Origin: Synechococcus sp. BIOS-E4-1
GTDB lineage: Bacteria > Cyanobacteriota > Cyanobacteriia > PCC-6307 > Cyanobiaceae
Assembly (NCBI RefSeq): GCF_014279995.1
Contig: NZ_CP047935.1
Span: 3,183,494-3,247,493, forward strand
Direction: 5' to 3'
Length of the DNA: 64,000 nt
Position 1 is the stretch's first letter; each line of letters starts with the position of its first letter. The notes below the pieces were generated by a model. That model was not told the DNA's origin. It made no database searches and was given only the letters and a program-made list of their open reading frames with translations. Shown piece after piece: positions 1-64,000 of the stretch. Position numbers and translations under genes: made by a program.

Positions 1-88
1 GCTCCACCAGCACATTCAGCTGATACTCCAGCTGGGTGGCCAGAGCGGTGCCCCAGAAACGGCGCAAGGTTCGCCAGTAGCGCCCCAT
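1..88 (-). CDS. ABC-2 type exporter permease, N-terminal fragment cut by window edge
   Basis: Only the first 29 codons are visible. The peptide begins MGRYWRTLRRFWGTAL, an amphipathic cytoplasmic start typical of ABC-2 permeases. The ATG lies one base after the stop of the preceding permease gene, so it is the third gene of an exporter operon (ATPase, permease, permease). Naming it the second permease is inference from position and N-terminal resemblance; the membrane segments lie outside the window. Confidence 0.6.
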   Translation of the reverse strand, partial: MGRYWRTLRRFWGTALATQLEYQLNVLVE

Positions 89-89
89 C

Positions 90-887
90 TCAGGCCCCCA
101 TGGCGCTGTAGCGCCGCACACCGGCTCGCCAGAGCACGAGCACCAACGGCAGGAGCAACGCCACCCAGGCCAGCTGTGCGGCGAAACCTGCTGCCAGATT
201 CACGGGATCACCGGACAGGACCCGGGCCGGAAAATCAATCAGATAGGGGAAGGGAGTCCAGCGCACCCACTCCTGCACAGCGGGCGGAAAGGCCGTCAAC
301 GGAGCGAGCAGTCCAGAGAAAAACAGGAAGGGAAGAAACAGCAACCGTTCCAGCGCCGTGGCCTTCTCGCTCCAGAAACACAGCGAAGCGATCAGGCTCT
401 GCAGCAGAAAGGTGATAGCAAAGGCCATCCAGGTGGCGAGCCAGGCCAGCAGAAAGCCAGCCAGGGATGGAATCCAGAAGGCCTGCGGCTGAATCAGAAA
501 AAACACTCCGGCGATGCCGGCGGCAAAGGGCAGCCGCGTGAGCTGCTCGCCGAGATGCGAGGCCACATAGCGCCAGAGAGGATGCAACGGTTGCAGCAGA
601 TAGGGCGAGAGCCTGCCCAGCAGCGCATCCTCCTCAAAGGCGTAGACCATCCAGACCACCGAAAACTGACGTACCAGAAAGGCGCTGAGGAAGTAGCGAT
701 CGAGAGCCACCCCGTCCAAACCCAGCTGGGAACGGGCATCACTGCCGCTCCAGAGGCTGAGCATGATGAATGGCAACACTCCCGACAGCGCCCAGAGTGC
801 GATCTCAGCGCGGTACTCGAGCATGTGGGCGTACTGACTGCCCAACAGAGCACGCACGATGCGGCGGTTGAGCCCAAAAACGCGCAT
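90..887 (-). CDS. ABC-2 type transporter permease
   Basis: This 265-residue integral membrane protein has about six hydrophobic segments, roughly at residues 27-45, 65-84, 116-132, 139-172, 177-199 and 231-255. That layout fits the DUF990/ABC-2 permease family, which forms heterodimers with a second permease. Its start codon overlaps the stop of the upstream ATPase gene by one base and the next permease starts one base after its stop, so all three are probably translated together. The substrate cannot be read from the sequence; related systems export drugs, lipids or polysaccharide. Confidence 0.85.
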   Translation of the reverse strand: MRVFGLNRRIVRALLGSQYAHMLEYRAEIALWALSGVLPFIMLSLWSGSDARSQLGLDGVALDRYFLSAFLVRQFSVVWMVYAFEEDALLGRLSPYLLQPLHPLWRYVASHLGEQLTRLPFAAGIAGVFFLIQPQAFWIPSLAGFLLAWLATWMAFAITFLLQSLIASLCFWSEKATALERLLFLPFLFFSGLLAPLTAFPPAVQEWVRWTPFPYLIDFPARVLSGDPVNLAAGFAAQLAWVALLLPLVLVLWRAGVRRYSAMGA

Positions 888-1861
888 CAGAGACTTCCCT
901 GGCGGAACAGTTCGCCGATCAGTTGATCAATGGGTGGATCATTCACCTCCAGGTCGCGCACTTCAAAACGGTCCAGCAGCTCTGCCAGCACCCTGGTGAG
1001 TGAGGCCGGGTCCACCCGCAGGTTCACCTCACAGTTCTCGAGGCTGTCGAGGCGACCTAACCCGGTGAAGGCTTCTGCAGGGGCGGGCTGTTTCAGTTCA
1101 AGGCGCACATGACGCTCCGGCGCCAGACGACTGGCGAGGCGATCCAGGGCACCGTCGTGAAACAACTGTCCCTGATGAATCAACAGCACCCGAGGGCACA
1201 GCGCTGTGATGTCTGCCATGTAATGACTGGTGAGCAGAATGGTCGCACCGGTGCGGCGGTTGTACTCAGCCAGAAACTGGCGCACCCGCAGCTGGGCATT
1301 CACATCCAGCCCCAGGGTCGGTTCATCCAGAAACAACACCTCGGGTTCGTGCAGCAAGGCAGCCAGCAGCTCAGCCTTCATGCGCTGACCCAGCGACAAC
1401 TTGCGCACCGGACGGGTCAGTTCCTCACCCAGCTCCAGCAGATCCGACAAGTCGGCGATGCGTCTGCTGGCAACGCGATCAGGAATGCCATAGACCGCCG
1501 CATTGACACGCAACGAGTCCATGGGCGGCAGGTCCCAGATGAGCTGTTGCTTCTGGCCCATCACCAACGTGATGCGCCGCAGAAAATCGGGGTGCCGACG
1601 CTGGGGTTGATGACCGGCCACCAACACCTGACCGGAACTGGGATAGATCAGGCCACACAGCATTTTGAGCGTGGTCGTCTTGCCGGCGCCATTGGCCCCA
1701 AGAAAGCCCACCATCTCGCCGGGAGCGATCGCGAACGACACATCCCGCACCGCCGACACGTCACGCTGCCGGCGACGCAGAAAATGCTGCAGGGTTCCCG
1801 TCAGGCCAGGCTGTTTGTCAGCGACGCGGTACGTCTTGCTGAGCCTTTCGACCGTGATCAA
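887..1861 (-). CDS. ABC-2 type transporter ATP-binding protein
   Basis: This is a 324-residue nucleotide-binding subunit with Walker A GANGAGKT at 55-62, signature LSLGQ at 155-159, Walker B VLFLDE at 175-180 and an H-loop at SHY (about 212). The roughly 100-residue C-terminal extension after the ATPase core resembles exporter ATPases of the NatA/DrrA type. It is the first gene of an operon with two ABC-2 permeases. The signature has LSLGQ in place of LSGGQ, a tolerated variant in this subfamily. It energises export of an unknown substrate across the cytoplasmic membrane. Confidence 0.9.
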   Translation of the reverse strand: MITVERLSKTYRVADKQPGLTGTLQHFLRRRQRDVSAVRDVSFAIAPGEMVGFLGANGAGKTTTLKMLCGLIYPSSGQVLVAGHQPQRRHPDFLRRITLVMGQKQQLIWDLPPMDSLRVNAAVYGIPDRVASRRIADLSDLLELGEELTRPVRKLSLGQRMKAELLAALLHEPEVLFLDEPTLGLDVNAQLRVRQFLAEYNRRTGATILLTSHYMADITALCPRVLLIHQGQLFHDGALDRLASRLAPERHVRLELKQPAPAEAFTGLGRLDSLENCEVNLRVDPASLTRVLAELLDRFEVRDLEVNDPPIDQLIGELFRQGSL

Positions 1862-1925
1862 TGGAGAGTCCAGCGGTCAAGGGCAGCGCTTGGAGAAGGC
1901 TAGGGATCTGAACAGCGCAAGCGAC

Positions 1926-4670
1926 TCAACTGAGATCCTCCAGACGCCTGCGCGCCAGATCAGCCTGTGCCTCGGCCTCAGCCAGATTGGCCCTGCATTC
2001 CGCCACCACAGCGGCCGGTGCCTTGTCAGCGAAATTGGGATTGGCCAGTCGACCGGCCAGACCCTTGATCTCCTTCTCGGCCTTGGCGATGTCCTTCTCG
2101 AGCCTTGCAGCGAGAGCAGCGAGATCCACCAGTCCTTCGATCGGAAGCAGCACCTGCAGCTCACCGCTGACGCCAGCAAGAGCCTTGGTCACCGGGGCTG
2201 CATCCGCCTCAGGCGGCGTCATCACCTGAACCGTTTCAGCTTTGGTGAGCGCCGTGATGTCGGCCATCCCCTGCTGGAGCACTGCGACCAGATCGCCGCG
2301 GCCACTCACAAAACGGACCGGGACGGTCTGGGATGACTTGAGACCGGCCACTGCACGCAAATTGCGTACGACGCGGATCGCAGCAATCAACTCGGCGAAT
2401 GAGGCTTCGAGATCGTGATCAAGGGCTACTTCATCGACGGCCGGCCAGGCCTGAAGCGCCAGGAAGGTTGTCTCTGGCTCAGCGGTGACGCTGTGCCACA
2501 ACTCCTCGGTGAGATGCGGCATCAGCGGATTCAGCATCAGGTGCATCTGACTGATCACCTTGGCCAGCACCTGCCTGGCCGTGCGCTGATCCGCGAGAGC
2601 GCCAGCGCTGGCGTTTTCACCTGGATTAAGCCTGCGCTTGCTGAGCTCCAGATACCAGTCGCAAACATCGTTCCAGGCGAACTCATACAACCCCTTGGCC
2701 GCTTCCCCCAGGCCGTAGCGGCTGTATCGATCCGCGGTTTCGCGATTGACCCTGGCCAGGCGCGACAGGATCCAGCGATCCGCAAGCTGCAGGGCAGCAG
2801 GATCGGCTTCTCCCAACTGAGCAGGCGTCATGCCATCCAGATTCATCAAGGCAAAACGGGTGGCATTCCAGAGCTTGTTGGCGAAATTGCGTGAGGCCTC
2901 AACGGTGGCGGAGGTGTCCTTCTTGCGGTCGTAGTCCAGGCGAATGTCCTGACCGGCACCAGCCACTTCCCTCACCAGGGCAAAGCGCAGTGCATCGGTT
3001 CCGTACCGCTCGATCAGCAGCAGCGGATCGATGCCGTTGCCGGCGCTCTTGCTCATCTTGCGGTTCTGCTCATCCCGGACCAGACCGTGGATGTAGACGT
3101 CCTTGAACGGCATCTCAGCCGTGAAGGCGCCGGCCATCATCGTCATCCGGGCCACCCAGAAGAAAATGATGTCGAAGCCCGTCACCAGGGTGCTGGTGGG
3201 ATACCAGCGCTGCAGGTCAGCGCTGTCAGCATCGGGCCATCCCAGGGTGGAAAACGGCCAGAGGCCGCTGGAGAACCAGGTGTCGAGCACATCCTCATCC
3301 TGCTCAATCTCCGCAGCTGAACCAAATTCAGCTCTGGCCTTCTCCAGGGCATCAGCTTCATTGCGTGCCACCACATAAGGCGTGGTGTCGGTGTATTTGC
3401 CATCGGTCTCACTGATCACGAACCAGGCCGGAATGCGATGCCCCCACCACAACTGACGGCTGATGCACCAGTCACGGATGTCGGTGAGCCAGTCGCGATA
3501 GACCTTCTCCCAGCGCTCGGGAATGAAGCGTGGATCCTGCTGCTCCAACGCTTCACGACAACGGGCTGCCAGAGGCTCGGTCTTGACAAACCACTGGGTG
3601 GACAGCAACGGCTCAACAGGGACCTTGCCACGGTCTGAGTGAGGAACACTGTGGCGATAGTCCTCCACCTTCACCAGCAGACCGAGTTCCTCCAGACCGG
3701 CCACCACGGCCTTGCGTGCTTCAAAGCGATCCAGTCCCTTGAACTGCCCGGCATGCTTGTTCATCGTGCCGTTCTTGCGCATCACCGTGATCTGGGGCAG
3801 ACCGTGGCGCTGGCCGATGGCGAAATCGTTGGGATCGTGAGCGGGCGTCACCTTGACGCAACCGGTGCCGAAGTCCTTGTCCACATGATCGTCGGCAACG
3901 ATCGGAATCTCTCGCCCCACAAAGGGCAGGGTGAGGGTCTGGCCCACCAGATAGGCATAGCGCTCGTCGCTGGGATTCACAGCAACAGCTGTATCGCCCA
4001 ACATCGTCTCGGGCCGGGTGGTGGCCACCTCCAGATGACCGTCGCCGCTGCTGAGCGGGTAGCGGAAATGCCAGAGATGACCATCCACCTCCTTCATTTC
4101 CACCTCCAGGTCGCTCACCGCCGAACCGGAGGCAGGGCACCAGTTCACCAGATACTCGCCTCGATAGATCAGGCCCTGCTCATGCAAGCGGACAAAGGCT
4201 TCTCTGACGGCCTCGCTCAGCCCTTCATCAAGGGTGAAACGCTGCCGGCGCCAGTCAACCGAATAGCCAAGCCTGCGCAGCTGATCAACGATGCGGCCGC
4301 CGCTCTCCGACTTCCACTGCCAGGCCCGCTCCAGAAAAGCCTCGCGACCTAGCTCATGACGGGTCTTGCCCTCCTGCTTGAGCTGCTTCTCAAGGATCGT
4401 CTGCACAGCGATCGAGGCATGGTCAGTGCCAGGCAGGCAAAGCACATTTTTTCCAGCCAGACGCTGGTAGCGCACGATCGTGTCGATCAGGGCCGTGTTG
4501 AAGGCATGGCCCATGTGCAGGCTGCCGGTCACATTCGGAGGCGGGATCACCACCGAGAACGGATCCCCAGGCGCCTGGGGATCGGGATGAAAAGCACCTT
4601 GGTCCTCCCAGGCCTGCTGCCAGCGGGCCTCGGTGCCCACCGGGTCATAGGTCTTGGCCAGTTCGGACAC
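1926..4670 (-). CDS. valS: Valyl-tRNA synthetase
   Basis: This 914-residue class Ia synthetase charges tRNA-Val with valine and edits misactivated threonine. The HIGH motif appears as HMGH at 52-55 within [14 protein letters not shown], and KMSKS is at 538-542. The CP1 editing domain lies between them, an anticodon-binding domain follows, and the C-terminus is the coiled-coil arm usual for ValS. Length matches bacterial ValS. The start [17 protein letters not shown] has the family's typical N-terminus. Nothing in the protein looks degraded. Confidence 0.98.
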
Positions 4671-4844
4671 GGGACGCGCTCAACAACAGCGATCCATGCT
4701 CGCAAAACAACTGTCTGAACCAACACTCAGGCCGCAAGATCGGCCTCCCGAGCAAACGGGGCAGCCTGATGGCCGTTGAACCAGCTGTGACGAGACAGCA
4801 ACGAAATTGATTATCAGAATGGATCGACCAATCAACTCTCGATC

Positions 4845-6074
4845 GTGCGTGCTCGGCTGGCAGCCAGCGTCTTGCTCTCCACCCTGGCGCTCAGCGGTTG
4901 CAGCCGCCTCGGCAATGAGCTTCCGGTGATGCTTTACCTGGCGATGGTGATCGACCAGGACAGCAAGATCGATACCGCCACACAGACCGACTTCCGCCAG
5001 CGGATTCAGCTCATCATCAGCGATTTCCGCAAGATCAAACCCAACGTGGAAGTGCAGGTCGCGCTGTACAAGCGCGCCAATCTCAAACAGGAACTCCAGC
5101 GCCGCAATGCCTCTGATCTGGGGCCCGATCTGGTGGTCACGGATGCCCCTCAAGCCAATCAATTGCTGAGCGAAGGACTCACCGACGAGCTTCCAGTCAA
5201 GTCATTCAATCGTTATCAAACTGATCAAGGCCTGTGGGAAAGGGTGAAGCTGGACGATGGGCGAATCACGGCCCAGCCGATGGTCATCTACCCGCAGATC
5301 GCCTGCTTCAACCGCGAAATCGTTCAGAACCCTCCCACCACACTGCAGGAATTGCTCCAACAGGGCGCATCCGGTACACGGGTGGGGTTGGCGGTGAACT
5401 TCTCGGAACTGCTTTGGACCGCAGGCAGCCTGGGGGCCATTCAAAGTCTGGCCAAGGCCAACGATGACCAGACACTGACGCCACAGAACACTGAAGCGAT
5501 GGTGGAGTGGCTGGCCTGGTTACAACGGGCCAGTGCCCAGCAGAACATCACCTTTTTCCAGGACCAGGGGCAACTGGAAAACCTGCTCAACGATGGGGAA
5601 CTCGACTGGGTGAGCTGCAACTCCAACAGCCTGCTGCGGCTCAGAAAACTGATGGGCGACAACCTCGGGGTTTCGCCGCTTCCCAGCGGTCCTGCTGGAA
5701 CTGCAAGCCCCATGAATGCCTTGAGGGTGTTGGCGCTCGGAGCCAATTCAAGTCCAAGGCAGCGGAACATGGCCGTGAGCCTGGCCCAGTTCATTACCAA
5801 CCCGATGGTGCAGCGGAATCTGTCGCTGCGATCCCTCGCATTCCTGCCAGTCAATCCCGCCGTGGCTGTGCCGGTGCGCAGTTCCCGCACGCTGGCCACC
5901 CTGGTGCAGTCCAGAGAGGATTCGATGCTGCATGAATCAGCACTGGCTGGGCTGGCTCACCACCGCAGCATCGATCGCGATGGGTCGCAAGTGCTGGTCA
6001 AACTAGTGTTCGGAGCCTCAAACCCGCGTTCCAGCCAGAAATCCCTGGTCAAAGCCCTGGAGGGGGGAGCATGA
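4845..6074 (+). CDS. Extracellular solute-binding lipoprotein (family 1-like), no adjacent ABC transporter
   Basis: This 409-residue protein has a lipoprotein signal ending LALSGC (Cys19), so it is probably anchored in the periplasm. The body has the two-lobed type 1 solute-binding look: DLVVTDAPQANQLLSEGL near 105-122, a central aromatic-rich region and a C-terminal repeat of helices. A GTG start is used. Its stop overlaps the start of an MscS-type channel gene by four bases (ATGA), and no ABC permease or ATPase is next to it. The ligand is unknown; sugar or polyol binding would be a family-level guess only. Confidence 0.8.
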   Translation: MRARLAASVLLSTLALSGCSRLGNELPVMLYLAMVIDQDSKIDTATQTDFRQRIQLIISDFRKIKPNVEVQVALYKRANLKQELQRRNASDLGPDLVVTDAPQANQLLSEGLTDELPVKSFNRYQTDQGLWERVKLDDGRITAQPMVIYPQIACFNREIVQNPPTTLQELLQQGASGTRVGLAVNFSELLWTAGSLGAIQSLAKANDDQTLTPQNTEAMVEWLAWLQRASAQQNITFFQDQGQLENLLNDGELDWVSCNSNSLLRLRKLMGDNLGVSPLPSGPAGTASPMNALRVLALGANSSPRQRNMAVSLAQFITNPMVQRNLSLRSLAFLPVNPAVAVPVRSSRTLATLVQSREDSMLHESALAGLAHHRSIDRDGSQVLVKLVFGASNPRSSQKSLVKALEGGA

Positions 6075-7345
6075 GCCAGCTGCTCTGGGAAATCCTCGGC
6101 TGGCTGGGTTACCTGCAGCGAAGCGCTGTCGTCGCCCAATTGCTGCTGATCCTTGGACTGAGCGTGGGATGGCACCTGATCAATCCACAACGGCGGCTTG
6201 GAAACCTGCACCCAGCACTGAGATTGCTGGTGGCGCCCATCGCCATGTTGTTGATCGCCTGGCTGATCGAACTTCCCGGCGGAAAGACTGGGCTGGTGAG
6301 CTATGCCGGCCTTTGCTGGCTGGGCTGGAATCTGCTCAACTTGTTGAACCAACTGCTGCTGCTGCTGCTTCCCACCTCAACAATCCATCAACTGGAAAGT
6401 CGACTGCTGAGGCCGCTGTTCCTGGTTCTGGTGGGCCTGAACCTGATCAGCAAGTTCGACAATCCCGCAGATCTCGGCGTGATCAAGCTGGGCAGCCTCT
6501 TCGGCGAGATCCTCACCTTGAACAATCTGGTCATCGCCATGCTGGTGACCTATCTGCTGCTGGTGGGCACCAAGCTTCCGGCCGCGGGGGTGGCCTGGAT
6601 GCTGCAAAAACTGCTCAGCTGCAGTGACAGCAGCCGCAAAGCTCTGGAGCTGATCATCCGCTATGTGGTGATTGGCATTGGCATCACGGCCGTGGGGTTT
6701 CACATCGGTCTGAACTCCACGGCTCTCGTGGCAATCGCAGGTGGATTGTCCGTGGGCCTCGGCTTCGGCATCAAGGAGGTGTTTTCCAACTTCATCAGCG
6801 GCATCTGGCTGCTGTTTGAAGGGTCAGTGCGTCCGGGAGAAATCCTGATGGTGGATGGAGATCCTTGCGAAGTGCGCAAGCTGGGCCTGCGCGCCACTCT
6901 GCTCTGGCGAGATCGAGACAACGCGGAACTGCTGATTCCCAATCAGATGTTTTTCACCGCGCAGGCCACCAGTTACACCGCCACAGACCGAATGCGGCGC
7001 AGCGAGATCCGAGTTGGCGCGGCCTACAGCCATGATCCCCAGCTCGTCCTGAAGATCCTTGAGCAGACAGCTCTGAGCGTGCCCAGAGTGCTGAATCATC
7101 CAGCGCCAAGGGCGCTGCAGGTGCACTACGGAGACTCCGCCATCGAGTACTCATTGCGCTACTGGATCTCCGACCCGATGAGCAACATCGGCATTGTCAG
7201 TGAAGTGAATCAGGCGATCTGGACAGCATTCAAACGGGAAGGGATTGAAATTCCTTTCCCGCAACAGGTCAACACAGTCCGTGAGATACCACCGCTCAAG
7301 AGCGAGCCAGGCGCCGCAGATAACCCTCCTTTGTCCCTGCATTGA
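6071..7345 (+). CDS. Small-conductance mechanosensitive channel (MscS family)
   Basis: This 424-residue channel has several N-terminal hydrophobic helices (about 20-36, 50-68, 75-100, 113-125, 150-170) and the conserved MscS core near 195-265. That core contains a glycine/alanine-rich TM3 (GGLSVGLGFGIKEVFSNF, 224-241), followed by the beta domain WLLFEGSVRPGEI. Such channels open under membrane tension and release solutes on osmotic downshock. It is translationally coupled to the solute-binding lipoprotein upstream. The last 50 bases overlap the convergent oxygenase gene. Confidence 0.92.
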   Translation: MSQLLWEILGWLGYLQRSAVVAQLLLILGLSVGWHLINPQRRLGNLHPALRLLVAPIAMLLIAWLIELPGGKTGLVSYAGLCWLGWNLLNLLNQLLLLLLPTSTIHQLESRLLRPLFLVLVGLNLISKFDNPADLGVIKLGSLFGEILTLNNLVIAMLVTYLLLVGTKLPAAGVAWMLQKLLSCSDSSRKALELIIRYVVIGIGITAVGFHIGLNSTALVAIAGGLSVGLGFGIKEVFSNFISGIWLLFEGSVRPGEILMVDGDPCEVRKLGLRATLLWRDRDNAELLIPNQMFFTAQATSYTATDRMRRSEIRVGAAYSHDPQLVLKILEQTALSVPRVLNHPAPRALQVHYGDSAIEYSLRYWISDPMSNIGIVSEVNQAIWTAFKREGIEIPFPQQVNTVREIPPLKSEPGAADNPPLSLH

Positions 7346-7940
7346 TCCACCCGGTGGCGATGGTTTTGCTGTGCTTGCAATTCACCCGACCGCGGTGGAT
7401 GTGACTTGGGCCTGCAGGGAAGATCACCAGTTTTCCCCGCACGGCCTCCTCGTGATGCTGCTGCCAGTGAAACTCCGTACCGGCTTCAGCCACGGTGTCG
7501 CAATAAAGAATCCAGGCCAGCACGCGATGAACGGGTTCCGTGGCCTCATCGCTGATGGTCCAGTCGCAGTGCCATTTCCGAAATCCCTCGCCTGGGGCGT
7601 AGCGCTGAAGGTTGAAAATCGGCAAAACGAACAGTTCCCGGTCAGGGCAGACGTCACGAAACAAAGGTCGCTCCTCCAGGTAGCGATCCAAACCGGCAGT
7701 GACACCCCGCACAATCACCTCCGACAAAGCACAGGACTCGGGGTCACTGCGATCAATGGCCACCAGGCTGATATCCGTGCTCAGCTTCGACGGTTCCTCA
7801 TCTGTGGAGGAACCGAAGGCAACGCCAGGACGGTGGAGGTCGGTGCGCCGATCAAAAAAGGCCATCACGCCATCGGCGACCGCTTCAAAACCGGCATTGC
7901 CGTAGCGACCGATCAGGCTCAGGTCGTTCAGCTCAGACAT
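7296..7940 (-). CDS. 2OG-Fe(II) oxygenase, prolyl 4-hydroxylase-like
   Basis: This 214-residue protein has the double-stranded beta-helix iron motif: HCD (H124, D126) after QRYAPGEGFRKW, and a distal histidine in PSHIHRG (H180 or H182). A basic residue for 2-oxoglutarate follows in the CKHSKTIATGW stretch. These features match the P4Hc family, which hydroxylates protein or small-molecule substrates using 2-oxoglutarate and oxygen. The substrate is unknown. Its stop region abuts the start of the next minus-strand gene (positions 7940/7940), so the two are probably co-transcribed. The 3' end overlaps mscS by 50 bases. Confidence 0.88.
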   Translation of the reverse strand: MSELNDLSLIGRYGNAGFEAVADGVMAFFDRRTDLHRPGVAFGSSTDEEPSKLSTDISLVAIDRSDPESCALSEVIVRGVTAGLDRYLEERPLFRDVCPDRELFVLPIFNLQRYAPGEGFRKWHCDWTISDEATEPVHRVLAWILYCDTVAEAGTEFHWQQHHEEAVRGKLVIFPAGPSHIHRGRVNCKHSKTIATGWINAGTKEGYLRRLARS

Positions 7941-8389
7941 CAGCCCTTCCAGGGAATCGCCACCACGGCCTCCAGCTGTTGCCAGCGACTGCGATCAGCG
8001 ACAACCAGGTCGGTGAGTTCCACCCGCTCCAAAGCCCTGGCCAGGCGCTCCGGATCCAGCACAGCGGGATCCGGAGGTGCCTGTGACAACAACAGCACCT
8101 GCTGCTCAGCGGGATCCGCCAGCACCTGAAGCTCCAGATCCGCCAACTCCCGCTCAAAGAAGGTTCGACGCAGCCGCGAGGTGATGCGCTCTCCGAGGGC
8201 AGCAGCGAAATGTTCAAGGCTGTCGCGCTCTCCCGACAACCCGCAGTTCAGCGACAGCCAGATCATCAGCTTGGCCCAGCTGTCAACGCTCCAGAGCGGC
8301 TGAAAGCTTTCGCGGTGCTGGCGAATCAGTTCCAGCAGAGCGAAGTCCACAAGCGTGCCCTGCAACTGTTCGGGATCCGGACGGCTCAT
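7940..8389 (-). CDS. Conserved hypothetical protein
   Basis: A 149-residue soluble protein with no motif I recognise. It is rich in Leu and Glu with likely amphipathic helices (for example LERVELTDLVVADRS near 122-136) and contains one Trp-rich patch (SVDSWAKLMIWLSL). Its stop shares position 7940 with the start of the 2OG-Fe(II) oxygenase, so the pair is translationally coupled and this product may act with the oxygenase. Codon use looks native. No function is assigned. Confidence 0.75.
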   Translation of the reverse strand: MSRPDPEQLQGTLVDFALLELIRQHRESFQPLWSVDSWAKLMIWLSLNCGLSGERDSLEHFAAALGERITSRLRRTFFERELADLELQVLADPAEQQVLLLSQAPPDPAVLDPERLARALERVELTDLVVADRSRWQQLEAVVAIPWKG

Positions 8390-8457
8390 GCTGACCCTCT
8401 CTTGAAGACATCCTCTCCCCCGGAGGTCAGACTGGTGTTGCGCGTCTACGCCTGACC

Positions 8458-8715
8458 ATGACCCTGGATCTCAATGATCCCGAACTCGAGTTCTCGGATC
8501 TGGTTTATGCCTATCAGAGCTGGGTGATGGCCATCATCAACGACGAAAAACTGGATTCCGAGGACATCCTGCTCAGCGACGAGATCGCTGAAGACGCTCT
8601 CAATGCCATGCGCTTCCTGCCTGGTGAGGTGACAAGCGCCATCGAAACTTCGCTGGCGCGCGTCTATGACGTGGATGCCGACGAACTCGCTGGCCTGCTC
8701 TTCCCCGAAGACTGA
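8458..8715 (+). CDS. Small acidic conserved hypothetical protein
   Basis: An 85-residue, strongly acidic protein (DLNDPELEFSDLVYAYQSW at the N-terminus) with no membrane segment. Asp and Glu are spread along the length and it ends ELAGLLFPED. It starts 68 bases from the divergent hypothetical gene at 8389 and is followed by the short-chain dehydrogenase 38 bases downstream on the same strand. Composition and codon use look native. No family motif was recognised. Confidence 0.7.
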   Translation: MTLDLNDPELEFSDLVYAYQSWVMAIINDEKLDSEDILLSDEIAEDALNAMRFLPGEVTSAIETSLARVYDVDADELAGLLFPED

Positions 8716-8753
8716 GCGAACCCGCGAGACTGGATGGGCGCTGACATCGCCGC

Positions 8754-9674
8754 ATGGGCTGGACCATCGACGACATGCCTGACCTGCGAGGACGGATAGC
8801 CCTCGTCACAGGGGCCAACAGCGGCCTTGGCCTGGAGACCACGCGGGCCTTGCTCCGGTCCGGGGCAACTGTGCTGATGGCCTGTCGCAGCCGCCGCAAG
8901 GGAGAGGCGGCTCGCGCGGAACTGCTGGAGCAGGGGTCCTCTGGTGTGGATTTGCTCGACCTGGATCTAGCTGACCTCGACAATGTCGATGCCTGCTGCC
9001 GAGAAGTTCAGTCGCGCTACGACCGATTGGATCTTCTGATCAACAACGCGGGACTGATGGCGCCTCCACGGCTGCTGAGCCAGCAGGGACATGAAATGCA
9101 GTTCGCCGTCAACCACCTTGGCCACTTCGCACTGACCCAGGCGCTTCTGCCTCTGATGGAGGGCCGCGAACAGGCTCGAGTCGTCACCGTCACCTCGGGA
9201 GCACAGTATTTCGGGGCGATCGCCTGGGATGACCTGAACGGTGAAAAGCGCTACGACCGCTGGAAGGCTTACGGCCAGAGCAAGTTGGCCAACGTGATGT
9301 TTGCACTGGAGTTGAATCATCGTCTCGAGCAGTCGGGAAGCAGCGTGAGATCGCTGGCAGCCCATCCAGGGCTGGCGCGGACGAATCTTCAACCACTCTC
9401 GGTGGCAGCCAATGGCGCCTGGCAGGAAGCCCTGGCTTACCGATTGATGGATCCCATGTTCCAGAGCGCAGCCCAGGGGGCACTGCCGCAGCTCATGGCG
9501 GCAACCTCTCCGGCCGTACAAGGTGGAGAGCATTACGGCCCCAGTAAATTTGGAGGTATGCGTGGTGCTCCCAAACGGCAGCCCGTGGCTCGCGCCGCTC
9601 GCAGCCAGGAACAACGATCACGTCTTTGGGCCGTCAGTGCCGAACTGATCCAAACCAGAAGCGCAGCAGTATGA
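8754..9674 (+). CDS. Short-chain dehydrogenase/reductase (protochlorophyllide reductase-like subfamily)
   Basis: This 306-residue Rossmann-fold oxidoreductase has the nucleotide motif TGANSGLG at 19-26, NNAG at 97-100, the catalytic Ser in TSG (148) and Tyr173-xxx-Lys177 in YGQSK. The family uses NAD(P)H to reduce carbonyl or alkene groups. The length and the YGQSKLAN motif resemble the retinol-dehydrogenase/POR-like SDR branch, but the POR-specific cysteines are not evident, so light-dependent POR activity is not claimed. Its stop overlaps the start of the Fur-family regulator (ATGA). Confidence 0.9.
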   Translation: MGWTIDDMPDLRGRIALVTGANSGLGLETTRALLRSGATVLMACRSRRKGEAARAELLEQGSSGVDLLDLDLADLDNVDACCREVQSRYDRLDLLINNAGLMAPPRLLSQQGHEMQFAVNHLGHFALTQALLPLMEGREQARVVTVTSGAQYFGAIAWDDLNGEKRYDRWKAYGQSKLANVMFALELNHRLEQSGSSVRSLAAHPGLARTNLQPLSVAANGAWQEALAYRLMDPMFQSAAQGALPQLMAATSPAVQGGEHYGPSKFGGMRGAPKRQPVARAARSQEQRSRLWAVSAELIQTRSAAV

Positions 9675-10084
9675 GGTCAGAATTCACCATGAAGCAACAG
9701 GGATCTACGGGGACGCAACGGCAGCAATTGCTGCTGGAAGAACTGCAAAACAGTGAGGCCGAAATGACCGGCCAGCAGCTGCATCGCTGCCTGGAGGGGC
9801 AACCGGGAGCCATGGGGCTGGCAACGGTGTATCGCAATCTGCGCAAACTCCATCAACAAGGCAAGATCCGCTGCCGACATCTGCCGACGGGCGAAGCTCT
9901 CTACGCACCAGTGGAGCGTGATCAGCACCATCTCACCTGTGTGAGCTGCGGCACCACGCAGACGTTGCAGCAATGCCCGATGCATGAATTGAACGTGCAG
10001 GCCCCGGAGACAGACAACTTCAAGCTGATCTTTCACACGCTGGAATTCTTCGGGCTTTGCAACATCTGTCGAACCAAGCGCTGA
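9671..10084 (+). CDS. Fur-family metalloregulator (Zur/PerR type undetermined)
   Basis: A 137-residue protein if translation starts at the ATG overlapping the dehydrogenase stop; an internal ATG at 9689 is an alternative. The N-terminal winged helix includes TVYRNLRKL (52-60), the DNA-recognition region of Fur proteins. Two CxxC pairs (C90/C93 and C130/C133) form the structural zinc site, and HH at 86-87 is a likely sensory metal ligand. The usual HHHDH run of Fe-sensing Fur is reduced to DQHH, which favours a Zur- or PerR-type role. That subtype call is inference. Confidence 0.88.
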   Translation: MRSEFTMKQQGSTGTQRQQLLLEELQNSEAEMTGQQLHRCLEGQPGAMGLATVYRNLRKLHQQGKIRCRHLPTGEALYAPVERDQHHLTCVSCGTTQTLQQCPMHELNVQAPETDNFKLIFHTLEFFGLCNICRTKR

Positions 10085-10322
10085 ATCCCTCACGGACCTC
10101 ACACTTTTCCATTCACTGGAATCCATCACCCATTAGGTCCGACATTTTTTGAACAGGGTTTGATCAGACTGCTGAGCATGCCAAGCCGCAATCGGATCAC
10201 AAAAAAACCCCCAGTGAAGTCCGGAGGAGAAGGGTGGTTGGTCAATGCTGCGCAAAAGCTGCTGGTGCAGTTCAAACCCAACACGCCAGCAGCTCAGGAG
10301 CAGTGGATATCCATAAGAACCT

Positions 10323-10484
10323 ATGGATGGGTCGCGCGGCATCCCCCTGAGCCTCAGTCAAGACGACCTTGCTCAGCTCAAACGCCATCGAAACCTGGGA
10401 GACGATGCTCAAGACCGGCTGGCGACGCTGCTCACTGCCGGTGCACTAGAGATTCAAAAATGTGAATCTCCACAGGAAGCATGA
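10323..10484 (+). CDS. Candidate small protein, 53 residues
   Basis: An ATG-initiated ORF encoding a helical, charged peptide (SLSQDDLAQLKRHRNLGDD then RLATLLTAGALEI). The amino-acid pattern looks protein-like, with heptad leucines. A second open frame on the same strand (10178-10465, beginning MPSRNRITKKPPVKSG) overlaps it in another phase, so either one is real or a frameshift joins them. No clear Shine-Dalgarno site is seen. The function is unknown. Confidence 0.35.
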   Translation: MDGSRGIPLSLSQDDLAQLKRHRNLGDDAQDRLATLLTAGALEIQKCESPQEA

Positions 10485-10530
10485 CTCTCCAGTGACTCTC
10501 CACAGGCGCAGGCCAGGGGAGTTAGCGATG

Positions 10531-10728
10531 TCATGGCACAGGAGTCGCTTCGGAGGACTCAACGCGATCCAGCGCAATGTCCATTGGCAGTCTGGAGCTG
10601 GTGGCCTGCGAAGCAGTGACAAGCCAGACCACCACAGCCACAATGCTGACCCCTACCAGAACCCCAAAAGCCCGAAGCAGATGGTGTGTGATGTCGTCGG
10701 GATGCCGCTGGGGAGAGCTCGGTGCCAT
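10531..10728 (-). CDS. Small single-pass membrane protein
   Basis: A 65-residue ORF with a short polar N-terminus, one strong transmembrane helix (AFGVLVGVSIVAVVVWLV, about 20-37) and a polar, acidic C-terminus. The ATG at 10728 is used in preference to a TTG one codon upstream. It stands alone between two plus-strand small ORFs. It is probably a membrane-anchored peptide of unknown function; the composition and single helix support it being a genuine gene. Confidence 0.55.
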   Translation of the reverse strand: MAPSSPQRHPDDITHHLLRAFGVLVGVSIVAVVVWLVTASQATSSRLPMDIALDRVESSEATPVP

Positions 10729-10865
10729 CAAGACTGCGCGGATGGTTCAGTTCTGGCCAACCCAGATCACATAGGCCAGCAAATGCGCAATTGTTTTCTG
10801 AATTCCGGCAGCATTTGCAGGCCTGTCTGAACCAGGGTTAGAGCAAAAGGACGGCATCCATCCCA

Positions 10866-11030
10866 ATGACAAGCAGCACAGACCATTCCGAATCCCTGCT
10901 GGAAGATGTCGTGGCAGAGGAAATTGCCCTCCAGATTGATCACATCGCGGAATCCCTGCAGCGCGAGGGTTGGCCAATGCCGCTGGTGAAGCGTTTCATG
11001 CACCGCGCAGTCGAAAACTTGCCTGAGTAA
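10866..11030 (+). CDS. Small acidic hypothetical protein, 54 residues
   Basis: An ATG ORF with a strongly acidic, helical N-terminal half (SESLLEDVVAEEIALQIDHI) and a basic stretch (PLVKRFMHRAVENLPE). There is no membrane segment and no cysteine. The amphipathic pattern and native-looking codons suggest a real protein. It is too short for the usual gene-calling cut-offs. The function is unknown, and no operon partner is close. Confidence 0.5.
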   Translation: MTSSTDHSESLLEDVVAEEIALQIDHIAESLQREGWPMPLVKRFMHRAVENLPE

Positions 11031-11208
11031 TCGGAGTGAAGTGTCCCGCACTTGGGACGACTCAACGATCGCTGATATTGAAAGGGGCCACAAACTGCGC
11101 TTTGAGCTCACTGCAGGCTGTTAGGGCAGAGCCTGCACACGCATCAGCACGGCATCAAGCCAGAGCAGACAGTGGGTGAATGTGCTCCCGTAGAACCCGT
11201 CTGGGAAG

Positions 11209-11299
11209 GTCCTGAAACCGAACCTGCATGGACGGCTGTCCTGCCTTCCAGGCAGCCAACAGGAGGCGTAGACCAAACAGGTCCCACTCGGAGACATCC
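11209..11299 (+). promoter_or_regulatory. 91-base leader shared with the second hli gene
   Basis: The 91 bases before this hli ATG align without gaps to the 91 bases before the hli gene at 13875, with roughly three quarters identical by hand count. Conserved blocks include CGAACCTGCATGG, CGGCTGTCC, TAGACC, GGTCCCA and CGGAGACA, the last containing the ribosome-binding GGAG. The open frame running through both leaders does not show third-codon-position bias in its differences, so conservation is more likely at DNA or RNA level than as a protein extension. Confidence 0.65.
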
Positions 11300-11533
11300 A
11301 TGACAGCAACCACACTTCAGGCACCAACCGGACTGGTGACTCACGATCTTGAGGGGCATGACAACGTCTATGCCAAGGAGCCACCCATGGAAATGGCTGG
11401 ACCCGACGCCGGCTGGGGGTTCCACGAACGGGCAGAGAAGTTGAACGGTCGCCTGGCCATGCTCGGCTTCATTGCAGCGATCGCAACAGAATTGATCAGT
11501 GGCGAAGGATTGCTTCACACCATTGGCCTTTAA
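11300..11533 (+). CDS. hli: High-light-inducible chlorophyll-binding protein
   Basis: A 77-residue Hli/SCP protein with one transmembrane helix carrying the chlorophyll a/b-binding signature ERAEKLNGRLAMLGFIAA near residues 45-62. Glu and Asn/Arg in that motif bind chlorophyll and pair helices. Hli proteins sit in thylakoids and protect photosystems and newly made chlorophyll under high light or nutrient stress. The start ATG follows GGAG at 8-11 bases. The upstream in-frame ATG at 11228 is judged not to be the start because Hli proteins normally lack such an extension. Confidence 0.93.
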   Translation: MTATTLQAPTGLVTHDLEGHDNVYAKEPPMEMAGPDAGWGFHERAEKLNGRLAMLGFIAAIATELISGEGLLHTIGL

Positions 11534-11969
11534 TCAGGATCAATGCCAGATATCGATACTGCCAAGATGTCTGGCTGATCAATGGTGAAGCGCAATCCTT
11601 CGATGAGCAGAGATCATTGACTTGATTGCAGCGTGATGGAACTGCCGCAAGTCGTCATTTAAAGGGTTCACCAGCTTCGGGACATCCGATTGAATAGGGC
11701 CAGGCATGACCTCCCTGGAGGACAAACTTCGTCAGAATCAACACTTGCCCTGACCTTTCAAGCCAACTCACAATTTTGATTGTGGCGTTCACGTCATTAA
11801 GAACGTATAAGGCAGGCTTGGACTCTGTTTTGTCAAAAAGCCTCAGCGCCAGAGATCGCAGCAGAGCTTGCTTGATCCAGGGTGAAGATGTGATCTGACA
11901 GTGATGCTTCCATCTCGCGTTGATCTGGATCCAAGCATCAATACAGCTCGCTGTGCTGAAACTGGTGCA
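11534..11969. other. Intergenic stretch, no gene recognised
   Basis: About 430 bases between hli and the small minus-strand ORF. I see no ORF with protein-like composition, no clear terminator hairpin and no tRNA. Short AT-rich patches (around 11770-11840) could hold a promoter, but none is assigned. Confidence 0.4.
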
Positions 11970-12155
11970 TCAGCCAGAAGCATCACAGCGCTGGTGGTAG
12001 TCGAGATACTCCCTCACTTGCAGGTCTGACATCTGCATGATCTTTTTCATCAAATCCTGCTTGTAGTTGTAAAGCCCTTTGCAGCCTTTCAGCGGCTCGA
12101 GCAACAGCTCAAGCAAATGGGATTTGGCACTAGTTCCGGTCATTAATTTTCTCAT
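11970..12155 (-). CDS. Candidate small cytoplasmic protein, 61 residues
   Basis: An ATG ORF rich in Leu, Lys and Met: LLELLLEPLKGCKGLYNY, then DLMKKIMQMSDLQVREYLDY. It looks like two or three short helices and has no signal or membrane segment. A second ATG at codon 5 (12143) is an alternative start. No strong ribosome-binding site is visible. The amino-acid pattern is convincing but there is no family match, so it remains a hypothetical. Confidence 0.5.
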   Translation of the reverse strand: MRKLMTGTSAKSHLLELLLEPLKGCKGLYNYKQDLMKKIMQMSDLQVREYLDYHQRCDASG

Positions 12156-12691
12156 TCAAATCAACCTGTTGTTTGAAAGGTTTTGCCTGGAGATGGATGA
12201 GCACGACTTGACCATCCTGCTATTCCCTGAAAGGGCTATGTATGACTTTCAACCAGCTCATCATGGCTTCAGACTCCAGAACCCTCGATCAGCGGCAGTC
12301 GCCGGAATGGCGAAAGGGTCGGCGCTAATGAGTGGCTTCCGCTTAGTCCTCTGCTGCTCGCAAAGAGGCTTCTGAGGCAATCAAGGGAATGACTTTCATT
12401 TGTTTGTCATCACTCGTGAAGATCATCTCTGTGATGATTCCACCATCGCTGAAACAAGCCGAACTCACATCACCCAAAAGTGTGATTGCTCGCACCGTTG
12501 AATCCCCCAACAGGGGTGTCCACTGCTGACCAGAGTCTCAGGCACTCGCGAGATCTGGCATCGCACCAGGCAATCCAGACTCGGCTCAACCTGCGGACCA
12601 TCAATGGACAACCCTGCTCAGCAATTAAGCCACGCACCATTGCGTTGAAGTCGAAACATAATGAATGGCGCGATTAACCACAGATCTCAAC
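12156..12691. other. Intergenic stretch of about 535 bases, no gene recognised
   Basis: Short open frames exist on the plus strand (for example 12194 onward), but their translated composition is not persuasive. No repeat, hairpin terminator or RNA gene was identified. The region precedes the P-loop protein gene and probably contains its promoter. Confidence 0.4.
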
Positions 12692-13288
12692 ATGCGCATC
12701 GCCATCAGTGGATCCCACTCCCTCGGGAAAAGCACCTTGGTCTGGGACTGGGTGAAACGACATCCCCAATACAAACGCGAAGAGGAGCCGTTCCGTGCCC
12801 TCGATGCAGAGATGTATGACATCCGCTTCCGCCAAGAAAGCAACCGCCTTCACAACGGCATACAGATGTATTACAACGCTAGCCGCGTGAATCTCTATTC
12901 ATCAATCAACGACTGTGTGATATTCGATCGCGCACCCGTGGATTACATTGCTTACTCTCAATATACAGCTGACAAAAAAACAACCGATATTGATAATGCA
13001 TTTGTGAACACAATGGTGCCAAGAGTCAGGGAAACTCTGCAGAAGCTTGATCTGGTGGCTTTTGTTCCAATGACTGATCGCTGGCCAGTTGATATGGAGG
13101 ATGACGGCATCAGACCCGTCGATCTTGCTTACAGAGCAGAAGTCGACGCAATCTTTAAACAGATTTACCGCGATGATCGCTTCTCCGTTATGCCAGAAAT
13201 GAACCGGCCCAAGCTGATTGAACTCTGGGGCTCCCGTGAGCAAAGGCTCGATCAACTCCAGCAAGCATCGGCGTCATGCATGCACTGA
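12692..13288 (+). CDS. P-loop NTPase of the AAA_28/NadR-like type
   Basis: A 198-residue protein starting MRIAISGSHSLGKST. Residues 7-15 (GSHSLGKST) are a Walker A loop of the type seen in NadR-like kinases and AAA_28 ATPases. An acidic switch follows at VIFDRAPVDYIAY (about 78-90), resembling the DR-A motif of nucleoside/nucleotide kinases. The start is set at the ATG directly before the beta strand; an upstream in-frame ATG at 12665 would add nine residues. The substrate is unknown and it has no operon partner. A phosphotransfer role is inferred from fold motifs only. Confidence 0.75.
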   Translation: MRIAISGSHSLGKSTLVWDWVKRHPQYKREEEPFRALDAEMYDIRFRQESNRLHNGIQMYYNASRVNLYSSINDCVIFDRAPVDYIAYSQYTADKKTTDIDNAFVNTMVPRVRETLQKLDLVAFVPMTDRWPVDMEDDGIRPVDLAYRAEVDAIFKQIYRDDRFSVMPEMNRPKLIELWGSREQRLDQLQQASASCMH

Positions 13289-13304
13289 TCAAATCCGCAC
13301 AAAC

Positions 13305-13550
13305 ATGGGCACTGCAGCTGAGCGTTGCGAGACATGTGTCCCCTGCTTGACAGACACAGCGACAGATTTCCGTGATGGTGGCTTCAACCGCAATGGATCC
13401 AATGTCCAGAAGCAGTTGGCTGAAGAGCCCAACACGTTGTTCAGCAGCCTCAACCTGGCAAACATCTCCACCACGCTCACCAGAGAAACCACAACAACGG
13501 GTCGAAATGATCAGCTGGATGCCTTCATCAACTCCAAAAGAAAATCATGA
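13305..13550 (+). CDS. Candidate small polar protein, 81 residues
   Basis: An ATG ORF starting MGTAAERCETCVPCL, with a CxxC-x2-C cluster near the N-terminus, then a polar Asn/Thr-rich tail (LFSSLNLANISTTLTRETTTT). It starts 16 bases after the NTPase stop on the same strand. No ribosome-binding site is obvious and no family is recognised. A competing frame (13372-13563) overlaps but has a poorer composition. Confidence 0.35.
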   Translation: MGTAAERCETCVPCLTDTATDFRDGGFNRNGSNVQKQLAEEPNTLFSSLNLANISTTLTRETTTTGRNDQLDAFINSKRKS

Positions 13551-13783
13551 CTCTTCCCTGTGAACCAGGCGCAGGCTGCACTGGCAGGACCCAGCGGTTA
13601 ACAACAGTGGCATCATTGATCAGCAACGTTGACTAACCCGACGCTGCAATCCGCATTACGCCGCCGGGTTTGTCGAGACGCGCGTGGGCCTTTCATTTCC
13701 CCGCGGCGAAATGATGGCAATCGAATGGGTGCTTCCGTGGCTCCCGATTACTGAACTGACCCCCTTGAATCCGACGGGAGAAA

Positions 13784-13874
13784 GTCCTAAATCCGAACCT
13801 GCATGGGCGGCTGTCCCTGCTTCCGAGCCAGCTCCGGTGGGCATAGACCTGTCTGGTCCCACACGGAGACACCC
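13784..13874 (+). promoter_or_regulatory. 91-base leader shared with the first hli gene
   Basis: This is the second copy of the leader described at 11209-11299. It is the same length, with the same CGAACCTGCATGG core and the same CGGAGACA ribosome-binding block ending directly at the hli ATG. Equal length without gaps, although the coding sequences have diverged more, suggests that the leader is functionally constrained or that the whole unit was duplicated. Confidence 0.65.
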
Positions 13875-14060
13875 ATGACAACTGCAACCCTTCTGGCTGA
13901 TGAGCGCTACTGGCAGGACCTTGCCGCAGCTCAGATGCGCCGTGAGCGACTGGCGAAAGCTGAACGCCTGAACGGACGTCTGGCGATGATGGGCTTCATT
14001 GCGCTGATCGGCACCGAAGCTTTGCTTCACCAGGGACTGCTGATAGCGCTGGGTCTCTGA
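13875..14060 (+). CDS. hli: High-light-inducible chlorophyll-binding protein, short form
   Basis: A 61-residue Hli protein with the helix motif KAERLNGRLAMMGFIALIG near residues 27-45. It is shorter at the N-terminus than the paralogue at 11300 but keeps the ExxNGRxAMxGF chlorophyll-binding core and the C-terminal GLLIALGL. It is a thylakoid single-pass protein for photoprotection. The start is fixed by the GGAG block 8-11 bases upstream. The paralogous pair is separated by about 2.3 kb holding a P-loop NTPase and small ORFs. Confidence 0.93.
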   Translation: MTTATLLADERYWQDLAAAQMRRERLAKAERLNGRLAMMGFIALIGTEALLHQGLLIALGL

Positions 14061-14096
14061 TCCGCTGCCATCAGACCGTTGGCCAGACTCTCAGCC

Positions 14097-14234
14097 ATGC
14101 CTAATCGAAAGCGCGACGCTGACGCACCCCCGCCCAATAAGGTCTGCACACGAGCAGAAACAAGCGGCGGCTTCCGGGCTGGGTGTCCTGATTGTCCGGT
14201 TCGAGCTTCTCCATCGGTCTTGTGTCCGTGTTGA
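14097..14234 (+). CDS. Candidate cysteine-rich micro-ORF, 45 residues
   Basis: An ATG ORF starting MPNRKRDADAPPPNKVC with five cysteines, four in CPDC and CPC pairs (30/33 and 43/45), which could form a zinc site. It lies 36 bases after the hli stop and ends about 80 bases before a terminator. There is no clear ribosome-binding site and no known family. The cysteine spacing is the only argument for it. Confidence 0.25.
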   Translation: MPNRKRDADAPPPNKVCTRAETSGGFRAGCPDCPVRASPSVLCPC

Positions 14235-14312
14235 GTCATGGTTGGTCATCAATGACTGGCTGGACAGCGCAGAGATTTGACGTTGAATGCAATGGTCACG
14301 GACCTCACTTCA

Positions 14313-14341
14313 CGCCCCCTTGAGAAAGGGGCGTTTTTTTT
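14313..14341 (+). terminator. Rho-independent terminator after the hli unit
   Basis: A GC stem CGCCCC/GGGGCG with a short interior mismatch and a GAG-containing loop, followed directly by a run of eight T. It is well placed to end plus-strand transcription from the hli gene at 13875. Confidence 0.8.
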
Positions 14342-14424
14342 GGTCCCCGGTCTGCCCTTTCAAGAGGTGAACGTCCTGCCGAGGGCACAGGCGAGTAGGG
14401 TCGACCTCCTCAATTGATAAAGCA

Positions 14425-14691
14425 ATGCTGCAAAGCCTGTTTTCAGTCGTGCTTGCAGCTGTCATGTGGGTGCAGGTTCCCCAATGGCAAGCCGACTGGT
14501 CGCAATGCTCCGTCGATGCGCCGGATGTGAATTGCCATTGGTATGTCGTTGCTCCAGACAACACCTTCGGCGAAGGCTTTAGCTGGGAAAACTCTCCATG
14601 GTTCAGTGCTGAAGGCCTGCTTGATGTTGCCGAGCTCAAAGACACCATGAACGGAATCCAACAGCCAGCACCTGCCTTGGCTCCTGCTTAG
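14425..14691 (+). CDS. Small secreted or membrane-anchored hypothetical protein
   Basis: An 88-residue ORF with an N-terminal hydrophobic segment (LFSVVLAAVMWVQV, residues 5-18) that could be a signal peptide or anchor. The soluble part is rich in Trp and acidic residues (WQADWSQCSVDAPDVNCHW) with two cysteines that may pair, and the tail is Ala/Pro-rich. It starts 84 bases after the terminator, so it has its own promoter. No family is recognised. Confidence 0.6.
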   Translation: MLQSLFSVVLAAVMWVQVPQWQADWSQCSVDAPDVNCHWYVVAPDNTFGEGFSWENSPWFSAEGLLDVAELKDTMNGIQQPAPALAPA

Positions 14692-14883
14692 ACCAGTCTC
14701 GATGCAGAGACCGTATGCCCCGTTCAGAACTGCGTTGTTATGTGGCGTCTCAGGATGGACGATAGGAGAATCGATCCAAGGACAATCTCCTAAAAAGGAT
14801 AAAAATCAAAGTCAGAGAGTGGACTTTCAAGCTATCTCCGATTGCTCAGACCGGATTGATCAGCTCAATCCGATCAAGACAAG

Positions 14884-15117
14884 TCACACAGTCCAACGGG
14901 ACCACTGCTCGGGGACATAGCTGATGAAGGGGCTCATGCGCTGGCCTCTGGAGCGATCAAATCCATGGCGGCTCGCATCACAGGTGCGATAAACCAATTC
15001 CTCGTTTTCAGCGGTTTCCTGAGGTGCCTGCTCGATTAACAGCGTTTTTGCATGGGTGACAGCAGCAATGCCCAGCGTGAGGGAAAGGGTGTAGACGAAG
15101 GTGGACTTGATGAACAT
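14884..15117 (-). CDS. Small secreted hypothetical protein with TTCACCAG-array promoter
   Basis: A 77-residue ORF with a classical signal peptide (positive start MFIKS, hydrophobic core FVYTLSLTLGIAAV, cleavage after THA near residue 23). The mature part is acidic, then basic (ENEELVYRTCDASRHGFDRSR), and ends in aromatics (WSRWTV). There is one cysteine in the mature protein. Its upstream region matches that of the double-glycine peptide gene at 24866, including a small GC hairpin and four TTCACCAG-like boxes. This implies shared regulation. The function is unknown. Confidence 0.6.
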   Translation of the reverse strand: MFIKSTFVYTLSLTLGIAAVTHAKTLLIEQAPQETAENEELVYRTCDASRHGFDRSRGQRMSPFISYVPEQWSRWTV

Positions 15118-15147
15118 GACTGGTGTGCGTGAATGTTTGGGGGTTCT

Positions 15148-15243
15148 GCCCCCTCGACTCCTTCAAGATCACAGTCCTTCTGGTGAACCAAGCTGCACAG
15201 CTTTGGTGCACGACCTGAAGATTTCTGGTGAAGGGCTGGTGAA
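15148..15243 (-). promoter_or_regulatory. Regulatory array of TTCACCAG-like boxes upstream of the 15117 gene
   Basis: Read on the plus strand, TGGTG cores start at 15181, 15204, 15226 and 15237, giving spacings of 23, 22 and 11 bases. Three of the four are full CTGGTGAA. The proximal part (15148-15174) is a near-identical 27-base block also found at 24901-24927. Eleven-base-phased direct repeats are the usual form of OmpR/PhoB-type response-regulator sites. A GGGGG/CCCCC hairpin at about 15139-15153 lies between the array and the start codon. Confidence 0.65.
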
Positions 15244-15522
15244 ACCCAGACACCAGGTTTCTCAACGGGTCTTTGGCCGACCAGCCTGATTCACGATTGA
15301 GAGCATCCCCCTCTCCAACGGCCTTGATCAACAAGTGCGATCAAGCTCGCAAGCACAGCTGATCTCCGTGCCTTTTCACTCGAATGCCGTTGACATCTCG
15401 GACCGCTCAACAGGCATCATCCTGTCTCATGGACACAACAAAACTTCCACTGAACAACACTATTGAGTCACCGCAGCATCATTGATTTCAAGGATGCAGC
15501 ATAAGAAGCACGCTGATATTAA

Positions 15523-16218
15523 TCATGACTGATCATCCAGCCTCAGAGCAAAACCGATGCCACGGATTGTCTGAATGATGCGTTCAGGCTTAACGTCTTC
15601 GAGTTTTTTACGCAGGTAACGCACATACACATCGACCACATTCTCGTCTCCAAAGTAATCATCGCCCCAAACATTCTGAATTAACTGAGATCGACTCATC
15701 GCTTGACGCGGGTTACGGATGAAGCATTCCAAAAGGTCAAACTCTCTGACGGTCAGGTTTAAAGGCACCCCTGCGTAATTGCATCGGCGCTCTGGTCCAT
15801 TGAGATGAAGATCTCCAAAGCTGAGCTGATCGGGGCTAACAGCAGCGCTACGCCTCAGTAAGGCCTTAACCCTGGCCAAAACCTCACGGATATTGAATGG
15901 CTTGGCAATAAAGTCGTCTGCACCAGCTTCCAAAGCAGCAACGCGATCGTCCATTTCATCCCGTGCCGTGATCATGATCACGGGCAGGCCATTACCGGTA
16001 TCTCTCAGCCTGCGGCAGACATCAAGCCCAGTGATGATGGGCATATTCCAGTCGAGCAGTGCGATCGCCGGGGCGGACTCCCTGATCTGCGCCAGGGCTT
16101 TAGCACCGTCTTCGCAGACGATGGTTTCAAACCCTTCGGCTTGAAGCTCCATTTCGAGAAGCATGAGAATGTTGGCTTCATCATCAGCGATGAGCACCAC
16201 ATCATTTTTTGCGTCCAT
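15523..16218 (-). CDS. OmpR/PhoB-family response regulator
   Basis: A 231-residue two-domain regulator. The receiver domain (about 5-120) has the acidic pocket D12/D13, phospho-acceptor D56 (LLDWNMP), T84 and K106. The winged-helix effector domain (about 130-228) contains LTVREFDLLECFIRNP and the recognition helix around DENVVDVYVRYLRKKLE. Phosphorylated dimers of this family bind 11-base-phased direct repeats. It is divergent from the PhnD-like lipoprotein and histidine kinase genes, which are its most likely partners. TTCACCAG pairs nearby are candidate targets. Confidence 0.95.
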   Translation of the reverse strand: MDAKNDVVLIADDEANILMLLEMELQAEGFETIVCEDGAKALAQIRESAPAIALLDWNMPIITGLDVCRRLRDTGNGLPVIMITARDEMDDRVAALEAGADDFIAKPFNIREVLARVKALLRRSAAVSPDQLSFGDLHLNGPERRCNYAGVPLNLTVREFDLLECFIRNPRQAMSRSQLIQNVWGDDYFGDENVVDVYVRYLRKKLEDVKPERIIQTIRGIGFALRLDDQS

Positions 16219-16345
16219 CTCTCGTCGCCAACGGTTTCAGTCTGAAAGGATCTGAGGCATTGTGGCGAATTAACTCTTTTGATTTAATGAAGAGTGAAGA
16301 ATCAGTAAGCCAATGTTACTACAGTAAAATTTTGCACGATCGGCC

Positions 16346-17314
16346 TTGGGCTTACGGCAAAAACATATAGTTGGCCCAATCATCGCTGGGCTTCTTTTAT
16401 TTGGCTGCGGTCAGGACGGCTCAAGAGTCGCAATTGAGCAACCGAAGTCAAAAGCAAAACGAGTCGATCTACGCATCACAGAAGAGCCTAATTATTCGCA
16501 GGACAAGATGTATGAAAAAATGAAAATATTTACTGAATACCTTCACAGACAAACCGGTCTTAACATCGAATACATCCCCGCAATTAACTATTCCCATGCT
16601 TATGAGCTATTCGCCTCTGGGAAGGTGGATTTGTTTTGGTCTGGATCTTTGAACACCGCAAAGATTTTAAATGCAGACCCAGACGCGAAGCCAATAGCAA
16701 TTGAGGAAAAATCTTTCGCCAATATACTGCTTGTTAATCGTCAAATTTTAGATCAAGTTAAAAGTGGGCTTGATAGCAAGCAGCCACTTCAGGCATTGAA
16801 AGGGAGAAGTGTTGTTTTTGGAAACAGCTCTTCTGGCTCTTCGTTTCTGACACCTCTACTGGAGATGAAATCTCAAGGAGTTACTTTATTGGATTTGAGA
16901 AGCTGTACGCATGAGCAAAAACATGAGCTTCGTGCAATGTTTCTTGGTGACAGTAATGATCAAGACTTTGCATTTGTTCCTGGCACTGTCGACAATCCTC
17001 TGCAGCATGTTCCTCCAGCAGCACAATCAGAAGTTATTGTTGGCTGGGCCAGTGACAAGAAACGGAATAACTATATCCTGGCCTCTTCCAGGCTGTTAAA
17101 GCCGTCAGTTTCGCCAATGGTTATACAAATACAAGAAGCTCTATTGGCGTGGAACAAAGAGTCTCGATCCAATCGAGAACTTTTAAAAGATATCTGGGTC
17201 ACCGGTTTTGAGTTACCGAACAGCAAGGAAGACCTTAAGTCGTTTCAGGAGATGAAGGAATTTGTGAAGACCTTGGGAGCGCGGACACGTTGCACATCGA
17301 ATCAAAAGACCTAA
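16346..17314 (+). CDS. PhnD-family periplasmic oxyanion-binding lipoprotein
   Basis: A 322-residue lipoprotein with lipobox LLFGC (Cys21) and a type 2 binding-protein body: ITEEPNYSQDKMYEKMKIF, then VDLFWSGSLNTAKIL and GRSVVFGNSSSGSSFL, the last being the serine-rich anion-binding loop of PhnD-type proteins. No transporter subunits are adjacent; instead a histidine kinase follows 102 bases downstream and a response regulator is divergent. This is the arrangement of sensory binding proteins such as AioX. The start is TTG, since a stop codon closes the frame just upstream. The region is AT-richer than its surroundings. The ligand is not determinable from sequence. Confidence 0.85.
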   Translation: MGLRQKHIVGPIIAGLLLFGCGQDGSRVAIEQPKSKAKRVDLRITEEPNYSQDKMYEKMKIFTEYLHRQTGLNIEYIPAINYSHAYELFASGKVDLFWSGSLNTAKILNADPDAKPIAIEEKSFANILLVNRQILDQVKSGLDSKQPLQALKGRSVVFGNSSSGSSFLTPLLEMKSQGVTLLDLRSCTHEQKHELRAMFLGDSNDQDFAFVPGTVDNPLQHVPPAAQSEVIVGWASDKKRNNYILASSRLLKPSVSPMVIQIQEALLAWNKESRSNRELLKDIWVTGFELPNSKEDLKSFQEMKEFVKTLGARTRCTSNQKT

Positions 17315-17348
17315 TCCTTTCTGGAGCATCTTTGTGTTTGGCAGCATT

Positions 17349-17367
17349 TTCACCAGAAATTCACCAG
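17349..17367 (+). promoter_or_regulatory. Tandem TTCACCAG pair upstream of the histidine kinase
   Basis: TTCACCAG occurs at 17349-17356 and again at 17360-17367, exactly 11 bases apart and each followed by AAA. It sits about 50 bases before the kinase GTG, in the same orientation relative to the gene as the arrays at 15148-15243 and 24901-24994. It is a probable response-regulator operator giving autoregulation. Confidence 0.6.
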
Positions 17368-17416
17368 AAAAAACTGCTTCCACTGGCTATCTTTCCGTTA
17401 AAGGGGCATTCTTGTT

Positions 17417-18892
17417 GTGGGGTCATCAGATCTAGATTCATCGCAATCGCTTTCTGGTGACCGTTCATGGTCCATCGCACGCCGCTTTTTTCTTACGTCT
17501 TTTATTCTGATTGTTGCCCAGTCTGGACTCAGCCTGGCAATTTCAGGAAAGCTTTGGAGAGATTTCACCGCTTCACACTTGAATTTTGCCCTTTCCAGGG
17601 AGCTCCTGCGTCCATTAAATCTTGTTGATAACAAATTAGATTCTCTTTCTGCTCAAGAAGCAATGGAATGCTGCACTAGGGAGGATTACGAATATTTTTT
17701 GTCGGATATTGATTTAGCTGATGGCAAGGCGGTCATGATCTCGGGAAGTGCTGGTCTTGTTCCGGGGAAAGGAGCCCAATCGCTTTATAGCCCCGAACGC
17801 CTGCGTGAATTTGCTCACCTGGCAACGACCAGCAAGAACCGCTTTTCGCTGGTTGATTTTCGGGATAAAAACGCCGTCGCTGTGAAGTCTATGAATCTGT
17901 CTGGTGGTCCAGAGACCGGATCACTGATCTATATCAGACCTATCTACAACATGTCATTGTTTAATGCACTGAATAGGGTCAGACTTTTTTCTGAGATTGT
18001 TTTAATGCTTTCTTTGGTCGTTTTACTTGCTATTGCTCTCACCTATATTCTCAAGCCAATTCAGTCATTGCGTTCTCGGATATCCAATATTCAACCAGAC
18101 AACCTTGATACTGCACTGATTTCTTTGGAAGGGCAGCCAGTTGAGCTTCAGCCCATTCTCACTGAGTTCAATCGCATGGTTCAGCGATTAGAAGCTTCTG
18201 CCAAGAATCAAAAGCAATTTGCTTCAACCATATCACATGAATTTAGAACACCACTTACGGTAATCTCCGGATTTATTCAGTCAGTCTTAAATCGCGCCCA
18301 AGACCTGGATTCGCGATATCGCGAGTCTTTATCGATTGCTGACAAAGAAGCTTTTAGACTGAATAGAATGCTAAGCGACTTATTAGATCTTAGCCGTGCA
18401 GACAATCATCAACTCAAGGTCTTGCGTGAACCCTTCGAATGTATTTTGAGCTGTCGCGAAGCACTGCGTCTTGCACAATTTGCCTTTCCGAATAATCCAA
18501 TTAGATTTGATGACAGTGGATTCGAAGACTCTATCTGGGTCATAGGTGACCCAGATTGCCTTGTTAAGTGCCTTGAAAACCTAATTGGAAATGCAGTGAA
18601 GTACTCAGAACCAATGAGCGCGATAGATCTTGTCGTTGATGTCAAGGATCAGTGTGTTTTATTCGCCGTTCAAGACTATGGCCAGGGAATTCCGGAAGAT
18701 CAACAGAAAAGAATCTTTGAGCGCTTCGTGCGTGCAGATGGAGTCGCTCTGCGCCGTGGCGACTCCAGCTCAGGGCTAGGTTTATCGATCGTCAAGATGT
18801 TGATGGAAGGCATGGGCGGCAGTGTGAGTGTGCAATCAGAAATCGGGGTTGGCAGTCGCTTCACTCTTACCTTGCAGCGCTCGTTGAGCTAA
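17417..18892 (+). CDS. Membrane sensor histidine kinase
   Basis: A 491-residue kinase with TM1 about 24-44, a periplasmic domain about 45-190, TM2 about 192-212, a HAMP-like linker (KPIQSLRSRI), HisKA with phospho-acceptor His274 (SHEFRTPL) and a HATPase domain with the N box ENLIGNAVKYSE, G1 DYGQGIP and G2 GLGLSIVKM. The start is GTG. It follows the PhnD-like lipoprotein and probably senses it through the periplasmic domain, then phosphorylates the divergent OmpR-type regulator. A tandem TTCACCAG pair lies in its promoter. Confidence 0.93.
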   Translation: MGSSDLDSSQSLSGDRSWSIARRFFLTSFILIVAQSGLSLAISGKLWRDFTASHLNFALSRELLRPLNLVDNKLDSLSAQEAMECCTREDYEYFLSDIDLADGKAVMISGSAGLVPGKGAQSLYSPERLREFAHLATTSKNRFSLVDFRDKNAVAVKSMNLSGGPETGSLIYIRPIYNMSLFNALNRVRLFSEIVLMLSLVVLLAIALTYILKPIQSLRSRISNIQPDNLDTALISLEGQPVELQPILTEFNRMVQRLEASAKNQKQFASTISHEFRTPLTVISGFIQSVLNRAQDLDSRYRESLSIADKEAFRLNRMLSDLLDLSRADNHQLKVLREPFECILSCREALRLAQFAFPNNPIRFDDSGFEDSIWVIGDPDCLVKCLENLIGNAVKYSEPMSAIDLVVDVKDQCVLFAVQDYGQGIPEDQQKRIFERFVRADGVALRRGDSSSGLGLSIVKMLMEGMGGSVSVQSEIGVGSRFTLTLQRSLS

Positions 18893-19136
18893 ATTGCACT
18901 AATCAATTGCGACCAGTTTAAAGCAAATCTTTAAGCAAAAAATTCATTGATGTTGGTTTTCATCGGTGGCTGGGCTCTCTCTCGTCCTTCTGGGTTGTGA
19001 CTCGCAAAGATCGCCAGGTCGAACGGGCTACGTCCCTTCCGGTTTGTAATCAGCTGAGCCCACAAGCCGGTCTTGAGCCGCTTGCTCAGTTAAGTGGGAA
19101 CACCAATAAACAATCCGCCGGCTGGCGGGTGGTGGT

Positions 19137-19335
19137 GCTGAGATGCATTGAGGTGACTGGTGGGGCGAGAGGAGGATGGAACCTGTGACAGTCTGCTTGT
19201 ACGAGAGAAAAACTTACAGTCAGCGACTGCGTTTTTGAATCTGTGGCTGGGTGGCTGGATTCAGAGAGCGCCCTAGGCATTCCCCTGAAATGGCGAAACT
19301 GATCCCGCTTGATAGGGCGGGCCACTTTGCAGATG
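19137..19335. repeat. Degenerate tRNA-Val 3'-half copy with element end (attachment-site remnant 1)
   Basis: Bases 19163-19208 match the 3' half of tRNA-Val with many changes. The flank 19137-19162 matches the sequence just downstream of the intact tRNA (25099-25123). The block continues with CAGTCAGCGACTGCGTTTTT and further sequence to 19335 that is shared with the second remnant at 19830-20003. It is the more decayed, hence probably older, junction. Confidence 0.65.
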
Positions 19336-19408
19336 TGCACCTGCCTCGAAGGAAGGAGCTTCCTTGCGTGAGAACAAGCAAACAGCGTATTCCCGAAGAC
19401 ATGAGTAA

Positions 19409-19537
19409 ATGTACTTAAGCGTTAATACTCATCGGATTGGATTCTTCTCTAGTCCTGTGTTCTTAGCTCTTGCTCTTTTCCTGGGTATTGGCGTCGCCTT
19501 AAGCGCTGTTGCCGTTCTGGATGGCGCTTCCTCATAG
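19409..19537 (+). CDS. Candidate single-pass membrane micro-protein, 42 residues
   Basis: An ATG ORF beginning MYLSVNTHRIGFF, with one transmembrane helix (VFLALALFLGIGVALSAVAV) and a short tail DGASS. The helix is as hydrophobic as those of small photosystem or cytochrome subunits, but I recognise no family. An ORF on the opposite strand (19449-19679) overlaps and is an alternative reading. No good ribosome-binding site is visible. Confidence 0.3.
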   Translation: MYLSVNTHRIGFFSSPVFLALALFLGIGVALSAVAVLDGASS

Positions 19538-19829
19538 GCCGGTCGACTGCATCGACACCAGCATCAATCAACTGTTTGCACCATGGCCTGACAGCATCGT
19601 CTTCAGCCTGGGTGTGCAGTGATTCATTGGACCGCAACTGAGTCTCCCGAGCCATTCCCAGCACTTCCGCTTCTGCCATCGGCCTTCATCCGTCACAGCT
19701 CGTGCTCAGAGACGTGTTCACAGGTGAACCAAAACGGTGCATCAAGCCACTTCAAGCGTCAGGGACGGTCGGTGACATGAACCCCAAGAAGCCCCTGTAA
19801 AACTGCGTTTTGGAGTCATGGTCCGAGAT

Positions 19830-20003
19830 GGGCGATACGGGGAACGAACCTGTGAGAATCTCCTTGTAAGGGAGAAAAATTCACAGTCAGCGACTGCGTT
19901 TTTCAAGCAATAGCTGGATTGTTGGATTCGGAGGGTGCCCTAGGTATGCCCGAAAAAGGGTGAAAGTGGTCCCGTTTCAGGCAGCGGGACCACTTTGCAA
20001 ATG
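19830..20003. repeat. tRNA-Val 3'-half copy with element end (attachment-site remnant 2)
   Basis: Bases 19830-19874 match the 3' half of tRNA-Val(UAC), from acceptor end to anticodon stem, with two differences in 45. They are followed by CAGTCAGCGACTG (itself an inverted repeat) and a block shared with the remnant at 19163-19335. Near its end GTGGTCCCG and CGGGACCAC form a perfect 9-base-pair stem. Orientation is the same as the tRNA at 25124-25194, so the two form direct repeats 5.3 kb apart. Confidence 0.75.
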
Positions 20004-20251
20004 AGTATCTCTCTACCGCAGAGATGCTCGCTCCACGGCATCGGTTTCAACATCCAGCCGATCGAGCAGCATCGCTCCCACAGCCGCTTGCTCGTCGAGG
20101 CCATATGGGCCAGCAGCAAACGCAGAATCACCATCGCTCCCTCTGGATCACCACCGGCGATCCGTTCCACCCAGGGACCTTCCAGTCGCTCCAGATCAGC
20201 CAACCCCTGCAGACATGTCATCTCAACGCAGGTCGTGGTGATCTTTGGCAT
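19940..20251 (-). CDS. Hypothetical protein with C-terminus replaced by attachment-repeat sequence
   Basis: A 103-codon ORF. The first 80 or so residues (starting MPKITTTCVEMTCLQGL, then GDPEGAMVILRLLLAHMA) look like a normal helical protein. The last 20 codons read through the repeat hairpin at 19967-20003 and look like junk. It may be a native gene truncated by the island junction. It is uncharacterised; ATG start at 20251. Confidence 0.4.
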   Translation of the reverse strand: MPKITTTCVEMTCLQGLADLERLEGPWVERIAGGDPEGAMVILRLLLAHMASTSKRLWERCCSIGWMLKPMPWSEHLCGREILICKVVPLPETGPLSPFFGHT

Positions 20252-20499
20252 GAGCGGCTGATGTCAGGTTTCAGTTTGGCTATTGAATCCGTGCTCATAG
20301 GGAGCCCGCGTGGCCAAGCAGGAATCCACCACGCAGCCGAACGCCCGTTGCTGGGTCTGGTTCAGAGGTGGATTGAATGGAGACTCCCACTGGCGCGGTG
20401 GTTGGTATGGCGCTGAGTCAGTCCTAGGCGGGGTCAGAATCGAGAAAACGGGTGTGAGGAGTTGGAATCCGCAGCAGTCGATCGATTCCGGAGAGGTCA

Positions 20500-21216
20500 A
20501 TGACGATGCGGCCAGACCCTGTTTACGAGCGAACATCCTGGACACCTATGGCCATGAACGGTCATGCATGGCGCACCCATCGCCTTGTAGTGCATGAGGC
20601 TGAAGGCTGGGCCGAATTGCGACCAAACCTTCCTCACAACAGACCATTGCTGATTGTGAGTGAGGCAACGGGGCTGATCCTGATCGTCTGGCAGATCGCC
20701 AGAGACGTTCTGTCGTCCACTGATGTCGTAACGACCGGCTGGCTCCCGTGGCTGACCATCGTTCTGATCTTTATGCCCATCTATGCACTAACGCTGCGGA
20801 CGGTTGTATTCGATCTCCGATCCGGTCGATTCTGGGAGCAGAGGATGGCATGGAAAGCCCGGCCGAAAGGCGCTCCCCCAGCCGCTCCGGCTCGATCAGC
20901 TGCAGCTGTTGGTGGCAGTCTCAGGGGGATTTATGCCATTCAATTGCTTGGAGAAAGGGTTTCAACTTCAGGAGCATTTGCTCCTCAGGGGCTTTCGCAT
21001 CTTCGACACCGATATTTTTACAAGAGCTATGAACTCAATCTGGTCAATCGTCGTGGTGGACGCCTCAATCTGATTGATCACGCTGATCTGGCCGGCCTGC
21101 GTCGCGACGCTGATCAGCTGGCCTGGTTTCTGAACGTTCCGTTCTGGGATGGGTTTCACAATCAAGGCATGTCGATGACCGATCTGAAGATGGAGGTGTT
21201 GCGAAATAATTTCTGA
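20500..21216 (+). CDS. Two-helix membrane hypothetical protein
   Basis: A 238-residue protein with two transmembrane helices (about 49-71, SEATGLILIVWQIA; and 81-99, WLTIVLIFMPIYALTL). The C-terminal cytoplasmic domain contains IYAIQLLGER, SYELNLVNRRGGRLNLI and DADQLAWFLNVPFWDG. This resembles picocyanobacterial membrane proteins of unknown function. An alternative start is the ATG at codon 18 or 20. Codon use looks native, so it may predate island decay. The last bases are overlapped on the other strand by the lysine-rich ORF. Confidence 0.7.
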   Translation: MTMRPDPVYERTSWTPMAMNGHAWRTHRLVVHEAEGWAELRPNLPHNRPLLIVSEATGLILIVWQIARDVLSSTDVVTTGWLPWLTIVLIFMPIYALTLRTVVFDLRSGRFWEQRMAWKARPKGAPPAAPARSAAAVGGSLRGIYAIQLLGERVSTSGAFAPQGLSHLRHRYFYKSYELNLVNRRGGRLNLIDHADLAGLRRDADQLAWFLNVPFWDGFHNQGMSMTDLKMEVLRNNF

Positions 21217-21435
21217 TTCCGTGCCTTGCAGGATTCCTAATTGGCTCGTGACGTTCAAAGAGCCAGTCGTGGAACCGCTCGTTTTCGTGTAAATGGCTCC
21301 ATCGGTCCTTTTCCATAATTTCAGCTTCTGCCGTGCTTTCTCGTTAGAGACCTGCTCTAACACCTTCTGGTCAGCGACCAGGTTGAGGTTGCTGTAGTAG
21401 TAGGTGGCTTCTTTCTTGGGCTTTTTCTTGCTCAT
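20968..21435 (-). CDS. Lysine-rich small protein ORF reading antisense into its neighbour
   Basis: The first 73 codons (21216-21435) begin MSKKKPKKEATYYYSNLNL and continue with a basic, Lys/Gln-rich sequence that looks genuine. The remaining 82 codons run antisense through the 3' part of the 20500-21216 gene and have shadow-like composition. The gene is probably truncated, having lost its own stop codon at this junction. No family is recognised. Confidence 0.4.
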   Translation of the reverse strand: MSKKKPKKEATYYYSNLNLVADQKVLEQVSNEKARQKLKLWKRTDGAIYTKTSGSTTGSLNVTSQLGILQGTESEIISQHLHLQIGHRHALIVKPIPERNVQKPGQLISVATQAGQISVINQIEASTTTIDQIEFIALVKISVSKMRKPLRSKCS

Positions 21436-21673
21436 AGTTCTGTAGGGGTAAAGGATATTTGGGCTGAGCTCTTGCTTGGAGTTCCCAGATCCATCTCTTG
21501 GGATTACCTGTTGGCAAATCCCTCTTTTGGGTGAGTTGTGATGGCATCCCAGGCCAAGACATGAGGCGAGTCTGTCGAGAATTAGGCCCTAGCTGCAAGG
21601 TGGTAACGACTTGTCTTTGCCATTGCCTTACTGTCTGGACCTGGGATAATCTCCAGATATTGCAAAGAAAGGA

Positions 21674-21802
21674 ATGACTGGAAGAAAGGACGAAGCATTA
21701 CTCAATCATCAGCAAAGGGTGCCAAACTTTGATTCATTCACTTGTCAGAGGATTTATTATTCAGGAACAACCAACAAAAACTCTGTACATGGCGGGGCAT
21801 GA
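21674..21802 (+). CDS. Candidate micro-ORF coupled to the DMT permease
   Basis: A 42-residue ATG ORF (MTGRKDEALLNHQQRVPNFD at the start) preceded by AAAGGA. Its TGA stop overlaps the ATG of the permease gene at 21799 (ATGA), the usual layout for translational coupling. It is hydrophilic and without recognised motif. It may be a leader peptide or a real small protein. Confidence 0.35.
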   Translation: MTGRKDEALLNHQQRVPNFDSFTCQRIYYSGTTNKNSVHGGA

Positions 21803-22743
21803 ACGGACAAACAAAACAAGTAAATATTGCTTTATCTGGCAAGACACAAAACAACGCCTACGCTTTTATGAAAAATGGTTTGAAATGGGGAATTACCTCT
21901 GCGCTTGGAATTGCCTCATTTACGATTTTGTCAAAATTCCTTATTCAACACTTTTCCGCAGGATGGCTATTGCTTGCATCAGGGCTAGGAATAGTATTAT
22001 TACTGCAAAGGACAATAAAGAATTGGAACGTTTACAAAGTGTGGAGCAAGAAGGAGTGGAAATTGGTTTTTGTCTTGGCAATGCTTAGCGGCTTGTACAA
22101 CATTTGCTTTTTTCTTGGCTTGAATTTCTTACCAGCAACAATCATGGCGATGTTCCTTGGATTGGCACCACTATTGCTGATCCTCAGAACCTGCGGGATT
22201 GAAAAAAGAAAGCCTATGCTGCTAGAAGCAGTATCTGGCTTGAGCGCAATAATAGGAGTTTATCTAATGCTTGGAATCAGAGTCCAGTCATATTCGCTCA
22301 TAGGCATTTCGTGCGGCATTGGAGCGTTAGCCTTTGCCACGAATGCATCGTTTTTAATGGGAAGGATGAGGGAGAAAATTGACGCAAAAGAGGTAGTTTT
22401 CACCAAACAATTAAGTAAAATCTTATTTGGGTGTGCTGGAATATTGATATGGTTCAAAATACCATCCTCATCACCACATTCAATAGCTATTTTATGGGCG
22501 CTTCTCATTATCGTTGGATGCTTAAGCATGTTCGTAAGTTTCATGACCTCCAAGACTGCATTTGCATTGCCACCATTGCCCTTTGAAAATATTCTATTAT
22601 TAAATTTACCTATTGTGGCGATCTGTGATATGTGGATTTTCGAAGATTATCTGCATCCTTCGCAATGGGCAGGAATCCTTCTGATGGTTGCCTCGGCTAT
22701 TATTGGAATTTTCTCAGGAGAGGAGAGAATTAAGGCGATTTAA
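21799..22743 (+). CDS. DMT/EamA-type permease-like membrane protein
   Basis: A 314-residue protein with about ten hydrophobic helices in the two-times-five layout of drug/metabolite transporters, for example GITSALGIASFTILS, LVFVLAMLSGLYNICFF and ILLMVASAIIGIFSG. Codon use is clearly AT-rich compared with the core genes, a sign of acquisition. The ATG at 21799 is chosen because it forms an ATGA overlap with the preceding micro-ORF; a TTG at 21742 would add 19 residues. The substrate is unknown; the family exports amino acids, nucleotides or metabolites. Confidence 0.8.
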   Translation: MNGQTKQVNIALSGKTQNNAYAFMKNGLKWGITSALGIASFTILSKFLIQHFSAGWLLLASGLGIVLLLQRTIKNWNVYKVWSKKEWKLVFVLAMLSGLYNICFFLGLNFLPATIMAMFLGLAPLLLILRTCGIEKRKPMLLEAVSGLSAIIGVYLMLGIRVQSYSLIGISCGIGALAFATNASFLMGRMREKIDAKEVVFTKQLSKILFGCAGILIWFKIPSSSPHSIAILWALLIIVGCLSMFVSFMTSKTAFALPPLPFENILLLNLPIVAICDMWIFEDYLHPSQWAGILLMVASAIIGIFSGEERIKAI

Positions 22744-22891
22744 ACAATGTCAATGTTATCGCCAACAGACCAAGGAGGTAGGAGACCCACTGGATCAATA
22801 CCGAGTTGGCCGTCCATGTGGTTCTAGACAAGGACAAAACATCCAAAAGCTGATCTGTACCTCAGATGATCGAGCGATAGCTCTTTGCACG

Positions 22892-23035
22892 CTACCAACG
22901 CTTGACCTGTAATCTTGTCGGCTTTTCGGTATCAAGCAACTCCCTAATCTGACGGCTGATAAGCAACTCGTGCTGCTCCGTGGGCAATCGATACCGCTTA
23001 GGACTAGCAAGCATCAGATTGAAGGTTTCACTCAC
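22892..23035 (-). CDS. Candidate small basic protein, 47 residues
   Basis: A GTG-started ORF beginning MSETFNLMLASPKRYRLP and continuing EQHELLISRQIRELLDTE. It has a well-formed amphipathic helix and a basic C-terminus ending VKRW. It is 110 bases downstream of the Nif11-leader pseudogene on the same strand. It could equally be the remnant of a longer DNA-binding protein. The composition is convincing; the function is unknown. Confidence 0.45.
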   Translation of the reverse strand: MSETFNLMLASPKRYRLPTEQHELLISRQIRELLDTEKPTRLQVKRW

Positions 23036-23145
23036 TCGATGAGATGCTTACGCAAGAAGACAACTTATTTTAGCTACGCCAAGTTTTATCTATCTCTGCT
23101 CAGCTGCACTCAATTGTGCCAGGTGATTGAGGCTTGTTTGTGGAC

Positions 23146-23379
23146 CTACCTTGGTATCTCCCAAAAGGGGCACAGAGCCACAACCACACTGTTGCCCCCA
23201 GCCACGTCCTCCAGCTCCTCTTCACTGAGCTTACTGATCCTATCAGCAGTGAATTCGTGACCATGTTCTTTAGCGATAGCCACAACATCCTCAAGCGACT
23301 TAGCTGCTTTGAGTTTCTCCTGAAGATTGGAATCGTCTTTGACTTTGGCGAGGAATGCCTAGAGTTGTTCTAGGGACAT
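23146..23379 (-). pseudogene. Nif11-leader RiPP precursor with in-frame stop
   Basis: The frame reads MSLEQL, then TAG at codon 7, then AFLAKVKDDSNLQEKLKAAK and onward to LSEEELEDVAGG, followed by a 16-residue core NSVVVALCPFWEIPR-like tail. This is a textbook Nif11 leader peptide ending in a double glycine, as in cyanobacterial RiPP precursors. The TAG is one base from AAG, GAG or CAG, so it is a simple nonsense mutation. The core has a single Cys and no Ser/Thr-rich lanthipeptide pattern. No modifying enzyme is present nearby. It is probably inactive, unless there is stop readthrough or a downstream start. Confidence 0.8.
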
Positions 23380-23529
23380 GGGTGACTTGACTGGCCAGTA
23401 CAGAAGGCTTAGCCATGGCAGGCTGCAGCGTCACCCGTACTCCGGGCGCCATCCGGCCTGGTCTTGCCAAAGGAACTTGGGGCAGACCTGCTGTTTTGTG
23501 GCTAGTACTGGTGTCCTAGTAGCGAGGGC

Positions 23530-23802
23530 GTGTCAGTCGACCACGGGATCTACAACCAGCAGAACCCCTCGGAGAAGCCGATCTTCCTGAGCGTGGTTAC
23601 GGGCATGACGGTGGTGGTGCGGCATGACCACCTGACCGGAGAGAAGGCCGATAAGGATTGGTGGATGGGGCAGGTGATCTACTGCGGCGGTGGTGCCCGT
23701 GACCCGAGCATTCACAACCTGTTCCAGATCGCGGATGTGGATTCCGGCGTGATCCGCTGGGTCAACGCCGACCTAGTCACTCATATCATCCCGGACTGTT
23801 GA
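23530..23802 (+). CDS. DUF3104 family protein
   Basis: A 90-residue protein with the DUF3104 hallmark: GMTVVVRHDHLTGEKADKDW near residues 25-44, then WWMGQVIYCGGGARDP and FQIADVDSGVIRWVNADLV. It is a small beta-rich, probably soluble domain of unknown function that is common in picocyanobacterial accessory regions. The start is GTG with a weak ribosome-binding site, and the first 15 residues may not be native. GC content is higher than in the flanking AT-rich genes. Confidence 0.75.
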   Translation: MSVDHGIYNQQNPSEKPIFLSVVTGMTVVVRHDHLTGEKADKDWWMGQVIYCGGGARDPSIHNLFQIADVDSGVIRWVNADLVTHIIPDC

Positions 23803-23902
23803 AGGCAGGTAGGCCCACTTGGTGTTCAACCTCAAGCAAAGCATCGACATCAAAAACCCTGCAACTAACATCGAAATATCAAACTGAGTTACAGATCAAA
23901 AA

Positions 23903-24037
23903 ATGGATTTAGCTACGGTGCTTACTTATATCTCCATACCCTTTGTGTTAGTCACCCTGTACTTCGGCACTAGGAATGGTTTTTACAACACAGACAAGTA
24001 TGACGGCGACGGAACCGCGCATAAAGTTCTGAAGTGA
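23903..24037 (+). CDS. Small single-pass membrane protein, 44 residues
   Basis: An ATG ORF with one N-terminal transmembrane helix (LTYISIPFVLVTLYFG, residues 7-22), then a polar tail RNGFYNTDKYDGDGTAH. The helix plus acidic/aromatic tail has the look of small cyanobacterial thylakoid or respiratory-complex peptides, but no family is assigned. It is too short for standard gene callers. Confidence 0.55.
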   Translation: MDLATVLTYISIPFVLVTLYFGTRNGFYNTDKYDGDGTAHKVLK

Positions 24038-24170
24038 TTTGTCAACTACCAATCAACAATCCCTATTTCGTCGAGTGTCGATAGCTTTGGTGGGCGAGGA
24101 TTAACTCATATATCCTCTCTAAGGTGGCTACGTGCCTCTATAGCCTGCTTTAATTGCCTCATGGGGGTGA

Positions 24171-24226
24171 TTGAGAGGGTCAGCTCACGCGGAAGCCGGT
24201 GACACCGAGGCTCCAGTGCAGCAAAA
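24171..24226. repeat. Copy of sequence from downstream of tRNA-Val
   Basis: About 56 bases containing TTGAGAGGG, GGAAGCCGGTGAC, AGGCTCCAG and GCAGCAAAA match 25015-25071 in the same orientation with scattered differences. The latter lies just past the tRNA-Val terminator. This is further evidence that the tRNA-proximal sequence has been duplicated more than once in the island. Confidence 0.7.
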
Positions 24227-24233
24227 TTTGCTA

Positions 24234-24515
24234 TCAGTAAACTTCAGGGCATTCATCTTTGGCACTTTTAATACCCTGCTCAATTGCACTTATATACCGC
24301 TCCATTTCCGGATCTCTTGAATATGATTCAGTGATTGCAGATAAAAAATTTCTTGCATATTCTTTATCAATTTTGCCCTCCTTCGCCAAACCGCATAAAA
24401 TATTTCCTGCGGTATAAGCAACACCATTCCAATAGTAATATTTAGCTTCATTCGATTGTGCTCTAACAGATCCAACCGAAACCAATAAGGCACTTAATAG
24501 AACTAGGATTTTCAT
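24234..24515 (-). CDS. Small secreted hypothetical protein, AT-rich
   Basis: A 93-residue protein with a signal peptide (MKILVLLSALLVSVGSVRAQ, cleavage near residue 20) and a mature helical domain NEAKYYYWNGVAYTAGNILC with two cysteines (Cys40 and a C-terminal Cys near 89) that may pair. Codon use is AT-rich, unlike core genes. It follows the double-glycine peptide gene on the same strand, but a terminator lies between them. The function is unknown. Confidence 0.65.
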   Translation of the reverse strand: MKILVLLSALLVSVGSVRAQSNEAKYYYWNGVAYTAGNILCGLAKEGKIDKEYARNFLSAITESYSRDPEMERYISAIEQGIKSAKDECPEVY

Positions 24516-24619
24516 TTGTTTTCCAGGCTTTTCATTTTAAACAATGTCAACAATAACTGCCCGATTAGCGCGGTCTTTTCAGCTCACCCTGAATCCAGTC
24601 ACGCCAAGGCACTAGGGCA

Positions 24620-24646
24620 ATAAAAAACCCCGCACTTGGCGGGGTT
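24620..24646 (-). terminator. Rho-independent terminator after the double-glycine peptide gene
   Basis: A perfect 8-base-pair stem, AACCCCGC/GCGGGGTT, with a five-base loop and, on the minus strand, a following run of six T. It ends transcription of the 24687-24866 gene. Confidence 0.9.
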
Positions 24647-24686
24647 GATGATCAGGTTGTGAACGAGGAGTCTGACTGCTCCGCAA

Positions 24687-24866
24687 TCATTGCCAGGGAG
24701 CACGACCACCGCCAAACCATTCCAAAAGCGCAATCCCGGGAGATTTCCTCCGGGCGTGTTCATACATGATCTGAGCGACATCTCGCCCGAAATTGCCTCC
24801 TTGAGCTGCTTCGAGTTGATCGTCAGTCAGTTCAATGATTTGGGCTTGTTTCTTGAGTGCAGTCAT
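24687..24866 (-). CDS. Double-glycine leader peptide (bacteriocin/RiPP precursor-like)
   Basis: A 59-residue ORF. The leader MTALKKQAQ IIELTDDQLEAAQGG has the ELxDxQLExxxGG pattern recognised by C39-type export peptidases. Cleavage after GG would release a 35-residue peptide starting NFGRDVAQIMYEHARRK, ending with a Gly/aromatic segment (EWFGGGRAPWQ). There is no Cys in the core, so lanthionine formation is excluded. It has its own terminator and a TTCACCAG regulatory array shared with the secreted-protein gene at 15117. No dedicated transporter or immunity gene is adjacent. The function is inferred from leader form only. Confidence 0.7.
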   Translation of the reverse strand: MTALKKQAQIIELTDDQLEAAQGGNFGRDVAQIMYEHARRKSPGIALLEWFGGGRAPWQ

Positions 24867-24900
24867 GGTTTTGAAGTGAGTGAGTGATGTGTGGGGTGTT

Positions 24901-24994
24901 GCCCCCTCGACTCCTTCAAGATCACAGCCCTACTGGTGAACCCCACTACACAGCTCTGGTGTAGACCCCACGAGATTCTAGTGAGACTCTGGTG
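24901..24994 (-). promoter_or_regulatory. Regulatory array of TTCACCAG-like boxes upstream of the 24866 gene
   Basis: TGGTG-type cores, plus-strand reading, start at 24934, 24957, 24979 (variant TAGTG) and 24990. The spacings of 23, 22 and 11 bases are identical to those of the array at 15181-15237. The 27-base block 24901-24927 is also shared, and a GGGG/CCCC hairpin lies between the array and the start codon. Shared spacing points to one DNA-binding protein controlling both genes. Confidence 0.65.
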
Positions 24995-25014
24995 ATTGGG
25001 TCAGAACACGGTGG

Positions 25015-25071
25015 TTGAGAGGGCTCAGCTGACCAGGAAGCCGGTGACGCCAAGGCTCCAGGGCAGCAAAA
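25015..25071. repeat. Sequence downstream of tRNA-Val, duplicated at 24171-24226
   Basis: This is the partner of the repeat at 24171-24226, in direct orientation. It directly follows the tRNA-Val terminator in the direction of tRNA transcription. Confidence 0.7.
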
Positions 25072-25091
25072 ACCACGCCGAGTGGCGGGTG
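25068..25091 (-). terminator. Likely terminator of tRNA-Val
   Basis: An imperfect GC-rich stem (CACGCC paired with GGCG-GTG, one bulge) followed on the minus strand by five T. A decayed equivalent is visible at about 19108-19130 beside the older tRNA remnant. Confidence 0.5.
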
Positions 25092-25123
25092 AGGATTCGC
25101 TGAGATGCGTTGCGGTGACTGAT

Positions 25124-25194
25124 GGGCGATACGGGGATCGAACCTGTGACAATCTCCTTGTAAGGGAGGTGCTCTACCGCTGAGCTAATCGCCC
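25124..25194 (-). tRNA. tRNA-Val (anticodon UAC)
   Basis: A 71-nucleotide cloverleaf. The acceptor stem is GGGCGAT/ATCGCCC, the D arm GCTC..GAGC, and the anticodon loop CTTACAA with anticodon TAC closed by CTCC/GGAG. The T arm is ACAGG-TTCGATC-CCCGT. The C27-A43 position and one T-stem pair are mismatched. CCA is not encoded. It decodes GUA and, by wobble, GUG and others. It is the intact target of the island whose partial copies lie at 19163 and 19830. Confidence 0.95.
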
Positions 25195-25249
25195 GGTGAG
25201 ACGATTCTGCCTGATCGAGGCAGGCTGGAGCAGCTCAACACCCATTGAT

Positions 25250-25762
25250 GTGGCCTCAGGCCAAGACCATGACCGGGCCACCCTGGCCTGGTGCCTGCCC
25301 GTTGGCCTACTGACGAGCTGCTGGCTGGGATGGATCAACGGTGCTCTAACAGCGCTGGCCTTCCTGGTGGGAGGCCTCTGGCTGTCACCAGACCTTGACG
25401 TGCGCTCGACCGCCCTCAGGCGCTGGGGAGTACTGGGTGGAATCTGGTGGCCCTATCGGCGGCTGCTTCCGCATCGATCCCTCTTATCCCACGGCCCCCT
25501 GATCGGCATGACACTGCGCTTGGCATGGCTGTCAGCCCTGATGCTGCTGAGCTGGACAGCCACTGCATCGCTGTTGTCCCCTGCCATTCCAACTCCATCC
25601 CAGGCATGGCCAGACCTGCTCACAACCTTGAGAGAACATCCCCGAACTTGGATCGGCGTCCTGGTGGGTCTGGAAAGCAGCGTTTGGCTGCATCTGATTC
25701 TGGATGGGGATCCACTGCCTGCGGAGTGGTCAAAACCATGGCGCAGGCATCGACGTCGATGA
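25250..25762 (+). CDS. DUF2227 putative metal-binding membrane protein
   Basis: A 170-residue protein from the GTG at 25250 (ASGQDHDRATL follows); an earlier GTG at 25196 would sit against the tRNA and is rejected. The family hallmarks are the N-terminal DHD, SPDLDVRS near 47-54, and the histidines in LLPHRSLLSHG near 80-90. There are three hydrophobic stretches. Known members are predicted metal-binding proteins without an assigned role. It begins 55 bases from tRNA-Val and is followed by mazG. Confidence 0.8.
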   Translation: MASGQDHDRATLAWCLPVGLLTSCWLGWINGALTALAFLVGGLWLSPDLDVRSTALRRWGVLGGIWWPYRRLLPHRSLLSHGPLIGMTLRLAWLSALMLLSWTATASLLSPAIPTPSQAWPDLLTTLREHPRTWIGVLVGLESSVWLHLILDGDPLPAEWSKPWRRHRRR

Positions 25763-25791
25763 GAGGGTGTCCACAACCTTTTGTGGTTTCC

Positions 25792-26646
25792 ATGGCCTCA
25801 GGCTCCGAAATGACCCAGCACCAGGACCCCCTGCGCCAGCTGGAGGGATTGGTGGCACGGTTACGCGATCCTGAAGAAGGTTGCCCCTGGGACCTCGAAC
25901 AGACCCACCAGTCATTGACCCCCTACGTGCTGGAGGAAGCCCATGAGGTGGCCGATGCAATCCGTCATGGCGATGACAAGCACTTGAAGGAGGAGCTCGG
26001 TGACCTGCTGTTGCAGGTGGTGCTTCATGCCCGCATCGCCGAAGAAGACAGACGATTCGATCTCAATGCTGTGGCAGTCGGCATCAGCGAGAAACTGATT
26101 CGCCGCCATCCCCATGTTTTCGCTGACGCCGAAGCCCGCGACAGTGCAGCTGTTCGCATCAGCTGGGAGGCCATCAAGGCGCAGGAAAGAGCAGAAGCAA
26201 AAGCTGCCGCGAACTCGACCTCTCCCCTCAGCGATCAGCTCGCCGAAAAGGTACGTGGACAGCCGGCCCTCTCTGGAGCGATGACCATCTCCAAAAAAGC
26301 CGCAAAGGCCGGCTTCGAATGGGCGGACATGACCGGTGTCTGGAGCAAGGTGAACGAGGAACTCGAAGAGCTCAAGGAAGCCGTTGCCTCAGGCGACAGG
26401 GCCCATGCCCAGGAGGAGCTTGGGGATGTGTTGTTCACCCTGGTGAATGTGGCTCGCTGGTGTGAGATCAGTCCGGAGGAAGGACTGGCAGGAACCAATC
26501 ACCGCTTCCTGGATCGCTTTTCACGGGTCGAAGCAGCCTTGGGCGGTGATCTCCACGGGCACAGCATTCAGGAACTGGAGGGGCTTTGGCAGCAGGCCAA
26601 ACAAGCCATCCGGAGCCAGAGCGCGTCTCAAGATCAGGGAAGCTGA
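25792..26646 (+). CDS. mazG: Nucleoside triphosphate pyrophosphohydrolase MazG
   Basis: A 284-residue, two-domain MazG. It hydrolyses (d)NTPs to NMP and pyrophosphate, cleaning up aberrant nucleotides and influencing ppGpp levels. The first domain carries EEAHE and EELGD (metal-binding EExxE and ExxD), and the second repeat has NEELEELKEAV and EELGDVLFTLVN. The conserved start region RLRDPEEGCPWDLEQTHQ is intact. The start could be the ATG at 25792 or 25810; the open frame extends further upstream but overlaps the previous gene. Confidence 0.95.
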   Translation: MASGSEMTQHQDPLRQLEGLVARLRDPEEGCPWDLEQTHQSLTPYVLEEAHEVADAIRHGDDKHLKEELGDLLLQVVLHARIAEEDRRFDLNAVAVGISEKLIRRHPHVFADAEARDSAAVRISWEAIKAQERAEAKAAANSTSPLSDQLAEKVRGQPALSGAMTISKKAAKAGFEWADMTGVWSKVNEELEELKEAVASGDRAHAQEELGDVLFTLVNVARWCEISPEEGLAGTNHRFLDRFSRVEAALGGDLHGHSIQELEGLWQQAKQAIRSQSASQDQGS

Positions 26647-27387
26647 TCAGCTGAGTTCCCTCTCCAAGAAACCAGTGAGCTCTGTCCAGGCCTGATCAGC
26701 ACACTGCGGATCCCACCGCTCGCCGTCATCGCGCATGAAGGTGTGGTTCGCCTCATAAACAATGGATTCGTGCCGCAGGTGAGGGATCGCCGCGAGCGTC
26801 GCAAGAATCACTTCCCTGGCTTCGCCAGGGACATGGGGATCGAGCCGGCCGAAGATCGTGAGCAGAGCCCCCTGGATCTCTGCAGCCCGTTGCAATGAAT
26901 CAGCCGTTTCCAGACCGAGTTTGCCGTCCTGAAGACCGGTGGGATAGATGCACACACTGGCCCTGACCTGCGGCAGGAGCGCAGCACGAAAGGCAAGATG
27001 ACCTCCGATGCAGAAGCCAACGGCCCCAAGGCGACCGCTATCCACATCCGCATTCTCAGCCAGCCAGGCCAATGTCGCCGACGCATCGGCGTCATAGGCC
27101 GCGATTGACGTGTGCGCAGCGTTGTCGTTGCCTCGCAATCGGCCGATGGGATCAGGCTCGATCACTGAGCCGATCAGCTCACGGCGATGGAAGATCTCCG
27201 GCGCAGCGACCACATAGCCATAGCCGGCAAGACGATCAGCAAGACGGGTGATCGGCGCACCGAGCTGATAAATATCCGAATAAAACAGGATGCCCGGCCA
27301 GCGACCATCGCTCTGGGGCCGCACAACGTGCAGGCGCATCAAGCTTTTGTCGACGGTCAGGCCCACAGTGTCTTTGCGTATCTGCAC
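26647..27387 (-). CDS. Dienelactone hydrolase family protein
   Basis: A 246-residue alpha/beta hydrolase with catalytic Cys126 in GFCIGG, Asp183 (GRLDPHVP) and His215 (EANHTFMRD), the Cys-His-Asp triad of dienelactone hydrolases. The nucleophile is Cys where most hydrolases have Ser. It is cytoplasmic and the substrate is unknown; such proteins in cyanobacteria are rarely in aromatic degradation pathways. The stop lies one base from the convergent mazG stop. Confidence 0.92.
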   Translation of the reverse strand: MQIRKDTVGLTVDKSLMRLHVVRPQSDGRWPGILFYSDIYQLGAPITRLADRLAGYGYVVAAPEIFHRRELIGSVIEPDPIGRLRGNDNAAHTSIAAYDADASATLAWLAENADVDSGRLGAVGFCIGGHLAFRAALLPQVRASVCIYPTGLQDGKLGLETADSLQRAAEIQGALLTIFGRLDPHVPGEAREVILATLAAIPHLRHESIVYEANHTFMRDDGERWDPQCADQAWTELTGFLERELS

Positions 27388-27441
27388 GATGATCAGCGAC
27401 GTTGCGCGGACCGTAGACAGAAACCAGCTCTGAGGCCTGGA

Positions 27442-27618
27442 TCAATCGTGAGCAGCGATCGTGCCTTCCGTTGTGCCCCAGAGATGGCGCTTGACCTGGT
27501 CGGCTTCGCGGATGATGGCGCGCGCCTGATCACGGGTTGTGCAGCTCCGCGCCCCTTCTTCCAGACGCATCAGGTTGACCAATTCCGCTGCGGGGTGTTG
27601 ATCATGAAATTGATTCAT
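27442..27618 (-). CDS. Small conserved-looking hypothetical protein, 58 residues
   Basis: A 58-residue ORF starting MNQFHDQHPAAELVNLMR, all helical and hydrophilic, ending GTTEGTIAAHD. A strong ribosome-binding site (GGAGGTGG) sits 4-11 bases before the ATG at 27618, which makes it one of the better supported small genes here. It stands between the dienelactone hydrolase gene (same strand, downstream) and arfB. The function is unknown. Confidence 0.7.
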   Translation of the reverse strand: MNQFHDQHPAAELVNLMRLEEGARSCTTRDQARAIIREADQVKRHLWGTTEGTIAAHD

Positions 27619-27682
27619 CAATCCACCTCCAAGACAGCTTGGTTAACCGCACCTTAATCAAGCAATCCATCTGAACCAACCC

Positions 27683-28117
27683 TTAGTCATCCAGTGAGGG
27701 CCGGCCTTGGCGACGACGTTTGAGTTCGCTGCGCCTGCCTTTGGCCTCCAATCTCCGTTTGACTGCAGCACGTCCTGGACGTGTGGGCCTGCGCTTCGGC
27801 GGCGGCGGCTTGAGCCCCTCCCTCAACAAATCGGCCAGTCGCGCCATGGCCCTCTGACGGTTCTGCCACTGCGAAAGCTCCTCAGCCGCAACCACCCGCA
27901 GGCAATTCCCCTCCAGACGCGACGCCAAATGCTCACGCAGGCGGGCCTTGCGAAAGGGACCCAGAGCCTGGGAACTCTCCAGGTCAAATCGCAGCTCCAC
28001 TCTGGAATCGGTGGTGTTCACAGCCTGCCCACCCGGACCAGAGGACCGGGAAAACCGCCACTGCAGCTCAGCGGCTGGGATCACCAAACGGTCGTTGATC
28101 GGCAGATCCTGAATCAC
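27683..28117 (-). CDS. arfB: Alternative ribosome-rescue factor ArfB (peptidyl-tRNA hydrolase, GGQ)
   Basis: A 144-residue class I release-factor-like protein. The catalytic GGQ is at 29-31 within SRSSGPGGQAVNTTDSRVEL. A long basic C-terminal tail (PKRRPTRPGRAAVKRRLEAK) enters the mRNA channel of stalled ribosomes. It hydrolyses peptidyl-tRNA on non-stop complexes without needing a codon. The size matches ArfB (YaeJ) rather than RF1/RF2. It is divergent from speE. Confidence 0.95.
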   Translation of the reverse strand: MIQDLPINDRLVIPAAELQWRFSRSSGPGGQAVNTTDSRVELRFDLESSQALGPFRKARLREHLASRLEGNCLRVVAAEELSQWQNRQRAMARLADLLREGLKPPPPKRRPTRPGRAAVKRRLEAKGRRSELKRRRQGRPSLDD

Positions 28118-28227
28118 GCGCCGACTCCGACGAGCACTGGAGGTGGTAACAGCAGTCTGCGTCCGCTCCGCGCAAACGATGAGCCAACGCTGTTCTTAGC
28201 TGGAGGAAGGATTCCTCCACAACCTTC

Positions 28228-29091
28228 ATGACCAAGGCATCCCCGGCCACAGGCCGCTGGATCGATGAACACCATGAAGGGGTTCGTTATGGACTCACTG
28301 GACAGGTGCTGGTGGATGAAGAGAGCAGCTTCCAGCGCATCACCGTGATCGAGAGCGAGCGCTATGGCAGAGGCTTGCTGCTGGACGGTTGCTGGATGAC
28401 CGCCGAGCACCAGGAACGGCACTACCACGAAGCACTGGTGCATCCGGCTCTTTGCAGTGCCGCGGCCATTGAACGCGTCCTGGTCATCGGCGGTGGCGAC
28501 GGCGGCACTGCTCGCGAATGCCTTCGCCATCCGGGCGTGCGACATCTCGACATGGTGGAGATCGATGGCCGGGTGGTGGAACTCAGCCAGAAGCATCTGG
28601 CTTGCATTGGTGGAGGCTGCTGGCAGGACCCCCGCTTTCACCTGACGGTGGGAGATGGCATTGCCTGGGCAGCGGACTGCACTAAAGCCAGCTACGACGT
28701 GGTGATCGTGGACGGTTCCGATCCGGCAGGTCCGGCCGAAGGTTTGTTCAACCGCAGCTTCTTCGAGCACTGCCGGCGCATCCTCAGGCCGGGAGGCATC
28801 TTCGCCACCCAGAGCGAATCACCTGAGGCCTTCCGGCAGGTTCACATCGATATCGTTCGGCTGCTGAGGGATGTGTTCGGCCATGCCGATCCCCTTTACG
28901 GCTGGGTGCCGATGTATCCCAGCGGTTGGTGGAGCTGGACTTTCGCTGCGGTGGAGGGCCCCCGCTACCGAAAAGCCATTGTGGAGCGAGCGGCCAACAT
29001 CGCCGCAGGCTGCGAAATCTGGAGCCCTCGCTGGCAAGCCGGTGCCTTTGAAGCGATACCTGCCTTCATCGAACGGGAGCTCTTGGCGTGA
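28228..29091 (+). CDS. speE: Spermidine synthase
   Basis: A 287-residue aminopropyltransferase that makes spermidine from putrescine and decarboxylated S-adenosylmethionine. The nucleotide-binding loop GGGDGG is at 88-93, the catalytic [13 protein letters not shown] follows near 160-172, and HYHEAL (66-71) is conserved. It overlaps speB by four bases (GTGA), so polyamine genes are coupled. The gene order synthase-agmatinase is common in cyanobacteria. Confidence 0.95.
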
Positions 29092-29954
29092 GCATCCCGG
29101 TCCATTCACTGTTTGACCGGGAGGGAGCGGTCTACATGGGCGCGAGCCGGGATCCGAACGGCTGCAAGGTAGGCCTGTTCGGCGTGCCCTACGACGGCAC
29201 AACATCCTTCAGGCCAGGCACCCGTTTCGGACCCTCAGCAGTACGGGATGTGAGTGCTGGCCTTGAGACCTACTGCCCCCAGCTTGACCTTGACCTCGAG
29301 ACCATGGCCTACGCCGACCTTGGAGCGGTTGATATCCCCTTTGGCGCCGCTGAACCCGTGGTGGAGGCCGTTCACAAGGCCACGATCCATGCCTTGGACC
29401 TGCAGCTCAAGCCCTTGATGCTGGGTGGTGAGCACTCCATCAGCTCCGGAGCGGTGGCTGCTGTCGCCGAACGACATCCTGATCTGGCACTGGTGCAGCT
29501 GGATGCCCACGCAGATCTCCGCGATGAATGGCTGGGATCTCGCTTTAGCCACGCCTGCGCCATGCGACGCTGCCTGGAGGTGCTTCCCAGTCGGGAGCTG
29601 CTGCAGATCGCCATTCGCAGCGGTACCAGGGAGGAATTCTCGGAACTGCACAGCAGCAACCGCCTGGTCCCCTTCGATCAGATGGGCTCACGTCTGCAGA
29701 ATTTGCGCGGCAAGCCTCTTTATCTGACCGTTGACCTTGACTGGTTTGACCCGGCCGTGATTCCTGGCACAGGGACCCCTGAACCAGGTGGCTTTCTCTG
29801 GCAACACTTCGCCGAACTGATAAGCGAATTACGCCATCACAACCTCGTCGGAGCCGATGTTGTCGAACTGGCTCCTCAACTGGACCCGAGTGGCATCAGC
29901 AGCGTTCTGGCAGCCAAGGTGACCCGCAGCCTGCTGTTGCTGATGGCTCAGTAG
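29088..29954 (+). CDS. speB: Agmatinase
   Basis: A 288-residue ureohydrolase converting agmatine to putrescine and urea. The dinuclear manganese ligands are visible: [14 protein letters not shown], and [20 protein letters not shown]. It starts with a GTG that overlaps the speE stop. The urea it releases could feed the urease encoded 30 kb away, an inference from pathway logic. The arginine/agmatine preference rests on the [10 protein letters not shown] context typical of SpeB. Confidence 0.93.
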
Positions 29955-30346
29955 AAGTGAGCAGCTTCCAGACGCTGCTGCCGCAGTCGTCGGTGCTGAC
30001 CGCTGAGCAGACTGAGCACGAGTGTGGGATGCCCGTGAATCAACTCCAGAAAACTGTTGCGATCCAGTCGAAGAACGTGAACCGGAGTGATCGCTCGCGC
30101 TGTTCGGCTGTGATGGGCGTCTTCCGCCACCAGGTCTTCGTAGAAGAACACTTCTCCATCGCCATAGCGAAGGCGGTCACGACCACCGGTCGTGAGCTCC
30201 ACCAGCCCGCGTTCAATCGCGTAGAGAGCAGTCGCCGATTCACCCCGTTCAAACAGGATGCTGCCCGTGGGCAGCAACAACTGATCAACGTTGCGATGTT
30301 CAGCGATCAGCTGAACAGCGGTCGGCATGGATGTGGAGACCGACAA
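29948..30346 (-). CDS. Single-domain cyclic-nucleotide-binding (CRP-like sensor) protein
   Basis: A 132-residue protein made of one cNMP-binding beta-roll (LPTGSILFERGESATALYAI through GEVFFYEDL) and a C-terminal helix (LVLSLLSGQHRRLRQQRLE). There is no helix-turn-helix domain, so it is not a DNA-binding CRP. The cAMP-contacting RxSA motif is not clear (HHSRTARAI is the nearest match), so ligand binding is doubtful. It may work as a stand-alone sensor or partner protein. The 3' end overlaps speB by seven bases. Confidence 0.85.
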   Translation of the reverse strand: MSVSTSMPTAVQLIAEHRNVDQLLLPTGSILFERGESATALYAIERGLVELTTGGRDRLRYGDGEVFFYEDLVAEDAHHSRTARAITPVHVLRLDRNSFLELIHGHPTLVLSLLSGQHRRLRQQRLEAAHFY

Positions 30347-30837
30347 CGGAGACGCAAATAATCATCAGTCTCTTCATTGTTGCGACCGATTCAAGGGGTG
30401 TTGTAACTGAAACGACACACCATCTTTGTTCACAAGACCTGGGCTGGCTCTTCGGATTGACCAAGACCATCCAGGGAAGATCCCAGGTCCAGCTGTCGAT
30501 CACCTCCGACCAAAGGCTGATCGGAGGACACGAGGCCAGGAAGCACCGGAGCACGCGCTGTCCAGTGATGGCACCAGATCACCCGTGCAAGCTCAACGTG
30601 CACCGTCAGATTGCGCAACCTGCACCATCCGCCTCCCCCACCACCCTGGGCAGGGATGCAGTGCTGACAGGACTGGCAGGAAGACTTGGACAGAAGGCAC
30701 TCTGAACGGAGGAGTTCAAGCTAAGGACGCTTTCCGTAGCGGTCGACGCTGATGACTCAATCTGCGGCTTTGCTTCCACTTCCAACGCAAACCGGAACTG
30801 CATCCATAGGATCCGCTGTGAACGCCTGATCTCCGTC
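30347..30837. other. Intergenic region of about 490 bases, no gene assigned
   Basis: Several frames are open on both strands (for example 30430-30618 minus and a plus-strand frame ending at 30705), but none has a convincing start, ribosome-binding site or recognised family. The last 130 bases are the presumed leader of gcvT. I looked for a glycine riboswitch and saw no clear tandem aptamer. Confidence 0.4.
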
Positions 30838-31941
30838 ATGGATCTGCAACGCACGCCGCTTCATGACCTCTGCCGAGAAGCCAAGGGCCGCATGGTTCCT
30901 TTTGCTGGCTGGGACATGGCGGTGCAATTCTCGGGGTTGATCGCCGAACACAAAGCCGTGCGTGAAGGCGTGGGCATGTTCGACATCTCCCACATGGGCG
31001 TGCTTCGGATCGAAGGCAGCAATCCCAAGGACGCACTCCAGACTCTGGTGCCAACAGACCTGCACCGGATCGGTGTGGGGCAGGCCTGCTACACCGTGCT
31101 GCTGAATGACAACGGCGGCATCCGTGACGACCTGATCGTCTACGACCAGGGGGAAGCGGCATCCGGCGACGGCACCGTGCTGGTGGTGATCAATGCTGCC
31201 TGCGCTGACAGCGACACGGCCTGGCTGAAACAGCAGCTGGAACCGCGAGGTCTCAGTGTTCAAGATGAAAAGCGGGATGGCGTGCTGCTCGCCCTGCAGG
31301 GTCCAAAGGCGATTGGGATTCTCGAAAAACTGAGCGGGGAGTCACTGCACGAGCTACCCCGCTTTGGCCATCGCCTGCTGCAACTGCAAGGGCTCAGCGA
31401 ACAGGTGTTCTGCGCCCGAACCGGCTACACGGGAGAAGACGGTGCTGAACTGCTGCTGAGCCGGGCAGACGGACGCAAACTCTGGGCGCAACTGCTGGAC
31501 CTGGATGTGGTGCCCTGCGGCCTGGGAGCACGCGACACCCTGCGTCTTGAGGCCGCCATGCACCTTTATGGCCAAGATATGAACGCCAACACCAACCCGT
31601 TTGAAGCAGGCCTGGGTTGGCTGGTCCACCTCGAGATGCCTCAGGACTTCATCGGCCGAGACGCTCTGGAGCAGGTCGCCGCCCATGGAGTCTCCCGGCG
31701 GCTGGTGGGGCTGAAGCTGCAAGGACGAGCCATCGCCCGCCATGACTACCCGGTGCTGCACAACGGTGAAAAGGTGGGAGTGGTCACCAGCGGCAGCTGG
31801 TCACCCACCCTGGAGGAGGCCATCGCCCTTGCCCTCGTACCCAAGGAACTGGCGAAAGTCGGCAGCGAACTTGGTGTGGAGATCCGAGGGCAGGTGCAAC
31901 CGGCCACTGTGGTGAAGCGACCCTTCTACCGACGTGGTTAA
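30838..31941 (+). CDS. gcvT: Glycine cleavage system T protein (aminomethyltransferase)
   Basis: A 367-residue folate enzyme that transfers the aminomethyl carbon of glycine to tetrahydrofolate, needed for photorespiratory glycine turnover. Family motifs are PFAGWDMAVQFSGLIAEH (22-39), MFDISHMGVLRIEG (50-63) and CGLGARDTLRLEAAMHLYGQ (about 225-244). The length is normal. It stands directly upstream of aspS on the same strand with a 48-base gap. The other gcv genes are not in the window. Confidence 0.96.
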   Translation: MDLQRTPLHDLCREAKGRMVPFAGWDMAVQFSGLIAEHKAVREGVGMFDISHMGVLRIEGSNPKDALQTLVPTDLHRIGVGQACYTVLLNDNGGIRDDLIVYDQGEAASGDGTVLVVINAACADSDTAWLKQQLEPRGLSVQDEKRDGVLLALQGPKAIGILEKLSGESLHELPRFGHRLLQLQGLSEQVFCARTGYTGEDGAELLLSRADGRKLWAQLLDLDVVPCGLGARDTLRLEAAMHLYGQDMNANTNPFEAGLGWLVHLEMPQDFIGRDALEQVAAHGVSRRLVGLKLQGRAIARHDYPVLHNGEKVGVVTSGSWSPTLEEAIALALVPKELAKVGSELGVEIRGQVQPATVVKRPFYRRG

Positions 31942-31989
31942 AAGGGCCCGGGCTATGGGAAACTCGCCTGTCACCAGCTGATAAATCCC

Positions 31990-33825
31990 ATGCGCAGCAA
32001 CGGTTGCGGCGACCTGCGCAAGCAGCACATTGATAAGCAGGTGCAGCTGTGCGGCTGGGTAGATCGACGCCGCGACCACGGCGGTGTGATTTTCATTGAC
32101 CTGCGCGACCGCAGCGGCACCGTGCAGATCACCGTGGACCCCGACCTGGGTACTGAGGCTTTTGCTGTGGCCGAACATCTGCGCAGCGAAACCGTGCTGC
32201 AGGTGAACGGCAAGGTGCGAGCCCGGCCGGCCGAATCCCTCAACGACAAGCTGGCGACGGGCTCAGTGGAAGTGCTGGCCAGCGGCATCACGGTGTTGAA
32301 CAGCGTGAAAGGAAACCTTCCCTTCCCCGTCTCCGTGCACGACGAGGAAAACACCCGAGAAGAGCTGCGACTGCGTCACCGCTATCTGGATCTGCGCCGC
32401 AAGCGCATGAACGACAACCTGCGCCTGCGGGCCCAGACCATCCAGGCCGCCCGCCGCTACCTGGAAGACGAAGGCTTCATCGAGGTGGAGACACCGGTGC
32501 TCACGCGCTCAACCCCCGAAGGCGCGCGCGACTACGTACTCCCAAGCCGCGTCTGCGGCGGCGATTGGTTCGCCCTGCCGCAATCCCCCCAGCTGTTCAA
32601 ACAGCTGCTGATGGTGGGTGGCATCGAGCGCTATTACCAGGTGGCCCGCTGCTTCCGCGACGAAGACCTGCGTGCCGACCGCCAGCCGGAGTTCACCCAG
32701 CTGGACATCGAAATGAGCTTCATGGATCAAGAGCAGATCCTCGAGCTCAACGAATCACTGATCTGCGCCATCTGGAAGGCCGTGAAGGGCATCGAGCTGC
32801 CGCGGCCCTTCCCCCGCATGACCTGGCATGAGGCCATGGAGCGCTACGGCACCGACAGGCCCGACACCCGTTACGGCATGGAGCTGGTGAGCGTTTCGGA
32901 CATCGTCAAGGACATGGGCTTCAAGGTGTTCAGCGGTGCAGTGAAATCCGGCGGATCGGTGAAGTGCATCGCTGTCCCCGGCGGCAACGATGCGGTGAGC
33001 AACGTGCGGATCAAGCCCGGCGGCGACGTGTTCAGCGAAGCCCAGAAAGCCGGTGCCGGTGGCCTGGCCTTCATCCGCGTGCGCGACGGTGGCGAAATCG
33101 ACACGATCGGTGCGATCAAGGACAATCTCAGCGATGCGCAGAAGCAGGAGCTGCTCAGTCGCACCGGAGCCCAACCAGGCACGCTGCTGTTATTCGGTGC
33201 CGGTGACACCGCCACGGTGAACAAGGCCCTCGACCGGGTGCGTCAATACCTCGCCAAAGAGCTGGGCATGGTCCAACCCGACAGGGAGAACGACCAGTGG
33301 AACTTCCTCTGGGTCGTGGATTTCCCGATGTTCGAGTTCAACAGTGATGAGAATCGTTTTGAGGCTCTGCATCACCCCTTCTGCGCTCCCAACGCCGAAG
33401 ACCTGGGCAACGACCCCTCGAAGTGGGCCCAGACACTGCCGGAAGCCCGCGCTCAGGCTTACGACCTCGTGCTCAACGGGCTCGAACTCGGTGGTGGCTC
33501 GTTGCGCATCCATGACTCGGCCCTGCAGCGACAGGTGTTACAGACCGTGGGTCTGCCCCTGGAGGAAGCCCAGGAGCAGTTCGGCTTCCTGATGGATGCC
33601 CTGGATGTCGGAGCTCCCCCCCACGGAGGCCTGGCCTTCGGCGTCGACCGGATGGTGATGCTGCTGGCAGGCGAGGAATCGATCCGCGACACGATCGCCT
33701 TCCCCAAGACCCAGCAGGCGCGTTGTCTGATGACCAACGCTCCCGGCGGTGTTGCCGACAAACAGCTTGAGGAGCTGCATGTGGCCAGCACCTGGGTGGA
33801 AGAGAACGACGAGACCGCGAACTAG
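31990..33825 (+). CDS. aspS: Aspartyl-tRNA synthetase, bacterial type
   Basis: A 611-residue class IIb synthetase: N-terminal OB-fold anticodon domain, catalytic core with motif 2 ([20 protein letters not shown]) and motif 3 ([15 protein letters not shown]), and the bacterial GAD insertion between them. Length is normal for the bacterial form. The ATG lies at the family start ([10 protein letters not shown]). It may charge tRNA-Asn as well if a GatCAB route is used, which cannot be judged here. Confidence 0.97.
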
Positions 33826-33908
33826 AACCCGAACAGAAACCAGCGGTTCGGAGCACTGGGCTCTCAAAGCATCAACCCTGGAAGGACTGTGAGCCATTCA
33901 GGGTTTCC

Positions 33909-35039
33909 TTGGCCAAACACTCCCGATCGACGGGGCATGCCCCGATCCGCTGGAGCGGTGGCAACGACCTGCTGCGCCTGTACTTACAGGACATCGGTCG
34001 AGTCGACCTGCTCACCAGCGAAGAAGAAGTCACCCTCTCTCGTCAGGTCCAGGCGCGGGAAAAACTGCTCGTGCAGGAGCGGGACCTCAGCAATCACCAT
34101 GCGGCAATCCGGATCCTGCTGGATCTGGAGGAACTGCAGTTGCGTGAGGCCAATCAGGTGAGCCACTGGCCCACACGTCAGGAATGGGCTCGGGCGGCTG
34201 AGTTGCCCCTCGAGGAACTCAATCGACAGCTGAATGAGGGCTACAGCCTCTGGGCCGAGGAGGTGGGCCTTGAGGCCAAGGAATTGCAGCGACGGCTTCG
34301 GGAGGGTCGCAGGGCACGCGACCGGATGATCCAGGCCAACCTGCGCCTTGTGGTGGCAGTGGCCAAGAAATACCAGCAGCGGGGCATGGAGCTGCTGGAT
34401 CTGGTTCAGGAAGGCACGCTTGGCCTCGAGAGGGCGGTTGAAAAGTTCGACCCCACCCGAGGCTTCCGCTTCAGCACTTATGCCTACTGGTGGATCCGTC
34501 AGGGAATCACCCGAGCCATCGCCACCCAGAGCCGAACGATTCGTCTGCCGGTGCATGTCACCGAAAAACTGAACCGCATCAAGCGCGTTCAGCAGGAGAT
34601 CGCCACCGAAAAGGGACGACTGGCATCGGTGACTGATCTGGCCAGGGAACTGGGGCTGAGCGAAGAAACAGTGCGCATGACGCTAATGCGGGTTCCTCGC
34701 TCGGTCTCCCTGGAGACCAGGGTCGGAAAGGATCAGGACACCCAGCTGGGAGACCTGCTGGAAGACGGCAGTGCCACACCTGAGCAGACCCTCACCCGCG
34801 ACTCCCTCCATGACGATCTGGAGCACTTGTTGGATGAGCTGACACCAAGGGAAGCGGAAGTGATTCGCAGCCGTTTCGGCCTCGAGGACGATCACCCGCG
34901 CACCCTGGCGGAAATCGGTGAAGCGATGGCGCTGTCGCGGGAACGGGTTCGCCAGATCGAGACGCGCGCCCTGCTCAAGCTGCGCCAACCGCAGCGGCGA
35001 TCCAAGGTGAAGGACTACATCCTGGGCCTGGATTCCTGA
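33909..35039 (+). CDS. Group 2 RNA polymerase sigma factor (sigma-70 family)
   Basis: A 376-residue sigma factor with region 1.2 ([20 protein letters not shown]), region 2 ([19 protein letters not shown], then [17 protein letters not shown]), region 3 ([14 protein letters not shown]) and region 4 ([19 protein letters not shown]). A long acidic region 1.1 is lacking, so it is a non-essential group 2 sigma as found in several copies in marine cyanobacteria. Start is TTG. A dps gene lies 29 bases downstream, which fits a stress role. The precise sig letter is not assigned. Confidence 0.93.
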
Positions 35040-35068
35040 CCTCAACCACCGTTATCCAAACCAATTGC

Positions 35069-35551
35069 ATGGCCAGCGCACCCCAGATCAACATCGGTAT
35101 CCCTCAGGAACAGCGCGAGCAGATCGCTGCTGGGCTCAGTCGATTACTGGCTGATACCTATGTGCTCTATGGAAAAACGCATGGCTTCCACTGGAACGTG
35201 ACCGGTCCGATGTTCAACACCCTGCATTTGATGTTCATGGACCAGTACACCGAGCTTTGGAACTCCCTGGACGAGATCGCCGAGAGAATCAGGGCTCTGG
35301 GCATCGTGGCCCCCTATGGCGGCGCGACCCTTGCCGGACTGGCATCGATCAAGGAAGTCAGCCAACCACCTGCTGCTCTCGACATGGTGCGCGAACTGGT
35401 GGCTGGCCATGAGGCCGTGGCCAGAACCGCTCGCAGCATTTTCCCGCTGGCGGAGGCCGCCAGCGATGAACCCACCGCTGACCTGCTGACCCAGCGGCTG
35501 CAGATTCACGAGAAAACCGCCTGGATGCTCAGAAGCCTGCTGGAGGACTGA
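35069..35551 (+). CDS. dps: Dps-family ferritin-like DNA-protection protein
   Basis: A 160-residue four-helix bundle. The inter-subunit ferroxidase residues His41, His53, Asp68 and Glu72 are present with the standard Dps spacing (12, 15 and 4 residues) in KTHGFHWNV...[10 protein letters not shown]. It oxidises Fe(II) with peroxide and stores iron, protecting DNA in starvation or light stress. It is 29 bases after a group 2 sigma gene on the same strand and could be co-transcribed with it. Confidence 0.94.
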
Positions 35552-35594
35552 GGCTCGGCCAAAACCGAACCCCTTGGTGCAATGGGTACATTGA

Positions 35595-37912
<2,318 letters not shown>

Positions 37913-37945
37913 ATCGATACAACAGCGGAATCAGATCCTTCTGCC

Positions 37946-38599
37946 ATGCGCCGGAACAGTCTGCTGATGCTCGCAGCCACGGCGATTGGGATCACATGGG
38001 CTTTTGCAGACATGGCATCGACCATCGATGCACAACCTCTTCCTCCTGAACAGGTCCCAGAACGCACTGGTGTTTCCAATCTGGCCTTGCTGAGCCAATC
38101 CCGCCCGCGACGGCTGCCCGACACCCACCGTCCTTTCCGCAAAGGCGAAACTCTGCGTCTGGTTTATCCACTCGCTCAGCCTGCGCAGGAGGTTCAGCCC
38201 TATGGCTGGCGCTACTCAGACCGTCGCCAACGCTGGCGCATGCACGTGGGTCATGACCTGATCGCTCCTGCAGCCACCCCGGTCCTGGCCATGCTTTCAG
38301 GACGGGTCCATCTGGTGCAGTCGATCAGTGGCTATGGACTCACGGTGCTGCTGGACCATGGCCGGGGCTGGCAGACCCTGTACGCCCATCTGCAGAGCGC
38401 GGACGTTCATGCCGGTCAGCTGCTGCGTGCCGGTGACCGCATCGGCCGCGTTGGTCGCAGCGGCTCCGCCAGCACCGACCATCTGCATGTGGAGTTGCGA
38501 CGACTGGAAGGACGCCAGGCCTTTGCGCTGGATCTTGGTCCATTACTGCCGCCAGAATCCACACTCTCAGAGATCACTGGCCCGCCAGCTAGCTTCTGA
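37946..38599 (+). CDS. M23 family zinc metallopeptidase (LytM domain)
   Basis: A 217-residue exported protein with an N-terminal signal or anchor (LLMLAATAIGITWAFA). The LytM zinc site is complete: H100xxxD104 in HVGHD and HLH (179-181) in DHLHVEL. The enzyme cleaves glycyl or cross-bridge bonds of peptidoglycan, or acts as an activator. It is followed four bases later by the PpiC-like secretion gene, so it may be linked to passage of secreted proteins through the wall, an inference from position. Confidence 0.92.
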   Translation: MRRNSLLMLAATAIGITWAFADMASTIDAQPLPPEQVPERTGVSNLALLSQSRPRRLPDTHRPFRKGETLRLVYPLAQPAQEVQPYGWRYSDRRQRWRMHVGHDLIAPAATPVLAMLSGRVHLVQSISGYGLTVLLDHGRGWQTLYAHLQSADVHAGQLLRAGDRIGRVGRSGSASTDHLHVELRRLEGRQAFALDLGPLLPPESTLSEITGPPASF

Positions 38600-38602
38600 T
38601 GC

Positions 38603-39361
38603 ATGGATGACTTCCGGCCCGCTGTTCAGGCCTCACTGACCAACCTGGGTGCCGACACCCTCGACCTGCTGCGTCGCAATGACCTGCTGCATTCCTTGGT
38701 GAGAAAGCAGCTCATGCACGAGGCCACCACCGGCCTCAGCCCCTCAGCAGAACTGATTCAGAAGGCGCTGGTCAACCACTGCCAACAGGCCCAGATCAAA
38801 GATGAAGCAGCTCTGAAAATCTGGTTGGAAGAGCGTTGTTTGAGCAGGGATGAGCTGCTCGTGCAATTAAGTATGCCTCTCAAGCTCGCTGAACTGGCGT
38901 TGAACAGTTTTGGCATCCAAGCAGAAGCACGTTTTCTGCAGCGAAAGGAATCGCTCGATCAAGTGACCTACAGCCTGCTGCGGGTCAAGGATTCCGGAAT
39001 GGCCCATGAGCTGTATCTGCAGTTGGAGGCAGGTGAAGCAAGCTTTGAGAACCTGGCCACAGATCACAGCGAAGGACCTGAAAAACGCAGCAGCGGCAAA
39101 ATCGGCCCAGGAAGCCTGATGCGTGCGCATCCTCAACTGCGCTATCGGTTGCGTACAGCCACCCCTGGTGTGGTCATGGAACCCATACTCATCGATCAAT
39201 GGTGGGTGGTGAGCCGCCTTGATGAGCGTCATGAAGCCAGCTTCAATGACGCGATGCGTCAGCGCATGGCCAGCGAAATGCTTGAGGATTGGCTGCGGAT
39301 TGAGACCAAGGAACTGGTCAAATCTCTCTCAAGCATGGAAAATGATCCGGCCGTGCCCTAA
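38603..39361 (+). CDS. PpiC/SurA-like peptidyl-prolyl isomerase of the type I secretion cluster
   Basis: A 252-residue protein with an N-terminal helical chaperone part (DLLRRNDLLHSLVRKQLM) and a parvulin-type rotamase region near 120-220 (SLLRVKDSGMAHELYLQLE, then FENLATDHSEGPEKRSSGKIG). There is no signal peptide, so it probably acts in the cytoplasm. It is 17 bases upstream of the ABC exporter gene, the arrangement seen in cyanobacterial type I secretion sets. The role is presumably folding of the secreted substrate before export. Confidence 0.8.
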   Translation: MDDFRPAVQASLTNLGADTLDLLRRNDLLHSLVRKQLMHEATTGLSPSAELIQKALVNHCQQAQIKDEAALKIWLEERCLSRDELLVQLSMPLKLAELALNSFGIQAEARFLQRKESLDQVTYSLLRVKDSGMAHELYLQLEAGEASFENLATDHSEGPEKRSSGKIGPGSLMRAHPQLRYRLRTATPGVVMEPILIDQWWVVSRLDERHEASFNDAMRQRMASEMLEDWLRIETKELVKSLSSMENDPAVP

Positions 39362-39378
39362 CGATTCTGGAATCCGCA

Positions 39379-42315
39379 ATGTCGATCGGGCTCGAAGCCC
39401 TGCGTACCAGATTCCGCGAACAGGGTGAATCCCAGCGGTATGCCCTGGGTCAGCCCCTTTGTGAGAGGCAGTTCATCCCTGGTCGCGTGCTGCTGATCGA
39501 GAGTGGCAGTGCCCGACTGCTCGGAGAACAAGGGGGTCGACTCAGCACCCTGATCCGTCTTGAGGCTGGCAGCTTTGTGGGTGTGGCTTCACTGCTGCGT
39601 GCCGCTGCTTGCGAAGAGGTCAGAGCTGCCTCAGAGCTGGTCGCCATCAGCCTCAGCGACGAACAGCTGCTTGCACTTGTGAACAGTGACCCAACAATCG
39701 CTGCTGCTTGCCGCAATCATCTGTGGGAAGCGGAGCTAGCAGCGCTTCTGCAGCAGCAACTCGATCGTGTCGCCAAGCAATCACTGTCTCTGAGCGAATT
39801 GCTCACGGAGCTCCTGCCCACAGCACAACTGTTGGACGCCTCGAACGACGGCGCCATCCGCACCTCCCTGAACCAAGGGGAGCGACTGTTCCTTGCCAGT
39901 CAACCCCCTGAGGGAACTGAGGCTGCGCTTGGAGATGAGCTCATCGATCCTGGTCTCATCGCTGCGATGCCAGTCGATGTGCACGGCTTGCCGATGCGGG
40001 TGATCGCCCTTCCAGGCGGGGCTTTTGCAGCGATCGACGCCGAAATACAAGAGCAAAAAGTCGAACCCGAGGCCGTCAGCAACCTGACTGACAGCTCCCA
40101 ATCTCGCAGTGAGATCACGCAGGCCCCTCGGCACGTGCCGGTGAGCCGCTTCAACCAAACCAATGAAGACAACCGCGACTTCTTCGTGGCGGGTGAAGGC
40201 GTTGTCGAAGAGACATTGGCCTGCTTCCAGATGCTGACCAAGCTGATGAAGCTGCCATTCCGGCGCGATGCCATTGAACGGGTCCTACGCGATCAGCTGC
40301 GCCGCAACCAGGCACCCACATTGCGACTCTGTGGCCAGATCGCAGCCGGTTTAGGCCTGCACGTATCGGGTGCCAAGGTGGCGGCGAGCATGGGCCTGCG
40401 TCTGCAGACGCCAACATTGGTGCCCTGGGGACAGGCCTTTGCCCTGGCAGTGCGCAGCGATCAACGAGGCCTTGTGCTGGCGTCGCCGAGCCAGGGCTTT
40501 GTGGAACTCGATTTAACCCAACTGGAAAACGCTTTCCCAGAGGGAATTGATCTGCTGCTGATCGACCGCACCAGCGCCACACAAGAGCAAAATTTTGGTC
40601 CCTCCTGGTTTTGGCCTGCTCTCAAGCGCTACCGCGGTGTACTGGCTCAGGTGCTGATCGCCAGCTTCGTGGTGCAGTTGTTCACCCTGACCAATCCTCT
40701 GCTGATCCAGGTGATCGTCGACAAGGTGATTGCCCAGCGCAGCCTGGACACCCTGCAGGTTCTTGGCATCGCACTTGTGGCAGTGACGCTGCTTGAAGGA
40801 GTTCTGGGCAGTCTGAAGACCTACTTATTTACCGAAACCACCAACCGTATCGACCAGCGCCTCGGCGCGGAAGTCATTGACCATTTGCTCCGGCTCCCCC
40901 TCGGCTATTTCGATCGCCGCCCGGTGGGTGAGCTGGGATCCCGAATCGCCGAGCTTGAAAAGATCCGCAACTTTCTGACTGGTCAGGCTCTGACCACTGT
41001 TCTTGATGCGGCTTTTTCAGTCATCTACATCGTGGTGATGCTCTTCTACAGCTGGGTGCTGACCTTGGTCGCCCTGGCCGTTCTGCCGATACAGATCGCA
41101 CTCACCCTGCTGGGTGCACCTCTGTTCCGGAGGCAGTACCGCAAAGCGGCTGAAGCCAATGCTTCAACGTCAAGCCATCTCATTGAAGTGCTTACCGGAA
41201 TTCAAACGGTGAAAAGCCAAAACGTTGAAATGGTGAGTCGTTGGACCTGGCAAGAACGCTATGCCAAGTACATCAGCCGCACATTTGAACAGACCATTAC
41301 TGGAACAGCACTCAGCCAAACATCACAGGTTCTGCAGAAAATCTCCCAGCTCTTGGTGCTCTGGGTGGGCGCCATATTGGTTCTCTCTGGAGATCTCACC
41401 CTCGGTCAGCTGATTGCCTTCCGAATCATCTCCGGCTATGTGACTCAACCACTTCTGCGCCTTTCAACGATCTGGCAGACGATCCAGGAATTAAGGGTGA
41501 GCTTCGAGCGATTGGCTGATGTGATCGACACCAAACAGGAATCTGACGATCAGGACAAAGCCAAGGTGCCCCTGCCCCCCATTGAAGGTGCAGTGCACTT
41601 CGACAACCTCACTTTCGCCTTCAATCCAGGCTCAGCTCCGGTCTTGAACGATGTATCGCTGCAAGTGAAACCCGGCACCTTTGTCGGAATCGTTGGACAA
41701 AGCGGAAGCGGCAAAAGCACGCTGATGAAACTGTTGCCACGGCTTTACTCGCCAAACAAGGGCCGGATCTTGATCGATGGATATGACATCGACAAAGTCG
41801 AGCTTTACTCGCTGCGGCGCCAGATCGGCATCGTTCCCCAGGACCCTTTGCTGTTCTCGGGAAACGTGAGCGAGAACATCGCTCTGACACAGCCGGATGC
41901 CACCAGCGAACAGATTGTGATGGCCGCAAAAGTTGCTTGTGCCCATGACTTCATCATGGAGCTACCGGCTGGATACAGCACCTCAGTGGGTGAGCGTGGA
42001 GCCTCTCTCAGTGGAGGACAACGTCAGCGCATTGCCATCGCCCGCACACTCCTAGCCAATCCAAAGCTGCTGGTGATGGACGAAGCCACGAGCGCACTCG
42101 ACTACGAAACCGAGCGCAGGGTCTGCGACAACATGATCCAGGCCTTGCACGACTGCACGGTTTTCTTCATCACCCACCGCCTATCCACCGTGCGTCGGGC
42201 AGATCTGATTGTTGTGATGCACCAGGGCGCGGTGGTTGAAAAGGGTTCGCACGACGAACTGATGAGCCAACGCGGTCGTTACTACGCCCTTTACCGCCAG
42301 CAGGAGGCCAGCTGA
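39379..42315 (+). CDS. Type I secretion ABC exporter with N-terminal cNMP-like and degenerate C39 domains
   Basis: A 978-residue exporter. An N-terminal cyclic-nucleotide-binding-like roll occupies residues 1-140. A C39-peptidase-like domain without a catalytic Cys is at about 275-395 (LPFRRDAIERVLRDQL, GLHVSGAKVAASMGL). Six membrane helices follow at about 410-700, then the ATPase with Walker A GQSGSGKST (773-781) and LSGGQ (877-881). The missing Cys makes it an RTX/HlyB-type exporter rather than a leader-cleaving bacteriocin exporter. It is paired with the HlyD-type gene one base downstream. The substrate is not in the window. Confidence 0.92.
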   Translation: MSIGLEALRTRFREQGESQRYALGQPLCERQFIPGRVLLIESGSARLLGEQGGRLSTLIRLEAGSFVGVASLLRAAACEEVRAASELVAISLSDEQLLALVNSDPTIAAACRNHLWEAELAALLQQQLDRVAKQSLSLSELLTELLPTAQLLDASNDGAIRTSLNQGERLFLASQPPEGTEAALGDELIDPGLIAAMPVDVHGLPMRVIALPGGAFAAIDAEIQEQKVEPEAVSNLTDSSQSRSEITQAPRHVPVSRFNQTNEDNRDFFVAGEGVVEETLACFQMLTKLMKLPFRRDAIERVLRDQLRRNQAPTLRLCGQIAAGLGLHVSGAKVAASMGLRLQTPTLVPWGQAFALAVRSDQRGLVLASPSQGFVELDLTQLENAFPEGIDLLLIDRTSATQEQNFGPSWFWPALKRYRGVLAQVLIASFVVQLFTLTNPLLIQVIVDKVIAQRSLDTLQVLGIALVAVTLLEGVLGSLKTYLFTETTNRIDQRLGAEVIDHLLRLPLGYFDRRPVGELGSRIAELEKIRNFLTGQALTTVLDAAFSVIYIVVMLFYSWVLTLVALAVLPIQIALTLLGAPLFRRQYRKAAEANASTSSHLIEVLTGIQTVKSQNVEMVSRWTWQERYAKYISRTFEQTITGTALSQTSQVLQKISQLLVLWVGAILVLSGDLTLGQLIAFRIISGYVTQPLLRLSTIWQTIQELRVSFERLADVIDTKQESDDQDKAKVPLPPIEGAVHFDNLTFAFNPGSAPVLNDVSLQVKPGTFVGIVGQSGSGKSTLMKLLPRLYSPNKGRILIDGYDIDKVELYSLRRQIGIVPQDPLLFSGNVSENIALTQPDATSEQIVMAAKVACAHDFIMELPAGYSTSVGERGASLSGGQRQRIAIARTLLANPKLLVMDEATSALDYETERRVCDNMIQALHDCTVFFITHRLSTVRRADLIVVMHQGAVVEKGSHDELMSQRGRYYALYRQQEAS

Positions 42316-42316
42316 G

Positions 42317-43597
42317 ATGAAGAACGATTCCAACAACAACAACTCTCAGAACGACACTGGCAGTCAGGAGAACGGAAGCAACAAGGAAAGTGCTCCCGGA
42401 AAGCTTGTCAGGCAGGCACGCTCAGCACTGGAGAACCGCATCACCCTGGTCAGCGATCAGGAGAACGTTCTGCAGCAAAGTCGCTTGTGGATGAAGACAG
42501 TCACCTGGGGGCTGATCGGTACCACCCTGCTCGGCATCGGCTTCCTGGCGGTAGCTCGTACTGAAGAAGTGGTGGTTGCTAAGGGCAAACTCGAACCGAT
42601 CGGGAACGTCAAGGAAGTTCGGGTCCCACCTGGCGGAGTCGTCGAGGAAATTCTGGTAGAAAGCGGCGAACGCGTCACCAAGGGCCAGGCCCTCATCCGC
42701 CTCGATCAGGAAAGCACAGCGGAACAACTCAAGTCCGCGATCCAGGGCGTGGAAGAAAAAACCACTGAAATCAACCAGAGAGAACAACAGCTCGTTCTGA
42801 AAAATCAGGAAAAAGAGCGCACCAAGGATTTAAACCGCGAACAGGTAGCCACCACGCGCGCCAAACTTGCTCTTGAAGAAGATATCCTGAGACGATTAAG
42901 TACCCTGGCCGAAGAAGGAGGCATCAAAGATATTCAATATCTGCAGCAACGCAACACGGTAGAGGAGGTGAAAGGTGATCTAATCAAATTGAAGCTCGAT
43001 GGTCGCCGTCAAATGAATCAGCTCGACCAGGAAACCAAATTAATTAACGCACAGCTTGCAGGCCTACGCAGCGAGAGAGCTCGGCTCAATTCCGAGCTGA
43101 CGCAAGTCAGGGTTACGAACAAAAATCAGATCCTGCGAGCACCTGTTGACGGAATTGTTTTTGATTTGAAACTGAACAATCCCGGTTTCGTCTCCCAGGC
43201 CATGTCGTCCGATGTGATGTTGAAGGTGGTGCCTTTCAACACCCTCGAGGCGGACGTGATGATCCCAAGCAACAAGATTGGTTTCGTACGAACTGGTCAG
43301 CCAGCAGACATCAGCATCGACTCCTTTCCAGCCACTGACTTCGGCGTACTTGAAGGAACCGTTCAGTCGGTGGGATCAGACGCACTTCCTCCTAACCCAC
43401 AGCAGATGGAACAGGAGTACACCTACCCAGCAGTGATCAAATTGGACAGCCAGCAACTCAAACTCAAGAGCGGCAAACAGTTGCCACTTCAGGTGGGCAT
43501 GTCACTCACCGCCAACATCAAGTTGCGCAGTGTCAGCTATTTGCAGCTGATGCTGAACACCTTCCGAAGCAAGACCGACTCACTGCGACAGATTTGA
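42317..43597 (+). CDS. HlyD-family membrane fusion protein
   Basis: A 426-residue periplasmic adaptor. It has an Asn/Ser-rich cytoplasmic start, one transmembrane helix (VTWGLIGTTLLGIGFLAV, about 57-74), a lipoyl half (GVVEEILVESGERVTKGQ), long coiled coils (about 135-255), the second lipoyl half (ILRAPVDGIVFDL) and a beta-barrel. It links the inner-membrane exporter to a TolC-like channel. It starts one base after the exporter stop. The TolC partner is not in the window. Confidence 0.93.
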   Translation: MKNDSNNNNSQNDTGSQENGSNKESAPGKLVRQARSALENRITLVSDQENVLQQSRLWMKTVTWGLIGTTLLGIGFLAVARTEEVVVAKGKLEPIGNVKEVRVPPGGVVEEILVESGERVTKGQALIRLDQESTAEQLKSAIQGVEEKTTEINQREQQLVLKNQEKERTKDLNREQVATTRAKLALEEDILRRLSTLAEEGGIKDIQYLQQRNTVEEVKGDLIKLKLDGRRQMNQLDQETKLINAQLAGLRSERARLNSELTQVRVTNKNQILRAPVDGIVFDLKLNNPGFVSQAMSSDVMLKVVPFNTLEADVMIPSNKIGFVRTGQPADISIDSFPATDFGVLEGTVQSVGSDALPPNPQQMEQEYTYPAVIKLDSQQLKLKSGKQLPLQVGMSLTANIKLRSVSYLQLMLNTFRSKTDSLRQI

Positions 43598-44143
43598 TCA
43601 GAGCCTGACCCCAGGCTGCTGGCGGGTCTCCGCTTTCCAGATCCGCCAGCGCAGCTGCAAGGTCTCGGGCAGATCCACAACGATCGGCCAGGAGGCGTTG
43701 TAAGGAACGAGATAGGGTTGCTTGCCGAGCGATAGGAAAGAAGTACCGGTGGACTGATCATCAGGACAGGCCATCTTGGTGCTGATCACAGCCACTGGAG
43801 CCTTCACTTCAAAAAGGGCCTTGCCAGATGCCTTGGGCAGCATGCGCATGGTCATCCCAGAACCTGAAAGGCGCTTGGTGTTGCAATCAAGGGTGACCGT
43901 TAGGCCCACGATCAGCTGAATCCGCCAGTCGATCGGTTGTGCAGAGATGAATGGATCTGAACTCTTAGGCAGCAGACCCGACGGCTGAATCACCCAACGT
44001 TTGAGGCCAGGGGCTGGCTCCGGATAGCCGGTCAAATTCAGCCGCGGAATCGCAACACCGGGCAGCGCAGAAACAGCGGAGAGCGACAGAGCAGCTCCAA
44101 AGCAGGTGATTGGCTTCAACAGCTGATGCGGAGGCTTCGTCAT
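43598..44143 (-). CDS. Ecotin-like serine protease inhibitor with Lys at P1
   Basis: A 181-residue exported protein (signal about 1-31, [10 protein letters not shown]). The rest follows the ecotin pattern: [45 protein letters not shown] and LRWRIWKAE. The disulfide cysteines Cys87 and Cys126 are kept. E. coli ecotin has Met-Met at P1-P1'; here the loop is Lys123-Met124, predicting preference for trypsin-like proteases. The ATG at 44143 is chosen; an ORF start at 44167 is also possible. It is divergent from queC and convergent with the HlyD gene. Confidence 0.85.
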
Positions 44144-44170
44144 CACCCCATGGACAACAGAATGCACAGC

Positions 44171-44851
44171 ATGACCGATTTCACAGCGATTGCCCTCTTA
44201 TCTGGCGGCCTGGATTCCGCCACAGCGGCAGCCCTGGCGATTGAAGCAGGTGGGCGGGTGATCGGGCTCTCCTTCGATTACGGCCAACGCCATCGGCGGG
44301 AACTGCAGGCAGCCAACACGATCGCCGAAGCTCTGAAGCTGGCCGAGCACCACACCATCAGCGTGAACCTGGCCAGTTGGGGTGGATCGTCGCTGACTGA
44401 CCAGCAGCAGGCCTTACCGACCCATGGGGTGCAGGAGGGAGTCATCCCCAACACCTACGTCCCAGGCAGAAACACTGTTTTCATCAGCATCGGCCTCAGC
44501 CTGGCCGAGGCTCGCAACGCCGAGCGAGTGGTTCTTGGGGTCAATGCCGTGGACTACTCGGGATATCCCGATTGTCGGCCCGACTATCTGGAGGCTTTCC
44601 AGACCCTGGCAAATCTCAGCAGCAGGGTTGGCCGCGAGGGACATGGCCCCCGGCTCTGGGCACCACTGGTGAAATGGAGCAAGCAACGCATCGTGGAAGA
44701 AGCCCTGCGCCTGGGGGTACCGATTGCGTCCACCTGGAGCTGCTACAGCGGAGGAAGCAGACCCTGCAGCGTCTGCGACAGCTGTCGCATCCGTGATGCG
44801 GCTCTGCGCGATGCAGGTCGCCCCGATCTGTGCAGCAGCGCAAGCCGATGA
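44171..44851 (+). CDS. queC: 7-cyano-7-deazaguanine synthase
   Basis: A 226-residue ATP-dependent enzyme making preQ0 from CDG and ammonia. The PP-loop SGGLDS is at 10-15 and a C-terminal zinc site of four cysteines is visible in [15 protein letters not shown]. The start is the ATG of [13 protein letters not shown]; the frame extends upstream but lacks conservation-like sequence. Its stop overlaps pabB (ATGA), so queuosine and folate genes are translationally linked. Confidence 0.95.
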
Positions 44852-46155
44852 CCCTGCTGCGCAGGCGTCTGCCCTGGCTCGAGCCGGCCTTGGTCGCGGA
44901 AAACCTGGCTGACCTTCACGGTGAAAGCGGCCTGATCTGGCTCGATGGAGATGGCAGCGACCTTGGACGGCACATCACCCTGGCGGTTGATCCTCTGGAG
45001 CAGTACTGCTGCAGAGGGCTGCCGGGTGACCCAGGAGCGACCAATCCCTTCACGACCTTGCGGCAACTCAAGGGCGGCCACTGGACTGGTTGGCTCAGCT
45101 ACGACGCTGCCGCCTGGACGGAACCCGGAAACCCCTGGCGCCGTGATGAAATGGCAACCCTCTGGATCGCACGCCACGATCCTGTGCTGCGCTTTGATCT
45201 CAAAGCCAGAGAGATCCATCTGGAAGGCGTCGACCCCGTACGCCATGTCGCCATGGTCAGGACACTGGAGAACCTGGACATAGCCAAAACCACTTCACTG
45301 CCTAGGAAGACGCTTGGATGCAGCTGGCATCGACACAGCGACCGCTCCACATACAAAGCGGGCGTCAGCACAATCCGTGAGCTGATTGCCAGCGGCGATC
45401 TGTTCCAGGCCAACCTCACCAGCTGCGCAAGCAGCACGCTCAGAAACAATGTCAACAATTTGGAGCTGTACGGACGGTTGCGCGATCAATGCCCCGCTCC
45501 CTTCAGCGGTCTGCTGGTTGGCAGCGGTTCTGCCACAGGTGAAGCGGTTCTCTCCACCTCCCCCGAGCGCTTTCTGCAGGTGGAGGCCAGCGGCGCAGTC
45601 CAGACAAGGCCGATCAAAGGAACCCGGCCGCGCCATGCTGATCCGCGCATCGACGACGACCTGGCAGCAGACCTGGTGTGCAGCGCCAAAGATCGCGCCG
45701 AAAACGTGATGATCGTGGACCTGCTGCGCAACGACCTTGGTCGTGTCTGCCGTCCTGGATCCATCCAGGTGCCAGACCTCGTACGGCTCGAGAGCTATGC
45801 GCGCGTGCACCATCTCACCTCTGTTGTCACAGGTCAGTTGCATCCGGACGCGTCTTGGGTGGATCTGCTGGAGGCCAGCTGGCCAGGGGGGTCGATCACG
45901 GGAGCACCCAAGCTGAGAGCCTGCCAAAGGCTGCATGAACTGGAAGCGCAGGGCCGTGGCCCCTATTGCGGCTCGCTGCTGCACCTCGACTGGAACGGCC
46001 GCTTCGACAGCAACATCCTGATCCGCACCCTGCTACGTAAAGACGCGCAGCTACGGCTGCATGCAGGTTGCGGAATTGTGGCTGACTCCGACCCCGAAGC
46101 GGAAGCGGACGAGCTCGACTGGAAGCTGCTGCCCTTGCTGGAGGCACTGACATGA
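44848..46155 (+). CDS. pabB: Aminodeoxychorismate synthase component I
   Basis: A 435-residue chorismate-binding enzyme. The C-terminal half carries the family signature: [19 protein letters not shown], then [20 protein letters not shown], and [17 protein letters not shown]. It converts chorismate to 4-amino-4-deoxychorismate for folate. It could in principle be anthranilate synthase (TrpE), but the adjoining PabC-like gene supports the folate role. Both neighbours overlap by four bases. Confidence 0.9.
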
Positions 46156-46988
46156 CGGCAACAATCCTCGGCTGGCATAACGGCGAGTGGGGCAGTGCCG
46201 ATGACCTGCGAATGCCGCTTACGGATCGAGGTCTGCAGCTTGCGGATGGATTGTTCGAGACAGTGCTGGTCCAGAACGGAAATGCCCAGCTGCTGAGTGA
46301 ACATCTGCAGCGGTGGCGGCGCGGCGCATCACTGCTCGGAATGGCAGCTCCTCCTGCTCGCCCCTGGCTAGAGCAACTAACTGATGAAGCCATCTCTCGA
46401 GCAGGCCTGAACACCGCCGCTACTGCAGGGGCGATGCGTCTCAACTGGAGCCGCGGCAGCAGCGCTGGCCGAGGAATCGGCTTAGCAACCGGTGATCCAG
46501 ATCCAACTCAGCACCGCTTCTGGCTCACCCTTCAACCCCATCAGCTGAATTTTGAACCCGCTCAGGCCTGGATCAGTGTTCAGGAACAACGCAACGTCAA
46601 CAGTGTTCTCAGTCGTTGCAAAACACTCGCCTACGGTCAGGCGATTCAGGCCAGGCGGGAAGTGCAGGCGCGGGGAGCAGAACTGGCCCTGCTGCGCAAC
46701 ACAACTGGTGATCTCTGCTGCGGCGACAGCTCCAACCTGCTGGTGAAACGACAAGGCGCCTGGATCACCCCACCGCTGAGCAGCGGTTGCCTGCCAGGTG
46801 TGATGCGAGCCAAAGCACTGGAACAGAGACTCATCAAAGAGACGACGATCGGTCCGGAGCTGAGAGCCAATGACCAGGCGCTATTGATCAACAGCCTGGG
46901 CTGCATATCACTGAACAGCGTAAACGGAATGGACCTGGATCCATATCCCGAGCCAGAACAGCTGTGGCAACAGCTGCTCGATGGCTGA
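46152..46988 (+). CDS. pabC: Aminodeoxychorismate lyase-like PLP class IV protein
   Basis: A 278-residue class IV aminotransferase-fold protein with MPLTDRGLQLADGLFETVLV at 18-37 (the DRG loop), the PLP lysine in SRCKTLAYGQAI near 155-166, and CGDSSNLLVKRQGAWITPPL. It releases pyruvate from aminodeoxychorismate to give p-aminobenzoate. Branched-chain aminotransferases share the fold; the placement after pabB with an ATGA overlap is the reason for the pabC call. Confidence 0.85.
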   Translation: MTATILGWHNGEWGSADDLRMPLTDRGLQLADGLFETVLVQNGNAQLLSEHLQRWRRGASLLGMAAPPARPWLEQLTDEAISRAGLNTAATAGAMRLNWSRGSSAGRGIGLATGDPDPTQHRFWLTLQPHQLNFEPAQAWISVQEQRNVNSVLSRCKTLAYGQAIQARREVQARGAELALLRNTTGDLCCGDSSNLLVKRQGAWITPPLSSGCLPGVMRAKALEQRLIKETTIGPELRANDQALLINSLGCISLNSVNGMDLDPYPEPEQLWQQLLDG

Positions 46989-47002
46989 AGCAGAACTGGC
47001 TT

Positions 47003-47824
47003 TCAGGCAAGCACCGTGTCGTTGTCCTGCAACCCTGGGATATAGCGCAGCACAGCCGCCGACCAACCCTCGCCATGGGGTGCAGGCGCCAGTTGATAAC
47101 GACCCTCGGCCACTCCGTTCTTCAGCTCGGGATGCGGTCCGGTCGGTCCTGGAACCACCACAGCACAGTCGCCGGCATCCAGCAGTGGCAGGTCGTTGGG
47201 CGAATCGCCCAGAGCCAGCACCTTCACGTCCGGAACTCCCTGGCGTTGTTTGAGGGTCTTCAGTGCCTGGCCCTTGCTGACGCCAGCACCCAGCAGATGA
47301 CCGAGACGATTGCCCTGCACCACGCCCAGCTGGCGCATCGCAGCCAGCCCCTGAAGTCGATGGCGAGATTCAGGGGTCTTCGGCGGAACGAAGGGAACAC
47401 TGCACTGACGGCGCTGTGCTTGCCGTAAGGCCTCACCACTGAGGCCTAAAAGTCGATCAGCCTCGCTTTCACTGAGATCGTCCAAAGCCTGGAGCGGTTC
47501 GCCGAGCTCACGCTCAAGATCAGCAAGTTGCGGTCTGAGCTGTCTCCAGGATGGACCTAAGTCATGGTGCCAAAGCTCACCAGTCGCGGATTCTCCATAG
47601 ATGGCTCCACCATTCTCGACGATGAACGGATCGTGCAGATCCGCCAACTCACGAAAGCGGAGCACCTCCTCTGCCGTCTTGCTCGTGCAGGGGATCACAG
47701 GAATGCCATGACGCTGCAGACAAAGAATCACGTCCATCGCGGCGGACCAGTCGTAATGATGATCCATGAGCGTGCCATCGAGATCAGTCACAACCCACCA
47801 GTTGGAGTGTGGAGTCACCGTCAT
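47003..47824 (-). CDS. gpgP: Glucosyl-3-phosphoglycerate (or mannosyl-) phosphatase, HAD-IIB
   Basis: A 273-residue HAD phosphatase with the DxD motif at VVTDLDGTLMDHHYDW (13-28), PCTSKTAEEVLRFRELADL and GDSPNDLPLLDAGD (motif IV). This branch dephosphorylates glucosyl- or mannosyl-3-phosphoglycerate to the compatible solute. It overlaps by four bases the GH13_18 phosphorylase gene, and the gpgS gene is divergent just upstream of that. The glucosyl form is preferred because the synthase here looks like GpgS. Confidence 0.88.
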   Translation of the reverse strand: MTVTPHSNWWVVTDLDGTLMDHHYDWSAAMDVILCLQRHGIPVIPCTSKTAEEVLRFRELADLHDPFIVENGGAIYGESATGELWHHDLGPSWRQLRPQLADLERELGEPLQALDDLSESEADRLLGLSGEALRQAQRRQCSVPFVPPKTPESRHRLQGLAAMRQLGVVQGNRLGHLLGAGVSKGQALKTLKQRQGVPDVKVLALGDSPNDLPLLDAGDCAVVVPGPTGPHPELKNGVAEGRYQLAPAPHGEGWSAAVLRYIPGLQDNDTVLA

Positions 47825-49551
47825 GGCTGCACCAGCCAGAGCACGGCATACGGCTCCAGTGAATGTCTCCTCCGCGGCGCGAACTGCTGATCAGTGAGGC
47901 GATCGACCCAGACCCGATCATCTCGACCGCCCAGAACGGTGGGATCAAACGTGAGGCGAGAGGCTGTGAAATTGTGGACAGCCACCAGAGTGTGGCCCTG
48001 ATGGGAGCAGCGAAGGACGACACGATCCACGCGATCCACACTGAGCACATCCAAAACGCTGTCCGGATGCAGTGCAGGCAGCTCAGCCCGCAGCGTAAGC
48101 GCATGGCGCAGAGCCCTCAACACAGCGGTGGCATCACTATCGGGATCATCAAGGCGCCGCTCCAGAGCCGCTGCTTTGAATTGAGGACGGTTGAGATCCC
48201 TGCGATGACCACTTTGACGAAAGCGAGCCAGATCGTTTGGACTGGCCAGCAAAGCTGGTAAATAAAAAGCGGGAATGCCAGGAAGCACCAACTTCAGCAT
48301 TTCGGTGAGCAGAAAACGCTGGCGCTGAAGATGAGCTGGGTCGAGACCGCCATCGGCCATGGCGCTCCACCAGCTGATGTTGATCTCATAGGGAACGTCC
48401 TCCCCATCAGCGAGACGACGATGACTCACCAAGCCACCTCGCTGCTCACAGGCAATCAGCAGATTCAACAAACGCCGCTGGGGCATCAGTCCCTCCAGTG
48501 GCCTTAACCCCACACCGTCATGGCAGGCCGTGAAGTTGAGCAATGCAGTGGAGTTTGGCAGTTGGGGCCAGCGCGAGAGCCAGCGATTGAGCAAATCAGC
48601 AGAACCGCTCATCGCGGCCTCCATTAACAGGGGAGGAAGCGGGAAGTTGTAGGCGAGATGGGCTTCCCGACCACTTCGTAAGTAAGAGAGGTTCTCCTCC
48701 TCCGGAACATTCGTCTCCGTCACCACTACGCCTCGACCCGCACAGGCATGCGTGAGCAGATGACGCAGCACCTCAACGAGCCGATGAACCTGAGGACGGT
48801 GAATGCAGGAAGTATTCGGCTCCTTCCAGACGAAGCCAACAGCATCGAGTCGAATCCAGCGCACACCATGGGCGAGCTTCTGCTTCAACAAACGCGTGAA
48901 GCCCAGCAGAACTTCAGGACAACGCCAATCCAGATCAACCTGATCCGGTCCGAATGTGGTCCACACCTGACGCTGACCCCCAGAGCTCTGCAGATGGGTG
49001 AATAGCGCTGAACTACGAGGGCGGACCACGTCGTCCCAGCAGGGATCAGGGGCAGCCTCAAGCACACAGGAGCAACCAGGCTGCTCATCTCGCAGAAACT
49101 GACGGACCCACGGATGGGAGGCAGAAACATGGTTGAGCACCAGATCCGCCATCAAGCAACGCCCCTCTGCCAACGCAGCAAGGTCAGTCCAGTCGCCATG
49201 ACGTGACTCCAACTGCTCATGACTCGAAACGGCAAACCCCCCATCACTGGTGGACTCAAGAAACGGAAGCACATGAATCACAGGTGCAAAAACCTGCAGA
49301 TGGCGGTTCACAAAGCTGCGAAGCCCCTGCAATCCAGGTTTTGCATCATCGACGACAGAATCCGCATAGGTGATCAACACCACATCGTCTCCGTTCCAGC
49401 AGTGATTCGCGACTGCCGGGTCGGCATGTGCTGAAGCCGGTCCGAGAATTTGCAGCAATTGCGACGACAACTCTTGGAGATCGACGGAAGAATTACTGAG
49501 GTAGAGATCTCCTAGCAGGGTTCGCAGCGTTTGATCGCGCGGAGGCTGCAT
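47821..49551 (-). CDS. GH13_18 phosphorylase, probable glucosylglycerate or sucrose phosphorylase
   Basis: A 576-residue GH13 enzyme with the catalytic nucleophile in WIRLDAVGFVWKE, the acid/base in VTETNVPEEENLSYL and the third acid in TACHDGVGLRP. These fit the sucrose-phosphorylase subfamily. Being between gpgP and gpgS, it most likely phosphorolyses glucosylglycerate to glucose-1-phosphate and glycerate, recovering the solute. Sucrose or glucosylglycerol remain alternatives. Length is somewhat longer than sucrose phosphorylase (about 490). Confidence 0.82.
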   Translation of the reverse strand: MQPPRDQTLRTLLGDLYLSNSSVDLQELSSQLLQILGPASAHADPAVANHCWNGDDVVLITYADSVVDDAKPGLQGLRSFVNRHLQVFAPVIHVLPFLESTSDGGFAVSSHEQLESRHGDWTDLAALAEGRCLMADLVLNHVSASHPWVRQFLRDEQPGCSCVLEAAPDPCWDDVVRPRSSALFTHLQSSGGQRQVWTTFGPDQVDLDWRCPEVLLGFTRLLKQKLAHGVRWIRLDAVGFVWKEPNTSCIHRPQVHRLVEVLRHLLTHACAGRGVVVTETNVPEEENLSYLRSGREAHLAYNFPLPPLLMEAAMSGSADLLNRWLSRWPQLPNSTALLNFTACHDGVGLRPLEGLMPQRRLLNLLIACEQRGGLVSHRRLADGEDVPYEINISWWSAMADGGLDPAHLQRQRFLLTEMLKLVLPGIPAFYLPALLASPNDLARFRQSGHRRDLNRPQFKAAALERRLDDPDSDATAVLRALRHALTLRAELPALHPDSVLDVLSVDRVDRVVLRCSHQGHTLVAVHNFTASRLTFDPTVLGGRDDRVWVDRLTDQQFAPRRRHSLEPYAVLWLVQP

Positions 49552-49620
49552 CAGGTTCCACCAGAACGTCGTTCAGGTATGGAACAGGTTCTTCTCCTCT
49601 GTTGTCGCATCGAACACCGC

Positions 49621-50916
49621 ATGGATTTTCAGCAAAGCCTGATCACCACGGTTCATGATTACAGCCTTGGCAATCTCGACGCCATCGACTTCAACAAGGA
49701 GCTGCGGCAAAGGCCTACCGCCCTGCTGATTCCTTGCCTGATGGAGGAATTCAAGCGGCCGGCCCTGAGCCTGATTCGCGACACACTATCGACGCTCACA
49801 GGACTATCCAGCCTGGTGATTGCCCTCTCCGCCGACAGCATCGACGACGTCAATGCAGCCGAAGCCTTCTTTGCAAACATGCCTTTCCAAGTGCAGGTGC
49901 ACTGGACCAACGGCCCTGCTGTGCAGGACGTGCTCTCCTCCATGGCCAGCCTGGGGCTGGATCTGACGGGCCCACCCGGCAAAGGCTGGGCTGTCTGGCA
50001 AGGTCTGGGAGTGGCCTGCCAGCAGGCGGAAGTGATCGGCTTGTTTGACGCAGACATCCGCACCTTTGGTTCCGGCTATCCGGAGCGAATGCTGCGACCA
50101 CTGCTCAACCCATCCCATGGAATGGCCTATGTGAAGGCCTTCTACAGCCGACTCTCCTTAGAGACACAGGCGCTGCAGGGGCGCGCCACACGACTGTTCG
50201 TCGGCCCCTTACTGGCAAGCCTGGAACAGATTTTCGGCGCACTGCCCTACCTCCGCTACATCCAGACCTTCCGTTATCCACTGGCTGGTGAATTCGCTTT
50301 CACGCGCGACCTGGCGATGAACCTGCGGATCCCTTCCGACTGGGGACTGGAGATGGGACTGCTCTCCGAGGTTTATCGACACGTTGCACCCAGCCGGATC
50401 ACGCAGGTGGATCTGGGGTTGTTTGATCACAAGCACAAAAGCCTGGGAAACAAACCAGACGAAGGCCTGCAACGCATGGCCAGCGAAATCTTCTGCACCG
50501 TGCTGCGCAGCCTGATGGAACACGAAGGCTGCGTGATGTCGATGGATCAACTGCCCACACTGGAGGTGCTTTACCGGCGTGTCGGAGAAGACAGAGTGCG
50601 TCAATTCGGGCTCGACTCCGCCATTAACCGTCTTCCCTATGACCGTCATGGCGAGGAGCTTGCTTTACACCGGTTTGCAGACCTGCTGCGCCCAAGCCTG
50701 AGCGGTCTGCTGGCTTCTCCGATCGCCCATCAGCTCCCCAGCTGGTCGCGACTGAACAGCTGTAATCCATCCTTTGCAATGGATTTGGCAACAGCTGGCA
50801 GAGTCGGGCGCCAGTCACCGAGCTACACACCCAGCGCCATCAGGCTCAGACGACCGAACCATTCACCAGCAAGACACGAAGATCAGGCCAAAGCAGCAAC
50901 AACCGCAGCAGCGTGA
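49621..50916 (+). CDS. gpgS: Glucosyl-3-phosphoglycerate synthase
   Basis: A 431-residue GT-A glycosyltransferase (GT81-type). The sugar-nucleotide and metal motif is DAD in EVIGLFDADIRTFGSGYP. A conserved C-terminal half (FKRPAL, LAGEFAF, DWGLEMGLLSEVYR, DLGLFDHKHKSL) follows. It joins glucose from NDP-glucose to 3-phosphoglycerate. The start MDFQQSLITTVHDYSLGN is chosen by family-like N-terminus; an ATG at 49579 is possible. It is divergent from the phosphorylase gene. Marine cyanobacteria make glucosylglycerate, especially when nitrogen is scarce. Confidence 0.92.
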   Translation: MDFQQSLITTVHDYSLGNLDAIDFNKELRQRPTALLIPCLMEEFKRPALSLIRDTLSTLTGLSSLVIALSADSIDDVNAAEAFFANMPFQVQVHWTNGPAVQDVLSSMASLGLDLTGPPGKGWAVWQGLGVACQQAEVIGLFDADIRTFGSGYPERMLRPLLNPSHGMAYVKAFYSRLSLETQALQGRATRLFVGPLLASLEQIFGALPYLRYIQTFRYPLAGEFAFTRDLAMNLRIPSDWGLEMGLLSEVYRHVAPSRITQVDLGLFDHKHKSLGNKPDEGLQRMASEIFCTVLRSLMEHEGCVMSMDQLPTLEVLYRRVGEDRVRQFGLDSAINRLPYDRHGEELALHRFADLLRPSLSGLLASPIAHQLPSWSRLNSCNPSFAMDLATAGRVGRQSPSYTPSAIRLRRPNHSPARHEDQAKAATTAAA

Positions 50917-50965
50917 GGCTGACCGTGAAGCAAGACCTTTCTTGCCAATCAGTGAACAGAAGATA

Positions 50966-51115
50966 ATGGGTGTTACACAGCGAACTGTAAGCAATGTTGC
51001 GACAACTACCAAATCGAAGGATTTGGTATCAAGCGCGCAAAATTGGAATATTGCCGAGGCTGCTTTTGTGACGAATCAGACATTTGACCTGTCAGATTTT
51101 GACGACATTGGATGA
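50966..51115 (+). CDS. Small hypothetical protein coupled to DUF1830 gene
   Basis: A 49-residue ORF starting MGVTQRTVSNVATTTKSKD, with a polar N-terminal half and an acidic end (NQTFDLSDFDDIG). Its TGA overlaps the ATG of the DUF1830 gene (ATGA), a strong sign that both are translated. There is no membrane segment and no recognised family. AT content is higher than in the gpgS gene before it. The role is presumably tied to the DUF1830 protein. Confidence 0.55.
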   Translation: MGVTQRTVSNVATTTKSKDLVSSAQNWNIAEAAFVTNQTFDLSDFDDIG

Positions 51116-51378
51116 ATGAGTTTTCCAACAAGATGATCGAATGCGTGTACCGCAACAACACCAACAAGATGGTGATTATGAAGTGCATTGGGGAATCGCA
51201 CTTTTACCTGGAAAAGGTTGTCATGCCCAAAGAGATGTTCTGGTTTCAAGCCCCACAAGAGGCTCGGTTGGAGCTCTGGCTGATGTCGCCACAAGGCCAG
51301 ATGCTGGATGTACGAGCCTATGCAGCCGACTACGCGATGGACAATGATCAAATCCCCGAATCAGCGATGGCAAGTTAA
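51112..51378 (+). CDS. DUF1830 family protein
   Basis: An 88-residue cyanobacterial protein with the DUF1830 pattern: IECVYRNNTNKMVIMKCIGE, then FYLEKVVMPKEMFWFQAPQEARLELW. It is a small, probably beta-rich soluble domain with a conserved Cys11 and a PxExxxFxA turn. Its function is unknown in the whole family. It overlaps by four bases the 49-residue ORF upstream and is convergent with urtE. Confidence 0.85.
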   Translation: MNEFSNKMIECVYRNNTNKMVIMKCIGESHFYLEKVVMPKEMFWFQAPQEARLELWLMSPQGQMLDVRAYAADYAMDNDQIPESAMAS

Positions 51379-51406
51379 TGGAGGCCAATGCCATTGAACT
51401 CTTTGA

Positions 51407-52117
51407 TCAAACACTGAGAAACTGATCAACGACTGATTGACTCAGCTCTTGCGTTGGGCCACTGGCAACAATGCCGCCACGTTGCATGGCGTAATAACGA
51501 TCTGCCTGACGAACAAAGTGCAAATGCTGTTCCACCAGCAAGACACTGATTCCAGCCTGGGAAATGATCTGTCGCACTGCCGATTCGATATTAGAAACGA
51601 TATTGGGCTGGATCCCTTCGGTGGGTTCATCCAGTAGGAGCAATTTGGGTTTTCCAAGCAGCGCGCGTGCAATCGCCAATTGCTGTTGCTGACCACCACT
51701 GAGGTCCCCACCCTTGCGAGTAAGGAAATCCCTCAGAATCGGGAACAAGTCGTAAACGAAGGGATCAATCCCTCGTTGGCGGTCCAGACCTCCCGGCAGC
51801 GCCTCCATACCGAGCATGAGGTTCTCCTCAACTGTGAGCTGCGGAATGATTTCGCGTCCCTGAGGCACATAACCCAAACCAGCATGCGCCCGCTGATGCG
51901 GAGCCTGACGATCGAGGGGGATGCCGTTGAAAACGATCTCACCACGACGTGGTCGCAGTAACCCGATCAGAGATTTGAGCAAGGTCGTTTTGCCGACCCC
52001 GTTGCGACCAATCAGACAAACCATCTCACCAGCCTTTACGGTTAGATCGACATCGCGAAGAATGTGACTCTCCCCGTAGTAGGTGTTCAGACCGCGCATT
52101 TCCAAAAGCGTTGTCAT
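51407..52117 (-). CDS. urtE: Urea ABC transporter ATP-binding protein UrtE
   Basis: A 236-residue ATPase with Walker A GRNGVGKTT (about 38-46), DLSGGQQQQLAIARALL and Walker B LLLLDEPTEGIQPNI. It closely fits the LivF/UrtE group, in which TEGIQPNIV is typical of UrtE. It is the last gene of urtABCDE and overlaps urtD by four bases. It powers high-affinity urea uptake. Confidence 0.95.
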   Translation of the reverse strand: MTTLLEMRGLNTYYGESHILRDVDLTVKAGEMVCLIGRNGVGKTTLLKSLIGLLRPRRGEIVFNGIPLDRQAPHQRAHAGLGYVPQGREIIPQLTVEENLMLGMEALPGGLDRQRGIDPFVYDLFPILRDFLTRKGGDLSGGQQQQLAIARALLGKPKLLLLDEPTEGIQPNIVSNIESAVRQIISQAGISVLLVEQHLHFVRQADRYYAMQRGGIVASGPTQELSQSVVDQFLSV

Positions 52118-52887
52118 CCGTTGTCCTCCTCTGTGGTTCCGAGATAGACCTCAATCACACGTGGATCGGCCTGCACCTGATCCATCGTTCCTTCACAAAG
52201 CACATGCCCCTGGTGCAACACCGTCACTGGGCTCTCCAAACGACGGATGAATTCCATGTCGTGCTCGATCACCAGCACGGTGTGATCCCCAGCTAATGAC
52301 TTGAGCAGATCTGCGGTGAGATCAGTCTCCTCATCAGTCAGACCAGCAACCGGTTCATCCACCAGCAAGAGATCGGGATCCTGGCCAACAAGCATGGCAA
52401 TCTCTAGCCACTGCTTTTGACCATGCGACAACGAACCGGCAACCCAGTCTGCTCGGTTTTGCAGGTTGACGATACTCATCAAGTGATGCACCTGATCCCT
52501 CTTGCTGGCATTCAGGCCGCCAACCAGCAGCGACCAGGGCTGCTTCGGCTGATTCACAGCCAGCACAAGGTTGTCCTGAACGCTCAAGTGTTCAAACACC
52601 CTTGGACTCTGGAACTTGCGACCGATGCCCATGCGAGCAATGCGGTGCTCTGGACGTCCCAGCAATGAACAGCCTTTGAAGACAACATCGCCTTCCGTTG
52701 GTGCCGTCTTGCCCGTAATCACATCAAGGAATGTGGTCTTGCCGGCGCCATTGGGGCCGATCACCGCCCGAAGTTCGCCAGGAGCCAGGCTGAGGTTGAG
52801 GTCTCTCAGAGCCAGAAAACCATCAAAGCTGACAGTGATCTGCTGCAGCTCCAACAGAGCTTCGCCTCCTGTTGAGAGCATGGTCAT
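52114..52887 (-). CDS. urtD: Urea ABC transporter ATP-binding protein UrtD
   Basis: A 257-residue ATPase of the LivG/UrtD type: Walker A GPNGAGKTTFLDVITGK (about 42-58), LSHGQKQWLEIAMLV (signature LSHGQ, typical of UrtD) and Walker B LLLVDEPVAGLTDEE. It starts four bases inside the end of urtC and overlaps urtE by four. It forms the ATPase pair with UrtE. Confidence 0.95.
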   Translation of the reverse strand: MTMLSTGGEALLELQQITVSFDGFLALRDLNLSLAPGELRAVIGPNGAGKTTFLDVITGKTAPTEGDVVFKGCSLLGRPEHRIARMGIGRKFQSPRVFEHLSVQDNLVLAVNQPKQPWSLLVGGLNASKRDQVHHLMSIVNLQNRADWVAGSLSHGQKQWLEIAMLVGQDPDLLLVDEPVAGLTDEETDLTADLLKSLAGDHTVLVIEHDMEFIRRLESPVTVLHQGHVLCEGTMDQVQADPRVIEVYLGTTEEDNG

Positions 52888-54011
52888 GGCTGCACCTCCT
52901 CCTGACCATCGAGCTCAAGCCTTGGATAAGTCGCACTAGGTCGAGAGAGTCCTACACGATTCAAAAGATTGCCTGGACCCTCCCCTCGGAACCAACCAAT
53001 CACCCCTTCCGGGAGCGCGGTCACCACGAGGATGAACAAACCGCCCTGAATGAAGAGCCAACTTTCAGGCATCGCCTCACTGACGAGACTCTTGGCGAAA
53101 TTAATTACCACAGCACCGAGAATCGCGCCCACCAGAGTTCCGCGACCTCCAACCGCAACCCAGATGACCATGTCAATCGACATGGGCACTTCCATGAACT
53201 GCGGCGACGCACTTCCCGACTGAACGGTGTAAAGCGCACCGCCAATGCCAGCCAATGCACCGGCGAGTCCAAACACAAACGTCTTGAACAACGTTGGGTT
53301 GTAGCCGGCAAAGCGCAATCGCGGTTCGTCATCACGGATCGCGATCAACACATCACCAAAACGACCACGCACCACCCACCGCAATAAAGCCCAGATCAGA
53401 ATCACCACCACAGCGGTGACCCAGAAGAACCAACGCTGCATCAAATCGGAGCCAACGTACTGGCCAAACAATTTCGTGGCCGGGGTTTGCAAACCGTTCG
53501 TGCCGTTGATCAGCTTCTGCTGGCCATTGAAAAAGTTGTAAAAAACAAGCAATGCTGCCTGAGTAAGGATCGAAAAGTAGACACCTTTGATCCGATTACG
53601 GAACACAAGGCCACCCAGCACAGCGGCAAGAATCCCGGGAATCAACCAGATCGCCATCAGCGCGAACCAAGGCGAGGCGAAGGGGTGCCAGAAAAATGGC
53701 AGCTCCTTGACGCCATAAAGACCAAAAAACTCAGGGATACCGTTGGGCAGATCACCTGCGTTGCTGAGCTGGAGGTACATCGCGGCGGCATAGCCACCGA
53801 GCGCAAAAAAGATGCCCTGACCAAGGCTGAGCAGACCGGTGAAACCCCAGATCAGATCGATCCCGAGAGCCACGATCGACAGAGACAGAAATCGTCCCAG
53901 CAAGTTGAGCCTGAACACAGGCAAGACAGCGGGCGCCGCCACGATCACGGCGATGATCAGCACCCACAAGCAGACGATCGTCCAGCGACGATGAGAAAAG
54001 GAAGAAAACAT
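52884..54011 (-). CDS. urtC: Urea ABC transporter permease UrtC
   Basis: A 375-residue permease of the LivM group with eight to ten membrane helices, a conserved GIFFALGGYAAAMYLQL near 65-81 and GDVLIAIRDDEPRLRFAGYN near 220-239, the coupling region. The C-terminus extends to a Gly/Pro-rich tail. It lies four bases after urtB and overlaps urtD. Confidence 0.95.
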   Translation of the reverse strand: MFSSFSHRRWTIVCLWVLIIAVIVAAPAVLPVFRLNLLGRFLSLSIVALGIDLIWGFTGLLSLGQGIFFALGGYAAAMYLQLSNAGDLPNGIPEFFGLYGVKELPFFWHPFASPWFALMAIWLIPGILAAVLGGLVFRNRIKGVYFSILTQAALLVFYNFFNGQQKLINGTNGLQTPATKLFGQYVGSDLMQRWFFWVTAVVVILIWALLRWVVRGRFGDVLIAIRDDEPRLRFAGYNPTLFKTFVFGLAGALAGIGGALYTVQSGSASPQFMEVPMSIDMVIWVAVGGRGTLVGAILGAVVINFAKSLVSEAMPESWLFIQGGLFILVVTALPEGVIGWFRGEGPGNLLNRVGLSRPSATYPRLELDGQEEVQP

Positions 54012-54014
54012 CGA

Positions 54015-55169
54015 TCAGACCTCCACCATGCGTCCCTTCTGCGGGAAAAGACCGGCAGGACGGAACTGGAGGAACACAACGATCAGAGCGAAAATCATCA
54101 CCTGAGCCATGCTCGTTGTGGCGAAAAAGCTCACCAACTGCTCCAGCGGTGCCGGCATCTCGGGCCAGAGCGTGAGCAAGCGACCAGCACCGATCAGATC
54201 CGTCAACAAACCGATTGAAAAGGAAGCAAGAACAGTGCCAAGCAGGTTTCCGACCCCACCCAGCACAACAACCATGAAACAACCAACGATGTAAGACGTC
54301 CCGACGTTGGGGCCAACCGACCCCAGCAGAGACACGGCCACTCCAGCCACTCCAGCGAGACCGGATCCGATGCCGAAGGTGAGCACGTCAACGGTGTCGG
54401 TGGGGATTCCGAGGCAATCACTCATCGAGCGGTTCTGGGTGACGGCACGGATGCGCATTCCCCAGACACTGCGATTCAAAAACAAGCTGACACCAACCAC
54501 CGCGAGAACGGTCATCACGATGATCACCAAGCGAGGGACAGGAAAGGTCAGGTCCATCCACTCAAGTCCGCCACGCATCCACTGCGGAGCCGTGACATCC
54601 ACATTGCGTGCATCCGCTCGAGCTATGCGGTTGATCTGCGAAGCCAGAACCCCTGCAAGACAAACCCCAAAACAGGCCGACAGAGCCCAGGAGCCAAAAC
54701 GAATCAAACGCGCACGCTTCGCGATCAACCACTGAGCGGGAAGCACCAACGGCAAACCAAATCCGCTCACCAGAGCGAGGACCAATCCTGCGGCATAAGC
54801 CATCGGCACACTGCGCACAAACTGCTGCAAAATCAGACTGACTCCCCAGGTAGCCAGCAGTGTTTCCAGAGGGCTGCCGTAAAGACGACGAATGACGGTT
54901 CGCTCTAAAAGGATGCCGACGACACCGCTGACGACAAAGGCCAGGGGAATCGCAATCAACACATAGACGTTGTAGAAGGGCTGCATTGCAGGCAGCTTGA
55001 AGATGAGCTGCACCACATAGGTCGTGTAGGCCCCGAGCATGATCAACTCACCATGGGCGAGGTTGATCACGCCCATCAGGCCAAACACAATCGCCAATCC
55101 AAGTGCAGCCATCAGCAGGACCGAACCGATGGCGACACCATTGAACAGGCTTTCAAAAAGCAGTTGCAC
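54015..55169 (-). CDS. urtB: Urea ABC transporter permease UrtB
   Basis: A 384-residue LivH-type permease. The start is set at the GTG giving MQLLFESLFNGVAIG; an upstream ATG at 55241 would add 24 residues of non-membrane sequence. Helices include LAHGELIMLGAYTTYVVQL near 42-60, the family hallmark. It is preceded by urtA with a 101-base gap from the chosen start and followed by urtC. It forms the channel with UrtC. Confidence 0.93.
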   Translation of the reverse strand: MQLLFESLFNGVAIGSVLLMAALGLAIVFGLMGVINLAHGELIMLGAYTTYVVQLIFKLPAMQPFYNVYVLIAIPLAFVVSGVVGILLERTVIRRLYGSPLETLLATWGVSLILQQFVRSVPMAYAAGLVLALVSGFGLPLVLPAQWLIAKRARLIRFGSWALSACFGVCLAGVLASQINRIARADARNVDVTAPQWMRGGLEWMDLTFPVPRLVIIVMTVLAVVGVSLFLNRSVWGMRIRAVTQNRSMSDCLGIPTDTVDVLTFGIGSGLAGVAGVAVSLLGSVGPNVGTSYIVGCFMVVVLGGVGNLLGTVLASFSIGLLTDLIGAGRLLTLWPEMPAPLEQLVSFFATTSMAQVMIFALIVVFLQFRPAGLFPQKGRMVEV

Positions 55170-55270
55170 GGAAGTCGGGACTGAAACAGTCGGTGGAACA
55201 ACAAAAGGAGGAGTCCCATGAGGAACTCCTCCAAAGACCAATCAGTGATCAGTCAATGAATGAAACTGAA

Positions 55271-56575
55271 TCAGAGCTTGTACTTACCGCCTTTAGAGGA
55301 ATCGGTGTGGTCACAGGCATAGCCACTGGAATCAGGGTGGATCTGGTTCCAAGCCTGCGGTGACACAGGACCATTGGTCTCTTCAAGGATCGCGAACTGA
55401 CCGTCTTTGGTGATCTGACCGATCCGAACCGTCTGAGAGAGGTGATGGTTTGGCATCACTTTCACAGGACCCTGAGGTGCATCAAACTCGATACCAATCA
55501 GCGCTTTACGCACTTTGTCGTCGTCAAAGCTATTGGCTTTTTCGACAGCAGCTTTCCAGAGATACACCATGTTGTATGCCGACTCTTGCGGGTCAGCAAC
55601 CATGCGATCGGCGCCGTACTTGGCCTTGAAGTCTGCAGCAAACTTCTTGGAAGCAGGTGTATCGATCGACATCATGTAGTTCCATGCGCCGTAGTGACCC
55701 TCAAGAAATTCAGGTCCAATCGTGCTGATTTCTTCTTCAGCGATGGAATAACTCATCACGTAATAACCATTGGCCGGTGTGATCCCAGCATCTTGTATCT
55801 GCTTGAAGAAAGCGACGTTCTGGTCGCCGTTGAGGGTGTTGATGATGACGCCACCATCCGGGAGGGCTTTTTTGATCTTGGCGATAATTGGAGCTACCTC
55901 TGTATTCCCTAGAGGCAGATAATCCTCGCCGACAACCTTGCCACCGAGCTGCTCAACCTGCGCCTTGGTGATCGTATTGGACGTGCGAGGGAACACATAG
56001 TCCGATCCAACCAGGAAGAAGTCCTTACCAGCAGCAGGTGACTTCTCATACATGAATTTGGTGGCCGGTTCCGATTGTTGATTCGGGGTTGCGCCGGTGT
56101 AGAAGATGTTGCTCGAACATTCCTGGCCTTCGTACTGAATCGGGTAATACAGGAAGGCATTCTTCGACTCATAGACCGGCAGCATTTCCTTCCGGCTGGC
56201 TGAAGTCCAGCCACCAAAAACAACTGGCACCTTGTCTTGGTCGATCAGCTTCTTCGATTTCTCAGCGAAGGTCGGCCATGTGGATGCACCATCTTCAACG
56301 ATGGTTTCAATGATGTATTTCTTGCCATCAACCTCAACGCCCCCGGCAGCGTTGATTTCTGCGATGGCCATCTTCTCGGTATCAACGAGGGTCTTCTCCG
56401 AGATGGCCATGGTGCCTGTCAGAGAATGAAGGATGCCAACAGTGACAGTGCAATTTCCTTCGTCATCACAGGTGGCGTTGGTGGCCTGACCGCCACCTGC
56501 ACATGCCGTGACACCGAGGCCTAGAGAGACAGCAGCCAAGCCAGAAAACAACCGCTTGGACAAAGAATTACTCAT
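55271..56575 (-). CDS. urtA: Urea ABC transporter substrate-binding lipoprotein UrtA
   Basis: A 434-residue lipoprotein (lipobox VTAC, Cys25) with the long Leu/Ile/Val-binding fold: VTVGILHSLTGTMAISEKTL, then EDGASTWPTFAEKSKKLI and NLxGDQ-like NTLNGDQNVAFFKQI. It captures urea in the periplasm for UrtBCDE. It is first in the operon, with about 230 bases of promoter region upstream that contain an NtcA-like site. Genes of this system respond to nitrogen limitation in cyanobacteria. Confidence 0.96.
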   Translation of the reverse strand: MSNSLSKRLFSGLAAVSLGLGVTACAGGGQATNATCDDEGNCTVTVGILHSLTGTMAISEKTLVDTEKMAIAEINAAGGVEVDGKKYIIETIVEDGASTWPTFAEKSKKLIDQDKVPVVFGGWTSASRKEMLPVYESKNAFLYYPIQYEGQECSSNIFYTGATPNQQSEPATKFMYEKSPAAGKDFFLVGSDYVFPRTSNTITKAQVEQLGGKVVGEDYLPLGNTEVAPIIAKIKKALPDGGVIINTLNGDQNVAFFKQIQDAGITPANGYYVMSYSIAEEEISTIGPEFLEGHYGAWNYMMSIDTPASKKFAADFKAKYGADRMVADPQESAYNMVYLWKAAVEKANSFDDDKVRKALIGIEFDAPQGPVKVMPNHHLSQTVRIGQITKDGQFAILEETNGPVSPQAWNQIHPDSSGYACDHTDSSKGGKYKL

Positions 56576-56624
56576 GAAATCCTCAATTCAGGATGCTCGC
56601 CGAATGGCGGAAGTGACTGAGTAA

Positions 56625-56659
56625 GACTGATTCAAAATCAGTTTTGTATTAACGAGAAC
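56625..56659 (-). promoter_or_regulatory. NtcA-like site and inverted repeat upstream of urtA
   Basis: On the minus strand GTT-N8-TAC occurs at 56646-56659 (consensus GTA-N8-TAC, one mismatch), followed downstream by CTGATT-TTG-AATCAG, a perfect 6-base inverted repeat. It lies 71-84 bases before the urtA ATG. A second near match, GTA-N8-TAA, is found farther upstream around 56734-56751. These are candidates only. Confidence 0.4.
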
Positions 56660-56809
56660 ATAATGACGTTAAGGGTCTTGAACAGTGCCTAAGCAAAGTA
56701 ACTATTGCGACAAATGCGCATCAAGCAAGGAATGAGATTACATCCACTTACACCAAAAGTAATTCGGTATCAACGACAGCAAAAGCAATGACAATTATTG
56801 AATACGTCT

Positions 56810-57415
56810 TTAATTTGGTAGCTGTTGTATCAGAAATCCAACAACAGAATCCAGGCCTTCTCCGCTTTGGAGATTGGTGAAGCACCAGGGACGGCCTGCA
56901 CGCATTCGTTGGGCATCACGCTCCATCACCCCCAAGTCGGCTCCAACGAAAGGTGCCAGATCGATCTTGTTGATCACAAGCAAGTCTGAGCGGGTGATGC
57001 CTGGGCCGCCCTTGCGCGGGATCTTGTCACCAGCAGCAACATCGATCACGTAGATGCACAAGTCCACCAGCTCAGGACTGAAGCTGGCGGCCAAATTATC
57101 GCCACCGCTTTCCACCAACACCACATCCAAGTCGGGAAACTGGGCTTCCAGCTCAGACACCGCAGACCGATTGATCGAGCAATCCTCCCGAATCGCTGTA
57201 TGCGGACATCCTCCAGTTTCGACTCCACGGATCCGCTCTGGCTCCAAGGCCCCTGCCTGGGTCAGAAACTGAGCATCCTCCTGGGTGTAGATGTCATTGG
57301 TGACAACAGCCAGCTGCAACTGATCGCGCAGCTCTCTGCAAAGAGCCTCAACCAATGCGGTCTTCCCCGAGCCCACCGGTCCGGCAACACCTAAACGAAG
57401 CTTGCTAGCCATCAA
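56810..57415 (-). CDS. ureG: Urease accessory GTPase UreG
   Basis: A 201-residue SIMIBI GTPase: P-loop GPVGSGKT at 12-19, [29 protein letters not shown] (with the metal-binding Cys-Pro-His), and [17 protein letters not shown]. It delivers nickel to apo-urease with UreE, UreF and UreD. It overlaps ureF by four bases. Its stop is followed by the AT-rich urtA promoter region. Confidence 0.96.
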
Positions 57416-58083
57416 CTTCGAAACAAGCGGGAATACAACTCAGCATGGGCCAGCTGCGCCATCGAGACGCCAACACCACTGTTCCAAAGCTCATGGGGGT
57501 GAACAGCAGACAACTGTTCAGCCACATCCACGATCTGGGGGAGCAGGCGTTGCTGCAGAACCTGGGCTCTTGTTGGCCCCAATGGCACTAAACGCACAGC
57601 AGCACTGAGTTGATTGGCAACCCAGCCGTAGAGATAGCCCTCAACCATTTCCCGCTCAGCGACCTGCAGAGCAACGGAGGCCCATGCCCATGCAGCAGGC
57701 CATGCCAGAGGAAGCGCTTCTGGAAGAGGGTGACCCAGGTCTGCGAGCAGCACAAGCAACGAACCACCCATCTGACGCTGTTGGGCACGCAGCTCTGCAG
57801 CTTCGCGCGTCGCCAACAGCCAGCCATCCAGATCAATCACCCGGGTTCGCGCACTGGCATCAGCACTGGCCTGCCAATGCCTCAGATCAGCTGCCAACTC
57901 CGGGAGCGCTGCGGCTTCGAGGCGCAAGCCACCCCGCTGAAGCTCTGCAGCAAGCCACAGCTCAATCCCATGTTCATCCCTGAGAGCACCGGATTGAATC
58001 AACACCTCCAATCCCTCGGAATAACTGAATGCACCCACGGGCAGCGCCGGACTGACCATCTGCAGCAAGGCGAGCGATCTCAT
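57412..58083 (-). CDS. ureF: Urease accessory protein UreF
   Basis: A 223-residue all-helical protein with family motifs [20 protein letters not shown] at the start, then [18 protein letters not shown] and a C-terminal QILDVAEQ-like helix. UreF bridges UreD and UreG in the urease activation complex. It overlaps both ureE (upstream) and ureG (downstream) by four bases. Confidence 0.94.
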
Positions 58084-58556
58084 GCAGGAGCGAGTCCATG
58101 AGGATGCGAATGAACTCCGCCATAGGCACCACCATCGGGAACAAATGGCCGTTCACAGGTACCCACCTGAAGTCCACGACTCGTCAACATCACGGCCAAC
58201 ACCGAATCCTCAAGCAGCAGAAGCTCCTGTTCATGCAGCTCAAGCGGAACATGACGGTTTCCAAGGTGATAAGCAGCCTGCAGGAGCTCAAGCGGCGAAG
58301 CCGCGCGAACCCGCAACAGCCGTTCTGGTGCTGCGATCACTTCCACCTGCAAACTGCGCAATCCATCCAAAAGGAGATCTCCCGGCTGGAGAGCACCATC
58401 ACGAGGCAGCTGCAGCAACAACTCCCTGCCGCAGCGGGTGCGACGGCGGCCACGCAAAACCGTGCGTTCGTCTGCGGTGAGCGGCAGTTGCAAACGACCG
58501 ACCGCCTCGGCCTTGGTCCATCCGCCGGCCAATTGGCGGTGCTCCAGCACGATCAC
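58080..58556 (-). CDS. ureE: Urease accessory nickel chaperone UreE
   Basis: A 158-residue protein from a GTG start giving IVLEHRQLAGGW; the frame is open much further upstream but that part is antisense to ureD. It has LTADERTVLRGRRRTRCGRELLL (N-terminal domain) and YHLGNRHVPLELHE with the conserved nickel-binding His. A short C-terminal His cluster (HSHPHG) ends the protein, smaller than in Klebsiella. It is first gene of a minus-strand ureE-F-G operon. Confidence 0.88.
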   Translation of the reverse strand: MIVLEHRQLAGGWTKAEAVGRLQLPLTADERTVLRGRRRTRCGRELLLQLPRDGALQPGDLLLDGLRSLQVEVIAAPERLLRVRAASPLELLQAAYHLGNRHVPLELHEQELLLLEDSVLAVMLTSRGLQVGTCERPFVPDGGAYGGVHSHPHGLAPA

Positions 58557-58619
58557 AGGTTCAACCAACACCCTTCCCTGTCCGGCCCTGAGCCTGCCTA
58601 TGACCCAAGCCTTCTTTTC

Positions 58620-58633
58620 GTGTGCATTGCTAC
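58620..58633. promoter_or_regulatory. NtcA-like site between ureE and ureD
   Basis: GTG-N8-TAC in the 111-base divergent spacer, one mismatch from the NtcA palindrome GTA-N8-TAC. It could serve either operon. No clear -10 element at the ideal 22-base distance was seen, so the assignment is tentative. Confidence 0.4.
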
Positions 58634-58667
58634 AGAGTGATCGCTGAGAGCCATCGAGCTTGGTGTG

Positions 58668-59627
58668 ATGCAACGCCTCGATCCCTGGCAGGGACACTGC
58701 CGTCTGAAGTTTATTCAGCAAGGTGAGAGCACCATTCACCAGGGCGGCTGCAGTGCTCCCTTCAAACTGCTGCGCGCAGAAGTCGGCACTGACGGCCGCC
58801 GTGAAATCCCACTTCTGCACACTGCTGGCGGACTGGTGGGCGGGGACCAGCTCAACATCAGCCTTGATCTCGAGGCCAACAGCCGCAGCCTGATCACCAG
58901 CGTCGCAGCTCAAAAGGTGTATGGCTCCATCGGTCGCAGCCGCCTGAATCCTCAGGGATCCTGGGCTCGACAAGAAGTGAATTGCCAACTCTCCAGCAAC
59001 AGCGATTTGGAATGGCTTCCCCAGGAACTCGTGGTCTACGCCAACGCCCTCTATGAACAGCAACTCAGCGTGCGACTACCGGAGGATGCCTCGTTCCTAG
59101 GAGCCGAGATTGTTCGCCTGGGCCGAACAGCCGCTGGCGAAACACTGCAGCAAGGCCGCTGGCGGTCGTCGTTGAGCATCCAAAGGGTGAGCGCAAACCA
59201 ATCGGAGCCGCAGTCCTGGGAACTGGTGGACAGGCTTGAACTGGGGGACTCAAGCCTCCAGGATCTCCACGGCCTGCATCACCAACCAGTGTTCGGAACT
59301 CTGATCTGGGCCGCTCCAATCCCGCTGTGTGCCCACATCCTCAAGGACTTGGTTGCTGCTGCGCGTGACGATCGCGAGGGGCTTGAAGGCACGATGCGAT
59401 GCGGAGGTCTCCAGCAGGGATTCATCGCCCGCTATACAGGTCCATCCAGCAGAGATGCCCGTTTCTGGTTCAGCCGCATCTGGAGACGGACCCGTTTGTT
59501 GAGAAACCTGAACGAGCCAAAGACTCCACGGGTTTGGCCACTGCAGGAACAGCCCTTGCAAGCACAGCCTTTGCAACGATCACTGTTCACAGCGAACCAT
59601 GCGCTCGGACCAACGGCGACACACTGA
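58668..59627 (+). CDS. ureD: Urease accessory protein UreD
   Basis: A 319-residue beta-rich scaffold. Motifs are GRREIPLLHTAGGLVGGDQL near 45-64, SQKVY-like AAQKVYGSIG, and EWLPQELVVYANALYEQQL. It binds apo-urease and recruits UreF and UreG. Start is the ATG just after a GTG at 58665. It is first of the plus-strand ureDABC operon and lies 111 bases from ureE. Confidence 0.94.
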   Translation: MQRLDPWQGHCRLKFIQQGESTIHQGGCSAPFKLLRAEVGTDGRREIPLLHTAGGLVGGDQLNISLDLEANSRSLITSVAAQKVYGSIGRSRLNPQGSWARQEVNCQLSSNSDLEWLPQELVVYANALYEQQLSVRLPEDASFLGAEIVRLGRTAAGETLQQGRWRSSLSIQRVSANQSEPQSWELVDRLELGDSSLQDLHGLHHQPVFGTLIWAAPIPLCAHILKDLVAAARDDREGLEGTMRCGGLQQGFIARYTGPSSRDARFWFSRIWRRTRLLRNLNEPKTPRVWPLQEQPLQAQPLQRSLFTANHALGPTATH

Positions 59628-59645
59628 AGTTGACCCAGGTTTCCC

Positions 59646-59948
59646 ATGCAACTCAGTCCCCAGGAAAAAGACAAACTCCTGATCGTGACCGCAGCACTGC
59701 TGGCCGAACGACGCCTCAAGCGCGGCCTTCATCTCAATCATCCTGAAGCCGTGGCCTGGCTCAGTTTTCTGATCCTCGAGGGTGCCCGTGACGGTAAAAG
59801 TGTTGCCGATCTGATGCAGGAAGGGACCACCTGGTTGCGCCGCGATCAGGTGATGGAAGGGGTCTCCGAACTGGTGCAAGAGGTGCAGATCGAGGCTGTC
59901 TTCCCCGATGGCACCAAGCTCGTGACGCTCCACGACCCGATCCGCTGA
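59646..59948 (+). CDS. ureA: Urease gamma subunit
   Basis: A 100-residue UreA, intact from [20 protein letters not shown] to TLHDPIR. The conserved [11 protein letters not shown] and [14 protein letters not shown] are present. It forms the (UreABC)3 trimer core. It is 18 bases after ureD. Confidence 0.97.
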
Positions 59949-59958
59949 ATACTGACCA

Positions 59959-60279
59959 ATGACCCCCTTGATTCCTGGCGAACTTCTCTGCGAACCCGGC
60001 GAGATCGAACTCAATGCGGGCCGGCCCACCACCACCATCAGCGTTGCCAACAGCGGTGATCGACCTGTGCAGGTGGGCTCTCATTTCCACTTTGCGGAAG
60101 CCAATGCAGCCCTCCAGTTCGATCGAGCCGCGGCCCGCGGCCAACGGCTCGACATCCCTGCAGGAACCGCGATCCGCTTTGAACCGGGAGACAGTCGCGA
60201 CGTCAACCTGATTCCGTTCGCCGGTGCCCGTCGGGTGATCGGTTTCAACGGCCGCATCAACGGACCACTCGACGCCTGA
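59959..60279 (+). CDS. ureB: Urease beta subunit
   Basis: A 106-residue UreB with [32 protein letters not shown] and [20 protein letters not shown], all near-identical to the family pattern. It lies 10 bases after ureA and three bases before ureC. It pairs with UreA and UreC and positions the flap of the active site. Confidence 0.97.
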
Positions 60280-60282
60280 ACC

Positions 60283-61992
60283 ATGCCCTACCGCATTTCC
60301 CGACAGGCTTACGCCGAGACCTACGGCCCCACAACCGGTGACCGCGTGCGTCTTGCTGACACAGATCTGATCCTGGAGGTGGAACAAGACTGCACCGTCT
60401 ATGGCGATGAGGTGAAGTTTGGCGGCGGCAAGGTGATCCGCGATGGCATGGGCCAGTCGCAGACATCACGAGCTGCAGGAGCCGTTGACACGGTCATCAC
60501 CAATGCTCTGATCCTCGACTGGTGGGGAATCGTCAAAGCCGATGTAGGTCTCAGAGATGGCCGCATCGTGGGCATCGGCAAAGCCGGCAATCCCGACACA
60601 CAACAAGGTGTCACCATCGTTGTGGGCCCAGGCACCGAAGCGATTGCGGGCGAGGGCCACATCCTCACGGCAGGTGGCATCGACACCCATATCCACTTCA
60701 TCTGCCCCCAGCAGGTCGAAACGGCGCTGGCCAGCGGCGTCACCACCCTCATGGGCGGAGGAACGGGTCCGGCCACAGGCACCAACGCGACCACCTGCAC
60801 CCCCGGAGCCTTCCACATCGGCAGGATGCTCCAGGCCGCCGAGGGGCTTCCCGTGAACTTGGGATTCTTCGGCAAGGGCAATGCCAGTACTCCGGAAGCC
60901 CTCGAAGAGCAGGTGCGCGCCGGTGCCTGCGGTCTCAAACTGCATGAAGACTGGGGCACCACACCAGCCACAATCGATACCTGTCTTTCCGTCGCTGATC
61001 GGATGGACGTGCAGGTCTGCATCCACACCGACACGCTCAACGAAGCCGGTTTCGTTGAAGACACGATTGCCGCCATCAAGGGGCGAACGATTCACACCTT
61101 CCATACCGAGGGCGCCGGTGGCGGCCATGCACCGGACATCATCAAGATCTGCGGCGAAGCCAATGTGTTGCCGAGCAGCACCAACCCCACAAGGCCCTAC
61201 ACCACCAACACGCTCGAGGAGCACCTCGACATGCTGATGGTCTGCCACCATCTGGATCCGAAGATTCCCGAAGACGTGGCCTTCGCCGAGTCACGCATCC
61301 GTCGCGAAACGATCGCCGCTGAAGACATCCTTCACGACCTGGGCGCCTTCTCGATCATCGCCAGCGACTCCCAGGCCATGGGCCGTGTCGGCGAGGTGAT
61401 CACGCGAACCTTCCAGACAGCTCACAAGATGAAGCTGCAGCGCAGCGCACTGCCGGAAGACTCCGATCGCAACGACAACCACCGCCTCAAGCGCTACATC
61501 GCCAAGGTGACGATCAATCCCGCAATCGCCCATGGCATCAGCAACGAAGTGGGATCCATCGAAACCGGCAAGCTCGCTGATCTGGTGCTTTGGAAACCAG
61601 GCTTCTTCGGCATCCGACCTGAGCTGGTGATCAAGGGCGGCTCGATTGTGTGGGCCCAGATGGGAGACGCCAATGCCTCAATTCCGACTCCAGGGCCCGT
61701 GCACGGCCGCCCGATGTTCGGCGCCTTCGGCAAAGCCCTGGCTCCCAGTTGTCTCACCTTCGTGAGCGAAGCCGCGATGGATGCCGACATCCAACGCCAG
61801 CTAGGTCTGGAACGCATCTGCATGGCGGTGAAGGAGACCCGGAGCGTGGGCAAGAGTGCGCTCAAGCTTAATGCGGCCCTGCCCAAGGTGAATGTGGACC
61901 CGCAGACCTATGAGGTGTTCGCCGATGGCAACCTGCTCACCTGCGAGCCCGCCGAGACTCTGCCCCTCGCCCAGCGCTACCTCTTGTTGTGA
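60283..61992 (+). CDS. ureC: Urease alpha (catalytic) subunit
   Basis: A 569-residue amidohydrolase that splits urea into ammonia and carbamate. The carbamylated lysine is Lys219 in GLKLHEDWG, the zinc/nickel histidines are in [18 protein letters not shown] and [12 protein letters not shown], and the flap Cys321-His322 is in MVCHHL. Length and all ligands are intact. The stop overlaps a glutamine amidotransferase gene start (GTGA). Confidence 0.98.
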
Positions 61993-62744
61993 ATCACTCC
62001 CTGCTGGTGGTTCAGCACGTTGATCATGAGGGTCCTGATCTGATTCGTGAACTCGCGATTCAACGGGGAATGAGCATCCAGACGATCCGTCCAGATCTCG
62101 GCGAAGTCCTGCTCGATCCAGCCAGCCTCCCGAACACGATTGCTGTGGTGCTTGGCGGCCCGATGGGGGTGAACGACCGCAATGAGCCACACATGAAGTG
62201 GCTTCAACGCGAGCTGGAATGGTTATCGATCTGGCATCAGCAGAAAAAACCCGTGCTGGGAATCTGTCTGGGTGCCCAGCTGCTCGCTGTGGCGGCTGGA
62301 GGATCGGTGGGACCACTCGAGGTGGGCGACCCACCACAGGCACTGAAAGAGCTGGGTATTGGCGCCATTCACTGGCTGCGGAATTCCAAAGAAGAACCCC
62401 TGCTTGATGGCCTTGATCCAAGTGCACTGGTCCTGCACTGGCACGGCGATCGCATCCGACTACCCCATGACGCCACCTTGCTTGGTTCGTCATTGCACTG
62501 CCCCGAACAGGTGTTCAGGATCGGCCGGCATGCCTTTGGCCTCCAGTGTCATCTCGAAATCTCAGGGCCAAACCTGGAGCGATGGATTCAATCCGACGCC
62601 GCTTACATCGTTAGCGCGATGGGGAGTAATGGAGCCAATCGACTCCGCAGTGACTGGGAGCAACTCGGCGGATATCTGCAACAGAGTGGAAGCCAGTTGT
62701 TCAGCAATATGTTCAATGAGCTACAAAACATCAGCAGCCACTGA
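61989..62744 (+). CDS. Class I glutamine amidotransferase (GMP synthase-like domain)
   Basis: A 251-residue stand-alone GATase. The nucleophile is in [17 protein letters not shown] (Cys near 94), the His/Glu pair in [10 protein letters not shown] (His about 183). The GATase1 oxyanion turn is [11 protein letters not shown]. No synthase domain is attached. Its GTG start overlaps the ureC stop by four bases, so it is read together with urease. It may supply or use ammonia in an unidentified amidation; the link with urea nitrogen is inference. Confidence 0.85.
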
Positions 62745-62911
62745 ATCCAAAACCTTTCGAAACTGGTATCAACACGAACACCAGAGCAACAAACCAATCA
62801 ATCACAATCATCTGTAGTCACAGCTACACATCGTTCACTTCATCCTTGAATGAAGCGCAGTACGACTCAGGCCATGGAACGGGGACCTGAGCTTGCTTCG
62901 GAGAACCGATC

Positions 62912-63079
62912 ATGAGCGCACTTCTCTATCGCGGTCACACCTACAATCAGCACAAAGATTTTGTAAAAAAGCCAACTGTTCAACTCACCTATCGCAGGCA
63001 GACTTATCGGGCACGTCAGGCAGAGGCTCGCCCGATTGTGGTCGAGCTGAAATATCGGGGTGTAGCTTACAGCCACTGA
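62912..63079 (+). CDS. DUF4278 small protein
   Basis: A 55-residue basic protein with the DUF4278 pattern of repeated YRG motifs: LLYRGHTYN at the N-terminus, LTYRRQTYRA in the middle and LKYRGVAYSH at the end. The family is cyanobacterial and of unknown function. The ATG is preceded by CGGAGAACC, a fair ribosome-binding site. It is about 170 bases after the amidotransferase gene. Confidence 0.75.
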   Translation: MSALLYRGHTYNQHKDFVKKPTVQLTYRRQTYRARQAEARPIVVELKYRGVAYSH

Positions 63080-63471
63080 GCAATCCATTCTTTTGAATGC
63101 GGCCAAATCGAAAGATCTGAGTGGCTAAAACTCAGTTTCTACTTGGATCAGAGTTGATGTGGTTCAATCGAACATCGGGCAAAGCTGCAAGCAATCCCTT
63201 TCAAGCTCCAGGGAGTCCTCCGGCTGCAAACAGAAAAACCATCCGGTTTCGACTGCCTGGTCATCAGCTCTCTTTTCACTGCAACAGCTGAGAACATTTC
63301 AGCAACGCGTGGTGATCTGCTGATCGAGCTCGTATCAGTGAATTGCGTACCGAGCACTACACAAATTTTGTGATCTTTGGAGATCAGATCACCCTCAACA
63401 AGGATTCGTAGCAACAGTCACAAGACGTGGCTGGAGCGAGCTCTTGGATCAAGTAAACCCGCCTTGAAGGG
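63080..63471. other. Intergenic stretch, no gene assigned
   Basis: About 390 bases. A minus-strand frame (63148-63414, starting MLRILVEGDLISKDHK) is open for 88 codons with acceptable composition but no ribosome-binding site and no known family. It is left unannotated. The 3' part must hold the promoter of the ATP-grasp gene. Confidence 0.35.
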
Positions 63472-64000
63472 ATGTTCACCGACTACAGACCATCGGTCGG
63501 CTACGACGAATATTTCTGCAGTGGTACAGCCTGTCCCCGTAAGAATCTGGCCCCCCTGCTCAGTTCACTGGGACAGATTGGCCTGCCGGAACTGAAACGC
63601 AACCATGCCTCTGCAAGCAACTTGCTACGCCGGCTTGGAGCCACCTTTCGCCTCAATGACTCTGGCCAGGAGGGTAGCGAACGGATTCTTCCATTCGATC
63701 CCCTGCCTCGACTGATTGCCCTTAGCGAATGGAAGGCCCTGGAGCAGGGACTGCTGCAACGATTGGAGGCCATCGACTGCTTCCTCGCCGACGTCTATGG
63801 CTCTCAGCTGATCATTCGTGACGGCGTCATCGACCGTGAGGACGTGGAGAGTTCATCAGGCTGGCTCCCCCAGATGCAGGGCATTGAACTGCCGTTCAAT
63901 CGTTGGTGCCACATCTCAGGCCTGGACCTGATTCGCGATGGCGACGGCCACTGGCGTGTACTGGAAGACAACCTGCGCTGTCCGTCAGGCGTTGCCTACT
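63472..64000 (+). CDS. Circularly permuted ATP-grasp type 2 protein (DUF404/DUF407), 5' part
   Basis: The first 176 codons, cut by the window end. The sequence starts MFTDYRPSVGYDEYFCSG and contains RILPFDPLPRLIALSEW, DCFLADVYGSQLIIRDGVI and WRVLEDNLRCPSGVAY, which match the N-terminal part of circularly permuted ATP-grasp proteins. These are usually followed by an alpha-E domain protein and a transglutaminase-like gene and are thought to make a small peptide. The start is the ATG at 63472. Confidence 0.88.
   Translation, partial: MFTDYRPSVGYDEYFCSGTACPRKNLAPLLSSLGQIGLPELKRNHASASNLLRRLGATFRLNDSGQEGSERILPFDPLPRLIALSEWKALEQGLLQRLEAIDCFLADVYGSQLIIRDGVIDREDVESSSGWLPQMQGIELPFNRWCHISGLDLIRDGDGHWRVLEDNLRCPSGVAY

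Follow-up and report, generated by a model that had tools for sequence, protein, structure and literature searches.

A double-glycine peptide gene of Synechococcus sp. BIOS-E4-1 that probably belongs to a dispersed regulon of small, mostly export-bound products

The peptide gene and its relatives

Is the small peptide gene beside tRNA-Val in Synechococcus sp. BIOS-E4-1 a solitary bacteriocin gene, or is it part of a larger set? In the 64-kb stretch of DNA analysed here, referred to below as the window, a first-pass annotation had described a lone, regulated double-glycine (GG) peptide with a dedicated terminator and an upstream repeat array, and with neither an exporter nor an immunity gene. 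The open reading frame (ORF), the Gly-Gly leader and the Cys-free core of 35 residues are all present at 24687-24866(-), and the 59 aa product consists of the 24 aa leader MTALKKQAQIIELTDDQLEAAQGG followed by the 35 aa core NFGRDVAQIMYEHARRKSPGIALLEWFGGGRAPWQ, which includes no Cys. The terminator was also found, as a hairpin (-14 kcal/mol, z -2.6) on the 3' side of the gene, and tRNA-Val (25123-25194(-)) is just upstream. The features of the gene are as follows:

24687..24866 (-), double-glycine precursor peptide, an ORF of 59 aa plus stop that has homologues
24795..24866 (-), 24 aa leader with a Gly-Gly end, common to peptides with other cores in the alignment
24690..24794 (-), 35 aa Cys-free core, with relatives behind two different leader types
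24626..24646 (-), intrinsic-terminator-like hairpin 3' of the peptide gene, with 8 pairs and a U tail

When the peptide was compared with curated families, no match was obtained at E<=10 in either NCBIfam or Pfam, bacteriocin models included, and it did not match the Nif11-type leader (TIGR03798/PF07862). Four members of its core family (the peptide gene, L002, L009 and L010) were used to compare substitution rates, with L015, which has a frame-shifted core, excluded. Though the pair L001-L002 is weak (dN 0.27 vs dS 0.33), dN was below dS in all six pairs, indicating that the reading frame is probably coding.

A search of the BIOS-E4-1 genome (3,314,220 bases, one contig) with the peptide returned eight hits at E<=10. 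Three of these have E below 1e-5, namely the query gene, a relative at 1792686 (65%), and a peptide at 1980418 that has a similar leader and another core. Matches to the peptide at E<=0.01 were found in 6/60 genomes, BIOS-E4-1 included, all of the same genus. Removal of four Nif11-leader matches from the 23 loci retrieved left 19 with the peptide's kind of leader. Two of these, L018 (early stop) and L022 (EEG in place of GG), have no intact GG leader and were left out of the leader alignment. The first-pass annotation had called for a search for conserved leaders with variable cores, and this is the pattern seen: residues E12, Q17, L18, G23 and G24 of the leader are invariant in all 17 aligned sequences, the peptide gene among them, and the cores differ. 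The core family of the peptide occurs behind its own leader type and also behind a second one, MTTFNTDYNNTELLDQEL.

The promoter block

Approximately 105 bp upstream of the gene is conserved, with a mean column identity of 86%, at 17 of the 19 loci with this leader type. At the other two, L014 and L017, the gene is preceded by another GG-peptide sequence rather than by a block of its own, and one GG peptide is likewise found behind another in two-peptide bacteriocins. The block has been kept before the broken and degenerate peptides L018 (G018:C1:1375062) and L022 (G018:C1:888030), so promoters can outlast their genes. Two copies of the block are in the window:

24902..25006 (-), 105 bp promoter block upstream of the peptide gene, with four TCACCAGA-like repeats
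24902..24927 (-), conserved 3' part of this block in the block alignment, CTGTGATCTTGAAGGAGTCGAGGGGG
15149..15253 (-), second copy of the block, with model positions 10-105 matched at 15149-15244

The TCACCAGA-like hexamers are at about 24989-24994, 24978-24983, 24956-24961 and 24933-24938, which places them at +0, +11, +33 and +56 in the block, followed by CTGTGATCTTGAAGGAGTCGAGGGGG. We infer that 24902-24927 represents the core promoter and transcript start. The upstream repeat array of the first-pass annotation was borne out by the paired repeat TCACCAGANNNTCACCAGA, which, with up to two mismatches allowed, occurs three times in the 64-kb window against 0.02 expected. Taken together, these findings support the first-pass description insofar as it concerns a double-glycine precursor that has a dedicated terminator and a promoter that looks regulated.

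The direct repeats are in the 11-bp register of an OmpR/PhoB-type operator. Across 144 block matches, CACCAG spacings of 56, 11, 45, 33, 22 and 23 predominate by a wide margin, and six consecutive 11-bp units can be seen by eye in G020. The diverged arrays of G020 and Prochlorococcus MIT 0701, those of MIT 0701 being a second block type, retain the repeats while the intervening sequence has changed. A scan for the sigma-70 consensus returned one weak site, at 24975-25004 inside the array, which was set aside. Separately, a short GGGG/CCCC hairpin at 24867-24915(-) comes after the block, in what is predicted to be the 5' UTR, and by eye its pairing has apparently been kept in some of the diverged copies.

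A sequence-only model built from the block alignment was used to search for further copies. It found 37 matches in the 3.3-Mb genome of BIOS-E4-1 and matches in 15/31 genomes of the genus, both at E<=0.01. In a draw of genomes from the family, searched with stricter filters, 7/251 genomes had a match at E<=1e-5, and these fall in 2/59 genera. An exact block pattern was found in 13 stretches from named species genomes, a set from which records near the source genome may be absent, and all are from Synechococcus (WH7803, UW140, UW105, AG-673-A03 and AG-679-A04) or Prochlorococcus MIT 0701. A viral origin for the block was considered and rejected, as a search of IMG/VR for the exact pattern returned nothing. 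With the same block at 37 places in the genome and related peptides elsewhere in it, the peptide gene cannot be described as lone, and that part of the first-pass annotation fell.

A 50-nt repeat, D1, is present in three copies (24177-24226, 24576-24625 and 25022-25071) that flank the small genes beside tRNA-Val. An 86-nt stretch that includes one of these copies has seven matches in the genome, itself included, some of them just upstream of promoter blocks. The D1 repeats are possible attachment-like sites or sites of recombination between modules.

Genes downstream of the blocks

We examined 144 block matches from 12 genomes, which are part of the known copies, some of the others lying at contig ends. 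Those from BIOS-E4-1 were 34 of the 37 matches and a partial match of 28 bits (L075) from a separate scan. In 132/144 cases, an ATG-initiated ORF of 30 aa or more begins 15-85 nt downstream of the block, while one was found at the same distance in the reverse direction in 35/144 and at 28% of random points. Hence, as far as sequence can tell, the behaviour of the block is that of a promoter plus operator and not that of a mobile repeat.

The genes behind the blocks span several unrelated families: some encode short peptides with a GG leader, others peptides with a Nif11 leader, and there are also small proteins whose N-termini look signal-like and some proteins of larger size. In BIOS-E4-1, 13 of the 32 block genes scanned match the Nif11 leader model TIGR03798. 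By our own reading, nine of the others encode short GG-leader peptides, and ten encode mostly small proteins with hydrophobic, signal-like N-termini. One such gene lies behind the second block in the window:

14884..15117 (-), 77 aa small protein with a signal-like N-terminus

When the 133 ORFs downstream of blocks in the 12 genomes were sorted by a crude rule, which placed one 259-aa protein among the GG peptides, there were 53 with a short GG leader, 22 with a Nif11 leader, 31 signal-like, 11 large and 16 others. Two genes behind the diverged array in G020 encode RTX repeat proteins and a third encodes a protein with DUF6554. One of the block genes in MIT 0701 is for a subtilase, and most of the others are for GG-leader peptides. 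The theme common to these genes appears to be export, and the larger proteins that have no known family as yet neither fit nor contradict it.

The window also includes a 45 aa ORF (23146-23283(-)) with a truncated Nif11-type leader that ends in GG and scores 29 bits with TIGR03798, below the cut-off of 32.3. It has no match to the promoter block and looks like the remnant of a RiPP precursor.

A candidate sensor-regulator system in the window

Adjacent to the second block are genes for the components of a signalling system that would be suited to reading the array:

15523..16218 (-), response regulator with a receiver domain and an OmpR/PhoB-type winged helix, the predicted reader of the array
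16346..17314 (+), periplasmic binding protein of the Phosphonate-bd family, the predicted sensor input
17350..17368 (+), exact TCACCAGAAATTCACCAGA between the binding-protein and kinase genes, a predicted feedback site
17417..18892 (+), histidine kinase with HisKA and HATPase_c domains, HAMP being below the cut-off

The receiver and Trans_reg_C domains of the response regulator score 102.3 and 94.8 bits, respectively. Proteins of solved structure related to the binding protein are of the phosphonate type and have low similarity to it, and because its ligand motif looks, by eye, only partly kept, we name no ligand. G024, G011 and G016 each have an exact copy of the repeat pair at the kinase site as well, and the copy in G077 differs at one position. 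The pair passes a strict scan in 5/9 genomes with the same three-gene order, with the binding proteins of three of the nine (G002, G025 and G082) assigned by eye. The pair is degenerate, by eye, in G148. The binding-protein and kinase genes abut in G002, G025 and G082, leaving no room for it.

A block follows the regulator gene in BIOS-E4-1 (G000), G024, G011 and G016. In G018, the kinase gene is about 4 kb from the regulator gene. The 10-12 kb around the regulator gene in G008 and G012 yielded no relative of either the kinase or the binding protein.

Two further genes in the window have look-alikes near components of this kind. An AAA_28 protein is encoded at 12665-13288(+), and by eye similar genes are near the regulator gene in G024, G011 and G016. 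The 93 aa product of 24234-24515(-), next to the peptide gene, has a signal-like N-terminus and a conserved middle that by eye resembles small proteins encoded at L224:3795-4097 (G020) and L226:4847-5149 (G014), which adjoin the kinase gene or a broken regulator gene in those genomes.

Co-occurrence of the regulator and the block

An orthologue of the regulator (68-100% identity) is present in 11/31 genomes of the genus, and a broken piece of one is in G014. At least four blocks were found in 10/11 genomes with the regulator and 0/20 without it (Fisher P = 2.5e-7, with the cut of four set after the counts were known). For any block match, the figures are 10/11 and 5/20 (P = 6e-4), or 10/11 and 3/20 (P = 6e-5) when the weak single matches of G017 and G028 are removed. 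With those two matches still set aside, and among the 24 genomes that are at least 90% complete, blocks are present in 8/8 with the regulator and 1/16 without it (P = 1.2e-5). As the genomes share ancestry, all of these P values overstate independence. The two also occur together outside the genus, in Prochlorococcus MIT 0701 (G082), which has an orthologue (67% identity) and 21 block matches.

The link is not absolute, as WH7803 (G010) has three blocks and no regulator orthologue. Blocks without an orthologue were also found in G022 (three) and G003 (one), both of which are about 80% complete, and no block accompanies the regulator in G015 (63% complete). The arrays have diverged strongly in G077 and G148, which have regulators that are 87-88% identical. 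G183 and G212, where the regulators are 51-53% identical, also have only diverged arrays. The arrays of these four genomes score weakly (E 1.6e-5 to 0.1), and some may be chance matches. A diverged array is within 1.5 kb of the regulator gene in G212 and within 16 kb of it in G077.

In the stretch that includes the recognition helix, 16-21 of 21 residues are kept in the block-positive genomes vs 12-13 in eight paralogues, and the receiver domains of the more distant regulators are down to 65-73% identity. The recognition helices of G077 and G148 (18/21) are as similar as those in block-rich genomes, and so do not explain the divergence of the arrays in these two genomes.

Exporters and possible exchange of cores

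The first-pass annotation had noted the lack of an exporter and proposed that a C39 ABC exporter be sought. For the window this observation holds, as no C39 exporter was found in the 64 kb. It does not extend to the genome, which encodes three C39-peptidase ABC exporters elsewhere, all scoring over the Pfam cut-off. The C39 genes are clustered with genes for a second long protein and an adaptor-sized protein, and the one of the latter that was tested had no Pfam match. A further protein of these clusters is an outer-membrane efflux protein in the one case tested. Export of the peptide in trans is thus plausible from gene content. As for the stated lack of an immunity gene, no immunity-type match was recognised among the neighbours scanned beside the peptide, one of which, the 93 aa product of 24234-24515(-), has no significant family.

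Comparison of BIOS-E4-1 and G018 revealed one peptide coding sequence that is 99% identical in the two genomes (193/195 identical) and has 3' flanks that share 95-99% identity. The 150 nt on its 5' side are only 83-84% identical, and the regulator orthologues of the two genomes are 73% identical. These values suggest that cores have been exchanged under a resident promoter and leader. From the near-identical coding sequence behind a more diverged 5' region, together with block flavours that follow the genome and a core family found behind two leader types, we would tentatively go further. The promoter-plus-leader module may be a landing site at which laterally acquired cores join a locally tuned operator, giving each strain a private and changing arsenal at dozens of sites under a single environmental sensor. 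We offer this as a possibility, and hold it with rather less than even confidence.

A likely regulon and its alternatives

One unusual promoter is common to some thirty genes at scattered sites, the products of which are small and apparently destined for export. We consider it likely that the peptide belongs to a dispersed regulon, governed by the signalling system in the window, whose products are small and for the most part export-bound. An extracellular ligand would be detected by the periplasmic binding protein, and the kinase would then phosphorylate the OmpR/PhoB-type response regulator. Bound head-to-tail on the repeats, the regulator would activate the promoters, that of its own kinase included. 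One of the C39 exporters would then transport the peptide and cleave it behind Gly-Gly, and outside the cell its core would act on competitors or kin.

The last of these steps is where an alternative has the most weight. The cores could shape the cell surface or biofilm, or act in signalling between cells, rather than be antimicrobial, which concerns the end function only and is compatible with the regulon. The GG-motif proteins EbfG1-4 promote biofilm (PMC4997328), the block genes include those for proteins with signal-like N-termini and, in G020, the two RTX repeat proteins, and no immunity gene was recognised. Against this, the great diversity of the cores suggests competition. Several of the other cores also have hydrophobic segments with spaced glycines that look like those of class II bacteriocins. 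Overall, we regard a surface or signalling role as a serious candidate that falls somewhat short of an even chance.

A second alternative accepts the regulon and its operator and assigns them to a different regulator, either another OmpR-type protein or PhoB itself, with the system in the window linked to the blocks only by ancestry and location. WH7803, G022 and G003, which have blocks and no orthologue, are in keeping with this, and other OmpR-type regulators (about 40-44% identity) are present in most of the 31 genomes. However, none of the 20 genomes of the genus without the orthologue reaches four blocks, the same repeat pair stands before the kinase gene, and MIT 0701 has both regulator and blocks despite belonging to another genus. 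We therefore consider a different regulator unlikely, and favour control by the system in the window.

A MITE/REP-like origin, in which the block would be a short mobile or selfish element that lies near genes by chance, is very improbable. There are many similar copies, some of them clustered, such as seven within about 10 kb of G018, and the similarity among copies is higher inside one genome (83%) than across genomes (77%; 127 full-length blocks from 13 genomes, label permutation P = 0.001). However, the copies have one orientation and a near-fixed distance to the start codon (132/144 forward and 35/144 in reverse), in G020 and MIT 0701 the repeats persist in arrays whose intervening sequence has changed, and IMG/VR has no copy of the exact pattern. 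Equally hard to credit is a class II bacteriocin of the ordinary, solitary kind driven by a private promoter, which would fit the GG leader, the Cys-free core, the terminator and a window without a C39 exporter, but is contradicted on both 'lone' and 'private promoter' by the 37 block locations and the related peptides elsewhere in the genome, and for which no immunity gene was recognised. On the name bacteriocin by itself the evidence weighs neither way, as Nif11-leader peptides and proteins with signal-like N-termini are also in the proposed regulon.

Comparison with known systems

If the regulon is as we propose, the common block and the candidate regulator turn dozens of orphan GG-leader and Nif11-leader peptide genes into one testable regulon, and the block can be used as a finder for secreted-peptide genes that searches by sequence family miss. 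Its parts have counterparts elsewhere. In lactic acid bacteria and streptococci (pln, blp), one two-component system controls several GG-leader genes that have direct-repeat promoters and share a C39 exporter. Those regulons use LytTR-type regulators and a peptide pheromone, whereas the regulator here is of the OmpR/PhoB type and is accompanied by a periplasmic binding protein. The TorT-TorS-TorR system has the same set of components, a periplasmic binding protein, a kinase and an OmpR-type regulator, and direct-repeat operators. It differs in that the binding protein here is of the Phosphonate-bd family and the predicted regulon is one of secreted peptides.

The open-access literature, covered by titles and the starts of abstracts, yielded no description of the block or regulon. 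Passages of PMC10783134, PMC3140520, PMC4997328, PMC4415409 and PMC9723779 likewise describe neither. Hundreds of new putative precursors were reported from cyanobacteria in 2011 (PMC3140520). A prochlorosin gene survey followed in 2023 (PMC10783134); the word 'promoter' does not occur in its main text, and LuxR or REC regulators are mentioned in one sentence of the section consulted. Prochlorosins and other Nif11-leader peptides (N11P) resemble the set described here in their conserved leaders and variable cores (PMC10783134), and 13 of the 32 block genes scanned in BIOS-E4-1 match the Nif11 leader. The peptide at 24687-24866 differs from them in its Cys-free core and in its short leader, which has no Pfam or NCBIfam match.

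The closest cyanobacterial parallel to its export is in S. elongatus PCC 7942, where efficient secretion of the GG-motif proteins EbfG1-4 needs a C39 transporter protein (PMC4997328). The EbfG/PteB system shares with ours small GG-motif proteins, a transporter with a C39 peptidase and regulated expression, with export here being predicted. However, the EbfG proteins are encoded by one four-gene operon (PMC4997328), whereas here some thirty dispersed genes with variable cores share one block and a two-component link. PHO boxes, the operators of PhoB/PhoP, are 11-nt direct repeats with a conserved part of 7 nt, GTTCACC in Streptomyces coelicolor, which resembles the TTCACC of the block (reviewed in PMC4415409). 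In the block, though, the repeats are at +0, +11, +33 and +56 and the targets look like exported peptides. Nor is the regulator in the window a universal PhoB, as its orthologue is in 11/31 genomes of the genus. GG-motif proteins with a C39 transporter are thus already known, as are GG-peptide regulons under one two-component system. What appears to be new is the proposed dispersed export regulon in marine picocyanobacteria, which combines an operator of the OmpR/PhoB type with a sensor linked to a binding protein.
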